Assembly (NCBI GenBank): GCA_030743815.1
Contig: JASLRT010000086.1
Coordinates: 1-51,296, forward strand
DNA: 51,296 nt
DNA from: Candidatus Neomarinimicrobiota bacterium
GTDB lineage: Bacteria; Fidelibacterota; Marinisomatia; Marinisomatales; S15-B10
Reading direction: 5' to 3'
The notes under the pieces were generated by a model, which saw nothing but the letters and a program-made list of their open reading frames with translations, had not been told where the DNA came from and made no database searches. This document shows positions 1 through 51,296 of this stretch, one piece after another. Each line of letters begins with the position of its first letter. Position 1 is the first letter of the stretch. The position numbers and the translations under genes are program-made.

Positions 1-45
1 GCGGTCATTGCGGAAATGTTAAAATCAAGATTGATGAAAGCTTAG
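1..45 (+). CDS. C-terminal end of an unidentified upstream gene (partial)
   Basis: Frame 1 is open from the window edge and reads 14 residues (ending LKSRLMKA) before a TAG stop at 43-45. The AGGAG ribosome-binding site of the next gene overlaps this stop, so the two genes are probably co-transcribed. The fragment is too short to identify. LolA-like genes such as the next one often follow RND/MMPL-type exporter genes, so an exporter is a reasonable guess from context only. Confidence 0.5.
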   Translation, partial: AVIAEMLKSRLMKA

Positions 46-55
46 GAGAATAACC

Positions 56-802
56 ATGAGAAAAACACTTTTGGCTCTGCTTTTCATTACAGTCCTTCAG
101 GGTCAATCCGGCTATGACATTGCCAAAATGATGGATGAACGAAAACAGCCCACAGATATGACTTCCAAGACGACCATGGTTCTGACCAATTCAAAGGGCA
201 AAACGCGCACATCCACTATTTATTCCCAACTGGTTGATGGAGGCAAGAAGCAGATCCTCTGGTTTCTGGCGCCGGCGGACGATAAAGGAGTAGCCTTCTT
301 GAAAATCGAGCATGATGGAAAGGATGATGAAATGCGCATGTGGCTTCCGGCTTTCAATAAGATCCGCCGAATCTCATCAAAGAAGAAAGGTGATTCCTTC
401 ATGGGCTCAGACCTCAGTTATGAAGATATGACCAGCAGGGAGGTTGATGAGAATGAATTCGTTCGCCTGGATGATGACGAGGTGGACGGAAAAGAGTGCT
501 ACATACTGGAAGTGACACCGAAACCTGAAGCCAAATCCACCTATTCCAAACATATGACCTGGGTAGAGAAAGCAACCTTGTTAGCGGTAAAAGAAGAGTC
601 GTATGATCAAAACGGAAACTTGAAGAAGACCAAGGTTTTTAACACCAGCAGGATGGGAGACTACAATATCATGACTGGCATTTTTGTCAAGGACGTTCAG
701 AAGGAACACACCACGAGAGTAACGTTTGATGAAATTCAGTTGGACACCGGCCTCGAGGAGAGTCTTTTCCAGGAGAAGAATTTGAAGCGGATGCCCCGGT
801 AG
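56..802 (+). CDS. LolA-like outer membrane lipoprotein-sorting family protein (first copy)
   Basis: The 248-residue protein starts with a short signal peptide (MRKTLLALLFITVLQG) and is predicted periplasmic. The body matches the LolA_like group (outer membrane lipoprotein-sorting protein): a WFLAPADDKGVAFL segment, then MRMWLPAFNKIRRIS, then FMGSDLSYEDM near residues 115-125. These are the usual landmarks of proteins that carry lipid or lipoprotein cargo beside RND exporters. The start is supported by AGGAG at 44-48. A cupin gene follows after 12 nt. A diverged paralogue lies at 2414-3196 and shares the FMG-D-YED core. The family call is fairly safe; the cargo is unknown. Confidence 0.75.
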   Translation: MRKTLLALLFITVLQGQSGYDIAKMMDERKQPTDMTSKTTMVLTNSKGKTRTSTIYSQLVDGGKKQILWFLAPADDKGVAFLKIEHDGKDDEMRMWLPAFNKIRRISSKKKGDSFMGSDLSYEDMTSREVDENEFVRLDDDEVDGKECYILEVTPKPEAKSTYSKHMTWVEKATLLAVKEESYDQNGNLKKTKVFNTSRMGDYNIMTGIFVKDVQKEHTTRVTFDEIQLDTGLEESLFQEKNLKRMPR

Positions 803-814
803 GAGGAAGATATA

Positions 815-1132
815 ATGCAGAAATCACCCCCAGTTGCAAACATAAACGATCTTGTGAAATACCAGTCTGACTCCGTCGTCAGCAAAACGCTGATCAAGGG
901 TGAGAAGGGAAGCGTAACGCTGTTTGCTTTCGACAAAGGTCAGGGGCTGAGTGAACATACGGCGCCTTTTGACGCCCTCGTCCACGTTATCGAAGGAGAG
1001 GCAGATGTGACGGTGGCCCAAAAATCACATGTTGTACAGACCGGGCAGATGATTATCCTGCCGGCAAACAAACCTCACGCCTTACAGGCAGTTGTACCGT
1101 TCAAGATGGTGCTCGTGATGGTGAGGGAATGA
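815..1132 (+). CDS. Small cupin-domain protein
   Basis: This 105-residue single-domain protein has the two cupin motifs. Motif 1 is around HTAPFDALVHVIEGEADV (residues 48-65), and motif 2 is around GQMIILPANKPHAL (residues 77-90), with His and Glu positions typical of a metal-binding cupin. It has no signal peptide, so it is likely cytoplasmic. An AGGAGGAAG ribosome-binding site precedes the ATG. It sits between a LolA-like gene and a beta-barrel gene with gaps under 15 nt, suggesting one operon. Small cupins of this type are often sensors or small enzymes; no substrate can be named. Confidence 0.7.
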   Translation: MQKSPPVANINDLVKYQSDSVVSKTLIKGEKGSVTLFAFDKGQGLSEHTAPFDALVHVIEGEADVTVAQKSHVVQTGQMIILPANKPHALQAVVPFKMVLVMVRE

Positions 1133-1139
1133 GAAAAGG

Positions 1140-2390
1140 ATGAGATTTGCGCTGCTGATCCTTCCAGCTGTTCTGTCTGCACAGATCGATTATACCGGCT
1201 CTATTCATCCCTCTGACATGTATCGCTCCTCAGATGTATCGCGGATTTCACTCCCTTTCCGGATGGCGGAGCTGAAGCTGGGCTACACGCTCGGTGACTT
1301 CGACATCAAAACCAGCAGCTCTCTAGAATACCGCTGGTTCACTGGTGAAACTGAATTCGATTTACGGGAAGCTTATGCTGTTTGGTATCCCCGGTTTGGA
1401 GAGGTGAAGGTTGGGAAACAGATCCATGCCTGGGGTGCAGCTGACGGAAATAATCCTACGGACAATCTCAATGCTTACGACTATTACTATATGTTCCTTC
1501 CGGGTACGGATCGGAAGATAGGATCTCTTTCGGCGGCGGTGTCAGTCTACCTTGGGGCCTGGCAGATTAAGGCTGTCGTTATTCCTGAGCATATGCCCAA
1601 TCGTTATACATTCGGCGAGGAGGATTTTCCCATCAAGCCCCCGTTCGAGCCGGAAGAATACATTAAGGTAGAGGACCCATTGGAGTATGGTGCTCGTCTC
1701 CAGACGACAGTGGGGGAGAGTGATCTTTCTGTCTCTTATTTCGAAGGTCACGATAGGGGATTCAGCCTTATAGGCATGAACTATCTCCAACTCCAGCCGT
1801 TACCTCAGTTTGGATACAGGTCAACGTCTGTTCTCGGGGGTGACTTTGTCACTTTCATTGGCGATCTGACCCTTCGGGGCGAGATGGGTTTTTTCATGAC
1901 TGAAAATGAAGAAAATGATTGTTGTGACGCACTGTTCCCGTTGGAAGCGGAATATCTGCAATACGTTCTCCAAGGTGAAGTGACAGGACCTTTCGACATC
2001 CAGTTTTCAGGCCAGTTCATCGGCAGTACGGTGCAAAAAGCTGAAGGACTTACTTTTAATCAAGTGATATCGCAACAGACTGAATTAACGAAAGACAGTT
2101 TTGTACCGGGAATGGGAACCCCCTTCGCCATGTTTGCCAAACAGGCTATTATGCTATCCGGAACAGGCAACCTGATGGACAATAGCCTTGAACTTAGAGC
2201 TACTACCTTAGTTAATCTTGAGGAGGCGGGAATGATGGGTGGATTTGGAGTAGCCTATTCCCCTCTTGAGAACTGGGAAGTTGAGCTCGGCTTGACTCAG
2301 TTTTTCGGCGACGAGTCAGATCCCACCAATCGCTTTACACAACTGGAAGATTTTTCTCATATCTCCGCCGGCCTTAAATTTAGCTTCTAA
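1140..2390 (+). CDS. Outer-membrane beta-barrel protein (DUF1302/porin-like)
   Basis: The 416-residue protein has a short signal peptide (MRFALLILPAVLSAQ). The mature part consists of alternating amphipathic strands rich in Tyr, Phe and Gly, with the phrases FGEVKVGKQIHAWG and DNLNAYDYYYMFLPG near residues 90-125. The C-terminus ends in the aromatic strand ISAGLKFSF, as expected for a BAM-inserted barrel. The DGNNPTDNLNAYDY stretch resembles DUF1302-type proteins that accompany RND exporters and LolA-like proteins. The flanking LolA-like genes support a role as the outer-membrane partner of a lipid or hydrophobic-compound export system. The barrel is well supported; the exact family is less sure. 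Confidence 0.65.
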   Translation: MRFALLILPAVLSAQIDYTGSIHPSDMYRSSDVSRISLPFRMAELKLGYTLGDFDIKTSSSLEYRWFTGETEFDLREAYAVWYPRFGEVKVGKQIHAWGAADGNNPTDNLNAYDYYYMFLPGTDRKIGSLSAAVSVYLGAWQIKAVVIPEHMPNRYTFGEEDFPIKPPFEPEEYIKVEDPLEYGARLQTTVGESDLSVSYFEGHDRGFSLIGMNYLQLQPLPQFGYRSTSVLGGDFVTFIGDLTLRGEMGFFMTENEENDCCDALFPLEAEYLQYVLQGEVTGPFDIQFSGQFIGSTVQKAEGLTFNQVISQQTELTKDSFVPGMGTPFAMFAKQAIMLSGTGNLMDNSLELRATTLVNLEEAGMMGGFGVAYSPLENWEVELGLTQFFGDESDPTNRFTQLEDFSHISAGLKFSF

Positions 2391-2413
2391 CTGACACACT
2401 AACCCAGATTCTT

Positions 2414-3196
2414 GTGACCATGCCCAGACTGGCCAGTTGTCTTCTCATTACTTTTTCCACACTGCAACCGCAGGTTACCGCCCTCGAAATCATGCAGAAG
2501 GTGGAGGCCCAGTCTGAGCCGAGTGATGTCATCTCTACGACAGTCATAACCATGACCAAGATCACGAAGACTAAGGAACGCAGTCGAAGCCGTGAGATTA
2601 AGTCATTCCAGAAATCCTTCCAAGAGGGCAGCTTTGTATCCAAGTCTCTTATCCGCTTCACAAAGCCGGCCGATGTTAAAGGAACCGGATTTCTTTCATG
2701 GGACTATCGCGAAGCGGGCAAATACGATGATCAGTGGCTCTATCTGCCGGAGCTGCGCAAAGTGAAGCGTGTCCAGGTGGGCCAGAATACTGGACGATTC
2801 ATGGGGACTGATTTTACCTATGAAGATCTTGCCGGTAGGAGCATAGATGAAGACGGCTATGTCCTGTTGGGGAGAGAGACTGTTTTCGGTTCAGATTGCT
2901 ACAAGCTCGAAGCCTTTCCGAGAGAGGAGAAGCCGTCCTATTCGAAGCGGATCATCTGGGTAGATGCTGAGCGGTGGGTGGTGCGGAAAGTGGAGTTCTA
3001 TGATTTAAAAGGACGGTTATTGAAGATTTTGACCGTCCCGGAAATGAGAAAAGACGGCCAGTACTGGACAATCGTGAAGATGATCATGGAAAATACTCAG
3101 AAGCCCCATAGAACAACACTCGAAACCGTGCAGATTGAGTACGATGGGGGGATTAGTGAGGATCGTTTTCTCGTCACATCCCTGAAGCGTCTATGA
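2414..3196 (+). CDS. LolA-like outer membrane lipoprotein-sorting family protein (second copy)
   Basis: The 260-residue protein has a hydrophobic N-terminus ending near ALE (residue 25) and the same landmarks as the protein at 56-802: RFTKPADVKGTGFLSW, WLYLPELRKVKRVQ, FMGTDFTYEDLAG and a YSKRIIWVD segment. It is predicted periplasmic. The frame can start at GTG 2414 or ATG 2420; no strong ribosome-binding site decides. It follows the beta-barrel gene by 23 nt and is convergent with phoU. The two LolA-like proteins are clearly diverged, so they may handle different steps or cargoes. Confidence 0.72.
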   Translation: MTMPRLASCLLITFSTLQPQVTALEIMQKVEAQSEPSDVISTTVITMTKITKTKERSRSREIKSFQKSFQEGSFVSKSLIRFTKPADVKGTGFLSWDYREAGKYDDQWLYLPELRKVKRVQVGQNTGRFMGTDFTYEDLAGRSIDEDGYVLLGRETVFGSDCYKLEAFPREEKPSYSKRIIWVDAERWVVRKVEFYDLKGRLLKILTVPEMRKDGQYWTIVKMIMENTQKPHRTTLETVQIEYDGGISEDRFLVTSLKRL

Positions 3197-3221
3197 TAGC
3201 TAGCTTCTCTTAGTCTTCAGT

Positions 3222-3890
3222 CTACTTCTCTCGGAAACCGATGCGATCGAATGGGTTTACAACACTCGAGATCATATTGTTCAGATGGGAGCTGATTCGC
3301 TTTAGGTATCGGACATATAGTGCTAGAGCAGCGGAGTCGCCAGCCGATATATCTTTTACTTTTCCTTTGGCCAGATCGTTAACGATCTGATCACAAATAC
3401 CGCTGACCTCAGTCTTGAATGTGCTCATCATCTCTCTTGCCTCTTCAACTGCCTGATCCTTGAGAACAGTGATCGTCTGATCAAATCTCTCTTTTATCTG
3501 ATTCTCGATCTCGTTCAGGGATTCTTCGTAGGGAATCACAGTTAATCTCAAGGGATGGGCCTCTGCCAGATCGAGAATGTTCTTGCTGTAGTCGCCGATT
3601 CGCTCGATATCAATGACAATACTCACAAGGACCATTCCGCCGGGAAGATCAGTGGGCCCTTGCAGGGCACAATGGGTCATCACTTTTCTGCGCACATCCC
3701 GTTCGTAGGCATTTACCTTCTTGTCGCTCCGACGAATCTCCCTGTTTATTTCAGTATCATCACTCTCTCGAAGAATCCTCACTGCTTCAAAATACATAGC
3801 ACGGGCGATTTCCAGCATCTCATAAGATTGGTCCCATGCCTGAACCAGCAGGTCATGCGATTTCCACAGTTTTGTCAGTTCTTTCCACAT
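3222..3890 (-). CDS. PhoU-domain phosphate regulator
   Basis: The 222-residue all-helical protein is about the size of a two-repeat PhoU. Repeat-like segments include NREIRRSDKKVNAYERDVRRKV (residues 48-70), with the acidic/basic E/D-x3-D metal-site pattern, and VSIVIDIERIGDYSKNI (residues 86-103), with the conserved D-x2-RIGD signature. It lies downstream of, and on the same strand as, the Na/Pi transporter gene, 132 nt away. Many NptA-type transporters carry a fused PhoU domain; here it is a separate gene. An AGGT motif sits upstream of the ATG. Probable role: controlling phosphate uptake through the adjacent transporter. Confidence 0.8.
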   Translation of the reverse strand: MWKELTKLWKSHDLLVQAWDQSYEMLEIARAMYFEAVRILRESDDTEINREIRRSDKKVNAYERDVRRKVMTHCALQGPTDLPGGMVLVSIVIDIERIGDYSKNILDLAEAHPLRLTVIPYEESLNEIENQIKERFDQTITVLKDQAVEEAREMMSTFKTEVSGICDQIVNDLAKGKVKDISAGDSAALALYVRYLKRISSHLNNMISSVVNPFDRIGFREK

Positions 3891-4022
3891 GATATTACCT
3901 CATGACTGAAATTAGTGATAACGGAGTGAAGATTGAAATACTAAAGCCACAGATAAGCGCTGATCTTCGGCGAAACGATGTTCGATCTTGTCTGTCTATT
4001 CTTAAGTTCATTCTATCCGTGA

Positions 4023-5111
4023 TCAGGTTAGGAAAATCAATGCTACCGGCACAAAATGCAGAAGGATATAGACAGTGATGAATAAGATCAGATGTTTGGT
4101 AGAGCTACCGGCTTTGTCACCCACAAACAGGGCCAGCCGAATGGGGATGAACTTGAGGGGGTAGAACAAAAGGATTCCAAAAATATTGAAACAGAGATGA
4201 GAAAAGGCGACGGTGATGGCTACACTGTTCTGAGTTGCCATGGCGGCTAGGATTGCGGTCACCGTCGTTCCTATGTTTGCGCCAAGAGTATACGGGAAGA
4301 TTTGTCTCACAGATACAAGACCAGCACCTGCCAGAGGTATGATAAGAGAAGTGGTGACGGAACTACTCTGGACTATGGCCGTCATCAATATGCCGAATAT
4401 GAAACCGAAGATATCGTTTCTGAAAAGGTAGTTGCCGATGATTACTTCCATCTTCGTCAACATCAGAACCCGAATTGTCTTTACTAAGAAAGTTAGTGAT
4501 GCGAACATGAGGAGGAGTGAAAAGACGATCATAAGAGCACTTTTGTAGGGCAGCAGAGAGAAGATGTGATCAAGCCAACTGATGGCGGGATTGAGAACAA
4601 TCTTCAAAGGATTGAACATCTTCAATCCACCGGCTCCGAAGAATCCGTGTTTTAATAGAGAAGCAGTTCGCTCAATGATGTGAAACTTCATCTCAACAGG
4701 GAATAAGACGATGACAACACATATATTAAAGAAGTCGTGTACGATACTCGCGGAGAATGCCCTGCGGAATTCTTCCCTGCTCTTGATATGACCGAGAGAA
4801 ACAAGCGTATTCGTGACGGTAGTCCCGATGTTTGCTCCCATGATGATAGGGATGGCGTTGCTCAGACTGAGAGCATTTCCGGCAACAAGACCGACCACGA
4901 TGGCAGTTGTCGTTGATGAACTCTGGATTAGGCTGGTGGCAACGATGCCGATGATGAGACCGGCGAAGGGATTGGAGGTCATCTTAATCATTACTTCAGC
5001 CAAATCCTTAAACTGTTTGAAGGAGTGTCCGAGCAGTTTGATGCTGAGCAAGAATAGATAGATGGTGACAATAATAGTCAGCATCTTGATCAGTTTGGAT
5101 TGGGAAGTCAA
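4023..5111 (-). CDS. Na+/phosphate cotransporter family protein (NptA-type)
   Basis: The 362-residue inner-membrane protein has about eight to nine hydrophobic segments and two inverted copies of the Na/Pi signature: GIVATSLIQSSSTTTAIVVG (residues 55-74) with GANIGTTVTNT, and LMTAIVQSSSVTTSLI (near 245) with GANIGTTVTAIL. The paired QSSS motifs form the substrate and Na+ site in the SLC34/NptA family. It lacks the C-terminal PhoU extension found in longer homologues; a PhoU gene follows instead. The preceding 320-bp gap should hold the promoter. Identification as a phosphate symporter is strong; direction and ion coupling are inferred from the family. Confidence 0.88.
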   Translation of the reverse strand: MTSQSKLIKMLTIIVTIYLFLLSIKLLGHSFKQFKDLAEVMIKMTSNPFAGLIIGIVATSLIQSSSTTTAIVVGLVAGNALSLSNAIPIIMGANIGTTVTNTLVSLGHIKSREEFRRAFSASIVHDFFNICVVIVLFPVEMKFHIIERTASLLKHGFFGAGGLKMFNPLKIVLNPAISWLDHIFSLLPYKSALMIVFSLLLMFASLTFLVKTIRVLMLTKMEVIIGNYLFRNDIFGFIFGILMTAIVQSSSVTTSLIIPLAGAGLVSVRQIFPYTLGANIGTTVTAILAAMATQNSVAITVAFSHLCFNIFGILLFYPLKFIPIRLALFVGDKAGSSTKHLILFITVYILLHFVPVALIFLT

Positions 5112-5433
5112 GCTACTCTTCCCGCTGACCTAACTAAACATTTACCGAGGCATAATATCATAAGTGAAAAATGAAGACTTGAATCTGATTGTAAGACGCG
5201 GTGGAGTAAAGACTTTCTGGCAAAGTCTAGCAAACTTGTCTAAGTGTCAGAATACTACAAGAAAAAAGTAAGACAGGCATCAAAACAAGAAAACCATATA
5301 GGTCATGTTTGCCACTTTGTCCCGTCCCGTCAAACAACAAGTTAGTGCAAACCCAGAAGTAAACAAAGTACAGGCAGAAAACTTCAGCTCCGTTGTCGAA
5401 TTCCTAAACCGGAATCAGGGTTGTGATCCAAAC
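5112..5433. other. Intergenic region between Na/Pi transporter and gerW genes
   Basis: This 322-bp AT-rich stretch separates two minus-strand genes. No open frame in it resembles a protein family I recognise. The one clear structure is a perfect inverted repeat at 5210-5228 (AGACTTT-5 nt-AAAGTCT), described separately. The rest presumably carries the promoter for the transporter/phoU pair. I see no Pho-box-like direct repeats. Confidence 0.5.
5210..5228 (-). promoter_or_regulatory. Inverted repeat, weak terminator or operator
   Basis: AGACTTT and AAAGTCT are exact complements separated by 5 nt. On the minus strand the stem is followed by TTTACTCC, a poor T-tract. It lies about 200 nt past the end of gerW and about 100 nt before the Na/Pi transporter start. 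It could be a weak terminator for the former or an operator for the latter; the sequence does not decide. Confidence 0.35.
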
Positions 5434-5811
5434 TTATTCTTCAGCGTCTCTCTCATCACCCCCCTTCTTGTCCATATAGTCTTTGACAGTATCGGCAACT
5501 TTTGGTGCCAGATCGAAGAGCCGGCCCATGATACTTTCCTCCTGTTTCAGCGAATAGAGCCGGGCGCCTTCCTTACCGACAACGAAGAAAGCCAGCGGTT
5601 CAATGCTCCAGCCGCCGCCGACACCTTCGCCTGTATTGCCTTTCTTTTTTTCATCGGAACCGCCACCGCCGGCACCAAAACCGAAACTGACCTTTGAAAC
5701 AGGAATGACTGTGTAATCTCCCGCCGAGATGGGATCTCCTACAACAGTCTTTGTCTGCATCACACTTTCCAGTTCCTTCATGACATTCTTGATGAGTTCG
5801 GAAACAGCCAT
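5434..5811 (-). CDS. GerW/YtfJ-family protein
   Basis: The start at 5811 is chosen because GGAGGTCATC sits directly upstream; an open frame extends 20 codons further without a comparable site. The 125-residue protein begins MAVSELIKNVMKELES and has the family layout: a segment around VVGDPISAGDYTVIPVSKVSFGFG, a Gly-rich stretch (GAGGGGS, GEGVGGGWSIEP), then AFFVVGKEGARLYSL, and a charged tail. GerW (YtfJ) is known from Bacillus, where it affects spore germination, but homologues occur in many non-spore-formers with unknown role. Its partner gene (DUF2953) lies 20 nt upstream, the same order as ytfI-ytfJ. Confidence 0.85.
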   Translation of the reverse strand: MAVSELIKNVMKELESVMQTKTVVGDPISAGDYTVIPVSKVSFGFGAGGGGSDEKKKGNTGEGVGGGWSIEPLAFFVVGKEGARLYSLKQEESIMGRLFDLAPKVADTVKDYMDKKGGDERDAEE

Positions 5812-5831
5812 GATGACCTCCTGATTATTGG

Positions 5832-6434
5832 TTAACGTTTGTGAAAGAGATACGTGGACCCGAGCCGCCATGCCAGGACGGCTGGTCTAAAACTGACAGC
5901 TGATCTGCAGTCGAGATCCACGATCTGCCTATCGAAATCCGGCGTCATATTTACATTGAACCTATGACTGCCGATGAATGCATTGAGAATTGACAGTGCG
6001 CCGAAGAACTGGCCTGTCACTGCCGGATTCTGCCAGCCGAAAACGCCTCTGATCCCGAAATCGCGCCACTTGATTGATCTCTTCACCGCAGCCAGCAGTT
6101 TTCCGTAAGGGATGGCCGTAATCTTCGACCATCGCTTCGAGATCGGTTGCTTCTCCTTCGCTTCAGCAGTCACTTTTTTTTCTTCCGGTTTCTTTCCGCC
6201 CAGGCGCCACTTGAACCGTTCCCTTCCAGGAGAGCCGAGGAACAGGTAGCTCATGCTTTCGATCCGGGCAAATCCGATCCCCATATTTCGACCTCCCAGT
6301 GCCACAGCTATCCGGTAGTCCAACTCATTCTCCTTCAGCAGAATGCTTGCCTGAAAGCGGATATACCAAGACAGAAACAGAAATAGGACGACGATCGCTG
6401 CGAAGCTTGCGAGAATGAGGAGAAACGTAGCCAT
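5832..6434 (-). CDS. DUF2953-family membrane-anchored protein (YtfI-like)
   Basis: The 200-residue protein has one N-terminal membrane segment (residues 3-25, ATFLLILASFAAIVVLFLFL) and a soluble part with a basic linker (KKPEEKKVTAEAKEKQPISK, about residues 83-102). The C-terminal region includes WRDFGIRGVFGWQNPAVTGQ and a DLDCRSAVSFRPAVLAWRLG segment typical of DUF2953. The adjacency to a GerW gene, as in ytfI-ytfJ of Bacillus, supports the call and suggests that the two proteins act together at the membrane. No biochemical role is known to me. It is divergent from phoH, sharing a 213-bp promoter region. Confidence 0.75.
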   Translation of the reverse strand: MATFLLILASFAAIVVLFLFLSWYIRFQASILLKENELDYRIAVALGGRNMGIGFARIESMSYLFLGSPGRERFKWRLGGKKPEEKKVTAEAKEKQPISKRWSKITAIPYGKLLAAVKRSIKWRDFGIRGVFGWQNPAVTGQFFGALSILNAFIGSHRFNVNMTPDFDRQIVDLDCRSAVSFRPAVLAWRLGSTYLFHKR

Positions 6435-6487
6435 AGGAAGGCAAAAGATACGTGATAATCGTTTCGAAAAACAGGAGATTTGTGTGA

Positions 6488-6514
6488 AATGACAAATCGG
6501 TTGGTCTTGTCATT
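6488..6514. promoter_or_regulatory. Palindrome overlapping a candidate phoH promoter
   Basis: AATGACAA (6488-6495) and TTGTCATT (6507-6514) are exact complements, 11 nt apart. The right arm contains TTGTCA (6507-6512), a good -35 match, followed 17 nt later by TAGTTT (6530-6535), a modest -10. A second GACAA (6520-6524) also pairs with TTGTC. This looks like an operator or leader hairpin in the divergent phoH/DUF2953 spacer. No bound factor can be named. Confidence 0.4.
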
Positions 6515-6620
6515 GAACGGACAAATTGTTAGTTTTAGCTGTGCTTTTCGAAATAGTATTGCGTGTGATTGGGATGGAAATCGCACAACGTGTAAATGAT
6601 GGATGGGTGGTCGGGCCCGG

Positions 6621-6642
6621 GAGCCTCAGAGAGGCTCTTTTT
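6621..6642 (+). terminator. Intrinsic terminator-like hairpin immediately before phoH
   Basis: GAGCCTC (6621-6627), loop AGA, GAGGCTC (6631-6637), then TTTTT (6638-6642) form a perfect 7-bp GC-rich stem with a T-tract. The phoH ATG is at 6648, only 5 nt later. The 3' arm also holds the only GAGG resembling a ribosome-binding site. No plus-strand gene lies upstream, so the hairpin either ends a short leader or small RNA, or acts as an attenuator of phoH. Confidence 0.7.
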
Positions 6643-6647
6643 GATTA

Positions 6648-7604
6648 ATGAAGAAGACAGTTGAACTTCGTGATGTAGATCCGCTGGGAATTGCCGGCGT
6701 TGCCGATGTGAATCTGAAGATCCTTGAGGATGCTTTCCCGTGTAAGATTCTACTGCGGGGCAGCACAGTCACTCTTGAGGGGAAAAAGGAGGATACAGCA
6801 CAGGTGGAGGAAGTGCTCAAGGAAATGATGAGGACGTACAGCAGGAAAAATTCGCTCACCGACGGCGATGTCCGTTCTCTTGTAGCTTTGATCTCGAACG
6901 GGGATCACGTTCCGCAAGAGCAGCAGGAGTCTGTCATCCTGTATACCAAGCAAGGCGCCATAATGCCCCGATCTGAGGGGCAGAGAAGACTCTACGATCT
7001 TGCACGATCGAACGATATGGTTTTTGCCATCGGTCCGGCGGGAACGGGGAAGACCTATCTGGCAGTGGCCTTTGCTGTGGCGGCTTACAAGAATCGGGAG
7101 GTAAAGAGAATCGTACTTTCGCGGCCTGCGGTGGAGGCAGGTGAGCGGCTCGGTTTTTTGCCCGGTGATCTGAGAGAAAAGATCGATCCTTATCTGACCC
7201 CGCTCTATGATGCGCTCAATGAAATCCTTTCGGCGGCGACCCTCAAGTCACTCATGTCAAAGCGGGTGATCGAAGTGATACCTCTGGCGTACATGCGGGG
7301 CAGAACTTTGAATAACGCCTTTGTCATCCTAGACGAAGCCCAGAACAGTTCCGCCATGCAGATGAAAATGTTTCTCACAAGGCTCGGCCCCAATTCGAGA
7401 GCCATCATTACCGGCGACGTGACGCAGATCGATATTCCGGAGAAGGAGGAATCGGGACTTCTGCAGGCGGTAAGGATTTTGAAGGGAATCGACGGTATCG
7501 GCTTCGTGGAGCTGACGGAAACCGATGTCGTCCGCCACAAGCTGGTAAAAGATATCATCATAGCCTACAGCGGCAGCAATCAAAAGGGGAAAAGAGATGG
7601 ATAG
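6648..7604 (+). CDS. PhoH-family ATPase (PhoH-like/YbeZ type)
   Basis: The 318-residue cytoplasmic P-loop protein begins with the family's small KH-like N-terminal domain (VDPLGIAGVADVNLKILE). Walker A is GPAGTGKT (residues 129-136) and Walker B is VILDEAQ (residues 226-232), followed by a GDVTQID sensor region. Length and motifs match the YbeZ/PhoH-like group, often linked to RNA metabolism and YbeY. The homology-supported start is ATG 6648, directly after the hairpin at 6621-6642. The 3' end overlaps the thiolase gene by 8 nt. The family call is secure; the exact cellular role in this organism is not known. Confidence 0.9.
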   Translation: MKKTVELRDVDPLGIAGVADVNLKILEDAFPCKILLRGSTVTLEGKKEDTAQVEEVLKEMMRTYSRKNSLTDGDVRSLVALISNGDHVPQEQQESVILYTKQGAIMPRSEGQRRLYDLARSNDMVFAIGPAGTGKTYLAVAFAVAAYKNREVKRIVLSRPAVEAGERLGFLPGDLREKIDPYLTPLYDALNEILSAATLKSLMSKRVIEVIPLAYMRGRTLNNAFVILDEAQNSSAMQMKMFLTRLGPNSRAIITGDVTQIDIPEKEESGLLQAVRILKGIDGIGFVELTETDVVRHKLVKDIIIAYSGSNQKGKRDG

Positions 7605-8781
7605 TCAGCGTAGTGCTGTCATCGCTGGTGCGCGGCGCACACCTATAGGAACTTTTGAAGGTTCTCTCAGTGGTATTTCGGCTGTCCAACTCGGTGCTAC
7701 CGCCGTCAAGGCTTCCCTGAAAACATCATCTCTCGCACACGATGCGGTTGATGAGGTGATTATGGGAAACGTCCTGCCGGCCGGATTGGGTCAGGCGCCG
7801 GCGCGTCAGACCGCCCTCGCCGCGGGGCTGCCGGAATCTACCGAGTGTCTCACCGTCAACAAGATGTGCGGCTCCGGCTTGAAAGCTGTGATGCTGGCCG
7901 CCCAGGCGGTGCAGCTGGGCGATGCTGATGCAGTTGTAGCCGGAGGCATGGAGAATATGAGTCGCGCCCCTTATCTGCTACCCAAGGGGAGAAAAGGTTA
8001 CAGACTGGGGCACGGTGAAGTACTCGACAGCGTGGTAGTAGACGGTCTGTGGGATGTATACAACGATAAACATATGGGCAGTTGTGCCGAGACGTGCAAC
8101 CGGAAACACAACTTTTCCCGGGCAGAGCAGGATGAGTTTGCCAAGGAGTCTTACTCCCGGGCTCAGCGGGCACAGGAAGACGGTTCTTTCGCCGCCGAAA
8201 TCATCCCGGTAAAAGTAACATTGAGAAAAGGTACTGTTACAGTGTCGGAGGATGAGGAACCGAAACGGGCTAATTTCGACAAGATGACCAGACTGAAGCC
8301 TGCCTTCGAGAAAAACGGCAGTGTCACCGCTGCCAACGCCTCCAAGATTAACGACGGCGCCGCGGCTATGGTTATATTGGCGGAGGATGCGGCGGCCGAA
8401 CTTGGCGTGACGCCCACGGCGCGGATTGTGGCGCAGGCGTCCATCGCACAGGAACCGGAGTGGTTCACCACGGCTCCCATCAGTGCCATCCGCAAGGTGC
8501 TGGACAGGGCGAGCATGTCTCTGGCTGATATCGATCTTTTTGAGATTAACGAAGCTTTTTCCACGGTGGCTCTGGTGGCTATGCGCGAGCTGGACGTGAG
8601 TCATGACATCGTGAATGTCCGGGGCGGTGCGGTAGCACTGGGACATCCAATCGGTGCCAGCGGAGCGAGAATCCTGGTGACCCTACTCCACGCCATGGAG
8701 TCTCTGGATAAGGAGCGGGGCATTGCCGCAATCTGTATCGGCGGGGGTGAGGCGTCGGCGGTGATTGTGGAGAGAATCTGA
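7597..8781 (+). CDS. Acetyl-CoA C-acetyltransferase (thiolase)
   Basis: The 394-residue protein is typical thiolase length. The nucleophile is Cys91 in [11 protein letters not shown], the catalytic His is in [16 protein letters not shown] (near residue 350), and the second Cys is in the C-terminal [10 protein letters not shown] (near 381). [15 protein letters not shown] also fits the family. It condenses two acetyl-CoA units or cleaves 3-ketoacyl-CoA. It overlaps phoH by 8 nt and the acyl-CoA dehydrogenase gene by 1 nt (TGATG), so translation is probably coupled. With that dehydrogenase it suggests short-chain acyl-CoA oxidation, but direction cannot be read from sequence. Confidence 0.93.
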
Positions 8782-9926
8782 TGTACAATCTTGATTACTC
8801 TGAAGAACAGCTGCTTATTCAGAAGACTGCCCGCGAGTTCGCCAGAGAACATCTGGCGCCCGGTGTCATGGAACGCGACCGGAAAATGGAATTCCCGGCG
8901 GAACAGATCAAGACACTCGGCGAGATGGGTTTTATGGGTATGACCGTTCCCGAAGAATGGGGCGGTGCTGGTGCCGATGTTGTCAGCTACGCCCTGGCCA
9001 TAGAAGAGATCTCCCGTGAGGACGCCTCCGCGGGAGTGATCATGTCCGTCAACAATTCTCTCGTCTGTTACGTTCTGGACGCTTTCGGCACTGATGAGCA
9101 GAAGGGGAAATACCTGAAGAAACTGGCGACCGGGGAGTGGCTCGGCGCTTTTTCACTCAGTGAACCTCAGGCGGGCTCCGACGCCTCAAACCTGAAAACA
9201 TTTGCCGAGAAGGAGGACGATCACTATTTGCTGAAAGGGACCAAGAACTGGGTCAGCAGCGGGATCAACTCCGATGTGGTTATCGTCTTCGCGATGACGG
9301 AGAAGGGAGCGGGACATAAGGGAATCTCGGCTTTCATCGTAGAGAAATCTTTTGACGGTTTTACTACAGGCAAGAAGGAAGACAAGCTCGGCATCCGCGG
9401 TTCGGACACAAGCGAGCTCTACTTCGACAACTGCCCTGTCCCGGAGGTGAATCGGATTGGCGAGGAAAGCAGTGGATTCACTATAGCCATGAAGGCGCTG
9501 GATGGCGGCCGGACCGGTGTTGCAGCTCAGGCCGTAGGTATCGCCAGGGCGGCGCTGGAAGAATCGGTCCGTTATGCGAAGGAGAGAAAACAGTTTGGCA
9601 GTACAATCGCTTCCTTTGGCGCTGTTAAGGAGAAGATAGCCAAGATGGCCACAGACATCTCTGCCGCCCGGTTGCTTGTTCATCAGGCGGCCTACCTGAA
9701 GGACAACGGCAAGCCCTTTTCCACTGAAGCTGCTATGGCAAAATGGTTCGCTTCCAAGACTGCCATGGAGTCCGCTACCGAATGTGTGCAGATTTTCGGT
9801 GGCTACGGCTACATGGAAGAGTACGGCGTTGAACGTCTCATGCGAGATGCCAAGATTACACAGATTTACGAGGGAACTTCGGAAATACAGCAACTGGTCA
9901 TCGCTAGAGCGATGCTGGAGGAATAG
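8781..9926 (+). CDS. Acyl-CoA dehydrogenase (short-chain type)
   Basis: The 381-residue flavoprotein has normal family length. It shows the FAD/substrate signature [16 protein letters not shown] (near residue 125) and the second signature around [17 protein letters not shown]. The catalytic base is expected at the Glu in [10 protein letters not shown] near residue 367, as in butyryl-CoA dehydrogenases. It oxidises acyl-CoA to enoyl-CoA and needs an electron-transfer flavoprotein, which is not coded here. It is coupled to the thiolase gene upstream and followed 2 nt later by the aminotransferase. Branched-chain acyl-CoA is a plausible substrate given the neighbouring aminotransferase and the dehydrogenase complex at 46374-49685, but this is inference. 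Confidence 0.92.
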
Positions 9927-9928
9927 AG

Positions 9929-10972
9929 ATGAACGGCGTCGAAGCAGAAGTGGCGGAAACGGTGGCGTGGGATGAACTTAGTTTCACGTTGACACCGACC
10001 CGTTCCATGTATGTGGCAGAATGTAAGATGGGAGAAGATTGGAACTCAGGCGAATTGAAGTCGTTTGGTGACTTCTCGATTTCGCCCGCGGCGGCCGTGT
10101 TGAATTACGGTCAGGGTGTCTTCGAGGGGATGAAAGCTTATCATAGCGCCAGGGACCGTGTCGTCCTGTTTCGGCCCGAGAGAAATGCACGCCGTTTTCA
10201 GGCATCTGCCGAGCGACTGTGTATTCCGCCTGTACCGCAAGGAATATTCATGCAGGCTGTGACCTCCACAGTAGGGGACAATCTCGATTTTGTCCCTCCG
10301 CTGGGCAAGGGTAGCCTCTACATTCGACCGTGTGTCTGGGGAACGGGACCGGTACTGGGTGTTCAGCCGGCGCCGTCATATACTTTTGTGGTCTACGTAT
10401 CGCCCGTCGGTCCTTACTTCAAAGGTGGTATGAGATTATTACATCTTGAGGTGACAAAACAGTTTCACCGGGCTGCTCCCCGGGGAACGGGAAATGCGAA
10501 GGCTATCGGGAACTATGCCGCATCGCTCTATCCGCTTAAACTCGCCAAGGCGAAAGGATTTGATGAAATACTCTATCTGAATGCCGCCGATGAAAACTAC
10601 GTGGAGGAAGTCGGCTCAGCCAACCTCTTCATCCTTTCAGACGGTGTTCTGAAGACGCCGGCTCTGGACGGCTCCATCCTTCCCGGAATAACTCGTGACT
10701 CGGTGATCCGGCTCGCCCGTGAAAAGCTCAACCTGGAAGTCCATGAAACAGAGGTGTCGGTCAGTGATGTGGTGCAGGCTGACGAAGTCTTCTGTACGGG
10801 GACAGCGGCCGTCATCACCCCTATCGGTGAGATCACCACCGACGAGGGACACAATCTCATTACTGAATCGGTGGGACCCGTCTCCAGGCAACTCTACGAT
10901 CTTCTGACAGGAATCCAGAAGGAAGAGGTGGAGGATCCCTTCGGATGGGTGATACCTCTCCAGGAACAGTGA
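9929..10972 (+). CDS. ilvE: Branched-chain amino acid aminotransferase
   Basis: The 347-residue PLP enzyme belongs to fold type IV and has the length of the longer (eukaryote-like) BCAT group. The PLP lysine lies in GNAKAIGNYAASL (near residue 190). Other signatures are GQGVFEGMKAY (near 60), LYIRPCVWGTGP and VEEVGSANLFIL. It interconverts Val, Leu and Ile with their 2-oxo acids, using 2-oxoglutarate. Its product is the substrate of the dehydrogenase complex coded at 46374-49685. The gene starts with ATG 2 nt after the upstream stop, with a GGAGGAATAGAG ribosome-binding site inside the previous gene's end. Confidence 0.92.
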   Translation: MNGVEAEVAETVAWDELSFTLTPTRSMYVAECKMGEDWNSGELKSFGDFSISPAAAVLNYGQGVFEGMKAYHSARDRVVLFRPERNARRFQASAERLCIPPVPQGIFMQAVTSTVGDNLDFVPPLGKGSLYIRPCVWGTGPVLGVQPAPSYTFVVYVSPVGPYFKGGMRLLHLEVTKQFHRAAPRGTGNAKAIGNYAASLYPLKLAKAKGFDEILYLNAADENYVEEVGSANLFILSDGVLKTPALDGSILPGITRDSVIRLAREKLNLEVHETEVSVSDVVQADEVFCTGTAAVITPIGEITTDEGHNLITESVGPVSRQLYDLLTGIQKEEVEDPFGWVIPLQEQ

Positions 10973-10984
10973 ACAGGTGACCAC

Positions 10985-11407
10985 GTGAAGAATCGTCGTA
11001 TGGCCCGTGAGCTCGTTTTACAGGGAATCTACGCCTTTGAAATGACCGGAGATCCGTATGAAAAAATCCTGGCTGACCTGAAGCGTAATCGGGAGATAAA
11101 CGCCGATGTGGAAGAATTTATGCAGAGACTCTTCAGCTCAACTGTAGAGCATGCCGACTGGTCTAAGCAAGAGATCATCAGTCGGTTGGAAAACTGGGAT
11201 TATGAGCGGGTGGCACTCATCGACCGCCTGATCCTTCAGATGATGATTTGCGAGATGGTATTCCTGGAAGACGTCCCGCCAAAAGTATCCATTACTGAAG
11301 GTGTAGAGATTTCGAAGAAGTACAGTACCGAGGAAAGTGGTGCATTTATCAACGGTATTCTCGACTCCATCTATCACTCCCTTAATGAGCTTTCGGAGCC
11401 GGTGTAA
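10985..11407 (+). CDS. nusB: Transcription antitermination protein NusB
   Basis: The 140-residue all-helical protein starts NRRMARELVLQGIYAFEMTG, the usual NusB opening, and ends with the conserved block VPPKVSITEGVEISKKYSTE plus SGAFINGILDSIY. NusB binds boxA RNA with NusE (S10) to prevent premature termination in rRNA operons. Length is normal. The start codon is GTG. It sits in the close-packed string between ilvE (12-nt gap) and a phosphoesterase gene (3-nt gap). Confidence 0.93.
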   Translation: MKNRRMARELVLQGIYAFEMTGDPYEKILADLKRNREINADVEEFMQRLFSSTVEHADWSKQEIISRLENWDYERVALIDRLILQMMICEMVFLEDVPPKVSITEGVEISKKYSTEESGAFINGILDSIYHSLNELSEPV

Positions 11408-11410
11408 TAA

Positions 11411-12145
11411 GTGCGGCTGGCGGTCGTCTCCGATATTCATGCTAATAGAGAGGCGCTGGAGGTGGTTCTTGAATCAATCGGTAATGCCAGCATCGATAGA
11501 ATTGTCTGTCTGGGTGATCTGGTGGGCTATGGGGTCGACTATGAATACTGCATATCAGCCGTCAGTGAACATGCGCATATTAGTCTAATGGGAAATCACG
11601 ATTCAGCTGTCATTGGTACAGATTCGCCCACCGGTTCCCCGTGGCAGATGAATCCCCAGGCGCGAAAATCGGCGGAATGGACGATGAAGAATCTGTCCGC
11701 GGATCAGCGAGATTATCTATCCGGTCTCGAGATGTCGCATAGCCAGGAAGATCTTCTTTTCGTCCACAGTGCTCCCACCAGCCCGGGAAAGTGGTATTAC
11801 ATTTCGGACCCGGTTTCGGCAGCGCTTCATTTCAGTAGTTTTGAGGAACATCTCTGTTTTGTGGGACATTCACATATTCCGGGCATCTATTTTCAAGATG
11901 AAGAGTACCGGCACTACGTGGAAGGAGAGGTGGAGTTGCCATCAGAGAAAAGAGCAATTATTAACGTGGGAAGCGCTGGTCAGCCCCGGGATGGGGATCC
12001 GAGGGCGTGCTATATCGTCCTTGACACAATGAAAGAAACAGCGGAATTTACCAGGGTGGCCTATGACATTCAAAAGGCAACTGATAAAATATTGAAGGTG
12101 GGAGTCTCAGAATCCCATGCGAGCAGACTTTTCTTAGGGATATAA
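11411..12145 (+). CDS. Calcineurin-like metallophosphoesterase (MJ0936/YfcE type)
   Basis: The 244-residue protein carries the full metal-ligand set of the family: AVVSDIHAN (residues 4-12), [10 protein letters not shown] (near 35), LMGNHDSAV (near 60), FVHSAPTSP (near 117), and CFVGHSHIP (near 145), then [17 protein letters not shown]. It has no signal peptide. Homologues hydrolyse phosphodiesters or nucleotides with Mn2+ or similar metals; the true substrate is not predictable. The GTG start at 11411 lies 3 nt after the nusB stop, and secA begins 1 nt after its own stop, so it is part of the same packed run. Confidence 0.88.
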
Positions 12146-12146
12146 A

Positions 12147-15100
12147 ATGGCGGGCGGTTTACTTAAAAATATGTTCGGATCCAAGTCTGAACGCGAAATC
12201 AAGAACCTTTTTCCAATTGTTGACGGAATCAATACGATTTATGAATCTCTCTCCAGTAAGTCTGATGAGGAGTTAGTGGAGAGGACGCATCAGTTTCAGG
12301 CGCAGATCAGGGAGAAAAACGAAGAAGCTGAAGAGGTCGGCAAGGCTGAAGGACTGGTTGAGGAACAGCTGGATAAACATGTCTTCAACGCTGAACAAGA
12401 GGTTTTAGAAACTATCTTGCCGGAAGCATTTGCCATGGTTAAGGAGATCTGTCGGCGCATGATGGGGGAATCGTGGAAGATAGTGGGACAACCGATCACG
12501 TGGGAAATGATTCCTTATGATGTACAGCTTATAGGCGCAGTAGTTCTCCACCGGGGCAAGGTTACGGAGATGAAGACTGGCGAAGGAAAAACGCTCGCAG
12601 CGACAATGCCGATCTATCTCAATGCGCTTACAGGCCGTGGTGTCCACATCGTCACTGTGAATGATTATCTGGCCCAGAGAGATGCGGAGTGGATGGGCCA
12701 GATTTATGAGAGGTTGGGGCTCACTGTCGGCTCTATTTTGAATGAGATGGACAGTGAGCAGCGGAGAGAAATATATAGCAGGGACATCACCTACGGCACT
12801 AACAACGAATTCGGCTTCGATTACCTGCGGGACAACATGGCTCTGTCAAGGGAGGAACAGGTTCAGCGGGGCCACGCCTACGCCATAATAGATGAGGTAG
12901 ACAGTATTCTGATCGACGAGGCCCGGACGCCACTCATCATCTCTGGAGCTGTCGATCATCCCACTGATTCGAAGTACCGCGAATTGAAACCCCTGGTGGA
13001 GAAGCTGGTAAGAAAGCAGACCAGTCTGGTGAACAAATTAGTAAGCGAGGCTGAGTCCCTTCTGGAAAAGGGAGAAGATTACGATACAGGATACAAGCTG
13101 TTGCAGGCGATGCGGGGTGCGCCTAAGAACCGCCGGTTGCAAAAGGTGTTTCAGGAACAGGGTACCAGAAAGCTTGCTTTGAATGTTGAGTCAGACCATA
13201 TGCGTGATAAGCGGCTGCATGAGGTGGATGAAGATCTCTATTTCAGTATGGACGAAAAAAGTCACGTTATTGATCTGACGGAAAAAGGCCGCGACGCCAT
13301 CGCCCCTGATAATCCAGAAATGTTTGTCATTCCCGATTTGGGAGAGATACTCCACGAGATAGATAACAATCCGTCACTCACTTCTGTTGAGCGACAGCAG
13401 GAAGCGGAGAAAGTAAGGCTCCTCCACAGCAGCCGCAGCGAGAAAATTCATAACATTTCTCAGCTGTTGAGAGCTTATTCGCTCTATGAGAAGGATGTGG
13501 ACTATGTGGTTCAGAACGGGAAGGTTCTCATTGTGGACGAATTCACGGGGCGGATTCTTGCCGGTCGCCGCTATAGCGAAGGGTTACACCAAGCTCTGGA
13601 AGCTAAGGAAAATGTGACTATCGAGCGTGAGACTCAGACCCTCGCTACCATCACACTTCAGAACTACTTCAGACTATATCACAAGTTAGCCGGTATGACC
13701 GGCACTGCCGAAACGGAGGCGGAGGAACTTCACTCCATATATGGCCTCGATGTGACCGTTATCCCTACTAATGAACAAGTCAGTCGTATTGATCATGAAG
13801 ACGAAGTTTACAAGACAAAGCGGGAGAAGTATAACGGTGTACTAGACGAGATTGTGGACAGTCACAAGCGGGGGCAACCGGTGCTGGTAGGCACCATCAG
13901 CGTTGAGGCATCGGAGACGCTCTCCCGCATGTTGAAGCGCCGGGGCATTCCTCACAACGTACTGAATGCTAAGCATCACCAGCGGGAGGCGGAGATTGTG
14001 GTCAGGGCTGGTGATCGGGGCGCCGTTACTATCGCCACGAACATGGCTGGCCGGGGCACTGACATCAAGCTCGGTGAAGGTGTTGTTGACGCTGGCGGTC
14101 TGCATATCATAGGTACCGAGCGGCACGAATCACGGCGGATCGATCTGCAGTTGCGGGGTCGTTCCGGCCGCCAGGGTGATCCCGGTTCGTCACGATTCTA
14201 CCTGAGCCTCGAAGATGACCTCATGCGTCTCTTTAATAGTGAGCGTATCGCTAGCATTATGGATAAACTTGGTGTAGAGGAGGGCGAAGTCATTACCCAC
14301 AGAATGGTAACCCGGTCTATCGAGCGGGCTCAGAAAAAGGTGGAGGAGAGAAACTTTGCCATCAGGAAACGCTTGCTTGAGTACGATGATGTAATGAACC
14401 AGCAGAGGGAAGTAGTTTACAGCCGCAGGAACCATGCCCTCACGCGGGACGACATCCGTGATGAAATTTCTGTGCTTCAGGATGAGTTAGTCGAAGATAT
14501 GCTGGAACTGCACGGTGACGGAAGCGGCGATCCTGCCGATTGGAATTGGGAAGAGTTTGAGAGTGAACTGTCCTCGGTGCTGACTATTGAAGCTGATGAA
14601 GAGATACGTTCTGTCACATCCGCGGACGGAATCCGTAACAAGATCCTGGAAAAAGGTAAAGCTGTCTATGCGGCACGCGAGAGCCTCATTCCGGCTGAGA
14701 TTATGCGCGCGTTTGAACGTTATGTGGTCCTGCGTACCATCGATGAAAAGTGGAAAGATCATCTCTACGCCATGGATCAATTGCGCGAAGGCATCAACCT
14801 GCGTGCCTACGGTCAGAAAGATCCTCTCCTGGAGTACAAGTCCGAAGGGTTCGATATGTTTATTGAATTCCTGAGAGAGGTGAATCGCGATACGGTTCAG
14901 AGGCTCTATCGGACGCAACTTCAGGGGATGGATCAAGCGCCGACGATGAGGGGCCGTGCCCCCGCTCGCCGTGTACGTACGCAACACGATGAGACTATCG
15001 GTATGGGTATGGCAGCGCCCACTAACGGGGACGGGCAACCAGCGCAACCAGCACCCGCTGGTAAGCCTCAGCCTATTCATGTGGAGAAGAAGGTAGGCCG

Positions 15101-15158
15101 GAACGAACCGTGTCCATGCGGTAGTGGCAAGAAGTTCAAGAAATGCCACGGAGCGTAA
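12147..15158 (+). CDS. secA: Preprotein translocase ATPase SecA
   Basis: The 1003-residue motor of the Sec pathway has Walker A MKTGEGKT (residues 142-149), Walker [22 protein letters not shown], the RNA-helicase-like [12 protein letters not shown] and [17 protein letters not shown] motifs, and a C-terminal SEC-C zinc motif ([17 protein letters not shown]) that binds SecB or lipids. A Pro/Ala/Gln-rich linker of about 40 residues precedes the zinc tail. It is longer than the E. coli protein (901), as is common in the FCB group. It is the last gene of the phoH-to-secA run; the downstream 200 bp shows no clear terminator. Confidence 0.97.
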
Positions 15159-15362
15159 GTTCAACGGCTCTGATTACTGGTTATTGGTAGTATCCGCCGG
15201 GGCTGACTACCGCTCAACCAGCTACCCCTCCACTAGTCATCAGTTACCACTCCACCCGCATTCCATTGCGGCAGGCAAGCTCACCTCAACCTCTATCCTT
15301 TGGCAAACAGCAATAATCTCCTATATTTTGCCGATGCTTGACAGGTATAACTGTATTGAATT

Positions 15363-15446
15363 GCCGCGGTGGTGGAATTGGTAGACACGCTAGCCTTAGG
15401 AGCTAGTCTTCCTTAGAAGGTGCGAGTTCGAGTCTCGCCCGCGGCA
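15363..15446 (+). tRNA. tRNA-Leu (anticodon UAG)
   Basis: The 7-bp acceptor stem is GCCGCGG (15363-15369) with CCGCGGC (15439-15445). The anticodon stem is CTAGC/GCTAG (15390-15394, 15402-15406) around loop CTTAGGA, giving TAG at 15397-15399. A long variable arm (TCTTCCTTAGAAGG) marks a class II tRNA, and the T-arm has GCGAG-TTCGAGT-CTCGC. The discriminator is A, as in tRNA-Leu. The 3' CCA is not encoded. TTGACA at 15338-15343 may be part of its promoter, but I find no well-spaced -10. Confidence 0.97.
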
Positions 15447-15604
15447 CATTCTGAGTCGTGAAAGTAGCAGTCGCCGTAAAATTATTGGTCAGAGCGGACT
15501 TTCGCGATACTCATCCTGAGACAGCGTTAATTCTTTTTGCTCATAAGGAATGCATGATCGTAAATTGCCCGCCTTAAAAAAACGACCAGCAATCATTTGG
15601 ACAC

Positions 15605-16450
15605 ATGTCACAGGAAATTGAGAAGAAATCCGCGCTGAGGGTAATTGTTCACTCTTTCTTTGTTGTTCCGTTTTTAATTGCACTATTTGGGGTGCTGATC
15701 TTCTTTATGTGGCGCCTGCTAACGCACGAGCCGCGGGTAGCTGAAGACTATATCACTGATGTAAGAATTGGTAGCGCCACAAAGCGTTGGCAGTCGGCCT
15801 ATGAACTGTCTAAGATTATTGCCTCGCCGGACTGGGCACCGCAGGATGATCGCTTTGCCACGGAGATGCTGACGGCGTACGAGTACTCTCTGAGAGATCC
15901 AGACACTCGCGTCAGACAGTACCTTATCCGGGCCATGGGAAATTCAGGCCTAACCGAATTCTCGAAAACCATTCAGAGTGCACTCGCAGAACCGGGTGAA
16001 GCTGTTGTGGCGGACGCTGTCTATGCACTGGGACTAATCGGCGGAGATCAGAACCTGACACCGATCGTTGAGATGACGGAGCATCAATCTGACCTGGTGA
16101 GGAACAGATCCGCTATCGCCCTCGGAAATCTTGGGCTGCAGGATTGTATCCCTTCCTTGCAGAAACTACTGTATGATATTGAGCCGAATGTGCGCTGGAA
16201 TGCGGCTGTATCGCTGGCAAAACTCGACAGCGACAGCGGCCGTGATATTTTGTTAAATTTATTGCACAGAGGATATCTGGAAGAATTTGATGAAGTAGAT
16301 CCGTACGAGCAGACTGAAGCGATGTTGACGGCTATCAATGCAGCTTCTCTCCTGGGCGATTCATCTCTTAATGCAGCGATTATGAAACTGAGCCAGGAAG
16401 ATATGAATATGAAAGTACGTGATGCAGCCATGAAAGCGCTCAATCTTTAG
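15605..16450 (+). CDS. Membrane-anchored HEAT-repeat protein
   Basis: The 281-residue protein has one N-terminal membrane segment (about residues 12-36, VIVHSFFVVPFLIALFGVLIFF) followed by helical repeats of about 30 residues. Examples are DTRVRQYLIRAMGNSG, DAVYALGLIGGDQNL, RNRSAIALGNLG, VRWNAAVSLAKLDS and VRDAAMKALNL, typical HEAT/PBS-lyase-like repeats. HEAT repeats usually mediate protein contacts. It is the first gene of the Rieske/cytochrome b/multiheme operon (12-nt gap to the Rieske gene), so an assembly or structural role in that complex is a reasonable inference. No enzyme motif is seen. Confidence 0.8.
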   Translation: MSQEIEKKSALRVIVHSFFVVPFLIALFGVLIFFMWRLLTHEPRVAEDYITDVRIGSATKRWQSAYELSKIIASPDWAPQDDRFATEMLTAYEYSLRDPDTRVRQYLIRAMGNSGLTEFSKTIQSALAEPGEAVVADAVYALGLIGGDQNLTPIVEMTEHQSDLVRNRSAIALGNLGLQDCIPSLQKLLYDIEPNVRWNAAVSLAKLDSDSGRDILLNLLHRGYLEEFDEVDPYEQTEAMLTAINAASLLGDSSLNAAIMKLSQEDMNMKVRDAAMKALNL

Positions 16451-16462
16451 GGAATACAGGCT

Positions 16463-17062
16463 ATGAGTGACAAGGAAAAGCAGGTGACGCAAGAGTCAGA
16501 CGCTGAAGAAACTTTGAAAGAAAAAAAGGTGCCTAAGCAACCAAAGGCTTCTATCGGGGAAGATACGTTCGAAGAAAAAGTGAGGCGTCGTTCGTTCATC
16601 TCCTGGCTTACAGTTGCCTGGATCACCTTTACGGCAGCAACGGGCGCCTTCTTCACGATGATGATGCGCTTCATGTTCCCCAATGTGCTTTTCGAACCGC
16701 CGCAGTCGTTCAAGATCGGTTACCCTGATGAATATAAGGTGGGTGAAGTAGATCTGAGATGGAAGAACAAACATGGTATCTGGGTGGTAAGAAATTCGGA
16801 GCAGATTTATGCTCTCTCCACTGTATGTACCCACCTTGGATGTATGCCTAATTGGCTGGAGAATGAGCAAAAGTTTAAATGTCCCTGTCACGGGAGCGGT
16901 TTTCGTATGACGGGCATTAACTTCGAAGGTCCCGCACCCAGGCCGCTGGAACGATTCAAGATTGTATTGGCTGATGATGGTCAAATGTTGATTGATAAGA
17001 CCAAAAAATATCAATATGAGAAAGGTCAGTGGAGCAACCCAGAATCTTTTCTGGTTGTATAG
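16463..17062 (+). CDS. Rieske [2Fe-2S] iron-sulfur protein of a bc/b6f-type complex
   Basis: The 199-residue protein has a charged N-terminus, a RRRSF twin-arginine-like start, one membrane segment (about residues 40-62) and a periplasmic Rieske domain. The cluster ligands are in CTHLGCMPNW and CPCHGSGF (C-x-H-x2-GC and C-x2-H), with the disulfide cysteines also present. It passes electrons from quinol at the Qo site to the cytochrome c partner. It is followed 25 nt later by the cytochrome b gene. Identification is secure. Confidence 0.95.
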   Translation: MSDKEKQVTQESDAEETLKEKKVPKQPKASIGEDTFEEKVRRRSFISWLTVAWITFTAATGAFFTMMMRFMFPNVLFEPPQSFKIGYPDEYKVGEVDLRWKNKHGIWVVRNSEQIYALSTVCTHLGCMPNWLENEQKFKCPCHGSGFRMTGINFEGPAPRPLERFKIVLADDGQMLIDKTKKYQYEKGQWSNPESFLVV

Positions 17063-17087
17063 TTAGAATTTCGACTCGGGGAGAAAG

Positions 17088-17879
17088 ATGAGCGAGAAAT
17101 CTAAGAAGAACATTTTCGAACGATTCGGTGAGTCGGCTGTCTGGAAGTCGATTTTTAGATCTGGCGTGCCGCGCTCCCGCCGCCAGCGGATGATGTCGGT
17201 GCTTAACAGTGTTTTCTTGCATCTTCATCCTGTTCGCCTGCCGCGACACGCCATCAAGCTCAAGTTCACCTGGTGTATGGGTGGACTATCGTTCTTTCTC
17301 TTCCTGGTGCTCACAATTTCTGGTATCCTCCTCATGTTCTATTACCGTCCCACCGTGGAATATGCTTATGTGGATATGATAGACCTTGGCGAACAGGTAC
17401 CTCTCGGCATCATGCGGGAGATCCATCGCTGGGGAGCGCATGCAATGGTCATCACAGTCTGGCTGCACATGTTCAGGGTATTCATGACCGGATCGTACAA
17501 ACCGCCGCGGGAGTTCAATTGGGCGGTGGGTGTTATTCTTCTCACCCTGACGCTGCTACTCAGTTTTACAGGCTACCTTCTGCCGTGGGATCAGCTTGCC
17601 ATCTGGGCGATCACAGTGGGTACCAACATGGCCCGAGCAACACCCTTTCTTGGCCATGAGGGGCCCGGGGCTGCTCTGCTCAGCCTGGGTGACATCAACT
17701 TCGTACACGCTGCCAGCGATGTTCGCTTTGCATTGCTGGGTGGTCGCTTTGTCGGCGAAGCAGCACTGTTAAGATTTTATGTGCTGCATTGCATTGGATT
17801 TCCGTTCATCATCATGATTCTGATGGCGGTTCACTTTTGGAGAATAAGGAAAGACGGCGGTATCTCGGGACCGACCTAA
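17088..17879 (+). CDS. Cytochrome b6-like subunit (N-terminal half of cytochrome b)
   Basis: The 263-residue protein carries four membrane helices and the two bis-His heme b pairs. The first is [19 protein letters not shown] (H-x13-H); the second is [12 protein letters not shown]...AVHFW (H-x14-H), the spacing seen in cytochrome b6. It ends in RKDGGISGP, also b6-like. Cys63 in FTWCMGG sits where b6 has the cysteine that binds heme c_i (FYCLGG in plastid b6). Phrases such as [11 protein letters not shown] and [10 protein letters not shown] fit the family. It acts in the inner membrane as the quinol-oxidising core with the next gene product. The N-terminal 55 residues form a basic extension. 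Confidence 0.95.
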
Positions 17880-17903
17880 GAGAACTCAGGCGAATAGACC
17901 ATT

Positions 17904-19019
17904 ATGGAAGTCTTCAAGCATTTTATTAACGGTATTACCCATCCCACCATTATGCTGACAGCTATTCTTGTCGTTTTTCCGTTTATTTTTCCACCCTCAG
18001 ATTTCTTTGAGAAGTGGAACCGCCGACTGCGATTGGACTTCTTCTGGACAAAAAAGGGGCTGATCGTAGTTCTGGCACTGTTCTTCGCATTCTTTGCCAT
18101 CGGCGTAAGCGATGAAAACTCGCGGCTGATTTTCCTGAAACCGGATAATGTACCTATTGTCGGTCTCCTTATACTGGTGCATGCATTTCTCTGGCTGAGT
18201 ATGAACCAGGCCAGGAACAATGACGAACTGTTGCAGGCGGGTGAGAAGCCAGCCGAATATCACGATCCTGAAGATAAAGTTCTGGTCTGGCCAGATCTCG
18301 TCTATATTGAATTCATTTCGCTGATTCTTCTCATGTCTCTGCTGCTCATTTGGTCCATCGGCTTGGAGGCACCGCTAGAAGAACCGGCAAATCCCACCAA
18401 CTCACCGAATCCCGCCAAGGCGCCGTGGTACTTCCTTGGCCTGCAGGAGATGCTGGTTTACTTTGACCCGTGGTTAGCTGGTGTTGTATTCCCCTCAATT
18501 ATGATCATTGGTCTCATGGCCATACCGTATATTGATATTAATAAGGAAGGGGCAGGATTTTACAGCTACAGGCAGCGGCGGATGGCAATCTCCATCTTCA
18601 TGTTCGGCTGGCTCTGGCTGTGGGTAAACCTGATTCTGGTGGGGACATTCCTGCGCGGTCCAAACTGGAACTTTTTCGGTCCGTTTGAATTCTGGGATCC
18701 TCACAAGCTTGAGGCACTCGTAAATATCAACCTGTCAGAATTTATCTATATCAAGTTGTTCGGGATAGGATTGCCGGGGAATATCCTGTTAAGAGAAATA
18801 TTCGGATTCATCGTCGTCTTCGGCTATTTCCTTGTTTTACCACCGATTCTGGCGAAGACAGTGTTCAAACAGTTGTATCAAGCCTTGGGTAATTTCAAGT
18901 ACGGTGTCTTTATCTTTCTTGTCCTCAGTATGATATCACTACCGCTGAAGATGTACCTGAGGTGGATCTTCAATCTTAAGTATCTGATAGCCATTCCCGA
19001 ATTCTTTTTCAATATTTAG
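17904..19019 (+). CDS. Cytochrome b C-terminal half / subunit IV-like protein
   Basis: The 371-residue membrane protein has about eight hydrophobic segments. The Qo-site loop NPAKAPWYFLGLQEMLVYFDPW (residues 169-190) corresponds to the PEWY region of subunit IV, but reads APWY (173-176), so the usual Glu is replaced by Pro. It is longer than b6f subunit IV (about 160) and has extra helices both before and after the core. The gene lies 24 nt after the b6-like gene, making a split cytochrome b. It completes the quinol oxidation site with the Rieske protein. Confidence 0.88.
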   Translation: MEVFKHFINGITHPTIMLTAILVVFPFIFPPSDFFEKWNRRLRLDFFWTKKGLIVVLALFFAFFAIGVSDENSRLIFLKPDNVPIVGLLILVHAFLWLSMNQARNNDELLQAGEKPAEYHDPEDKVLVWPDLVYIEFISLILLMSLLLIWSIGLEAPLEEPANPTNSPNPAKAPWYFLGLQEMLVYFDPWLAGVVFPSIMIIGLMAIPYIDINKEGAGFYSYRQRRMAISIFMFGWLWLWVNLILVGTFLRGPNWNFFGPFEFWDPHKLEALVNINLSEFIYIKLFGIGLPGNILLREIFGFIVVFGYFLVLPPILAKTVFKQLYQALGNFKYGVFIFLVLSMISLPLKMYLRWIFNLKYLIAIPEFFFNI

Positions 19020-19029
19020 CGAGATAGCG

Positions 19030-22000
19030 GTGGAAAAACAGGAACGATTCTACAATATCCTCAAGCTGAATAAGCTGTTCGGTATCTCAAGTATCGTCTT
19101 CTTGCTTCTTCTTGTCTGGACATTTGTCGATGACTACGATAGAGACTGGAAGGACTACCAGAGAGAATTTCGTCAGTTGGAGGTTGCCAGTACTAAAGGA
19201 CAGCTTGACGGTGAGCTGGAGAAACTGAACGCTCTCGAAGAATACAAGGAAGCTCAAGGAAACTTAGATGCCGCCGGAAACGCACTAAAGGAAAAAGAAG
19301 ACGATCTGAAAATTTTGGAGAAGCAGCTTAGGAAATTGGAAGCTGAACACTATCAAGTTGAACAGGTATACAATTTCACAAAGGCTGAGTATGATGTGGT
19401 AAAATACGAGCACGAAGAGGCTGTAGGGAGGGGTCACGGTAATCCGGAAGAAACTGGACAGAAATTGGATCGCTATGAAATAGATCTGAATCAGAAACGA
19501 CTCATCGTAGAAGAAGCAGAGCGTCATATGTTTGAGAAACGTGACACGATTCGTTCTCACCGTGAGGAAGTAAAGGAGGCGGACACCCGACTCTCACAGC
19601 TTCGCCGTCAGGCCAGCATCTTAGAACGCAAATTGAGTGTAGTCGATCCGGCGGCCATGAGTTTCGCCAACAGGATTGGCGATAAGGTGCGTGATCTCCC
19701 TGTCCTGGACTTCCTCTCTCCTTATTACAAGGTAGACCAGGTGGTCTTGAAGGATATCACAGAAGATATCAACTTCATGGAGATACCAAAGGTGGACCGG
19801 TGCACCACATGTCACCAAGGGATCACCGAGCCTGGCTATGAAGATGCTTCTCAGCCGTTCACAACCCATCCGGATCTTGCTCTCTATCTTAATAACGATT
19901 CGCCACATCCGCTGGAATCTTTCGGTTGTACCAGCTGCCACGCCGGCCGGGGGAGAGGCACCGATTTCTCCACTGCGGCGCACACTCCCGGCTCTCACGA
20001 GCAAGAAGAGGAGTGGATTGAGAAGTACGACTGGCATGAGATGCACCATTGGGAGCAGCCGATGTTTCCCGTCAAGTACACAGAAGCCGGCTGTTTCAAA
20101 TGCCATTCAAATGAAATTTACATCCGAGGTGCGGACAAACTGAACCTGGGAACGAATCTCGTTGAACGAGCTGGATGTTTCGGGTGCCATACCATCGAGC
20201 GTTACAAGAACAAACGACGGATAGGCCCCGATCTGAATAAGATTTCCTCGAAAGTGAACAAAGATTGGACTTACCTCTGGATAAAAAATCCCAAGTCGTT
20301 TCGTCATAATTCATGGATGCCGGATTTCTTTGGTCTATTTAACAACAGTGATCCAGAATCTGTTGCCAGAACAGATCAGGAAATAAATGCCATTGTGCAC
20401 TACCTATTCAAGAACAGTGGAGACTTTCCGCTTGACAGGATTCCGAGACGTGGAAATTCCGAGCGAGGGGAAGATCTGGTCAACTCTCTTGGATGTCTCG
20501 GCTGCCACAGGGTTGAATCCGAGGCGATTGAAGAAGCGACTACCCTCCAGACATTACGGCTGGATCATGGTCCCAATCTTATTGGGCTAGCTTCTAAAAC
20601 GGAAGCCGAATGGATCTACAGCTGGCTTAGGGAGCCGGAGCGTTACTTCCCGCGGACGAAAATGCCGAATCTGAGACTCTCGGTGACTGAGGCGGCTGAC
20701 ATCACGGCGTATCTCATGACTATGGGCAATGGAGATTTCCTCGAACAGACTGTCCCACCAGTTGATGAAGACCAGATCGATGAGATCACCATGGCTTTTC
20801 TCACTAGAATGTTCTCGGATTACGACTCCAGGCAAAAACTAACGGAAATGACGCTGGAAGATAAACTCGACTATACGGGTGAAAAACTAATCAGGTCTTA
20901 CGGCTGTTTTGGTTGTCACAATATCCCTGGCTTTGAAGAAGAGAAGCCTATCGGGACGGAATTGACCGAAGAGGGGAGCAAGGAAGTCGCAAAACTGGAC
21001 TTTGGCCTTCTGGACATCGAACACAGCCGCAAGGCGTGGTTCACGCAGAAACTTCTGCATCCCCGGAGCTTCGATGAAAACAAAGTAAAAGGCCCTTATG
21101 AGCGTCTTAAGATGCCGGACTTTGAGTTTTCTGAGCAAGAAGTAGAAGCAATTGTCACGGCCATTCTCGGTTTCGTCAAAACGTCTTACGGTGTGAAGCC
21201 GGCAAGATCCGTCAATCCTGATGTTCATATGGGTCAGTGGCTGGTGCGGGAGTACAACTGCCAGGGGTGCCATCTCATTGAACATGACGGAGGAGTTATC
21301 CGTTCCACCATTACACAGTGGCTTATGGATGTGAACGGTATCGGTCATGAAGCGGCCCTGGAGGTTACGGTCGATTTCAGTCCGCCTGACCTTCATACGC
21401 AAGGGGCCAAGACACAGCCGGACTGGCTCTTCGATTTCTTCAAGGAACCGACAACACTCATACGGCCCAATCTCAGGGTACGAATGCCTACATTCTATTT
21501 TGACGATGATGAGTGGAATTCGGTGATTAAATATTTTCAGTTTTTAGATGAAGAGGATAATGCCTACGAATCGCCACACCGGGTGGATACGAAGTCGGTG
21601 CGGTTCAAAGCTGGCAAGAGGCTTCAGGAGAAGGACATGGGTGCGTGCTTCAAGTGTCATTTTTATGGAACGGAGTTTCCCCAGCAAACCCCCGACACGT
21701 GGGCGCCGAATCTGGTCCTGACTAAGGAACGTCTCAGACCGGCATGGGTGATGGAATGGCTTCGTGATCCTCAAAGGATCATGCCGGGAACGAAGATGCC
21801 CGAGCCGTACATTCCCGCGGCAGACGAATTGTTGCAGGATAACGCCGCTAGCATCTTTGGTAGAGAGCTTGTTTCCCTCAAAGGGGACAGTCTATCTATG
21901 CTCTGGGGTTTGACGGATTATCTCTACGCTCTGCCCGGCAAAACTGATATCACTTCAGAGATCAAAAACTTCTTTGCCGAGAACGGCTACCAGCTGTTAA

Positions 22001-22065
22001 AACAGGAAGAGGAAGAAGGCGACGAGTGGGATGAATGGGAAGAAGAAGACGAGTGGGAAGACTAG
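19030..22065 (+). CDS. Octaheme c-type cytochrome with N-terminal membrane anchor and coiled coil
   Basis: The 1011-residue protein has a membrane segment (residues 15-32), a long charged coiled coil (about 40-205), then eight CxxCH heme sites with first Cys near residues 258, 300, 355, 383, 489, 626, 744 and 873. Several MP-containing loops (TKMPNL, KMPDFEF, RMPTFYF, TKMPEPY) look like class I Met ligands, suggesting several fused monoheme domains. The tail is very acidic (DEWDEWEEEDEWED). The start is GTG, 10 nt after subunit IV. By position it replaces cytochrome c1/f as the electron acceptor of the complex. The fold arrangement has no close counterpart that I can name. Confidence 0.9.
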   Translation: MEKQERFYNILKLNKLFGISSIVFLLLLVWTFVDDYDRDWKDYQREFRQLEVASTKGQLDGELEKLNALEEYKEAQGNLDAAGNALKEKEDDLKILEKQLRKLEAEHYQVEQVYNFTKAEYDVVKYEHEEAVGRGHGNPEETGQKLDRYEIDLNQKRLIVEEAERHMFEKRDTIRSHREEVKEADTRLSQLRRQASILERKLSVVDPAAMSFANRIGDKVRDLPVLDFLSPYYKVDQVVLKDITEDINFMEIPKVDRCTTCHQGITEPGYEDASQPFTTHPDLALYLNNDSPHPLESFGCTSCHAGRGRGTDFSTAAHTPGSHEQEEEWIEKYDWHEMHHWEQPMFPVKYTEAGCFKCHSNEIYIRGADKLNLGTNLVERAGCFGCHTIERYKNKRRIGPDLNKISSKVNKDWTYLWIKNPKSFRHNSWMPDFFGLFNNSDPESVARTDQEINAIVHYLFKNSGDFPLDRIPRRGNSERGEDLVNSLGCLGCHRVESEAIEEATTLQTLRLDHGPNLIGLASKTEAEWIYSWLREPERYFPRTKMPNLRLSVTEAADITAYLMTMGNGDFLEQTVPPVDEDQIDEITMAFLTRMFSDYDSRQKLTEMTLEDKLDYTGEKLIRSYGCFGCHNIPGFEEEKPIGTELTEEGSKEVAKLDFGLLDIEHSRKAWFTQKLLHPRSFDENKVKGPYERLKMPDFEFSEQEVEAIVTAILGFVKTSYGVKPARSVNPDVHMGQWLVREYNCQGCHLIEHDGGVIRSTITQWLMDVNGIGHEAALEVTVDFSPPDLHTQGAKTQPDWLFDFFKEPTTLIRPNLRVRMPTFYFDDDEWNSVIKYFQFLDEEDNAYESPHRVDTKSVRFKAGKRLQEKDMGACFKCHFYGTEFPQQTPDTWAPNLVLTKERLRPAWVMEWLRDPQRIMPGTKMPEPYIPAADELLQDNAASIFGRELVSLKGDSLSMLWGLTDYLYALPGKTDITSEIKNFFAENGYQLLKQEEEEGDEWDEWEEEDEWED

Positions 22066-22100
22066 GAATTGGTTAATAACTTTGTAATGGAGGTAATACG

Positions 22101-22862
22101 ATGAATCACATCTTGAAACGATCCTCGGTTATAACAGCTATTTTTGTTATAGCTATCTCAGGCCTCTATGGAGGTGGCATCAAGGGGACGATGAAGTATG
22201 AAGGCGAGGTGCCGAAAATGGGGGACCTTAAGAAGAAGATGGCGTCGGATAAGGTCTGCGATATGATGCACGATTCACCAGTACGAGATGAATGGCTTCT
22301 GGCCGGACCGGACGGCGAACTTAAGAATGTGTTCGTCTATGTGAAGGAAGGAGTGAAGGGGGATTATGAGACTCCGTCGGAAGCGGCGATCATTGACCAG
22401 AAAGGCTGTGTCTACAAGCCGCACGTGCTGGGCGTTCAGGCAGGTCAGCCGATAGATATCTTGAACAGTGACGGTACTCTGCATAATGTCCATGCACTGC
22501 CGAAGAAAAGCGGCAACGCAAAGTTCAATATGGCGATGCCGGGCGCCGTCAAGAAGATCACCAAGAAGTTTAACACTCCGGAAATCATGGTGAAGATCAA
22601 GTGCGACGTCCACCCCTGGATGAAAACGTTTGTTGGTGTGGTCGATCACCCGTTCTATGCCGTGACGGCTGAAGACGGTTCCTATGAAATCAAGGGGTTG
22701 CCTGCGGGAACATACACTATTGAAGTGTGGCACGAGAAAATGTCAGGAATGGAAGTGTGGCACGAGAAAAAGCTGGCCAAAACGGCCACTGTCACTATCA
22801 AGAGTGATGAGATGGCCACAGCCGATTTTACACTGATACGACCGGACAAGAAGAAGAAATAG
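22101..22862 (+). CDS. Periplasmic cupredoxin-like protein with carboxypeptidase-regulatory-like domain
   Basis: The 253-residue protein has a signal peptide (about residues 1-25). The central part is cupredoxin-like: His128/His131 in LHNVHAL and KCDVHPWM (Cys168, His171, Met174), the type 1 copper ligand pattern. The C-terminal part (AEDGSYEIKGLPAGTYTIEVW) is a carboxypeptidase-regulatory-like beta domain. A 30-bp tandem duplication gives EVWHEK twice (residues 208-213 and 218-223). ATGGAGGT precedes the start. It directly follows the octaheme cytochrome gene (35 nt), so a role as copper electron carrier toward the oxidase is plausible but unproven. Confidence 0.75.
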   Translation: MNHILKRSSVITAIFVIAISGLYGGGIKGTMKYEGEVPKMGDLKKKMASDKVCDMMHDSPVRDEWLLAGPDGELKNVFVYVKEGVKGDYETPSEAAIIDQKGCVYKPHVLGVQAGQPIDILNSDGTLHNVHALPKKSGNAKFNMAMPGAVKKITKKFNTPEIMVKIKCDVHPWMKTFVGVVDHPFYAVTAEDGSYEIKGLPAGTYTIEVWHEKMSGMEVWHEKKLAKTATVTIKSDEMATADFTLIRPDKKKK

Positions 22863-22994
22863 CACTATCGGTCTCTTCATCATATTATCAGCTTTTTCAT
22901 TTCTGTGATGCGCGTCAAGCAGGATGCCGTACCCGGAATGCGCATCCCTGTCTGGTTCACACCGACTCAGGCTGGGTCGTGGGCATGATGATCA

Positions 22995-24950
22995 TTGAGC
23001 ACCAATAATCCGTCATCTAAAGTAAAGTCCCCTCCACCTGAGACGGTATTTTACTCCATCTGGTTAAGGCGGTTTTCAAAGTTTACCGCCTTAGCCACCC
23101 TTTTACTGATTTTTGTCGGCGGGCTCGTGACAAGCACCGGCTCGGGACTTTCTGTCCCCGACTGGCCGAACACCTACGGTTACTTCATGTTCAGTTTCCC
23201 GTTCTCCAAGTGGGTGGGAGGCATTTTCTACGAACACCTGCACAGGCTTGTAGCTTCATTCGTCGGTCTTTTGACGCTTGTTTTCGCCTTCTGGCTCTGG
23301 AAATCAGATGAGCAACTGTGGCTCAAGAACCTCGGCTGGGGAGCGCTGGTGGCAGTGATAACTCAGGGAGTTCTAGGCGGTATCACAGTGCTCTTTCTTC
23401 TGCCTACACCCGTTTCCGTCACCCACGGAGTCGTCGCTCAGAGCTTCTTCTGTGTTATCATTGCAATGGCGTACTTTCTCTCTTCAGAATGGAAGCACGA
23501 TGAGGCTCCGCTGACGCACCCCGGAAATGAGTCTTTCTTCCGCTGGACGGCACTGGCAGCATCCTTTATCTTTGCCCAGTTGATTCTCGGTGCCGTCATG
23601 CGCCACACAGGATCAGGGCTGGCAATTATGGACTATCCGCTGGCTACCGGCAGGCTGATCCCCGCCTTCAATGGAGATACCTTATTTATCGTCAACGATG
23701 CACGCTTCGATCTCGGGCTAGACAGTGTAACACTTTCTCAGATTACGATCCACTTTGTGCACCGGCTCGGTGCACTGCTGGCTTCGATTGGCATAATAGG
23801 CGTAGCGATCCTGGGAGTCCGGAATTACAGTCAGGAGAAGAGGATAGCGTGGCCGGCACTCTTCCTGGCGGCGCTGTTGGCCATTCAGCTTACACTGGCA
23901 GGTTTTATCGTCTGGAGCGGAAGGAATCCGGTCATCACCACGTTTCATGTCTGGACGGGTGCACTCATGCTTGGCACTTCGGTGTTGCTGAGTCTGCGGA
24001 GTTACCGGATCCTCGGGATAAACTTTTGGCCCATCGCCCGTTCCGTTCCGTCCGGAGTTGCTGCACGGACACGACAATTGGTAATCAGCTTCTTCGAATT
24101 AACGAAGCCGGGCATCACTGGTCTCGTCCTCGTGGCCGCCGGCATAGGGTTCTACCTGGCGCTGAACGAGGCGGGATCGTCCCTCGGAGATAATGTCGGC
24201 CGTCTCATCCATCTTCTCATTGGGACGGCTCTGGTTTCGGGAGGCGTTGGCGCCCTCAACGAATTTATTGAACGCGATGATGACTTGCGGATGTATCGTA
24301 CCATGGAAAGGCCCGTTCCTGCGGGGCACCTTTCACCGTTTGTGGCAATGATGTTTGGAACTGTGATATCTATCTGTGGCATCGCATATCTGGCAATCGC
24401 TCTTAACGTTCTGACCAGTCTGCTGGCATTCGCTACTCTGGTACTGTACCTCTATGTCTACACACCGCTGAAAAAGAAGACGACGCTTAATACACTGGTG
24501 GGGGCGGTCCCCGGTGCCCTGCCGCCCATGGGAGGGTGGGTTGCCGCAGGCGGTGATCTTACATTAGGAGCGTGGATACTTTTTGGCATCCTTTTCCTGT
24601 GGCAAATCCCCCATTTTTTTTCTATCGGCTGGCTATACCGCAATGACTATAAGCGTACTGGATTCCGGATGGTTCCCGTTACGGATGATACAGGGCGCGC
24701 GACAGCACTGTATGTGATAATGTTCTGTCTGGCGCTCCTTGGTTGCAGCCTATCCCTTTCATTCGTTGGTATCACAGGCGGAGTTTATCTGGCTGGGGCG
24801 ACTCTTCTCGGATTGGTTTTTCTGGCTGCCGGCACGAACCTGGCGCTGAAGAAGACAGACAAGAGCGCCAGACAACTGCTCATTGCCTCAGTTATCTACC
24901 TGCCGTTGCTCCTCATTGTAATGGTCCTCGATGTCGGAATCATCGGATAG
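22995..24950 (+). CDS. ctaA-ctaB: Fused heme A synthase (CtaA) and heme O synthase (CtaB)
   Basis: The 651-residue membrane protein holds two enzymes. Residues about 20-340 are CtaA/COX15-like: TGSGLSVPDWPNTYG, EHLHRLVASFVG, RHTGSGLAIMDYP and HFVHRLGALLAS supply the paired heme histidines. Residues about 365-651 are CtaB-like protoheme farnesyltransferase: ELTKPGITGLVL, then NEFIERDDDLRMYRTMERP as the prenyl-diphosphate/Mg site. Together they turn heme B into heme A for the CoxA subunit. The only start before the conserved region is TTG at 22995, as a TGA stop lies just upstream in frame; no strong ribosome-binding site is visible. Separate genes are the usual arrangement. Confidence 0.93.
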   Translation: MSTNNPSSKVKSPPPETVFYSIWLRRFSKFTALATLLLIFVGGLVTSTGSGLSVPDWPNTYGYFMFSFPFSKWVGGIFYEHLHRLVASFVGLLTLVFAFWLWKSDEQLWLKNLGWGALVAVITQGVLGGITVLFLLPTPVSVTHGVVAQSFFCVIIAMAYFLSSEWKHDEAPLTHPGNESFFRWTALAASFIFAQLILGAVMRHTGSGLAIMDYPLATGRLIPAFNGDTLFIVNDARFDLGLDSVTLSQITIHFVHRLGALLASIGIIGVAILGVRNYSQEKRIAWPALFLAALLAIQLTLAGFIVWSGRNPVITTFHVWTGALMLGTSVLLSLRSYRILGINFWPIARSVPSGVAARTRQLVISFFELTKPGITGLVLVAAGIGFYLALNEAGSSLGDNVGRLIHLLIGTALVSGGVGALNEFIERDDDLRMYRTMERPVPAGHLSPFVAMMFGTVISICGIAYLAIALNVLTSLLAFATLVLYLYVYTPLKKKTTLNTLVGAVPGALPPMGGWVAAGGDLTLGAWILFGILFLWQIPHFFSIGWLYRNDYKRTGFRMVPVTDDTGRATALYVIMFCLALLGCSLSLSFVGITGGVYLAGATLLGLVFLAAGTNLALKKTDKSARQLLIASVIYLPLLLIVMVLDVGIIG

Positions 24951-25060
24951 AGAAAAGGGTGTCGTATCGGCGGGATGCGAATTGATCTGTCACCAAGTCC
25001 GCTTAAAACGAAAACCTTAAACCAGATATTTGTCCCGTAGCAGGAAGGGAGGGAGTGAAG

Positions 25061-25118
25061 AGGTGGTCTGAACGTGGTCTCATGACCTCGCTCGCAAAAC
25101 AGACCGGTCCCCACACCT
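25061..25118 (+). promoter_or_regulatory. Structured leader before the 25122 membrane protein
   Basis: Nested inverted repeats: AGGTG (25061-25065) with CACCT (25114-25118), GGTCTG (25065-25070) with CAGACC (25100-25105), and GGTC (25076-25079) with GACC (25084-25087). The direct repeat GTGGTCT occurs at 25063 and 25074. The outer stem ends 3 nt before the ATG, and no ribosome-binding site is evident there. It may be an RNA switch-like fold or an operator; evidence is the base pairing only. Confidence 0.3.
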
Positions 25119-25121
25119 GAG

Positions 25122-26222
25122 ATGAACAGAACGTTCGTGACTCTCCGCTATCCGATCTTTGCCTCCGCATTGGTTGGATTGGTGACAGGCATCTGGGCTG
25201 GTCTAATTCGGATCGGATGGTGGTTCCCTTTCAGTGATCATATCCCCCTTGAAGCTCACGGTCCTCTCATGGTCAGTGGTTTCCTGGGAATCGTTATCGG
25301 ACTCGAGCGTGCCGTTGGCTTGAATCAACAATGGAATTACCTTGCACCCGCACTGACCGGGATCGGCGTACTGGGAGTTATCGTGGGCCTTCCGTTACCT
25401 CTGCCTCATTTGTTGATCACACTCGGTAGTCTGGTTTTTGTACTTATTTCACTGCGAGTTGTCCAGATACGCAGAGCAATGTTTACGGTTACAATGGCGC
25501 TTGGCGCTGTGGCGCTGTATATAGGCAACATGTTGTGGATGCTCGACTATCCGATGTTCAATTCCGTCTACTGGTGGGGTGCTTTTCTTATCCTCACCAT
25601 CGCCGGCGAGCGTCTCGAACTGGCCCGCATCGTACAGGTATCAAAGGTGGGGAGATCTTTGTTTACCGTGGCGGTTGCCATACTCTGTACGGGGCTCATT
25701 ACAGTTTCGTTCGATCCCGAAACGGGGGTCGTGCTGACCGGAGCCAGTATGGCGGGAATCGGTCTGTGGCTCTTGCGCTACGATATGGCTAGGAGGACTG
25801 TGCGTACCACCGGACTCCCGAGGTTTTCAGCCACCAATCTGCTCATAGGTTACGTCTGGCTCTGTGTCAGCGGTTCACTGGCGGTCTGGTCCGGTGCCGT
25901 AGATTCCGGACCCCAGTTCGATGCCATCCTCCATTCGCTGTTTCTCGGCTTTGTCTTTTCTATGATATTCGGTCATGCTCCGATGATTTTCCCGTCACTA
26001 CTTCAGGTTCCCATGCTCTTCCACTGGAGTTTCTACAGTCATGTTGTGCTGTTACATGGTACGCTGCTTTTGCGGGTTGGGGGTGATTTGTCTGGGTGGT
26101 TTAGCGGCCGGTCACTGGGGGGGCTGATGAATGCCGCTGTACTGGCACTCTTCTTTGTAAATACGGCGATTTCTGTCGCCAGAGGGAAGCGGGCAAGGAA
26201 GACCACTTCTCAAAAGGTGTGA
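25122..26222 (+). CDS. Multi-pass membrane protein, possibly NnrS-like
   Basis: The 366-residue protein has about ten to twelve hydrophobic segments. Conserved-looking histidines occur in PLEAHGPLMVSGFLGIVIGLE (residues 43-63) and in ILHSLFLGFVFSMIFGHAPMIFP (residues 268-290), placed inside helices as in heme or copper-binding membrane proteins. The first motif recalls the His-x-Met segment of NnrS (nitric oxide related) proteins, but the match is weak. It is followed by the convergent crp/fnr gene, with an Rrf2 gene beyond. A role in nitrosative or respiratory stress is an inference from this setting. Confidence 0.5.
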   Translation: MNRTFVTLRYPIFASALVGLVTGIWAGLIRIGWWFPFSDHIPLEAHGPLMVSGFLGIVIGLERAVGLNQQWNYLAPALTGIGVLGVIVGLPLPLPHLLITLGSLVFVLISLRVVQIRRAMFTVTMALGAVALYIGNMLWMLDYPMFNSVYWWGAFLILTIAGERLELARIVQVSKVGRSLFTVAVAILCTGLITVSFDPETGVVLTGASMAGIGLWLLRYDMARRTVRTTGLPRFSATNLLIGYVWLCVSGSLAVWSGAVDSGPQFDAILHSLFLGFVFSMIFGHAPMIFPSLLQVPMLFHWSFYSHVVLLHGTLLLRVGGDLSGWFSGRSLGGLMNAAVLALFFVNTAISVARGKRARKTTSQKV

Positions 26223-26226
26223 AACT

Positions 26227-26919
26227 TTAGTCCTCTACGCCGGCCAGTCGGGCGAGGCCGGGCGCATCGAGGAGCACAATCTTCTTACCCTGAGAAAAGA
26301 CAAACCCTTCATTCTTGAAGTCAGTCAATGTACGCACCAGGCTTTCAGTACTGGTCCCCGCCAAGTCGGCTAAGTCCTGCCGGGACAGAAGAATGTTCAG
26401 CTCAATGCCGCCCCCGCGCGCACGACCAAACTTCTCTTTCAACAATAGAAGCATGCCGGCAGTTCGCTCCCTAACGGAAAAGCGGGCCATCTCGGTGGTT
26501 CTCTTTTCTGACTCGATAAGCTCCCGTGACAGATCACGCAGGATCTTCCAGGTCATGTCACCTACGTCAGAAATCAGCGAGTAGAGTGTTCTTCTGTCGA
26601 TGAAACACAATGTGCTGTCTTCCAGCACTTCGGCGGTAGTGGAGTAGGGCTGTTCGGCAAGGAGAGAGCGGAGCCCGAGGGTATTGCCGGATCCCGCTAT
26701 TCTAAGTATCTGACGTTTACCGTCAGGTGTCATCTGGTAAACCTTAGCTTTCCCCTCTTTTACGCAGTAGAGGCCGAAGACAGGATTGCCTTCATTGAAA
26801 ACAATCTGACCTTTTTTGTAGCGACTGTCGGTCTTGACTCTGTCAACGGTCTTGAGCAAGTCCAGCTCCAGAGACTGGAACAGACCCTTATGTCGCGAAG
26901 GACAAATCCGGCATTCCAT
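26227..26919 (-). CDS. Crp/Fnr-family transcription regulator
   Basis: The 230-residue protein has an N-terminal cyclic-nucleotide-binding-like beta-roll (GQIVFNEGNPVFGLYCVKEGKAKVY), a dimer helix and a C-terminal winged helix. The recognition helix (LSRQDLADLAGTSTESLVRTL) has Glu and Arg at the positions that contact TTGAT in FNR (E-x3-R). The N-terminus MECRICPSR supplies Cys3 and Cys6; the third FNR-type N-terminal Cys is missing, though other cysteines exist (residues 52 and 105). A redox or NO signal is likely but not proven. A perfect FNR-type box lies 75 nt upstream of its start. The start codon has no clear ribosome-binding site. Confidence 0.9.
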   Translation of the reverse strand: MECRICPSRHKGLFQSLELDLLKTVDRVKTDSRYKKGQIVFNEGNPVFGLYCVKEGKAKVYQMTPDGKRQILRIAGSGNTLGLRSLLAEQPYSTTAEVLEDSTLCFIDRRTLYSLISDVGDMTWKILRDLSRELIESEKRTTEMARFSVRERTAGMLLLLKEKFGRARGGGIELNILLSRQDLADLAGTSTESLVRTLTDFKNEGFVFSQGKKIVLLDAPGLARLAGVED

Positions 26920-26993
26920 ATTTTACGCGCTTATCATCGGAAGAAAATCGGTAGTTTTCACTCTTCTTCAAGCTCCCCAAAGTTACACTTTTC

Positions 26994-27007
26994 TTGATGA
27001 AAATCAA
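26994..27007. promoter_or_regulatory. FNR-type box, exact TTGAT-N4-ATCAA
   Basis: TTGATGAAAATCAA matches the FNR/DNR consensus perfectly. It lies between the divergent crp/fnr gene (start 26919) and rrf2 gene (start 27115), so it can serve either or both. The Glu and Arg in the regulator's recognition helix fit this site, which suggests autoregulation. The binding factor is inferred. Confidence 0.75.
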
Positions 27008-27020
27008 TTCCCCATTTGAG

Positions 27021-27085
27021 TCATCTCATTGTTTCTCTCCAGAGAATTATTGATTATCCAGAGGCTATTATGACCAATGAGATCA
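27021..27085. promoter_or_regulatory. Inverted repeats upstream of rrf2
   Basis: TCATCTCATTG (27021-27031) is repeated inverted as CAATGAGATCA (27075-27085) with one mismatch. Between them TTCTCT and AGAGAA (27033-27046) form a compact dyad with 2 nt between arms. Dyads of this kind are common operators for dimeric regulators such as Rrf2 proteins. Which protein binds is not known. Confidence 0.35.
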
Positions 27086-27114
27086 CATTAGTAGTCATTC
27101 AGGGGAAGTGAGAG

Positions 27115-27531
27115 ATGCGATTGTCTATGACGGGAGAATATGCGGTGAGAGCCATGCTCTACCTTACCGCTCAAACGCCTGGTCACTTAAGTCTTATTGC
27201 AGATATATCAAGGAGTGAGGAAGTCCCGGAGACAATTCTCAGAAAGATTATGGCACAGCTGGTGAAATCGGGACTTGTAAGATCTTTCCGGGGGAGCGGC
27301 GGTGGTATCAGACTGGCCAGGGCACCCGAGGCTATTTCTTTGTTGGAGATAATTGAGACGATTGAGGGAAGAATCTATCTCAATCAGTGCCTTATCGCTC
27401 CCGATTTCTGTGACCGGATTTCGGGCTGCACAGTTCACCCGGTATGGCGCGAAGTGCAGGATAGCATGGTCAACATACTTGGGGGAAAGTCGTTGAAGGA
27501 TTTGGTTGCGGCAGATCTGGAAGAGGCGTGA
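27115..27531 (+). CDS. Rrf2-family regulator with Fe-S cysteines (IscR/NsrR-like)
   Basis: The 138-residue protein has the Rrf2 winged helix (MRLSMTGEYAVRAMLYLTAQ, then VPETILRKIMAQLVKSGLV and SFRGSGGGIRLAR) and three cysteines, Cys92, Cys99 and Cys105 (C-x6-C-x5-C), close to the cluster ligands of IscR and NsrR. It therefore probably senses iron-sulfur status, oxygen or nitric oxide. It stands directly before the cytochrome oxidase genes (45 nt from the coxB start), so these genes may be co-transcribed with it. The signal cannot be told from sequence alone. Confidence 0.88.
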   Translation: MRLSMTGEYAVRAMLYLTAQTPGHLSLIADISRSEEVPETILRKIMAQLVKSGLVRSFRGSGGGIRLARAPEAISLLEIIETIEGRIYLNQCLIAPDFCDRISGCTVHPVWREVQDSMVNILGGKSLKDLVAADLEEA

Positions 27532-27576
27532 CGGTTGCGTCATAAAGACGGAACTCAGACCATAAGGAAGAGGGAA

Positions 27577-28428
27577 ATGATGAATAACATTATACTCAGT
27601 TGGAAGAGAAAAGTGAGACGGGGTCTCGATACTATTGTGCGACATGCCTGGGGAATCTGGTTTATGGATCCGCCTGAAGATGTTTCGCTCGACGGTTATC
27701 GGATAGATAATGTGATTCAATACATCGATACCGTGGTAACTATCTACTTCGGCATCGTAGTCCTGGCACTTCTCTATTTTGTTATCAGATACCGTTCCCG
27801 GCCGGGACATAAGGCTGTCTACGATAGAGGGGATACCAAGAAGCATGTCGCTATTACTGTTGCCATGGGACTTCTGGTCTTCTTCTCCATCGATGTAGTC
27901 ATCGAGACTATGTCTTTCAGGGACTTGAAAGAAGCATTCTGGAATTTTCCGACGGGAGACAATGTTGTTCGTGTAGAAATCATGCCGCAGCAGTTTGCCT
28001 GGAATTTTCGCTATCCGGGACCCGATGGCGAGTTCGCCACCGATGATGACATCATTCCCGCTCAAAACCAGATGCATATTCCTGTCAATACACCGGTAGT
28101 GGTTGAGATTGCACCATACGATGTCGTGCACTCCTTTTTTCTCCCCAACTTCCGTGTCAAGATTGATGCCACGCCCGGCAGGACCAATGCTATGTGGTTT
28201 CAGGCGACCAAAACAGGTGTGTTTGAGATAGCATGTGCGGAGTTGTGCGGTAACAGTCATTACAGAATGAAGGGGTATCTTACTGTCCAATCGAGAGAGG
28301 ATTACGACGCCTGGCTGGATGAACTGCGGGCTGAAGCTGAAGAATACGAGGACGAGTGGGAAGACAATGAATTGGTTGAGGAACAGATTCCCACTGATTG
28401 GGGATGGGTCTGGAAGGAGGCTAAGTAA
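27577..28428 (+). CDS. coxB: Cytochrome c oxidase subunit II
   Basis: The start at ATG 27577 is chosen because AAGGA lies 8 nt upstream; the frame extends back to a TTG at 27535. The 283-residue protein has two membrane helices (about residues 38-60 and 80-100) and a periplasmic CuA cupredoxin domain. CuA ligands are in VVHSFFLPNF and CAELCGNSHYRMKG (C-x3-C-x3-H-x2-M). There is no C-terminal cytochrome c domain, so it is not caa3-type. The tail is acidic (EEYEDEWEDNELVEE). It shares one base with coxA (TAATG). Confidence 0.94.
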   Translation: MMNNIILSWKRKVRRGLDTIVRHAWGIWFMDPPEDVSLDGYRIDNVIQYIDTVVTIYFGIVVLALLYFVIRYRSRPGHKAVYDRGDTKKHVAITVAMGLLVFFSIDVVIETMSFRDLKEAFWNFPTGDNVVRVEIMPQQFAWNFRYPGPDGEFATDDDIIPAQNQMHIPVNTPVVVEIAPYDVVHSFFLPNFRVKIDATPGRTNAMWFQATKTGVFEIACAELCGNSHYRMKGYLTVQSREDYDAWLDELRAEAEEYEDEWEDNELVEEQIPTDWGWVWKEAK

Positions 28429-30140
28429 TGGCGACTGAAAATCAATCTTTTTGGGTGAAATATATTTTTTCGACCGATCATAAAGTCATCGGCAAACAGT
28501 TCTTGTGGCTGGGGATATTCTTCCTCTTCTTTGGTGGATATCAAGCCATGTTGATCCGCTGGTCGCTGAGTCACACGATGGAGGCTCTTCCCTGGTGGTT
28601 AACCTTGAAATTGTTATACGGATCCACCGAGGGAATCATAACTCCCGACGGTTACAATCAATTGATAACAATGCACGGGACTATCATGATCTTCTGGGCC
28701 ATAACACCTTTACTGATTGGGGCCTTTGGCAATTTCTGTATCCCGCTGCAGATAGGCGCACCGGACATGGTCTTCCCAAAATTGAACATGCTTTCCTTCT
28801 GGGTATTTTTCCTGTCGGGTGTAGTTGTCCTGGCGTCTTACTTACTGCCTGCCGGCACTGCCGCAGCAGGCTGGACCTCTTATCCGCCGTTGAGCACCCC
28901 GGTCGGAGGCATTCCCGGATTGGGTCAACTGTTCTGGACTCTGGCGATAACACTTATGGGGACGGCTACTTTGATGGGTGCCATCAACTATATTACCACC
29001 ATAGTTCGCTCACGGGCTCCGGGAATGGGATATTTTAAGATGCCCCTGACCGTATGGGGTCTGTTCCTGACCAGCATCCTTAACGCCCTGTTCGTACCCA
29101 TCATTGCGGCGGGACTGATCATATTGCTCCTCGATCAGGCTCTCGGTACTCAGTTCCTTGTTGCCGGCGGAAAAGCGACAGTTCAAGGCGGTGATCCGCT
29201 TCTCTACCAGCACGTCTTCTGGATTTTCGGTCATCCGGAAGTCTATATCCTCATCTTGCCGGCATGGGGTGTTGTCTCTGACTTGTTGGCTGTGTTCGCC
29301 CGCAAGCCTGCCTTTGGTTATAAGGTAACTGCCGTCTGCATGTGTACCATCGTAACATTGAGCGGTATCGTGTGGGGTCATCACATGTATACATCGGGTA
29401 TGAGCCCTCTGCTGGGCAAAGCGTTCATGTTTCTTACACTACTGATAAGCATCCCATCTTCCATATTTTTCCTAAACTGGCTCGGCACTCTGTGGCGGGG
29501 TAATCTCAAATTCGAAACGCCTATGCTGTTCGCCATGTCAGTCATGTGGGTATTTGCACTTGGCGGTTTGACAGGGCTGTATAATGCGACAATTACCTCA
29601 GACCTGTATGTGCACGATTCCTATTTCGTTGTTGGCCATTTTCACTATACCATGGCCGCATCGGTACTGTTTGCCGGTATGGCTGCAATCTACTACTGGT
29701 TCCCCAAGATGTTTGGCAAGACGATGAATCCGCTGCTGGGCAAGATACATTTCTGGCTGTCGTTTGTCCCTCTGAATCTGGTCTTCTTCAATATGATGGT
29801 GATGGGATATGCGGGACATCATCGCCGCTTATTCGATCCCAGCGAATATGATTTCTTAGCGCCCGTTTTAGGCCTGAACGAATTCATGACCTGGTCAGCC
29901 TTTGTCCTCGGTGCGGGGCAGCTGTTCTTTCTCTACAATTTCATCGATAGCTTAGTCCGCGGTGAAAAGGCTGAGAAAAATCCGTGGCAAGCCGCCACGC
30001 TGGAGTGGACGGTGGATGCACCGATCCCCCACGGAAATTATGCCGTTGTTCCTACGGTGCACAATGGACCGCACGAGTACAGCAATCCAAAAGTAACCGA
30101 TAGAGACTGGATAGCTCAATCTGAGCCTATTCCCGGCTAG
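28428..30140 (+). CDS. coxA: Cytochrome c oxidase subunit I
   Basis: The 570-residue catalytic subunit has twelve predicted helices. Ligands are in MHGTIMIFW (low-spin heme), GHPEVYILILPAWG (CuB His cross-linked Tyr, and the Glu of A1-type proton channels), WGHHMYTSG (CuB His pair) and VVGHFHYTMAAS (heme a3 and heme a His). The GAPDMVFPKLN segment is typical. It reduces oxygen to water and pumps protons. A-type heme use agrees with the CtaA-CtaB fusion upstream. Confidence 0.97.
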   Translation: MATENQSFWVKYIFSTDHKVIGKQFLWLGIFFLFFGGYQAMLIRWSLSHTMEALPWWLTLKLLYGSTEGIITPDGYNQLITMHGTIMIFWAITPLLIGAFGNFCIPLQIGAPDMVFPKLNMLSFWVFFLSGVVVLASYLLPAGTAAAGWTSYPPLSTPVGGIPGLGQLFWTLAITLMGTATLMGAINYITTIVRSRAPGMGYFKMPLTVWGLFLTSILNALFVPIIAAGLIILLLDQALGTQFLVAGGKATVQGGDPLLYQHVFWIFGHPEVYILILPAWGVVSDLLAVFARKPAFGYKVTAVCMCTIVTLSGIVWGHHMYTSGMSPLLGKAFMFLTLLISIPSSIFFLNWLGTLWRGNLKFETPMLFAMSVMWVFALGGLTGLYNATITSDLYVHDSYFVVGHFHYTMAASVLFAGMAAIYYWFPKMFGKTMNPLLGKIHFWLSFVPLNLVFFNMMVMGYAGHHRRLFDPSEYDFLAPVLGLNEFMTWSAFVLGAGQLFFLYNFIDSLVRGEKAEKNPWQAATLEWTVDAPIPHGNYAVVPTVHNGPHEYSNPKVTDRDWIAQSEPIPG

Positions 30141-30158
30141 GAGTGGAGAGAAACGCCG

Positions 30159-30749
30159 TTGACGACCTCCCATACGTTGGCTCAAGATAACAGAGAAGAT
30201 CAGTTTACTTCTTACTTCGGGATGCTGATTGCATTGGGATCCTGGGCCATGCTGTTTATCGCACTGTTTGCCAGTTACGGTATCATCAGGGTGCAAGCGG
30301 AGAACTGGGTATCACCGGCTTCAGATCCTTCGTCACTTCTTCTGGCTGCCATCAATACAGGAATTATTCTGATGAGCAGCTGGACCTATTATAGAGGTTA
30401 CCGTGCCATTCTATCAGGAAACCTGTATTCGCTCAAGAACTGGCTTGTGATAACGATTATTGTGGGTGCCGGATTCCTGGTCATGCAGTTGAACCTGTGG
30501 CAATTGTTGACCCGGCGCGGATTTACCGCAACCTCACTGATCGAAGGTTCCGTGTTTTATATGTTATCAGGCTTGCACGGTATACACATCATTGGCGGTC
30601 TTGCTGCAGTTGTCTGGCTGCTGTGGAAAGTAACCAGACAGGCGATTAATACTCCCGGGCAATCCTTACCGGTCAGGCTGGTCGGACTATTCTGGCATTT
30701 CCTGACGGTTGTCTGGATTGCTCTATTCATCGCCGTTTTCATCATCTGA
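30159..30749 (+). CDS. coxC: Cytochrome c oxidase subunit III (first copy)
   Basis: The 196-residue protein has five helices, the short form of subunit III. Typical positions are GSVFYMLSGLHGIHIIGGL (residues 129-147) and LVGLFWHFLTVVWIALF (C-terminal helix). It uses a TTG start at 30159; GGAG at 30145-30148 supports it, 10 nt before. It stabilises the subunit I core. The next gene codes for a second, clearly different subunit III of the same length. Confidence 0.88.
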   Translation: MTTSHTLAQDNREDQFTSYFGMLIALGSWAMLFIALFASYGIIRVQAENWVSPASDPSSLLLAAINTGIILMSSWTYYRGYRAILSGNLYSLKNWLVITIIVGAGFLVMQLNLWQLLTRRGFTATSLIEGSVFYMLSGLHGIHIIGGLAAVVWLLWKVTRQAINTPGQSLPVRLVGLFWHFLTVVWIALFIAVFII

Positions 30750-30775
30750 TTTTATTGGAGATAAGGAGAAAATAG

Positions 30776-31363
30776 ATGACTCAAGCACAGGCATTAGCAG
30801 TATCTGATCCATTTGGAAAAGCGACAACCGGAAAGCTGGGGATGTGGCTTTTCATCATCATAGACGGTCTCTCTTTTGCTGGATTATTGATCGGTGGCGC
30901 CGCACTACGGTCCGGTGGGGCGGATTGGCCACAAGCCGGTGAAATCCTGAATATCCCGCTGACAGCTTTCAATACGTTCCTGCTCATCTGTACCAGTTTT
31001 ACCATGGTGATGGCCCTCAACTCCATCCAGAAAGGAGACCAGGCGGGGTTAAAGAAATTCCTGACCCTTACCATGGCAGGAGGACTGGTATTCCTGGGAA
31101 TCCAGGTGTGGGAATATGTCCATTTCATTACAGACGGATTTATACCCAGTACCAGCATTTATGCGGCTGTGTTCTATGTGACCACCGGCTTCCACGGGCT
31201 GCATGTCACCTCGGGTGTGATATATATCGCCTGTATTCTCTGGGCAGCAAACCAGGGGCGCTATTCAGCCGATAACTGGGATCATGTGGAAATTCTGGGC
31301 CTTTTCTGGCACTTTGTCGATCTGATCTGGATTTTCGTCTTTACAGTGATTTACCTCATCTAA
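30776..31363 (+). CDS. coxC: Cytochrome c oxidase subunit III (second copy)
   Basis: The 195-residue protein has five helices. It opens GKLGMWLFIIIDGLSFAGLL, and has QVWEYVHFITDG (the E of the EY motif) and AVFYVTTGFHGLHVTSGV, then LGLFWHFVDLIWIFVF, all subunit III landmarks. AAGGAGA lies before the ATG. It is more standard than the preceding copy, as it keeps the E-Y-x-H segment that the first lacks. The pair may correspond to two halves or two roles in the oxidase. Confidence 0.92.
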   Translation: MTQAQALAVSDPFGKATTGKLGMWLFIIIDGLSFAGLLIGGAALRSGGADWPQAGEILNIPLTAFNTFLLICTSFTMVMALNSIQKGDQAGLKKFLTLTMAGGLVFLGIQVWEYVHFITDGFIPSTSIYAAVFYVTTGFHGLHVTSGVIYIACILWAANQGRYSADNWDHVEILGLFWHFVDLIWIFVFTVIYLI

Positions 31364-31380
31364 CTTCAAGGGAGGCGAAT

Positions 31381-31662
31381 ATGAGTGATGCTCATAAGAA
31401 AACTTATCTACAGAACGCCATCTGGCTGGCCGTATTGACTGTTCTAGAACTGGGGGTTATAAACCTGTCAATACCCAGAATGGGACAGATAGTTTTGCTG
31501 TTTGCATTTGCGGCCACCAAAATGATGCTCGTGGCGATGGTCTATATGCATCTGCGTTACGAGACAAAGGTGCTGAGAAGGATTCTGTTCATACCGATAC
31601 CGGCGGGTATCATCTTTGCCTGGGCGCTGATGTATGACCTACCGTTCCGGTGGGTAATGTAA
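31381..31662 (+). CDS. Cytochrome c oxidase subunit IV (prokaryotic, CtaF-like)
   Basis: The 93-residue protein has three membrane helices, the usual form of the small bacterial subunit IV. ATKMMLVAMVYMHLRYETKVLR (residues 43-64) is the family's best-conserved segment. GGGAGGCGAAT precedes the ATG. It is an accessory subunit needed for assembly or stability. It follows the second subunit III by 17 nt. Confidence 0.9.
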   Translation: MSDAHKKTYLQNAIWLAVLTVLELGVINLSIPRMGQIVLLFAFAATKMMLVAMVYMHLRYETKVLRRILFIPIPAGIIFAWALMYDLPFRWVM

Positions 31663-31666
31663 AACT

Positions 31667-31906
31667 GTGAAAACCCTCAGATCCTTATTCTTTACTGCTG
31701 TTGCCCTGATTCTTACTGTCCTGCCACAGATTGTTTTAGCCTGTCCCTATTGCACAGGTCAATCCGGTGAAAACTACATCAAGACAATCATGATGCCGGT
31801 AGTCACCCTTCTTAGTGCTCCTTTTTTCGTTTTCGGCGTGATAGGACTTATACTCTTCAAGCACCAGAAAGGCGAAAAGAACGGTGAAGAAGACAAGATC
31901 AGTTGA
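31667..31906 (+). CDS. Small membrane protein with CPYC motif
   Basis: The 79-residue protein has a signal or membrane segment (residues 5-25), then ACPYCTGQSGENY (residues 25-37), a second membrane segment (about 42-64) and a charged tail. The CxxC just outside the membrane suggests a metal or thiol role. It starts with GTG 4 nt after subunit IV, and its end overlaps the SCO gene by 23 nt, which couples their translation. A part in copper delivery to the oxidase is inferred from position. I do not recognise a named family. Confidence 0.65.
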   Translation: MKTLRSLFFTAVALILTVLPQIVLACPYCTGQSGENYIKTIMMPVVTLLSAPFFVFGVIGLILFKHQKGEKNGEEDKIS

Positions 31907-32471
31907 CATTATTTTCTGGCTTATGTTTGTTGGTGTCGGTTTTGCCACCGGCGCCTACCTGGTGCACAGGGACATGTCCGACGGTTTTGGCGCGGTCACC
32001 TACGGTAAAATACCGCGTTTTGAGCTTATTGATCAGAAGGAAGAACCTTTTACGTTCAAGGATCTTAATAATGAAGTGTGGGTTGCAAATTTTATCTGTA
32101 CCACTTGCGCCGGGCCGTGCACGTCTATGAGCGAAATAATGGCATCGCTCCACAAGCAACTAAACTATGAGCACGATATTCACACGGTGTCTATCACTGT
32201 TAATCCTGAATACGACAATGCGCAAATACTCAAAACTTATAGTGATCGATACGATGCAGATCATGACCGCTGGCACTTCGTGACAGGGAGCAGGGACAAA
32301 ATTAAGGAACTGGCTGTAGATGGATTTCACATCGGGGTTAAGGAGGATGTAATCTCCCACAGCACACTATTTGTGCTGGTGGATCAAAATCGGATCATTC
32401 GCGGCTATTATAACGGTACAGAGCTGGACGAAATAAAAAAGCTGGTACGGGACGTTAAAAGGCTTTTGTAA
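31884..32471 (+). CDS. SCO1/SenC-family copper chaperone (first copy)
   Basis: The 195-residue protein has an N-terminal membrane anchor (about residues 8-26) and a periplasmic thioredoxin-like domain. Copper ligands are in CTTCAGPC (CxxxC, with an extra Cys before) and the distal His in VISHSTLFVLVD. It probably loads CuA in CoxB. The GTG start lies inside the upstream gene, and a later ATG (31924) would shorten the anchor; no strong ribosome-binding site decides. Canonical SCO has CxxxCP; here the last Cys is followed by Thr. Confidence 0.9.
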   Translation: MKKTRSVDIIFWLMFVGVGFATGAYLVHRDMSDGFGAVTYGKIPRFELIDQKEEPFTFKDLNNEVWVANFICTTCAGPCTSMSEIMASLHKQLNYEHDIHTVSITVNPEYDNAQILKTYSDRYDADHDRWHFVTGSRDKIKELAVDGFHIGVKEDVISHSTLFVLVDQNRIIRGYYNGTELDEIKKLVRDVKRLL

Positions 32472-32771
32472 TCGCCAGTTAATCGCTAACCGAGCTACTC
32501 GCCGCTATATATATCGGGGCGTAGATGAATAGCCCCCATCAGTTATTGTCTATCTAACTGGCTTACGGTAGAGTAATAAGAGGGGCGGCGGTTGTCGCCC
32601 CTTTCTTTTCTCCAACGGGTGTGGACGGTCGCTCCTTCAGTAACTTTCGTAGACGGCGCAGGTTGAGCTGCTCCCAAAGCGTCGCGGAGCGTTCAGTTGA
32701 ATATTGGCTATGACGGAGACTATCCTTAATTTCACCCTCGTATTGGCTGTCAAGATAAAAGGCGAACCGTA
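32472..32771. other. Intergenic region between the two SCO genes
   Basis: This 300-bp stretch holds an intrinsic terminator at 32581-32609 (listed separately) and a shorter hairpin GGGGC (32516-32520) with GCCCC (32532-32536). TATTGGCT occurs twice (near 32702 and 32743), just before the second SCO gene. I find no open frame that resembles a known protein on either strand. Confidence 0.5.
32581..32609 (+). terminator. Rho-independent terminator after the cox operon
   Basis: AGGGGCG (32581-32587) pairs with CGCCCCT (32596-32602) around an 8-nt loop, followed by TTCTTTTCT. It lies 110 nt after the first SCO gene and marks the end of the coxB-to-SCO transcript. The second SCO gene and ctaM-like gene then need their own promoter. 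Confidence 0.85.
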
Positions 32772-33356
32772 TTGAGTCAAAAGATCAAAATACTAGTTTA
32801 CGCAGGATTCGGAGCCATTATTCTGGCAGCAATCCTCTTGCGATGGAACTATCCTCCTCAGCCGGAACTGGCTGTTTTAGAAGAGCTGCCCGATTTCCAT
32901 CTTACCGATCAGTCAGGCAACGCCTTCAGCCGTGATGATCTGACAGGAAAGGTGTGGGTAGCCGATTTCATCTTTACGACCTGCGCCGGTCCGTGCCCTA
33001 TTATGTCCAGTCAGTTCACTGAACTTCAGGATCGATTCTCCCATCTGCCTGACTTCAGGCTACTCTCCATCTCCGTCAATCCCGAGTATGACACGCCGCA
33101 AGTGCTAAAAGAATACGGCGATCATTACAATGCGGACCACAGCCGGTGGTCGTTCCTGACGGGTGAGAGGGAGGCCATCCATAAGCTGGCGGTTGACGGC
33201 TTCCACATCGGTTCGGTGGAAGATCCTATTTTCCACAGTATACGCTTTATCCTTGTAGACAGTAAGGGGCGGATTCGCGGGTACTACATCAGCTCTGAGA
33301 TGGATGAGATGAAGAAGCTGTGGCGCGATGTTGAGCGGCTCGCCGAATCAACCTGA
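32772..33356 (+). CDS. SCO1/SenC-family copper chaperone (second copy)
   Basis: The 194-residue protein has a membrane anchor (about residues 6-24) and a thioredoxin-like domain with the canonical TTCAGPCP (CxxxCP) and distal His in PIFHSIRFILVD. It shares long stretches with the first copy (DLTGKVWVADFIFTTCAGPC, RWSFLTG, LAVDGFHIG), so they arose by duplication. It begins with TTG at 32772. It is separated from the cox operon by a terminator and is followed 20 nt later by the DUF420 gene. Confidence 0.9.
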   Translation: MSQKIKILVYAGFGAIILAAILLRWNYPPQPELAVLEELPDFHLTDQSGNAFSRDDLTGKVWVADFIFTTCAGPCPIMSSQFTELQDRFSHLPDFRLLSISVNPEYDTPQVLKEYGDHYNADHSRWSFLTGEREAIHKLAVDGFHIGSVEDPIFHSIRFILVDSKGRIRGYYISSEMDEMKKLWRDVERLAEST

Positions 33357-33376
33357 GATTTTTCTCAAATCAGAAC

Positions 33377-33910
33377 ATGGCAGAGGAGAGCACCAGAACC
33401 GAAAGCTTCTGGACGCGTATCATCACCATTGCGTCGGGGGTCTTGGCTGCTGCTGTGGCATTGCTGATTCTCGGTCCTCGCCCAGAGGGGATAGAAGGCT
33501 CACTGGACGTATCCGGTCTGCCTCTCATCAACGCCATCTTCAACAGCATTACCACCGTCCTTCTGGTGACTGCCTACCTCCTCATCAGGAAGAAGAAGAT
33601 CATCAATCACCGGCGGGTCATGCTGACGGCTTTCGGAACGTCCGCCCTCTTTCTGGTAACTTACGTCATCTACCACTGGTTTACCGTCGGACCAACACCC
33701 TACACCGGCGAATGGCGGGGATTGTACCTCTTCATCCTTTTCAGCCACATCCCGCTTGCAGCGGCGATTCTGCCGCTGGCCATGGTGACCCTATATCGCG
33801 GGTGGAATATGCGCGTAAACAGACATCGTAAGATTGCAAGGATAACGCTGCCCGTCTGGCTGTACGTTTCGCTGACGGGAGTGATAGTCTATATAATGCT
33901 GTATCTCTAA
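33377..33910 (+). CDS. DUF420 membrane protein (CtaM-like oxidase assembly factor)
   Basis: The 177-residue protein has five membrane helices. DUF420 landmarks are LLIRKKKIINHRRVMLTAFG (residues 74-93), LVTYVIYHWFTVGPTPYTGE (near 100) and SHIPLAAAILPLAMVTLYRGW with NRHRKIARITLPVWLYVSLTG. CtaM of this family is needed to make active heme A-copper oxidase in Firmicutes. The position next to SCO fits. ATG start; the conserved histidines in helices may bind heme or metal. Confidence 0.88.
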   Translation: MAEESTRTESFWTRIITIASGVLAAAVALLILGPRPEGIEGSLDVSGLPLINAIFNSITTVLLVTAYLLIRKKKIINHRRVMLTAFGTSALFLVTYVIYHWFTVGPTPYTGEWRGLYLFILFSHIPLAAAILPLAMVTLYRGWNMRVNRHRKIARITLPVWLYVSLTGVIVYIMLYL

Positions 33911-34005
33911 TCAGTACCGCGGCTCAGTCTACGAGCTTAAAGCACCTGTTGACTTGCCGCACTGCGTTTGAAATCTCTGGTGAGTTGGGTAACTTTGAGT
34001 GATCT

Positions 34006-36270
34006 ATGAGGATTGTTAAGCTATTCACAGTTTCTACGTTCATCGCCACTTTTTTGTTGGGTGAGACCGTTTATCAGCAAGTGCGCGTTTTCTATACGGA
34101 TGCCGCCGAACTTACCCAACTGGCTCAGATCGGCATTCCCCTCGATCACATCTACCACAGGAAAGGCGTCTTTGTTGAGGTTGTGGCGCTGCGGGAACAG
34201 GTGACCAAACTCGAACAGCTGGGGATGAGATACGAGATCCTTGTGGAAGACTTGACCGCATTCTACAAGAGTCGTCTCGATCCTGCTCTCCGCAGCGCGG
34301 AAGGATTTGAGTTGGGTTCCATGGGCGGTAACTATACCTATGATGAGATGGTGGCGGAACTCGATTCCCTGCGCCTTCTCTATCCTGCCTTAGTCTCGGA
34401 GAAAACGAGCATTGGACATTCACTCGAGGGTAGAGACATATGGGCAGTTAAGCTGTCTGACAATGTGGACGAGGACGAGACTACCGTGGGTGGCGGAGAA
34501 CCTCTGGTTTTGTACACAGGATTGACCCACGCGCGCGAACCGGTGAGCATGATGAACCTCATCTACTTCATGTACTACCTGTGCGAAAATTACCGCGAGG
34601 ACAAGCTTGCAACAGATATAGTAGATAACCGGGAACTGTGGTTTGTCCCTTGCGTCAATCCTGACGGTTATGTCTACAATCAATCGATCGAACCGAACGG
34701 CGGCGGTATGCACCGCAAGAACCGCCGGCCTGTTTGTGCCCAGAATCCGGGTATCGATCTTAACCGGAATTACGGCTACGCCTGGGGTGCAGATAACAAC
34801 GGCTCCAGTCCCGATCCCTGTTCTTCAGTCTTCAGGGGCGACAGCGCTTTCTCAGAGCCAGAGACATCTGTTTTAAGAGATTTCATGCGGAGCAAGAATT
34901 TCAAGAACGTTCTCCACTACCACACCTATTCAAATCTACTCATCCACTCCTGGGGCGATGGAAGTTATCCTCCCGAACTGGATCTGAGCATGTTGCGCGA
35001 ATACGGTGCCGAAATGACAAAATTTAATCATTATAAGGTCGGCACGGGGCCAGAGACGGTCGGTTATGGCGTCAACGGTGATGCCGTCGATTATTCCTAC
35101 GGCACGCTGGGACTGGTGTCTTACACCCCGGAAGTGGGAAGCCGAAGCGACGGCTTCTGGCCGAGAACCAACCGGATTATGCCACTGTGTAAGGAGAACG
35201 TCTGGCCGAACCTCTATTTTGCGCTGATCGCTGGCCCCATTCTTTCCGTAACCAACGTTGAGCGAGATAAAGATTACGTGGAGCCGGGAGCTGAATTCAC
35301 CATCAGCTTCGACATTATGAACCTCGGTCTTTCTTCAACTTCAGGATCGGTTCAGGCTGCCGCCTTACCTCTAAATTCAGCGGCGGAATTTTCACAGGCG
35401 ACCCTCGATCTTGGTGCAATTGACGGTCGTGGAACAGGTGAGACGGCATTTGAGATCAGTGCTGTTCTGAGCGCCGCCGCTGTTGTCGGCTGTCCCGCCG
35501 GAATTGTTGTCAGCATGGATGACTCCGGTATCAGAACATTCACCGATACCGTCTCTTTCAGCGTCGGGACTCCGGCGACGAGCCTGTTAGATGATGCAGA
35601 ATCCGGAATGGAAAAATGGAATCCTTCGAATTGGAGCCTCTCTTCAGATGCATACGAAGGTGATTATTCCATAACCGATAGCCCCAGCGGGGATTACAGG
35701 GACAACGCTGTTCTCCCTCTGACTCTCGATGATCCCGTTGATCTTTCGCAAAGTTCACAGAGTACTGTCAAGTTTAATGCCAAATGGGAGATCGAGGAAG
35801 ACTACGATATGGTACAAATCCTGGCTTCAACTGATGAAATGTCATGGACGCCATTGTGGGGTAAATACTCGTCCGGTGGCAGCGATATGGGTGTGCAGCC
35901 GAGTGGGCGGCCGGTCTACCACGGATCCCAGATGCAGTGGGTTGCCGAGAGCGTTGATCTGTCACCATTTGACGGCGAACCTGCTGTCTATCTGCGTTTT
36001 GCCCTTCGGAGTGATGGTTACGTTCGGGGGGACGGCTTCTACTTTGATAATCTGCAGGTCGTTTCGTTTCTTCCCAAAAAGTTTTCTCTGGGCGATGTCT
36101 CGCAAGACTGTGTCATCAATAGGGCAGATGTCACCAGGGTAATGGAGATGATTCTCTGGCCGGAGATGGTGAACGATGAGGAGCGCCGTCTGGCCGACCT
36201 GAATCACGATACAAACGTTGATGTGTTCGATCTGGTCAAGCTCGTCGATATCATACTCGGAAATGAATGA
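34006..36270 (+). CDS. Secreted M14-family zinc carboxypeptidase with dockerin-like C-terminus
   Basis: The 754-residue protein has a signal peptide (residues 1-20) and a propeptide-like part to about 105. The M14 domain has zinc ligands His175 and Glu178 in THAREP, NPDGYVYN, GIDLNRNYG, the third ligand in LHYHTYSNL and the catalytic Glu in YTPEVGSRSDGF. Then follow a beta domain (about 405-515), a jelly-roll-like region and a dockerin type I-like pair of Ca loops at 695-754 (DVSQDCVINRADVTR, DLNHDTNVDVFDLVK). No type IX sorting tail is seen. The stop overlaps the start of the subtilase gene, so the two secreted peptidases are co-expressed. Confidence 0.9.
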   Translation: MRIVKLFTVSTFIATFLLGETVYQQVRVFYTDAAELTQLAQIGIPLDHIYHRKGVFVEVVALREQVTKLEQLGMRYEILVEDLTAFYKSRLDPALRSAEGFELGSMGGNYTYDEMVAELDSLRLLYPALVSEKTSIGHSLEGRDIWAVKLSDNVDEDETTVGGGEPLVLYTGLTHAREPVSMMNLIYFMYYLCENYREDKLATDIVDNRELWFVPCVNPDGYVYNQSIEPNGGGMHRKNRRPVCAQNPGIDLNRNYGYAWGADNNGSSPDPCSSVFRGDSAFSEPETSVLRDFMRSKNFKNVLHYHTYSNLLIHSWGDGSYPPELDLSMLREYGAEMTKFNHYKVGTGPETVGYGVNGDAVDYSYGTLGLVSYTPEVGSRSDGFWPRTNRIMPLCKENVWPNLYFALIAGPILSVTNVERDKDYVEPGAEFTISFDIMNLGLSSTSGSVQAAALPLNSAAEFSQATLDLGAIDGRGTGETAFEISAVLSAAAVVGCPAGIVVSMDDSGIRTFTDTVSFSVGTPATSLLDDAESGMEKWNPSNWSLSSDAYEGDYSITDSPSGDYRDNAVLPLTLDDPVDLSQSSQSTVKFNAKWEIEEDYDMVQILASTDEMSWTPLWGKYSSGGSDMGVQPSGRPVYHGSQMQWVAESVDLSPFDGEPAVYLRFALRSDGYVRGDGFYFDNLQVVSFLPKKFSLGDVSQDCVINRADVTRVMEMILWPEMVNDEERRLADLNHDTNVDVFDLVKLVDIILGNE

Positions 36271-38023
36271 GCCGGGTTGCTGGCGGGTATACTGCCTTAT
36301 AACCCTTCTCGCTACTTTTTCGATTGTATCACTTTCCGCGTCTGACTCTGTTGACCGGCCGTTAATCCATCCGCAGTTAGAGGCGCTCGGTGGCAGGAGC
36401 GGTGGTCAGATCCACGCCTGGATTTACTTTACGGATAAAGGACCCGTCGGCTCAGCGGGCGCATCAAGCGATAAATGGCGTGAGTATCTCTCTCCAAGGG
36501 CGATACAGAGGCGCTCGGGAATTGGGATGACCGAAGTATCGACATTCCTGGATGTCCCTCTGGATGATGACTACATGACGAAAGTGCTGCGTACGGGTAC
36601 GACACTGCGGCGGACGAGCCGGTGGCTGAATGCTCTCTCCGTATCAGCGACCCTGGAGAATCTTAATTTGATTGCAAAACTCCCCTTTGTGAAGAGGATT
36701 GATCCCGTTCTGGTCTCGCGCCGCCCCCTGCCGCAAGAAGAGAAACTCCAGCAGATGAGAAGCGGCAGACCGCCCCGATTCCTGTCTGATGTGTCGGACA
36801 GTCTGAACTACGGAGCGAGCCGGGAACAGATCGAACAGATCAACGCCCATCTTGCACACCAAGCCGGATATTCCGGGACGGGTGTTCTGGTTCTGATGCT
36901 CGATACAGGTTATCTGAAGGGACATGAATCTGTTGCTGAAGATCGGATAGTCGACGAATGGGATTTCATTAACAATGATGGTGACAGTCAGAACGAAGAG
37001 AACGATTCACCCAGTCAGCACAATCACGGCACTTACACCTACTCTGCCCTCGGAGGTTTCGCACCGGGATCATTGATCGGTCCTGCTTACGGAGTCCAGT
37101 TTCTGCTGGCAAAGACGGAGATCGTGGATCAGGAGATTGAGGCGGAAGAAGACAACTACGTGGCGGGATTGGAATGGGGCGAGCGCCTTGGAGCTGACAT
37201 AGCGTCAAGTTCTCTCGGCTATCTTGACTGGTACACCTATGCCGATATGGACGGCAATACGGCAGTGACGACGCGCGCGGTGGATATAGCCGTCTCACTC
37301 GGAATGATCTGCGTTACTGCCGCCGGCAATGAAGCCCGTACTGACTGGCGTCATATCATCGCGCCTGCCGATGCTGATTCCGTCGTGGCTGTAGGGGCGG
37401 TCAATGCAGATGGAGAGATTGCCTCTTTCAGTTCCAGAGGTCCCACTTTTGACAATCGCATCAAGCCGGAAGTGTGTGCCCGGGGAGTCAATACTTCGTG
37501 TGCTTCCCCGGCCGGGGAAGCCCTCTATGCATCCATCGGCGGAACTTCGCTGGCTACCCCCCTCGTGGCGGGAGCCGTGGCGCTGATCCTTGAGGCGCAT
37601 CCCGACTGGACACCCATGATGGTGAGGGAAGCACTGATGCGGACTGCATCTCACTCAGATTCGGCTAACAATACCTACGGATGGGGTATCGTCGATGTCT
37701 GGGCGGCTGTCAATTATGCATCCTTCACCGGGCCTCCCGATCCGACCATCCCTGAAAACTTCTTTCTTTCTGAGAACTATCCGAACCCATTCAATGAGTC
37801 AACCACGATCCGCTACGGTCTCCCGCAGGAAAACGAGGCAGTTCTCTCTGTCTACGATCTGCTGGGCAGGAAAGTGACTGATCTGTGGTCCGGCCAAAAG
37901 AGTATGGGCATGCACAGCTCGAATTGGACTCCCAGGGAAGAATCGTCTGGCATCTACTTCGTTACCTTGAAGGTTCCTGCCGCCGGATATGTGGAAACGC
38001 GCAAAATGATTCTACTGCGCTGA
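36263..38023 (+). CDS. Secreted subtilisin-like serine peptidase (S8) with type IX sorting tail
   Basis: ATG 36263 is preferred because it puts a proper signal peptide (WRVYCLITLLATFSIVSLSAS) at the N-terminus; the frame is open 15 codons further. The 586-residue protein has an inhibitor-like prodomain (about 45-150) and an S8 domain with Asp214 (LMLDTGYLKG), His255 (HNHGTYTYS), Asn356 (AAGNE) and Ser429 (GGTSLATPLVAG). Residues about 500-586 form a C-terminal sorting domain starting FFLSENYPNPFNESTTI, the YPNPFN form of the Por/type IX signal. It overlaps the carboxypeptidase gene by 8 nt. Confidence 0.93.
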   Translation: MNEPGCWRVYCLITLLATFSIVSLSASDSVDRPLIHPQLEALGGRSGGQIHAWIYFTDKGPVGSAGASSDKWREYLSPRAIQRRSGIGMTEVSTFLDVPLDDDYMTKVLRTGTTLRRTSRWLNALSVSATLENLNLIAKLPFVKRIDPVLVSRRPLPQEEKLQQMRSGRPPRFLSDVSDSLNYGASREQIEQINAHLAHQAGYSGTGVLVLMLDTGYLKGHESVAEDRIVDEWDFINNDGDSQNEENDSPSQHNHGTYTYSALGGFAPGSLIGPAYGVQFLLAKTEIVDQEIEAEEDNYVAGLEWGERLGADIASSSLGYLDWYTYADMDGNTAVTTRAVDIAVSLGMICVTAAGNEARTDWRHIIAPADADSVVAVGAVNADGEIASFSSRGPTFDNRIKPEVCARGVNTSCASPAGEALYASIGGTSLATPLVAGAVALILEAHPDWTPMMVREALMRTASHSDSANNTYGWGIVDVWAAVNYASFTGPPDPTIPENFFLSENYPNPFNESTTIRYGLPQENEAVLSVYDLLGRKVTDLWSGQKSMGMHSSNWTPREESSGIYFVTLKVPAAGYVETRKMILLR

Positions 38024-38048
38024 AGGAGCAGCATCAGTTTCCTTTGTC

Positions 38049-38077
38049 TTGATTTGTTGATGACGATTGTGTAACAT
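38049..38077 (+). promoter_or_regulatory. Candidate sigma-70-type promoter for the CBS gene
   Basis: TTGATT (38049-38054) and TAACAT (38072-38077) are 17 nt apart. They lie about 65 nt before the ATG at 38141, which has a good GGGAGGAAAAT ribosome-binding site. The match is moderate, and FCB-group bacteria can use other -10/-35 forms. Confidence 0.35.
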
Positions 38078-38140
38078 TAGGTCTCTGGCGTAGATTTGCT
38101 CAGCGGAAAGATTACGTGAGCTTGTTTCTGGGAGGAAAAT

Positions 38141-38677
38141 ATGAGTGAGTTTTTAGATGATGAATTCCGGCAAATGGAAGAGCGGGAGCTGGAAGAAGAG
38201 ATGGAAATACAGGAAGCCGTCTCCATAAAAGATCCTATAAGTTCTCTCGAACTGCAAAAGATGGTGGTTGTGGAGAGTGATACGACGGTGGCAAGTGTAA
38301 TCGAGCTGTTTCAGGCTGAGAGAGTAGCATGCGTGCTGGTGTCCGAGAAAGGAACTCTTTTAGGCATCTTTACCGAAAGAGACGTAATTATGAAACTTGC
38401 CGGGAAAGGCTTAGACTACTCCAAGGAAGCGGTGAACGACTACATGACAAAATCTCCTAATGTACTGCGATCAGATGATCCCATCACCTTTGCCCTTAAC
38501 AGGATGACAGAGGGCGGCTACCGCCATGTCCCCATCGTTGATTCACAAGGAAAGCCCGAGGGACTGGTGGGTATTCTCGACATTATCAGACATCTGGCTG
38601 TTTACTATTCGGATGAGGTCTTGAACTTGCCGCCTGAACCTCAGAGGGGAGCTCAGGAGAGGCCGGAAGGGGGATAA
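38141..38677 (+). CDS. Two-CBS-domain protein
   Basis: The 178-residue cytoplasmic protein has an acidic N-terminal helix (DDEFRQMEERELEEEMEIQEA, about residues 5-25) and a tandem CBS pair. CBS1 runs about 38-92 (SDTTVASVIELFQAERVACVLV, GIFTERDVIMKLAG), and CBS2 about 100-160 (YMTKSPNVLRSDDPITFALNRM, GGYRHVPIVD). Such Bateman modules bind adenosine nucleotides and report energy state. No catalytic domain is attached, so the partner is unknown. It is followed 13 nt later by a lipoprotein gene. Confidence 0.9.
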   Translation: MSEFLDDEFRQMEERELEEEMEIQEAVSIKDPISSLELQKMVVVESDTTVASVIELFQAERVACVLVSEKGTLLGIFTERDVIMKLAGKGLDYSKEAVNDYMTKSPNVLRSDDPITFALNRMTEGGYRHVPIVDSQGKPEGLVGILDIIRHLAVYYSDEVLNLPPEPQRGAQERPEGG

Positions 38678-38690
38678 ACTGTTCATTCTC

Positions 38691-39413
38691 ATGGACTATC
38701 GTCAATTAAGACGTGATTACTTTCGCACAGGGGCGATCGTCATCCTGGTCGCTGTTCTCTTCGGTTGTTCGGCTCATCCGACAGTTGCCGATCACACCCT
38801 GAAAAAAGGCGAAAAGTACTACGGCTATACCCTGTCTGTGGAAAATGTGTTTCCGGTGGTTTTTTACCGCTTCGGACTGACAGACTACAGTGACCTGGGC
38901 TTGCGTCTTGGGATCCCCATTTACGGCTCCGGAATCGATTATTCGCGCGTGCTGTACGAAAAGGGTAGAAAGAGAGACGTTGTCAATCTTGGCTGGTCTG
39001 TGACTCCGAATATGAATTTTGACTTCACCTATTACAAATTCAGGCACTCCAAAAAACAAGGAAACTCCATGTACTGGGCTCTGCGGAGCATGTACATTCC
39101 CAAGGGAGTCATCGCCGGATCGAGCATGCGGCTTGGCGTCATTTTCGGTATCTACAGAAAAGGGAAAATCGGTATTGAAGGGGGCTATCTGCACGACTTC
39201 TCCAGTATACCTATTACCAAGCTTTTTTCGGCAACATGGGATGAAACTCATCCTGACTGGAACCCGAAGTACGCCGCTTTTCCTCTGGTTTCTGAAGGTG
39301 GACTCCCGACTGAACACTCTCGGATAGCCGGTCTATCCCTGCGCTTATCGGTAGCTCTGGGCGGATCTACTCCCGCTGCCCCCGAACCGCCGCCAGAAGA
39401 AACCAAAGAATAA
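38691..39413 (+). CDS. Predicted lipoprotein of unknown function
   Basis: The 240-residue protein has a basic N-terminus, a hydrophobic segment (residues 14-25) and a lipobox LFGC (Cys26), so it is probably lipidated. The rest alternates aromatic and polar residues in strand-like blocks (YSDLGLRLGIPIYGSGI, IGIEGGYLHDF, IAGLSLRLSVALGG), suggesting a small beta-barrel-like fold or an outer-membrane-associated protein. A Pro/Glu-rich tail (PAAPEPPPEETKE) ends it. I do not recognise a family. No strong ribosome-binding site is seen at the ATG. Confidence 0.65.
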   Translation: MDYRQLRRDYFRTGAIVILVAVLFGCSAHPTVADHTLKKGEKYYGYTLSVENVFPVVFYRFGLTDYSDLGLRLGIPIYGSGIDYSRVLYEKGRKRDVVNLGWSVTPNMNFDFTYYKFRHSKKQGNSMYWALRSMYIPKGVIAGSSMRLGVIFGIYRKGKIGIEGGYLHDFSSIPITKLFSATWDETHPDWNPKYAAFPLVSEGGLPTEHSRIAGLSLRLSVALGGSTPAAPEPPPEETKE

Positions 39414-39506
39414 TTCTCATCGCAACGGAGGCACTGATGCTGATGTCACTTAGCTCCAGCCTCCTTGCATTCTCATCTACCGGAATATAAATTCGCCTTT
39501 CCAGTC

Positions 39507-39599
39507 ATGGATGTTGAAGCCAGAAAAACTGCTTTCAGGATGATCGAAAACGGCGTCTTTGTTCTGACGACAAAGTCTGAGGAAGAGAGCTTTGGGTAG
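39507..39599 (+). pseudogene. Truncated flavin-reductase-like gene remnant
   Basis: ATG 39507 to TAG 39599 codes for 30 residues starting MDVEARKTAFRM and continuing with GVFVLTTKSEEE. This looks like the N-terminus of flavin-reductase-like (FMN-binding split barrel) proteins, which open with a similar MDxxAxKxAxRM...GxxVLT segment and then continue AATVxWVTQASF. Nothing like that continuation is present in any frame, and the next gene starts 43 nt later. There is no ribosome-binding site. The likeness is from memory, so the call is tentative; a random short frame is possible. Confidence 0.4.
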
Positions 39600-39641
39600 A
39601 CCGAGAAAGCAGGGTCAGTTACTGTTTAATCGGGTATAAGG

Positions 39642-40508
39642 TTGCGGGTTGGATCATTTGATATTCATGCCCTCGAGACCAGTCACTGTGCGCTGGACGG
39701 CGGTGCCATGTTCGGTGTGGTTCCAAAGGTTTTATGGCAAAAGCAGATTGCGCCTGATTCCGAAAACCGAATTCCGCTTACGACACGCTCGCTGCTCCTT
39801 ATAGGCGATGACAAACGCATCCTTGTTGACACGGGCAATGGTGACAAGTGGAACGAAAAGCTGCGTGCCATCTATGCCATTGATACCGATTCGGTGAATA
39901 TCACCTCGGCTCTTACGGAATTCGAACTGACCACAGATGATATTACAGACGTCATTTGTACTCATCTTCATTTTGATCACGCCGGTGGAAATACTTGTCT
40001 GGACGAATCCGGCGCCGTAGTGCCGGCGTTTGCCAATGCCCGTTACTGGATTCAGAAATCTAATTGGGAGCGAGCGAACGCCCCTCAGGAAAAGGACAAG
40101 GCCAGCTATCGCTCGGAGAACTGGGAAGTGCTGGCTCAGAATGGGATGATCGAATTCGTTGATGGTGCAGAATCTTTTATGCCGGGTATCGAGATGGAGT
40201 TATTTGAGGGTCACACAGAAGGCCAGCAGCTGCCGCGGATATCTGATGGAGAGCGAACCGTCTTTTTTTGCGGAGATCTATTTCCCACCGTTGCCCATCT
40301 CAACATACCGTGGATCATGGCGTTTGATAATCATCCAGTCAAGACGATCGCTGAAAAGAAGAGCGCGCTGGCGCAGGCGGCAGACGAAGAGTGGATCCTC
40401 GTATTTGAACACGACCGGACACATGAGGCCGTCACCGTTTTCAGGGAAGGCGATAGATATAGCGTGGCTGATTTTAGCAGTCTTGAGGACGGGTCAGTCA
40501 GATCTTAG
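39642..40508 (+). CDS. MBL-fold metallo-hydrolase
   Basis: The 288-residue protein has the metallo-beta-lactamase fold ligands: THLHFDHAGG (residues 107-116, HxHxDH), FEGHTEGQQ (near 188), and FFCGDLFPTVAHLN (near 208), with LVDTGNGDKW as the early strand. It has no signal peptide. The layout resembles the lactonase/organophosphatase-like branch (AHL lactonase relatives), but substrate specificity cannot be told. It starts with TTG at 39642; an in-frame TAA at 39627 rules out a longer protein. AAGG lies only just upstream. Confidence 0.88.
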   Translation: MRVGSFDIHALETSHCALDGGAMFGVVPKVLWQKQIAPDSENRIPLTTRSLLLIGDDKRILVDTGNGDKWNEKLRAIYAIDTDSVNITSALTEFELTTDDITDVICTHLHFDHAGGNTCLDESGAVVPAFANARYWIQKSNWERANAPQEKDKASYRSENWEVLAQNGMIEFVDGAESFMPGIEMELFEGHTEGQQLPRISDGERTVFFCGDLFPTVAHLNIPWIMAFDNHPVKTIAEKKSALAQAADEEWILVFEHDRTHEAVTVFREGDRYSVADFSSLEDGSVRS

Positions 40509-40524
40509 TTAAATGGTGTGAAGA

Positions 40525-40863
40525 GTGTCTGATATCGTCGCTTTCGTAGCCGATTTTGAACTGGGGACGCGTATTGCCTCTACTGCTGCTTCACATGGAG
40601 GCAACGTCATCTTTGTCGAGAGCCCCGAAAACCTTCCCGGTTCGGCTGACATGCTGATCATCGATCTCAACCGCGACGAAGATGAATGGATGTTCATGTT
40701 GAACACTGTTCAGCGCCAATTCCCTCAAGCGACAATTGTCGGTTATTCTGAGCGCGTTATGAAATCTCTTCATGCCAAGGCAAAGGAGGCAGGTTGTATG
40801 TGGGTCTTCCCCCAATCTTCCCTTATCAAGAATCTGCCGCAGCTTCTTGAGAAAGAGTCATAA
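40525..40863 (+). CDS. Receiver-like domain protein lacking key phosphorylation residues
   Basis: The 112-residue protein has alternating strands and helices of a CheY-like fold: IVAFVADFELGTRIAS, then MLIIDLNRDEDEW (Asp at the phospho-acceptor strand end), TIVGYSERVMKSLHAKAKEAG and MWVFPQSSLIKNLPQLL. The N-terminal acid pair and the conserved Lys after the last strand (here FPQSS) are not seen, so ordinary phosphotransfer is doubtful. GTG start; it is 16 nt after the MBL gene and 3 nt before nth, so likely in one operon. A protein-interaction role is possible. Confidence 0.6.
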   Translation: MSDIVAFVADFELGTRIASTAASHGGNVIFVESPENLPGSADMLIIDLNRDEDEWMFMLNTVQRQFPQATIVGYSERVMKSLHAKAKEAGCMWVFPQSSLIKNLPQLLEKES

Positions 40864-40866
40864 GAG

Positions 40867-41517
40867 ATGGCATCGGGAGAGACTCTCAAGATCGAGCAGA
40901 AAAGGGCCGAGAGAGTGGTTCATCTTTTAAGGGAGGAGTATACCAGGGCCGAGTGCAGCCTTGACTTCCAGACGCCGCACCAACTACTCGTTTCGACGAT
41001 ACTGTCAGCCCAATGTACTGACAAGCGTGTCAATCTGGTTACACCGCCGCTTTTTGAGAAGTATTCAGCCGTCAAGGATTTTGCCTATGCGGATGTGAAC
41101 GAATTGGCTGCTGATATCCATTCGACGGGCTTTCACAACCAGAAGGCAAGATCGATCCAGGGGGCTAGTCTCATGATCTGGGAGGAGTACGGCGGGGAAG
41201 TGCCCGAGACGATGGATGAGCTCATCAGACTCCCTGGCGTTGGAAGAAAGACGGCCAACTGCGTTCTGGGGACGGCTTTTGGGATTCCCTCCATGGTGAT
41301 CGATACTCATATGATCAGGATTATGGGACTCCTCGGCTTTACCGAATCTAAAGATCCGGTGAAAATCGAATTCGAAATGATGGAAATCTTTCCTGAAAAA
41401 GATTGGGTCGATTTGACACATCTTATCATCGGTCATGGGCGCCAGGTCTGCATCGCCCGGCGGCCACAGTGTGCTCATTGTTCTCTGAATGAATTGTGCC
41501 CCTCGTCGATGGTCTGA
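40867..41517 (+). CDS. nth: Endonuclease III (DNA glycosylase/AP lyase)
   Basis: The 216-residue base-excision-repair enzyme has the helix-hairpin-helix LPGVGRKTANCVLG with the catalytic Lys, followed by the catalytic Asp in VIDTHMIRI. The C-terminal [4Fe-4S] cluster cysteines are in CIARRPQCAHCSLNELC (C-x6-C-x2-C-x5-C). It removes oxidised pyrimidines. Length matches E. coli Nth (211). The gene starts 3 nt after the receiver-like gene. Confidence 0.96.
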   Translation: MASGETLKIEQKRAERVVHLLREEYTRAECSLDFQTPHQLLVSTILSAQCTDKRVNLVTPPLFEKYSAVKDFAYADVNELAADIHSTGFHNQKARSIQGASLMIWEEYGGEVPETMDELIRLPGVGRKTANCVLGTAFGIPSMVIDTHMIRIMGLLGFTESKDPVKIEFEMMEIFPEKDWVDLTHLIIGHGRQVCIARRPQCAHCSLNELCPSSMV

Positions 41518-41611
41518 CTGTGCCGGAACAGGACGTTTCCTGTCAGAGCGCCACCGTAGTCAAACCCCTTTTCAAATCTTTATAGTGTGGTTAAATTTCA
41601 GCGAGGATTTC

Positions 41612-41628
41612 ATTTGTATCATACAAAT
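41612..41628. promoter_or_regulatory. Perfect 17-bp palindrome upstream of queD
   Basis: ATTTGTAT-C-ATACAAAT is an exact inverted repeat, ending 14 nt before the ATG of the QueD-like gene. Its size and symmetry suit an operator for a dimeric repressor, and it overlaps the likely promoter region of the queD-queP-folE-nfo run. The repressor is not identified. Confidence 0.55.
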
Positions 41629-41642
41629 AATGAGGTTGAGAG

Positions 41643-42050
41643 ATGCCTTTTGTAACTAAGATCTTCAAATTCTGTGCTGCGCATCAGTACTGGAATACCT
41701 CATGGAGTGAGGAGAAGAACAGGGAAGTATTCGGCAAGGATGTGAGACTGCACGGACACAACTATTCTCTGGAGATAACTGTGTCGGGAGAGATTGATCA
41801 AGATACAGGATTCATTATTGATCTAAATGAATTGAAACGGCTGGTGAACAAGAAAGTAATTGATCAGATTGACCACGCAACCATTGAGAAGGATATCCCG
41901 CAGTTGAGGGGAAAGCAGCCTTCCACCGAGAATATGGTGATCTGGGTCTGGAATCAGATCAAACCAGAACTGAAGGCTGTCACCTTGCATCGAGTTCGCC
42001 TGCGTGAAACGCCCACAATCTATACCGATTATTTCGGGCCTGACGAGTAA
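41643..42050 (+). CDS. 6-pyruvoyl/6-carboxytetrahydropterin synthase family protein (QueD-like)
   Basis: The 135-residue protein has the zinc ligands His14 (FCAAH), His37 and His39 (RLHGHNY) and the terminal Glu motif RLRETPTIY. The family's catalytic Cys sits in FGKC just before the HGH motif; here the residue is Asp33 (FGKDVRLHGHNY). A Cys occurs at position 11 instead, in the first strand. QueD makes 6-carboxytetrahydropterin from dihydroneopterin triphosphate for queuosine; variants lacking the Cys are known in folate-type PTPS-III enzymes. The gene overlaps queP by 1 nt. Family is sure; the exact reaction is open. Confidence 0.85.
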   Translation: MPFVTKIFKFCAAHQYWNTSWSEEKNREVFGKDVRLHGHNYSLEITVSGEIDQDTGFIIDLNELKRLVNKKVIDQIDHATIEKDIPQLRGKQPSTENMVIWVWNQIKPELKAVTLHRVRLRETPTIYTDYFGPDE

Positions 42051-42751
42051 TGGAGTTCAAAGAAAGACTCTTCTTGTTTCTCAGCGGAATATTCATCACC
42101 GCGCTGGTATTAGGTAATGTTATTGGCACGACCAAGTTTGTTAATGTGTTCGGGCTAGTAGTCCCAGCCGGCGTATTGGCCTACCCATTCACCTTTCTGG
42201 CAACTGATCTGATCTGCGAACTGTACGGCAAGAAGCGCGCTCAGACACTCGTATGGATCGGCTTTATCATGAACTTCTTTATGCTCGGGCTGATGACACT
42301 GGGACATATCATGCAGGATGCACTGGGCGTGTCCGGTGCCACATCAACTTTTGAGAATGTGTACGAGTTTATGGTCGGGAACGTCATTGCCTCCATGGTG
42401 GCGTATCTTACCGCTCAAACTGTGGATGTTCATCTCTTCCACTTCTGGAAACGGCTGACAAAGGGGAAACATCTCTGGCTGCGGAACAATCTTTCCACAA
42501 CGCTCAGTCAGCTGGTGGATACGACTGCAATTCTTACCATCCTCTTCTATGCCAATAATCTGGGTGAGAGTGTGGCATCGCTGGGAGATCTTCCCAGACT
42601 TATCTTATCTTCTTATCTGTTCAAGTTCTTTTTTGCTCTGTTTGATACGCCGCTATTCTATTTTAGTGTATGGAGATTAAAACCGAAAGTGCACGAAGAT
42701 CCCGATGAGAAAACGTGGGGTTATCGTCCGTTCGCTGAGGAGGTGCTATGA
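42050..42751 (+). CDS. queP: Queuosine precursor transporter (QueP/YhhQ, VUT family)
   Basis: The 233-residue membrane protein has about six to seven helices. The family signature is [32 protein letters not shown] (about residues 35-66), followed by a [22 protein letters not shown] segment. YhhQ imports preQ0/preQ1. The start overlaps the queD stop (TAATG), and the end overlaps folE by 4 nt (ATGA), so translation is coupled. Presence next to FolE and QueD, which make the same precursor, is notable. Confidence 0.9.
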
Positions 42752-43323
42752 CCGGCGACAACATGAAGAAGATTCAATCTATCACCCTCGATCTCTTAAG
42801 GGAGATTGGGGAAGACCCTGACCGCGAGGGGTTGCAGAAGACTCCAGAACGAGTGGCGCGGGCTTGGAATCACTTTATTAAGGGCTATGGGGAGACGCCT
42901 GAGGAAGTTGTTGGCGACGCTATTTTTGAGGAGTTATGCGATGAAATTGTGATCGTGAAGGAGATCGATTTCTTTTCTCTGTGTGAACACCATCTCCTGC
43001 CGTTCAAAGGATGCGTTAACGTGGGGTATCTACCGGACAACAAGATCATCGGACTTTCGAAGATTCCACGCATTGTAGATATTTATGCGAGGAGACTGCA
43101 GGTTCAAGAGCGGATGACACAGCAGATTGCGGATGCCTTGCAGCAGGTGTTGAATCCAAAGGGGGTAGCGGTGATCATGGAAGCTGAACATCTGTGCATG
43201 CAGATGAGAGGGGTGGAGAAAAAGGCTTCGTTCATGGTGACATCGGCCGTGAGAGGTGCGTTTGAAAAGAATCAGAAGACGCGCGATGAATTCCTTTCTA
43301 TTGTATCAACCGGGAGGACCTGA
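42748..43323 (+). CDS. folE: GTP cyclohydrolase I
   Basis: The 191-residue enzyme opens the purine ring of GTP to make dihydroneopterin triphosphate, the start of folate and queuosine precursors. Zinc and catalytic positions are in [14 protein letters not shown] (residues 75-88) and [15 protein letters not shown] (near 150). An AGGAGG ribosome-binding site sits inside the end of queP. Length matches the family (about 190-220). It overlaps nfo by one nt. Confidence 0.96.
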
Positions 43324-44183
43324 TGGGACTGTTAGGAGCACACGTAAGCGTAGCCGGCGGAGTGGAAAATGCACCCGGCAGAGGTTCAGCCATCAAAGCC
43401 GATGCCATCCAGATCTTCACGGCTAATCAGAACCAGTGGTCTCCGAAGCAGCCGATGGAGGAGAACACTGCGGCCTTCCGTGCGAACATGAAGAGCGAGC
43501 GTCCAGAGGTGTGCGTTACTCACGACTCGTATCTCATCAATCTTGGCTCACCTGAACCCAAAAAGCTGAACATGTCCCGCAAGGCCTTTCTGGAGGAGAT
43601 TGACCGCTGCGACGCCTGCGCAATCCCATACCTGATTTTTCACCCCGGTTCACATCTGAAAACGGGGGAGGAGGAGTGTCTCGCACGCATCGCGCAAAGT
43701 ATCGACTACTGTCTCGACAAGCGGCCGGAATCGAAAGTGGATTTGCTTATCGAAAACACCGCAGGGCAAGGATCAAACGTCGGTTACCGCTTTGAACACC
43801 TGTGTTCTATCATAGACTGGGTCAAGCGGCCGGAGCGGATGGGAGTCTGTTTTGATACGCAGCACGGCTTCGCTTCCGGGTATGATATCCGGGATGAGAA
43901 GAGGTGGAATGCGACATTCAAGGAATTTGATCAGGTGGTCGGTCTGGAGTGGCTCAAGTCGTTCCACATAAATGATTCAAAGAAGGAACTGGGATCACGG
44001 GTGGACCGGCACGAGAAGATCGGACAAGGTTTATTGACAATGGAAACGTTCTGGTGTCTCGTCAATGACGAGCGATTCTCTCATCTGCCGATGGTGCTGG
44101 AAACACCGGTAGAAAACGAGATGGAGTACGCTGATGAGCTGGTAATTTTGCGAAATCTTATGGGTGTACCAAAACCTAATTAG
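43323..44183 (+). CDS. nfo: Deoxyribonuclease IV (AP endonuclease family 2)
   Basis: The 286-residue TIM-barrel enzyme cuts abasic DNA. It opens LGAHVSVAGGVENAPGRG, with the metal ligands in FHPGSH (near residue 102), LLIENTAGQG (near 142), VCFDTQHGFASGYD (near 177) and SFHINDSKKELGSRVDRHEKIG (near 215). The first codon shares a base with the folE stop (TGATG), and GGGAGGACC lies upstream. It follows pterin genes rather than repair genes, so the grouping is probably only transcriptional. Confidence 0.95.
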   Translation: MGLLGAHVSVAGGVENAPGRGSAIKADAIQIFTANQNQWSPKQPMEENTAAFRANMKSERPEVCVTHDSYLINLGSPEPKKLNMSRKAFLEEIDRCDACAIPYLIFHPGSHLKTGEEECLARIAQSIDYCLDKRPESKVDLLIENTAGQGSNVGYRFEHLCSIIDWVKRPERMGVCFDTQHGFASGYDIRDEKRWNATFKEFDQVVGLEWLKSFHINDSKKELGSRVDRHEKIGQGLLTMETFWCLVNDERFSHLPMVLETPVENEMEYADELVILRNLMGVPKPN

Positions 44184-44193
44184 GAGATCTATT

Positions 44194-45591
44194 GTGGCGA
44201 AGGGAAACAAGTACGATTTAATTGTTATTGGTGGCGGGCCGGGCGGTTATGTAGCTGCTATCCACGGGGCACAGTTTGGGAAAAACGTAGCTGTGGTGGA
44301 GCGGGATACGCTGGGCGGTGTCTGCCTCAACTGGGGCTGCATTCCGACGAAATCGCTGTTACACGACGCCGAGGTGCTCCATCTGGTGAAGAACGCCGGC
44401 AAGTACGGTATCGAGATCGGTGACTACAAGGTGGATTTCAGCGCCGTGGTCAAGCGGAGCCGCAAGGTCGCCAAGCGCCTCTCCAAGGGGATTGAGTACC
44501 TGATGAAGAAGAACAGGATTACCCATTTGAAAGGGGCGGCCACGATTCAGTCGTCTCACGATGTAGAAGTGACTTCCGAAGACGGCAGCAGGGTACTGGA
44601 AGCGGAAAACATCATTATCGCCGTGGGAGGGCGTAACCGGGAGATTCCTGGCCTGGAGACTGACGGCAAGCGGGTGATTTCGTACCGCGAAGCGATGACA
44701 TTAGAGGAACCGCCAAAAAAAATGATCATCATTGGAGCCGGTGCTATCGGTGTGGAATTCGCCACCCTGTACCACGAGTACGGAACGGAAATACACCTGG
44801 TAGAGATGCTGCCGCAAATCCTTCCCCTGGAAGATGGAGAAATATCTGAAGCACTAAAGTCATACCTGAAGAAACGTGGAATGAATCTTCGCACGTCCGC
44901 GAAAGTGGAAAAGATTGATGCTCTCAAGACGAAGGTGAAGGTTCATCTCGCCGCAGGAGAAGAGAAAGAGGTGTTGGAAGCGGATCTGGCGCTGGTGGCG
45001 GTGGGCATCCAGGGGAATGTTGAGGATTTGGGGTTGGATTCCGCGGGTGTGCAGCTGGAGAACGGCTGGATCAAAACTGATCAGTTCTGTCAAACTACTG
45101 TTGAAGGCGTTTACGCCGTCGGTGATGTAACCGGTCCGCCGTGGTTGGCGCACGTGGCGTCTGCCCAGGGCCGTATCGCGGCGGCTCATCTCAGTGGCCG
45201 AAATCCAACGCCCCTTGACTACACCAGCATCCCGGCGTGCACTTACACCCGGCCGCAGGTGGCATCCATCGGCTTGACGGAAGAAGCGGCGCAGGAGGCC
45301 GGTCACGAGCTGAAGGTTGGCCGCTTTCCCATGCGTGCCAGCGGCAAAGCGTTGGCACAGGATGACACCGACGGCTTCATCAAGATCCTCTTCGACGCCC
45401 AGTACGGTGAACTGCTGGGTTGTCACATCATTGGACCGGAGGCGACGGAACTGATCGCCGAAGTGGCGGCGGCCAAGATGCTGGAGTCTACCTACAAAGA
45501 GATCGTGGAAACAGTACACGCTCACCCCACCATCGCTGAGGCAATCATGGAAGCAGCAGCTGATGCTTATGGGGAGGCGATTCATATTTAA
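44194..45591 (+). CDS. lpd: Dihydrolipoyl dehydrogenase (E3)
   Basis: The GTG at 44194 is chosen because TAGGAGATC ends 8 nt before it; the frame extends upstream inside nfo. The 465-residue flavoprotein has the FAD site IVIGGGPGGYVAAI, the redox disulfide GGVCLNWGCIPTKS, the NAD site IIIGAGAIGVEFA and the C-terminal His-Glu pair in HAHPTIAEAIMEAA. It reoxidises the lipoyl groups of E2. It heads the operon with lipB, E1 and E2 of the branched-chain type complex. Confidence 0.95.
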   Translation: MAKGNKYDLIVIGGGPGGYVAAIHGAQFGKNVAVVERDTLGGVCLNWGCIPTKSLLHDAEVLHLVKNAGKYGIEIGDYKVDFSAVVKRSRKVAKRLSKGIEYLMKKNRITHLKGAATIQSSHDVEVTSEDGSRVLEAENIIIAVGGRNREIPGLETDGKRVISYREAMTLEEPPKKMIIIGAGAIGVEFATLYHEYGTEIHLVEMLPQILPLEDGEISEALKSYLKKRGMNLRTSAKVEKIDALKTKVKVHLAAGEEKEVLEADLALVAVGIQGNVEDLGLDSAGVQLENGWIKTDQFCQTTVEGVYAVGDVTGPPWLAHVASAQGRIAAAHLSGRNPTPLDYTSIPACTYTRPQVASIGLTEEAAQEAGHELKVGRFPMRASGKALAQDDTDGFIKILFDAQYGELLGCHIIGPEATELIAEVAAAKMLESTYKEIVETVHAHPTIAEAIMEAAADAYGEAIHI

Positions 45592-45654
45592 GCTGGAGTA
45601 ATGGAAAGATGGAGTTGTGTGACGGTCATAGAAGATGAGGACGTTAGGAGTAAA

Positions 45655-46368
45655 ATGTTAGATGTGAGATGGCATCAACCACTGGCGCGAGATCTGGTTC
45701 CGCCCTATTCCGCTTCTCGTCTTAAGCAGCTGGAAGTTCAACGGTTAGGGAGAAGACTCTATAGCGAGGTGTGGGAGTACCAGAAAAATCTGATGGAGCA
45801 GCGAAAAAAAGGACGTATCCTGGACACACTAATCTTAGTAGAACATGAACCGGTCTACACGTTGGGTAAGAACGGTGACGAGAACCACCTGTTGCAGTCC
45901 CGCCGGCGCGAAATCCCGGTGTTCCGTACCGAACGCGGTGGGGATGTGACTTACCACGGCCCGGGGCAGTTGGTGGGCTATCCTATTCTCGATCTCCACG
46001 ACCACCGTATGAGTGTCAGCTGGTACATGCGCTCGCTGGAGGAGGTGCTCATCAGCACGCTGGCTGACTTTGATATCACGGCGGAACGTCAGGGAGGTGT
46101 GACGGGCATATGGGTGGGTGATCAAAAAATTGCATCACTCGGTGTACGGTTGTCGCAATGGGTCTCGATGCACGGCTTTGCTTTCAATGTCAATACCGAT
46201 CTCAGCTACTTCGACGGCATTATCCCGTGCGGGATCTTTGAAAGTGGCGTTACTTCCATGGAGAAAGTACTTGATGCCAAACAGTCATTGAATGCTGTAG
46301 AGAGGGTGGTGGAGAATCAGTTCAGAGCGATCTTCGGTTTCGAACGGAAAGTGAAAACAGGAGAGTAG
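45655..46368 (+). CDS. lipB: Octanoyl-[ACP]-protein N-octanoyltransferase LipB
   Basis: LipB moves octanoyl from ACP to E2 lysine. The 237-residue form has RGGDVTYHGPGQLVGYPI, the Lys in QKIASLGVRLSQWVSMHGFA and the active Cys in GIIPCGIFESGV. The start is uncertain: ATG 45655 has AGGAG 4 nt upstream and gives nearly normal length; ATG 45601 (255 residues) has GGAG only 2 nt upstream. Even the shorter form carries about 25 residues before the usual family start (LGRRLYSEVWEYQ). It lies directly between lpd and the E1 gene. Confidence 0.88.
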   Translation: MLDVRWHQPLARDLVPPYSASRLKQLEVQRLGRRLYSEVWEYQKNLMEQRKKGRILDTLILVEHEPVYTLGKNGDENHLLQSRRREIPVFRTERGGDVTYHGPGQLVGYPILDLHDHRMSVSWYMRSLEEVLISTLADFDITAERQGGVTGIWVGDQKIASLGVRLSQWVSMHGFAFNVNTDLSYFDGIIPCGIFESGVTSMEKVLDAKQSLNAVERVVENQFRAIFGFERKVKTGE

Positions 46369-46373
46369 AGACG

Positions 46374-48392
46374 GTGCCCAGATTTCACGGCTTTACAAAG
46401 AAACAGTTACTCGATGTATACCGCAACATGGCTCTATCGCGCAGACTGGACGAGAAGATTCTCATCCTTTTGCGGCAAGGGAAGAGTGCTTTTCACACCG
46501 GCGGTTCCGGGCATGAAGCGGCACAGCTGGCGGCGGCGCAGGTGATTCGCCGCGGTGAAGACTGGCCGTTTCCCTATTATCGTGATATGGCGTTCACCAT
46601 TGGACTGGGAATCACTGGTCGGGAACAGCTTCTCTCGTCTATTTCCAGAGCGGAGGATCCCTATTCCGCGGGCAGGCAGATGCCGACCCACTTCAGCAGT
46701 AGAGAACTCAACATAATCACGCAATCGAGCGTCACCGGTACCCAGTATCTGCAAGCGGTTGGCTGCGCCATGGCACTGGTGAAAGGGGGAGAAAAAGGGG
46801 TAGTCTACGTCTCGTCGGGTGAAGGGACCACAAGCCAGGGTGATTTTCATGAAGCGCTTAACTGGGCGAGCCGGGAAAAGCTCCCGGTAATATTCCATAT
46901 TGAGGACAATAAGTATGCTATTTCGGTGCACGTTTCGGAGCAGACATCGGGAGGGTCAGCATACGGCATAGTGGCGGGATACAAAAATCTTGCCCGTTTC
47001 CAGGTTGACGGCACAGACTTTTTCGAGGCTCACATGGCATTCCGCAAAGCTGCTGACAGGGCCCGGAAAGGGAAAGGTCCCAGCGTTGTCGTCTCGGACG
47101 TTGTCCGTCTACTGCCTCACTCTTCTTCCGATGACCAGAAGAAGTACAGAGATAAAGAAGAATTGGAAGCCGATAGAAAGAGAGATCCAATTAGCCGGTT
47201 CTCTGATGCCTGTGCTGAAGGTGGTGTCATATCCCGTAAGGAATTCGAGAAGATCGATGCGGAAGTCAGACAGTCGGTAGAAGAAGATGCGGAATGGGCC
47301 GAGGCGAGACCACTTCCTTCCCCGGAGACTGCCACCAGATATGTCTACAGTGAAGATGATGAAACAACCGCGCTGGAAGAATCTGAGCCCAGCTATATTT
47401 CAGATCGAATCGTTCCGGTGGATGCTGTCAACCATGCGCTTCATGAGGAGATGGCCAGGAATAAAAAGATGGTGATCTACGGTGAGGATGTGGCAGATTT
47501 GAAGGGCGGTGTCTTTACAGCGACAAAGGGTCTCACGGCAGAATTCGGTAAGGAGCGGGTATACAATTCACCGCTTGCTGAGTCATCTATCATAGGAACG
47601 GCAATTGGGATGGCGTGCGTCGGCTGGAAACCGGTAGTGGAAATTCAGTTCAGCGATTTCATTTGGACGGCTATGATGCAGATCCGCAATGAAATGGCAA
47701 CGATTCGTTACCGGTCGAATAATGAGTGGAGTTGTCCCATTGTGATCCGGGTCCCTGTGGGTGGATATGTCCATGGCGGCATATTTCACAGTCAATCGAT
47801 TGACGGCTATTTTTTACATCTTCCTGGTATACGGATTGCTTATCCTTCCAATAGTGCCGATGCCAAGGGACTTCTGAAGACGGCGTGCCGTATGGACGAT
47901 CCTGTTATATTCATGGAACACAAGAGTCTCTACCGTTTTGTTCCCGCCGCCACGCCGGAGCCGGATGAGGATTACCTGCTGCCGTTTGGCAAGGCGAGGA
48001 CTGTAAAGGAAGGATCTGATCTCACCATTATCACTTACGGCATGATGGTTTACAAGAGTCTCGAAGCGGCCAGATCGCTTGAATCGTCCATGGGCGTCTC
48101 TATCGAAATCATTGACTTGCGCACGCTCAACCCCCTCGACTACGATTCTATAGAGCGTTCGCTGCATAAGACTAGCAAGGCGCTGGTTGTCTATGAGGAT
48201 AACATTACAAACGGTGCCGGGGCGGAGATATCAGCCATTATTGCCGATCGATATTTTGAGCTTCTGGACGGACCGGTAAAGCGGGTGGCAGCCAAGGACT
48301 GCCCCGTCGGGTTCAGCGCCGTTATTGAGGATGTAGTCTTACCGCAGGCGGAAGATGTGGCGCAAGCAGCGCAGGAATTGATAGAATATTGA
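46374..48392 (+). CDS. Branched-chain-type 2-oxoacid dehydrogenase E1, alpha-beta fusion
   Basis: The 672-residue protein joins both E1 subunits. The alpha part (about residues 1-310) has the thiamine-diphosphate site SSGEGTTSQGDFHEALNW...EDNKYAISV. An acidic linker follows, and the beta part (about 345-672) has YGEDVADLKGGVF, GKERVYNSPLAESSIIG and HSQSIDGYFLHLPGIRIAYP. It decarboxylates 2-oxo acids (likely the BCAT products) and passes the acyl to lipoyl E2. GTG start, 5 nt after lipB. Separate alpha and beta genes are more usual. Substrate type is inferred from family likeness to BCKDH. Confidence 0.92.
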   Translation: MPRFHGFTKKQLLDVYRNMALSRRLDEKILILLRQGKSAFHTGGSGHEAAQLAAAQVIRRGEDWPFPYYRDMAFTIGLGITGREQLLSSISRAEDPYSAGRQMPTHFSSRELNIITQSSVTGTQYLQAVGCAMALVKGGEKGVVYVSSGEGTTSQGDFHEALNWASREKLPVIFHIEDNKYAISVHVSEQTSGGSAYGIVAGYKNLARFQVDGTDFFEAHMAFRKAADRARKGKGPSVVVSDVVRLLPHSSSDDQKKYRDKEELEADRKRDPISRFSDACAEGGVISRKEFEKIDAEVRQSVEEDAEWAEARPLPSPETATRYVYSEDDETTALEESEPSYISDRIVPVDAVNHALHEEMARNKKMVIYGEDVADLKGGVFTATKGLTAEFGKERVYNSPLAESSIIGTAIGMACVGWKPVVEIQFSDFIWTAMMQIRNEMATIRYRSNNEWSCPIVIRVPVGGYVHGGIFHSQSIDGYFLHLPGIRIAYPSNSADAKGLLKTACRMDDPVIFMEHKSLYRFVPAATPEPDEDYLLPFGKARTVKEGSDLTIITYGMMVYKSLEAARSLESSMGVSIEIIDLRTLNPLDYDSIERSLHKTSKALVVYEDNITNGAGAEISAIIADRYFELLDGPVKRVAAKDCPVGFSAVIEDVVLPQAEDVAQAAQELIEY

Positions 48393-48407
48393 GATTGTGG
48401 AGAAGTT

Positions 48408-49685
48408 GTGCTTGTTGATGTTATAATGCCGAAACTTGGTGAATCGATCACTGAGGGGACCATCATCGAGTGGCGCAAACAACTGGGCGATGAAATCGGT
48501 AAGGACGAGGCTCTGCTGGATATCGGTACAGACAAGGTCGACTCGGAGATACCGTCACCTGCCGTCGGTGTTGTCGTGGAGATTCTGGCGCAGCCTAACG
48601 ACGTTATTCCGGTGGGTGAAACTATCGCCCGGATCGAGACAGACAGTGATGCGGCTGTTGTTGTACCGTCCGGGGAGGAAGAGTCTCAAGCCACAGCTGA
48701 GATAGATGAAGGTGTGGAGGTGGAGCCTGAACCCGCCGATGGTGATGAGCCAGAAGCGGTTATAGATAAAACTGCGCCGACTGCACGACAGCCAAGGGAG
48801 AAGAGGCAATATTATACTCCGCTGGTGAGATCAATCGCCAGGAAGGAAAACATTGCTGAAGATGAGCTGGCGGCCCTCGAAGGCAGTGGTCGAGGAGGCA
48901 GAGTGACGAAAGCAGATATTCTCGCCTACCTTAAGGCAGGCAGGATGGCGTCTGTATCTGTCACCCCGGCCCCAGGTCTCAAGGAAGAGGTGGTGGAATT
49001 GTCGCGCATGCGTCAGATCATTGCGGAACACATGAGGCTCAGTCTTGATACATCAGCGCATACCTATCTTATCTCCGAGTGCGACGTCTCCGGCATCGTG
49101 GAATACGTGACACAGGAAAAAGATCGTTTCCTGCTGCGTGAAAGTTTTGAACTGACATACACCCCCTTCTTTATTCAAGCGGCTGTCAGGGCTATAGAGC
49201 ATTATCCCATTTTTAACGCTTCTCTTGACGGAACCACAATTCACCATCACAGGAATATCAACATCGGTCTGGCGGTAGCGCTTGAAGAGGGTCTTATGGT
49301 TCCTGTCATTAAAAACTGCGAAGAGCTCAATTTTTTCGGCATTTGCCGTAAGACCCGCGACCTGGCGCAAAGGGCGAGGAGCGGCAACATTTTACCCGAT
49401 GAATTGCAAGGTTCTACCTTTTCAATCACCAATTACGGCGTTTTCGGCAACATCCTCGGGACACCTATAATCAACCAGCCTAATGCGGCGATCCTCGGTG
49501 TTGGCGCTGTGAAGAAGAAACCGGTAGTGAGGGAATCGGAGCACGGCGACGCCATCGTAGTCCGTTCCATGGTCTATCTCTCTCTCGGCCTGGACCATCG
49601 CCTGATTGATGGCTCCGGCGGCGGGCGGTTTTTGCAGCGAATGGTAGACTGCCTGGAGAATCTAAATACGTCAGTGTTGTTGTAG
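48408..49685 (+). CDS. Dihydrolipoamide acyltransferase (E2)
   Basis: The 425-residue protein has a lipoyl domain (residues 1-76) with Lys43 in IGTDKVDSEIPSP, an acidic linker, a peripheral subunit-binding domain (about 137-175, YTPLVRSIARKENIAEDEL...RVTKADILAYL) and a catalytic domain ending with DHRLIDGSGGGRF (His397, Asp401). It transfers the acyl group from lipoate to CoA. A single lipoyl domain fits the BCKDH type. GTG start, 15 nt after E1. Confidence 0.94.
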   Translation: MLVDVIMPKLGESITEGTIIEWRKQLGDEIGKDEALLDIGTDKVDSEIPSPAVGVVVEILAQPNDVIPVGETIARIETDSDAAVVVPSGEEESQATAEIDEGVEVEPEPADGDEPEAVIDKTAPTARQPREKRQYYTPLVRSIARKENIAEDELAALEGSGRGGRVTKADILAYLKAGRMASVSVTPAPGLKEEVVELSRMRQIIAEHMRLSLDTSAHTYLISECDVSGIVEYVTQEKDRFLLRESFELTYTPFFIQAAVRAIEHYPIFNASLDGTTIHHHRNINIGLAVALEEGLMVPVIKNCEELNFFGICRKTRDLAQRARSGNILPDELQGSTFSITNYGVFGNILGTPIINQPNAAILGVGAVKKKPVVRESEHGDAIVVRSMVYLSLGLDHRLIDGSGGGRFLQRMVDCLENLNTSVLL

Positions 49686-49687
49686 CT

Positions 49688-50518
49688 ATGGCTAAGATTG
49701 ATCACGTGTTGAAATTGTATGCGGAGACGATCCGGTCGCCGTATCTGCATTACGGATTATGGGAGAATCCTGAAACTGTGGACGTTGAATCTACCACTCT
49801 TTCTGAGATTCGTGACGCTCAGGAGAGGTATATTGTCCATTTAGCCGATCTCATTCCGGCAGGCGTCAAAACAGTACTGGATGCAGGATGTGGAATTGGA
49901 GGTAACACCGCTTTTCTCAAGGAGCGGGGATTTGAAGTGGAAGCGCTGTCGCCGGACAGTTATCAGGAGGAGCTGTTTCATCAGAAGTTCAATTCTGACG
50001 TCAAATTCTACAGGACACGGTTTGAGAGTTTCGAGACACAGAAGAAATATGATCTGATCCTTATGAGCGAGAGTGCGGCATATATCCGCATGGAGTCTGG
50101 GATTGAAAAAGCGTGGTATCTGCTGTCGACGGGCGGATATTGGCTGGTTTCCGACTATTTCGTCAGCAGCTCCGATGGTGGCGACAGTCCGCATCTCAAA
50201 TCGGCCCACCGCCTCGACCGTTATCTGGAGGCGGCAAAGAGTGGGGGTTTTGATCTGATCGTTGAGCGAGATATCACCGAAAATGTGATGCCGACACTCG
50301 ATGCGGCATACCATTTCTATAACCGGTTTATCGTGCCGATGGCCGAATATGCATCGCACTCCGCGACAAAGAATGCGCCAAAGCTGTCTAAGCTCTTCAA
50401 GTTGGTCTACGGTAAGAAAATCAGGCAGAAGATGGATCAAGTGGATTATCTTAAGAGCAGTGAATTCCGCAAGTATCGAAAGTACATGGTGCTCCTTTTT
50501 CAGAAGGGGGAGAGATGA
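49688..50518 (+). CDS. SAM-dependent methyltransferase
   Basis: The 276-residue class I methyltransferase has motif I VLDAGCGIGGNTAFL (residues 63-77), acidic loop VEALSPDSYQ (near 85) and motif IV DLILMSESAAYI (near 122). The layout resembles small-molecule (sterol/tocopherol-like) methyltransferases with an N-terminal lid (LHYGLWENPETVD). A basic helical C-terminus (KLFKLVYGKKIRQKMDQ) may contact a membrane or partner. It starts 2 nt after E2 and overlaps lipA by 4 nt (ATGA), so it is co-translated with the lipoyl genes. Its substrate is unknown. Confidence 0.85.
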   Translation: MAKIDHVLKLYAETIRSPYLHYGLWENPETVDVESTTLSEIRDAQERYIVHLADLIPAGVKTVLDAGCGIGGNTAFLKERGFEVEALSPDSYQEELFHQKFNSDVKFYRTRFESFETQKKYDLILMSESAAYIRMESGIEKAWYLLSTGGYWLVSDYFVSSSDGGDSPHLKSAHRLDRYLEAAKSGGFDLIVERDITENVMPTLDAAYHFYNRFIVPMAEYASHSATKNAPKLSKLFKLVYGKKIRQKMDQVDYLKSSEFRKYRKYMVLLFQKGER

Positions 50519-51296
50519 CGCCCGCAGTGAGGAGTAGTGAAGCTAATCCTCAGATGGAGCGAAAGCCCGACTGGCTGAAGGTTACTCTGCGGAGCGGCCA
50601 AAACTTTTCCGAGCTGAAGGGGATGGTGCGTGACGGGAATCTCCACACCGTCTGCGAAGAAGCGCTCTGCCCCAACATCTATGAGTGCTGGGAGAGGCGG
50701 TCTGCCACTCTGATGATTCTCGGTGATGTCTGCACACGATCGTGCGGTTTCTGTAATGTGAAGACGGGGAAGCCGACATGGTACGATGCCCGGGAACCGC
50801 AACGGACGGCGGAAGCTGTGCATCAAATGCAGCTGAAGCACTGTGTCATCACTTCCGTCAATCGCGACGAACTGCCGGATGGCGGCGCTTCGATATGGGA
50901 AGAAACAATTCGCTCTATCCGCCGGTTGAATCCTGACTGTTCGGTGGAGGTGCTCATCCCTGATATGAAGTCCGACGATGAGGCACTGCTGACAATTTTC
51001 ACTGCACAGCCGGATATTCTCGGGCACAACGTAGAGACTGTGCCGAGGTTTTACGGTGAGGTCCGTCCGCAGGCGAGGTACGACTGGTCACTGGCAGTGC
51101 TGAGACGTTCAAAGGAGTTTGGTCTGAGGACGAAGACCGCTTTCATGGTCGGTCTCGGCGAGACGGCTGAAGAGGTGTTTTCCCTCATGGAAGATGTTGC
51201 GGAAACAGGCTGTGATATCCTCGCCATCGGACAGTATCTTCGTCCTACGAGACGCCATGTTCCTGTGCAAAGATTTGTTCATCCCGATGAGTTTGC
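50515..51296 (+). CDS. lipA: Lipoyl synthase (5' part, runs off window)
   Basis: About 260 residues are visible. The auxiliary cluster cysteines are Cys47, Cys52 and Cys58 (CEEALCPNIYEC) and the radical-SAM cysteines are Cys73, Cys77 and Cys80 (CTRSCGFC), followed by TGKPTWYDAREP, ITSVNRDELPDGG, DILGHNVETVPRFY and TKTAFMVGLGET. It inserts two sulfurs into octanoyl-E2. The ATG at 50515 overlaps the methyltransferase stop, with GGGGGAGAG just upstream. The C-terminal ~30 residues lie beyond the window. Confidence 0.96.
   Translation, partial: MTPAVRSSEANPQMERKPDWLKVTLRSGQNFSELKGMVRDGNLHTVCEEALCPNIYECWERRSATLMILGDVCTRSCGFCNVKTGKPTWYDAREPQRTAEAVHQMQLKHCVITSVNRDELPDGGASIWEETIRSIRRLNPDCSVEVLIPDMKSDDEALLTIFTAQPDILGHNVETVPRFYGEVRPQARYDWSLAVLRRSKEFGLRTKTAFMVGLGETAEEVFSLMEDVAETGCDILAIGQYLRPTRRHVPVQRFVHPDEF

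Follow-up and report, generated by a model that had tools for sequence, protein, structure and literature searches.

The trp attenuator of Sinorhizobium meliloti (rnTrpL/peTrpL) gives rise to an RNA whose 5' end is the initiation codon of a short, leaderless upstream open reading frame (uORF) coding for 14 amino acids; a terminator precedes the structural gene, and the terminated product is a small RNA (PMC7298713). In vmlR and related antibiotic-responsive attenuators, a uORF and an intrinsic terminator likewise stand ahead of a translation-linked gene; the vmlR uORF attenuator senses stalled ribosomes, and a switch between antiterminator and anti-antiterminator has been demonstrated (PMC9226507). 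A 5'-terminal ATG or GTG is enough for translation in mycobacteria, and in E. coli a leaderless GTG is poor (PMC4633059). In Streptomyces, tetracycline induces phoH/ybeZ by way of WblC, and the PhoH/YbeZ protein associates with ribosomes (PMC7157823).

The window analyzed here is a stretch of 51,296 nucleotides, the whole of contig C86 of a 2.11 Mb draft genome (G000) of a Candidatus Neomarinimicrobiota bacterium. It carries phoH, which codes for a ribosome-linked ATPase, behind a leader that resembles the trp and vmlR attenuators at most by analogy. With the former it shares a predicted RNA start at the start codon of a short candidate uORF, a terminator ahead of the structural gene and a predicted terminated small RNA, and with the latter the pairing of a putative uORF and an intrinsic terminator at a translation-linked gene. 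Unlike the S. meliloti leader, however, it lacks a stretch of Trp or comparable diagnostic codons, its candidate uORF begins with GTG rather than ATG, phoH is not a biosynthetic gene, and no antiterminator was found in it, nor any switch of the kind demonstrated for vmlR. WblC/WhiB7 control in Streptomyces links phoH/ybeZ output to translation stress, as is proposed here, but does so through an activator protein at the promoter, and the uORF attenuation in that system acts on wblC itself, not on phoH (PMC7157823). Predicted signals and their conservation argue, with a probability of about two in three, for a transcription attenuator specific to this lineage in the phoH leader. Such a leader is ordinary in kind; its interest lies in possible control by a leaderless uORF.

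The predicted promoter and terminator upstream of phoH

Both sequence and conservation place an intrinsic terminator between the predicted promoter and the phoH start codon (Table 1). Its core consists of GAGCCTC (6621-6627), an AGA loop (6628-6630), GAGGCTC (6631-6637) and a run of T (6638-6642), and it folds as a 9-pair stem once flanking G and U bases join. Five bases, GATTA, separate it from the ATG at 6648. A sequence-only reading had described this hairpin at 6621-6642, 5 nt before phoH, and had remarked that no plus-strand gene precedes it; all of its coordinates are correct, and the DUF2953 and YtfJ-type genes that occupy the upstream interval (5434-6434) both lie on the minus strand. 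The hairpin alone is unconvincing, since a loose terminator scan found four against 4.0 expected from shuffles, which is not significant. A strict rule, which required a minimum of 7 pairs and 4 G-C, no more than one G-U and a tail rich in U, was applied to both strands of 312 kb of the genome, comprising the window and 20 other stretches (L162-L181). Nine terminators were found, and the phoH hairpin is the only one of them within 25 nt before an ORF start (ATG). Intrinsic terminators are very rare in this genome at that density, suggesting that it ends transcripts by other means.

Table 1. Features of the phoH leader and adjoining genes in the window
Feature	Position	Strand	Remarks
DUF2953 gene, divergent upstream neighbour	5832..6434	-	swapped for other genes in some relatives
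-35 element TTGTCA	6507..6512	+	TTG invariant in 12 relatives
-10 element TAGTTT (clade form TANTTT/TATTAT)	6530..6535	+	TA invariant
Conserved 5' box GTGCTTTTCGAAATA	6541..6555	+	at or beside predicted transcription start; near-identical in four families
Candidate leaderless uORF, 35 codons (VLFEIVLRVIGMEIAQRVNDGWVVGPGSLREALFD)	6541..6648	+	starts at box GTG; TAA overlaps A of phoH ATG (TAATG)
Upstream hairpin GTGTGATT...AATCGCAC	6563..6586	+	folds in window
Intrinsic terminator GGAGCCTC-AGA-GAGGCTCT + U tract	6620..6642	+	scan, fold, kept in 11/12 genomes
phoH	6648..7604	+	PF02562, Pfam E = 1.1e-90; sole copy in genome

The promoter elements, which had been proposed from the sequence at the positions given in Table 1, are present in the window with a spacer of 17 nt, the length found in all 11 genomes in which it was measured, and they recur upstream of phoH in 12 of 12 clade genomes. 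A generic sigma-70 scan of the window did not return the TTGTCA/TAGTTT pair, and it is conservation that supports it as the putative promoter. The box that follows reads GTG CTT TTC GAA ATA. Between box and terminator, the second hairpin suggested by the sequence-only reading is real, with arms at 6563-6570 and 6579-6586, but it is slightly shorter than the 6563-6597 proposed, and its sequence is not conserved: six outer pairs are possible in the relative G001, and other lineages have unrelated hairpins at this place.

The named phoH record nearest to the window gene belongs to a Candidatus Marinimicrobia bacterium (56% identity). Genes for a PhoU-like protein and a Na/Pi-cotransporter lie nearby at 3222-5111, and in G008 and G009 the gene adjacent to the leader also resembles a phosphate transporter, hinting at a phosphate connection of phoH in the clade. 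Downstream, the start of a thiolase gene falls within the final phoH codons (7597-7604); phoH and the thiolase gene are therefore probably co-transcribed, and the influence of the attenuator may extend to the latter.

Conservation of the leader among relatives

phoH was searched in 60 relatives, and the upstream regions were read in phoH orientation. The clade considered here comprises the 12 genomes, window included, whose phoH is at least 68% identical, in families f1, f3, f4 and f5. Comparison of their upstream regions reveals a common unit composed of TTG (-35), 17 nt, TANTTT (-10), 5-6 nt, GTG(C)TTTTCGAAATA, ~60 variable nt, an AGCC(T/C)-type stem, a U tract and the ATG. Promoter and box are present in all 12 genomes and the terminator in 11 of them. 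Distances are nearly fixed, at 79-82 nt from the box GTG to the stem and 105-109 nt from the box to the ATG. The earlier suggestion of a leader of roughly 100 nt ending at the hairpin is supported. The comparison shows the predicted promoter, start box, terminator and spacing to be one conserved unit attached to phoH.

The stem itself provides further evidence. The hairpin is found at the same place in 10 relatives, in one of which it is displaced from the gene, and is lost in one; the sequence-only reading had made its claim depend on homologous phoH upstream regions carrying the hairpin, and 11 of 12 clade genomes, window included, do. Three stem pairs have changed on both sides, and pairing holds in 90.6% of cells, compared to 30-65% when the pairing is slid by one to three bases. 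The U tract directly 3' of the stem is kept, although it is short in some relatives and interrupted in G005. A covariance model run over 171 genomes of the class recovered all twelve leaders and nothing else at full strength, and in the 98 phoH loci examined beyond the clade (18 from the same order, 80 from other genomes) the 30 nt ahead of the gene yielded no terminator. No match to any of 4227 Rfam covariance models was obtained in 6380-6760 at E up to 5, with gathering and loose thresholds, and a literature search found no paper on a phoH attenuator or on small RNAs and terminators of Marinimicrobia. Judged by these comparisons, the phoH leader with its own predicted promoter and terminator is a real element, conserved, confined to one clade and apparently undescribed. 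In a tree the clade phoH proteins group together with moderate support, except that G007, which does not have the unit, falls inside the group. This genome (L202, C11) is placed in the same family, its phoH is only 50% identical and long-branched, and the phoH leader is absent; mis-binning or a fast-evolving genus is possible.

Two lines of evidence indicate to which gene the leader belongs. The gene upstream varies, being the divergent DUF2953 gene in several f1 genomes, a phosphate-transporter-like gene in G008 and G009, and others in f3, f4 and f5, while the leader stays. G002 has lost the stem but keeps the promoter and box at their normal distance, which argues that the leader belongs to phoH and that the promoter probably feeds phoH in that genome. 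G002 also favours a leader over a separate small RNA; the earlier proposal of an attenuator or a short RNA is supported. In G013, ~170 bp of other sequence lie between terminator and phoH, a spacer compatible with either reading. The insert (L012:1322-1500, C55) contains CACTAAGGCATCAAGACACAAAG; taken over its whole length it does not recur as a multi-copy repeat, and one partial copy of 28 nt occurs elsewhere in G013.

A candidate leaderless uORF and control of read-through

In 12 of 12 genomes, 5-6 nt separate the end of the -10 element from the conserved GTG, so transcription would start at or beside this codon, as in leaderless mRNAs. The uORF frame that opens there passes through the terminator hairpin in the window, and in G001 it ends on the phoH start as well (ATGA). 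In 11 of the 12 genomes it stays open for 19 codons or more, and in nine the stop is at codons 20-23, giving a candidate uORF of ~20 codons in most lineages; in lineages other than the window genus, ~10-21 nt lie between the stop and the stem's AGCC. The only short frame, of 10 codons, is that of G002, in which the terminator is lost. Openness in six of six lineages has p ~0.002, or 0.0125 counting G002, by dinucleotide shuffling after the box, a test that was devised after looking, so that the open-frame statistics are suggestive only. The uORF peptide has no amino-acid conservation beyond the box, and the other two frames are equally conserved. Nor does the peptide show any sign of selection: between G000 and G001, 13 codon changes are non-synonymous and 2 synonymous, and substitutions have no excess at third positions. 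A leaderless -10 signal was not seen genome-wide in G000, in a gene set that includes operon genes and crudely chosen starts.

In the proposed mechanism, RNA polymerase would initiate at ~6541 from the dedicated promoter, much of the transcription would halt at the hairpin (at ~6640) with release of a ~100-nt RNA, and the remaining polymerases would read through to yield phoH mRNA. We infer that transcripts start and stop at the leader and that read-through is regulated; phoH is probably made only upon read-through of the hairpin. Pairing of the leader with the 5' arm of the terminator is no better than in shuffled leaders, and the consensus fold of the leaders holds the terminator and no other conserved structure. 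With no antiterminator found and a terminator-only consensus fold, occupation by ribosomes becomes the most economical switch, if there is any switch, and a fixed leak is the main alternative to it.

The likeliest regulator, put forward tentatively and with rather less than even confidence, would be ribosomes on the leaderless uORF beginning at the conserved GTG. In the window genus, a ribosome translating across the hairpin would hinder its folding and allow polymerase to enter phoH, whereas in the other lineages a ribosome slowed at the uORF stop just ahead of the stem would have the same effect. The output of phoH would thereby be tied to the state of translation. It is more doubtful that the GTG of the uORF is the very first base of the transcript and that ribosomes directly block the terminator without any antiterminator, adjusting phoH to the translation state; if this leaderless-uORF reading is true, the TAATG overlap would add translational coupling in the window genus. 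Taken together, the uORF data suggest, but do not prove, translational control of phoH. Such translation-sensing control would fit the Streptomyces example described above, because PhoH/YbeZ is ribosome-associated and induced by tetracycline there.

Alternative readings and implications for phoH control

Plain constitutive attenuation, in which the terminator sets a lower level of phoH without sensing anything and the open frame is due to chance, is somewhat unlikely. The failure to find an antiterminator, a conserved aptamer or a conserved peptide speaks for it, and the U tracts look leaky in several relatives, but the strict box and box-stem distance across families exceed the apparent needs of a weak promoter, and the openness of the frame (p ~0.002) also speaks against it. 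A separate trans-acting small RNA of ~100 nt, with a terminator that merely adjoins phoH and a phoH gene whose transcription depends on leak or an undetected promoter, appears distinctly improbable. A complete promoter-RNA-terminator unit with a 5' box conserved like a seed would suit such an RNA, as would the separation of terminator and phoH by ~170 bp in G013; however, the unit occurs only at phoH although other neighbours change, G002 has the promoter but no terminator, and a further phoH promoter could not fit into the five bases that separate the terminator from the ATG. Moreover, the central part of the RNA lacks conservation, and the terminator is the only conserved fold of the RNA. 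An 18-nt complement to the box within a VIT1 gene of the same genome would offer a target, but conserved codons (FEKHK) account for this site, and pairing is not kept in most relatives. The exact complement lies inside the coding region of a VIT1-family transporter gene (L131:1501-1514; G000 C95:8015-8028); VIT1 was rejected as a trans target, the 18-nt match of G000 containing one wobble in G001 and being lost or codon-explained elsewhere. 6S RNA (RF00013), a small RNA expected in such genomes, was likewise rejected as an identity of the leader, which has no match to the model. A weak candidate for 6S itself is found elsewhere, at G000 C35:12468-12650, and probable 6S genes are present in nine of fifteen genomes (loci L035-L042 and the G000 C35 locus), mostly just under the Rfam cut-off; the RF00013 model seems to fit this group poorly.

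Two further readings dispense with termination as the point of control. The sequence-only reading had raised the idea that the hairpin may also hide the phoH ribosome-binding site; in the rival form of this idea, it would act on translation of phoH and not as a terminator. The GAGG in the 3' arm of the stem, and a stem end ~15 nt or less from the ATG throughout the clade (except in G013 and G002), would fit this idea, which nevertheless proves weak and very unlikely: the GAGG begins 17-19 nt before the ATG in the clade (17 nt in the window, at 6631-6634), outside the interval of ~8-13 nt before starts at which GAGG/GGAG words are enriched in G000. The U tract is also kept directly after the stem, and about two thirds of the genes in this genome have no SD word. 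There is similarly little chance that a phoH repressor uses the 5' box as its DNA operator and that the terminator is incidental. The box does contain a palindrome, TTTCGAAA, beside the promoter, but genera g2 and g5 have a broken palindrome and an intact GTG and T run, and no trace of such an operator was found at other promoters. As a genome-wide operator the box was rejected, its near-matches being as numerous as those of a reversed-pattern control; exact matches elsewhere in the order all lie outside phoH leaders and are chance-like.

Attenuation within the phoH leader bears on phoH/ybeZ, a very widespread gene of which neither the regulation nor the precise part played in ribosome maturation is well understood. 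A leaderless uORF, if real, would represent a simple means of sensing ribosome activity without alternative RNA folds, and an attenuator that works by ribosome occlusion without an antiterminator would, if true, be found in a phylum of which hardly any members have been cultured. With a dedicated attenuator fixed in this clade, the dose of phoH there is probably controlled during transcription elongation, and the leader provides a concrete, testable element.

Follow-up and report, generated by a model that had tools for sequence, protein, structure and literature searches.

The DNA examined here, referred to below as the window (51,296 bp), belongs to a Candidatus Marinimicrobia MAG (2.1 Mb, 123 contigs, 96.9% complete) from a phylum described in PMC5688066 as abundant and studied along marine energy gradients. 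In this window a crp/fnr gene and an rrf2 gene are divergently arranged, and rrf2 is followed by genes for a cytochrome c oxidase. A spacer of 195 bp separates the crp/fnr start codon (26919, minus strand) from that of rrf2 (27115, plus strand), and the question raised by the locus is whether this spacer serves one regulator or both, and whether the cox genes are controlled from it. The features discussed below are collected in Table 1.

Table 1. Features of the crp/fnr–rrf2–cox locus, in positions of the window
Feature	Position	Strand	Basis or remark
Crp/Fnr-family regulator, 230 aa, C3/C6/C52/C105	26227..26919	-	Pfam cNMP_binding, HTH_Crp_2
Site 1, Crp/Fnr-type palindrome TTGATGAAAATCAA	26994..27007	.	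Exact match and conservation
Site 2, degenerate copy TTGAGTCATCTCAT, core TGAN6TCA	27016..27029	.	
Probable Rrf2 operator TATTATGACCAATGAGATCACATTA	27066..27090	+	Overlaps possible -10 TATTAT, 27066-27071
Rrf2-family regulator, 138 aa, C92-x6-C99-x5-C105	27115..27531	+	Pfam Rrf2, 1.4e-36
coxB, cytochrome c oxidase subunit II	27580..28428	+	Pfam COX2; ORF open from 27535
coxA, subunit I	28428..30140	+	Pfam COX1, 5.8e-137
coxC-like, subunit III	30159..30749	+	Pfam COX3
Second coxC-like, subunit III	30776..31363	+	Pfam COX3
coxD, subunit IV	31381..31662	+	Pfam COX4_pro

An earlier reading of the sequence alone (the sequence-only reading) had placed an exact FNR-type consensus in this spacer, and this was confirmed, site 1 being the sole TTGATN4ATCAA without a mismatch in the window. 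In dinucleotide Markov simulations the exact site was contained in 0.14% of 195-bp spacers, a figure uncorrected for the fact that the reader was free to pick both motif and location, and TTGAYN4RTCAA was contained in 0.28% of simulated spacers of the same length and make-up. The same reading named lack of conservation in relatives as a refutation; the site was found to be kept in all intact relatives. Of the 130 genomes from the order, just 6 encode an orthologue of the Crp/Fnr protein, defined at E <= 1e-40; for the phylum the count is 9 out of 245. At five of the six loci in the order (window, G051, G034, G049 and G106, the last being NIOZ-UU73 and the same locus as L043) crp/fnr is divergent from rrf2 with cox genes following, and TTGAYN4RTCAA was observed in every genome in which this layout is intact (5/5). 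When these five loci were anchored on the palindrome, mean pairwise identity was 91% within the 14 bp of site 1, falling to 37% across the 44 columns on the left and to 40% across a 30-column stretch on the right. In G034 site 1 has the form TTGACAAAAGTCAA, in which both halves have changed in step (TTGAC..GTCAA). The crp/fnr match in G015, the sixth genome of the order, covers residues 87-230 only, its first part having been lost, and no site is present; this genome was left out of the counts of intact loci and, if included, eight of the nine phylum-wide matches carry the site. At this G015 locus (L040, G015:C98, 5037-5468 and 5897-6304), where only the last 144 crp/fnr residues remain, there is an ORF on the far side of the break which appears integrase-like on inspection and has no match in PHROGs; a search gave no close rrf2 orthologue in this genome.

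Three genomes of another order (G188, G189, G191) carry TTGAYN4RTCAA just 5' of crp/fnr (3/3), and their ORF listing shows no rrf2-cox operon adjoining that gene. Since the G191 palindrome lies 28 nt inside the longest open frame, the true start of that gene and the position of the site relative to its start codon are unsure; G191 also has a COX1-like fragment of 150 aa which is under the Pfam cut-off. In G103, G105 and G017, where rrf2-cox is intact and there is no crp/fnr orthologue, TTGAN6TCAA was found nowhere in the fetched loci. Site 1 is thus retained without rrf2-cox (3/3) and absent without crp/fnr (3/3), indicating that it goes with the crp/fnr gene. G011, which has no crp/fnr and a broken rrf2, was left out of the second count; at 169 bp upstream it bears the related word TTGAGTTATGTCAA. 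A wider set of 51 non-redundant homologues was scanned for WTGAYN4RTCAW over the 200 bp upstream of each gene. The word was present in 14, whereas 500 dinucleotide shuffles yielded 0.39 on average and never more than 3; given the start codons chosen, the other 37 have no such word upstream. In this set the near-identical G188 and G189 were counted as one, and G191 was scored as site-less through its chosen start codon. Outside Marinimicrobia the upstream palindrome has the form ATGAYN4RTCAT.

Two further elements of the spacer had been missed by the sequence-only reading, which was right about site 1. Site 2 is centred 22 bp from the centre of site 1, toward rrf2. Its TGAN6TCA core is present in three of the five loci (window, L004, L043) and its right half, TCATT, in all five; in L004 and L043 it has the ATGAYN4RTCAT form at the same distance of 22 bp. 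Closer to rrf2 all eight intact rrf2 loci, with and without crp/fnr, share an inverted repeat, AATATGAYT-N5-ARTCATATT, which varies in how perfect it is and begins 49-75 bp before the rrf2 start codon. The symmetry of the repeat extends to 11 of 12 pairs in G105 (AAATATGACTAACATAGTCATATTT) and 10 of 12 in G103 and is weak in the window (7/12, P 0.04) and in G051 (6/12, P 0.13); the window's own repeat was absent among the matches of a consensus search with three mismatches. Among the matches listed at up to three mismatches in G103 and G105, the sole perfect copies are at rrf2, and in G011 a degenerate repeat persists upstream of the broken gene. The inverted repeat is linked to the rrf2 gene. 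The G011 gene itself (L144, G011:C6, 1501-1950) is a pseudogene, interrupted by a frameshift and in-frame stops, and lies ahead of ctaB/coxB-like genes. The GACT-N5-AGTC core of the repeat also occurs upstream of E. coli iscR, in what we take to be a type 1 IscR site. The NsrR motif ATGyAT-N5-ATrCAT, as given in the available part of PMC1274295, has a spacing equal to that of the repeat. On these grounds the repeat is most likely the operator of the Rrf2 protein.

The Rrf2 protein, one of three encoded by the genome, scored 126 bits against PF02082 (cut-off 30), and its three cysteines, C92, C99 and C105, which are invariant together with the Glu at position 8 (5/5), fit those of Fe-S members of the family. 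Assignment to IscR, RirA or NsrR was rejected, as the scores were 82.6, 81.4 and 58.8 bits against NCBIfam cut-offs of 207.55, 193 and 182, respectively. The genes which follow rrf2 are, in order, coxB, coxA, two coxC-like genes, coxD and SCO genes. No terminator-like site was found between rrf2 and coxB, and the gene order suggests that the cox operon would be controlled by the regulators acting in the spacer. On the other side of the locus, a 366-aa membrane protein (25122-26222) with no Pfam or NCBIfam match, possibly NnrS-like by eye, ends 4 bp from the stop codon of the convergent crp/fnr gene, and 19030-22065 encodes a protein of 1011 aa whose start resembles a coiled coil and which has several domains of the cytochrome c and FixO types. 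At four Marinimicrobia loci (L041, L042, L043, L102) crp/fnr lies between the divergent rrf2-cox genes and a second, convergent coxB/coxA set.

Because site 1 tracks crp/fnr and the repeat is kept at 8/8 rrf2 loci, we consider it likely that the spacer is a control region shared by two regulators, with Crp/Fnr acting at sites 1 and 2 and Rrf2 at the repeat, jointly on rrf2-cox. The Crp/Fnr protein would bind site 1 and, with lower affinity, site 2, which is two helical turns from it. Once bound, the protein would control both its own gene and, from upstream, the divergent rrf2-cox genes. Such self and divergent control had been proposed in the sequence-only reading, and the conservation of site 1 and its linkage to crp/fnr speak for it. 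The Rrf2 protein, bound to the repeat over its own promoter, would keep its own gene and the cox genes repressed, with relief on loss or alteration of its Fe-S cluster. Here we infer which protein occupies which site, the signal to which each responds, and the sign of each effect (activation by Crp/Fnr, repression by Rrf2). If TATTAT is the -10 element of rrf2-cox, the centres of sites 1 and 2 would fall near -78 and -56, respectively. A promoter scan of the region returned no sigma-70-like promoter; these positions therefore do not reveal the sign of control, and sign and positions alike are conjecture. With redox sensing by Crp/Fnr and a cluster on Rrf2, the cox operon is proposed to read two redox inputs. 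If this reading holds, the adjustment of Marinimicrobia respiration to O2 becomes testable in vitro with two named proteins and three DNA sites.

The main competing explanation is that site 1 serves crp/fnr autoregulation only, that Rrf2 alone controls the cox genes, and that the spacer is shared only as a consequence of how the genes are arranged. The retention of site 1 in G188, G189 and G191, the presence of rrf2-cox without it in G103, G105 and G017, and the distance of its centre from the crp/fnr start codon (51-81 bp, near enough for autoregulation) are all in line with this. We nevertheless regard it as unlikely, as it leaves unexplained why a conserved site 2 lies toward rrf2 at an invariant distance of 22 bp and why the spacing between site 1 and the Rrf2 repeat is nearly constant (65.5-67.5 bp). 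In Winogradskyella, moreover, a similar site is found upstream of crp/fnr, and there ccoI-ccoN are divergent from that gene; in Chitinophaga ccoI and ccoN lie 3' of it. Over 58 homologous loci, a terminal-oxidase subunit gene was found near 22, and an oxidase subunit gene or ccoI near 24, counts which refer to flanks of up to 6 kb (short for some loci) and have no background rate beside them.

The fold of the Crp/Fnr protein, a cNMP-type roll with a winged HTH, was indicated by Pfam, by an AlphaFold2 model (mean pLDDT 89.9) and by Foldseek, in which the model matched structures of both CRP and FNR, the best PDB neighbours being cAMP-binding CRPs. In the recognition helix T191, E192 and R196 occupy CRP positions 180, 181 and 185. 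The Glu and Arg said in the sequence-only reading to read TTGAT are thus in place, and V195 stands where FNR has Ser. In the available part of PMC1274295, Arg180 of CRP is tied to G and Glu181 to A in the site, and TTGA-type recognition goes with no Arg at 180, Glu at 181 and Arg at 185, the combination found here. One other protein of the genome is over the HTH_Crp_2 cut-off and has Arg-Glu at 180/181; this published code predicts TTGA as the target of the window protein and TGTGA as that of the other.

The sequence-only reading had noted two N-terminal cysteines and suggested that the sensor may differ from true FNR. C3 and C6 are indeed its two N-terminal cysteines, the two further conserved cysteines C52 and C105 had gone unmentioned, and the suggested difference is both supported and sharpened. 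All four cysteines are present in 52/52 homologues with an N-terminal CxxC, from the FCB group and other phyla. These 52 were drawn from 55 proteins over 170 bits, the remaining three being the truncated G015 gene and L084 and L093, which lack the CxxC; three low-scoring proteins also bear all four cysteines. The ligands of FNR are C20, C23, C29 and C122 according to the available part of PMC4214427. C3, C6 and C105 fit Cys20, Cys23 and Cys122, while the Cys29 position has no cysteine and C52 aligns with an FNR alanine; a third N-terminal cysteine is present in 32/52 homologues and in none of the five from Marinimicrobia. The strands carrying C52 and C105 are presumably neighbours, by jelly-roll topology. 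C3, C6, C52 and C105, with C52 as an added ligand, may hold a cluster, or they may form disulfides; in either case the probable signal is O2 or the redox state (or else NO). Judged by its sequence, the protein is FNR-like. The missing Cys29 ligand, a score of 78.7 bits against the NCBIfam FNR model PRK11161 (cut-off 228) and a site set which is not that of a global regulon (see below) led us to reject canonical FNR, and the protein was not filed under that name.

We think it doubtful that the protein responds instead to a small ligand, to heme or through pure thiol-disulfide switching, and is no FNR-like cluster sensor. The missed FNR cut-off, the CRPs among the closest structures and the absence of a third N-terminal cysteine from 20/52 homologues, the window protein included, are what such a sensor would lead one to expect, whereas the invariance of four cysteines which include the FNR C122 equivalent is not. 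The family profile likewise ranks A. fischeri FNR (1e-42) over M. tuberculosis CRP (6e-37); its best PDB match is P. gingivalis 2gau (1e-50), which has no cysteine at the C52 and C105 columns.

More tentatively, and as a possibility to which we would not yet commit, the homologues may form a distinct redox-sensing class of Crp/Fnr regulators, an 'FNR of the FCB group', with a cluster held by the CxxC and the beta-roll pair C52/C105 as against the 3+1 arrangement of FNR, and with terminal oxidases under its control. In Marinimicrobia a member of this class would face an Fe-S Rrf2 repressor across a single spacer, and the two cluster sensors would jointly set the level of cytochrome oxidase. The homologues are spread over Marinimicrobia, Ignavibacteria, Bacteroidota and Calditrichota. 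At 11 loci of the Ignavibacteria group (L045, L047-L055, L061) a second Crp-like gene and a UspA-like gene come after the one for the four-cysteine regulator. Literature searches gave no description of the layout or of the cysteine class, which is weak evidence as subscription journals were mostly uncovered.

The genome contains seven exact copies of TTGATN4ATCAA, against none for a reversed control pattern, six of them within ORFs, and 15 TTGAYN4RTCAA sites, against five for the control, 12 of them within ORFs. The presence of the word in the genome is unremarkable; it is the intergenic position and the conservation of site 1 which are remarkable. That site 1 is a chance word, chosen by its reader for its match to a textbook motif, is in keeping with a copy number little above the base-composition expectation (a rough estimate) and is very improbable in view of its retention in 8/8 intact orthologues, its absence from 3/3 intact rrf2-cox loci without crp/fnr, and a P of 0.0014 for the 195-bp spacer alone.

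Genome-wide, intergenic TTGAYN4RTCAA was observed only in this spacer and in one CO-dehydrogenase promoter. Because the exact FNR box occurs elsewhere only inside genes, the regulon looks local, and a global FNR regulon in this genome was rejected. The genome-wide scan of this motif, which the sequence-only reading had proposed in the expectation of further respiratory genes, thus gave no support to an FNR-box regulon, although its proposals of self and divergent control and of a differing sensor stood. The relatives gave a similar picture, since in G049, G106, G034, G051 and G015 16 of 18 ATTGAYN4RTCAAT sites outside crp/fnr spacers lie in ORFs, a tally which leaves out 10 sites in G001, G003 and G016. 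The CO dehydrogenase operon is a possible second target. Two TTGAYN4RTCAA sites 46 bp apart (G000:C40, 20697-20756; L225, 3198-3257) precede coxG (PF06240) at a contig end, the second lying at the first possible start codon of the frame and upstream of the Pfam match. In G005, the closest relative with coxG and without a crp/fnr orthologue, each palindrome is altered by one base; the surroundings of the promoter are conserved too in this comparison, and the base change may have gone in either direction. In G188, G189 and G001 coxG gave weak or broken matches, and the regions upstream of these were excluded.

Among known systems, FNR of E. coli and A. fischeri is a [4Fe-4S] sensor of O2. The Crp/Fnr protein described here shares with it the fold, the Glu and Arg of the recognition helix, the N-terminal CxxC and the alignment of C105 with C122, and site 1 matches exactly the FNR box quoted in the available part of PMC1274295. 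It differs in lacking the C29 ligand and in having an invariant C52 where FNR has Ala, and its site set is local whereas FNR has many intergenic sites and a global regulon. HcpR, DNR and NnrR are NO-linked Crp/Fnr regulators, with TTGACN4GTCAA as the site of HcpR and TTGATN4ATCAA as that of DNR. The site class is the same here, G034 showing the TTGAC..GTCAA form, but the present locus is linked to terminal oxidases and has the cysteine tetrad, and no hcp or denitrification gene was identified among the neighbours examined. IscR, NsrR and RirA are Fe-S repressors of the Rrf2 family. The Rrf2 protein of the window resembles them in its domain, its three cysteines and the GACT-N5-AGTC core found also at iscR, but is far under their cut-offs and precedes a cox operon, not isc or suf genes. 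In the available part of PMC8510549 (2021), carbon-sensing MalR-like CRP/FNR homologues were predicted in Ignavibacteria and Flavobacteriales MAGs, and FNR was named solely in Nitrosomonas and Rhodocyclaceae; those homologues and the class considered here occur in the same phyla. If the class is real, its non-FNR cysteine set would mark an FNR-like regulator of O2 or redox response for phyla in which that part of PMC8510549 named none.
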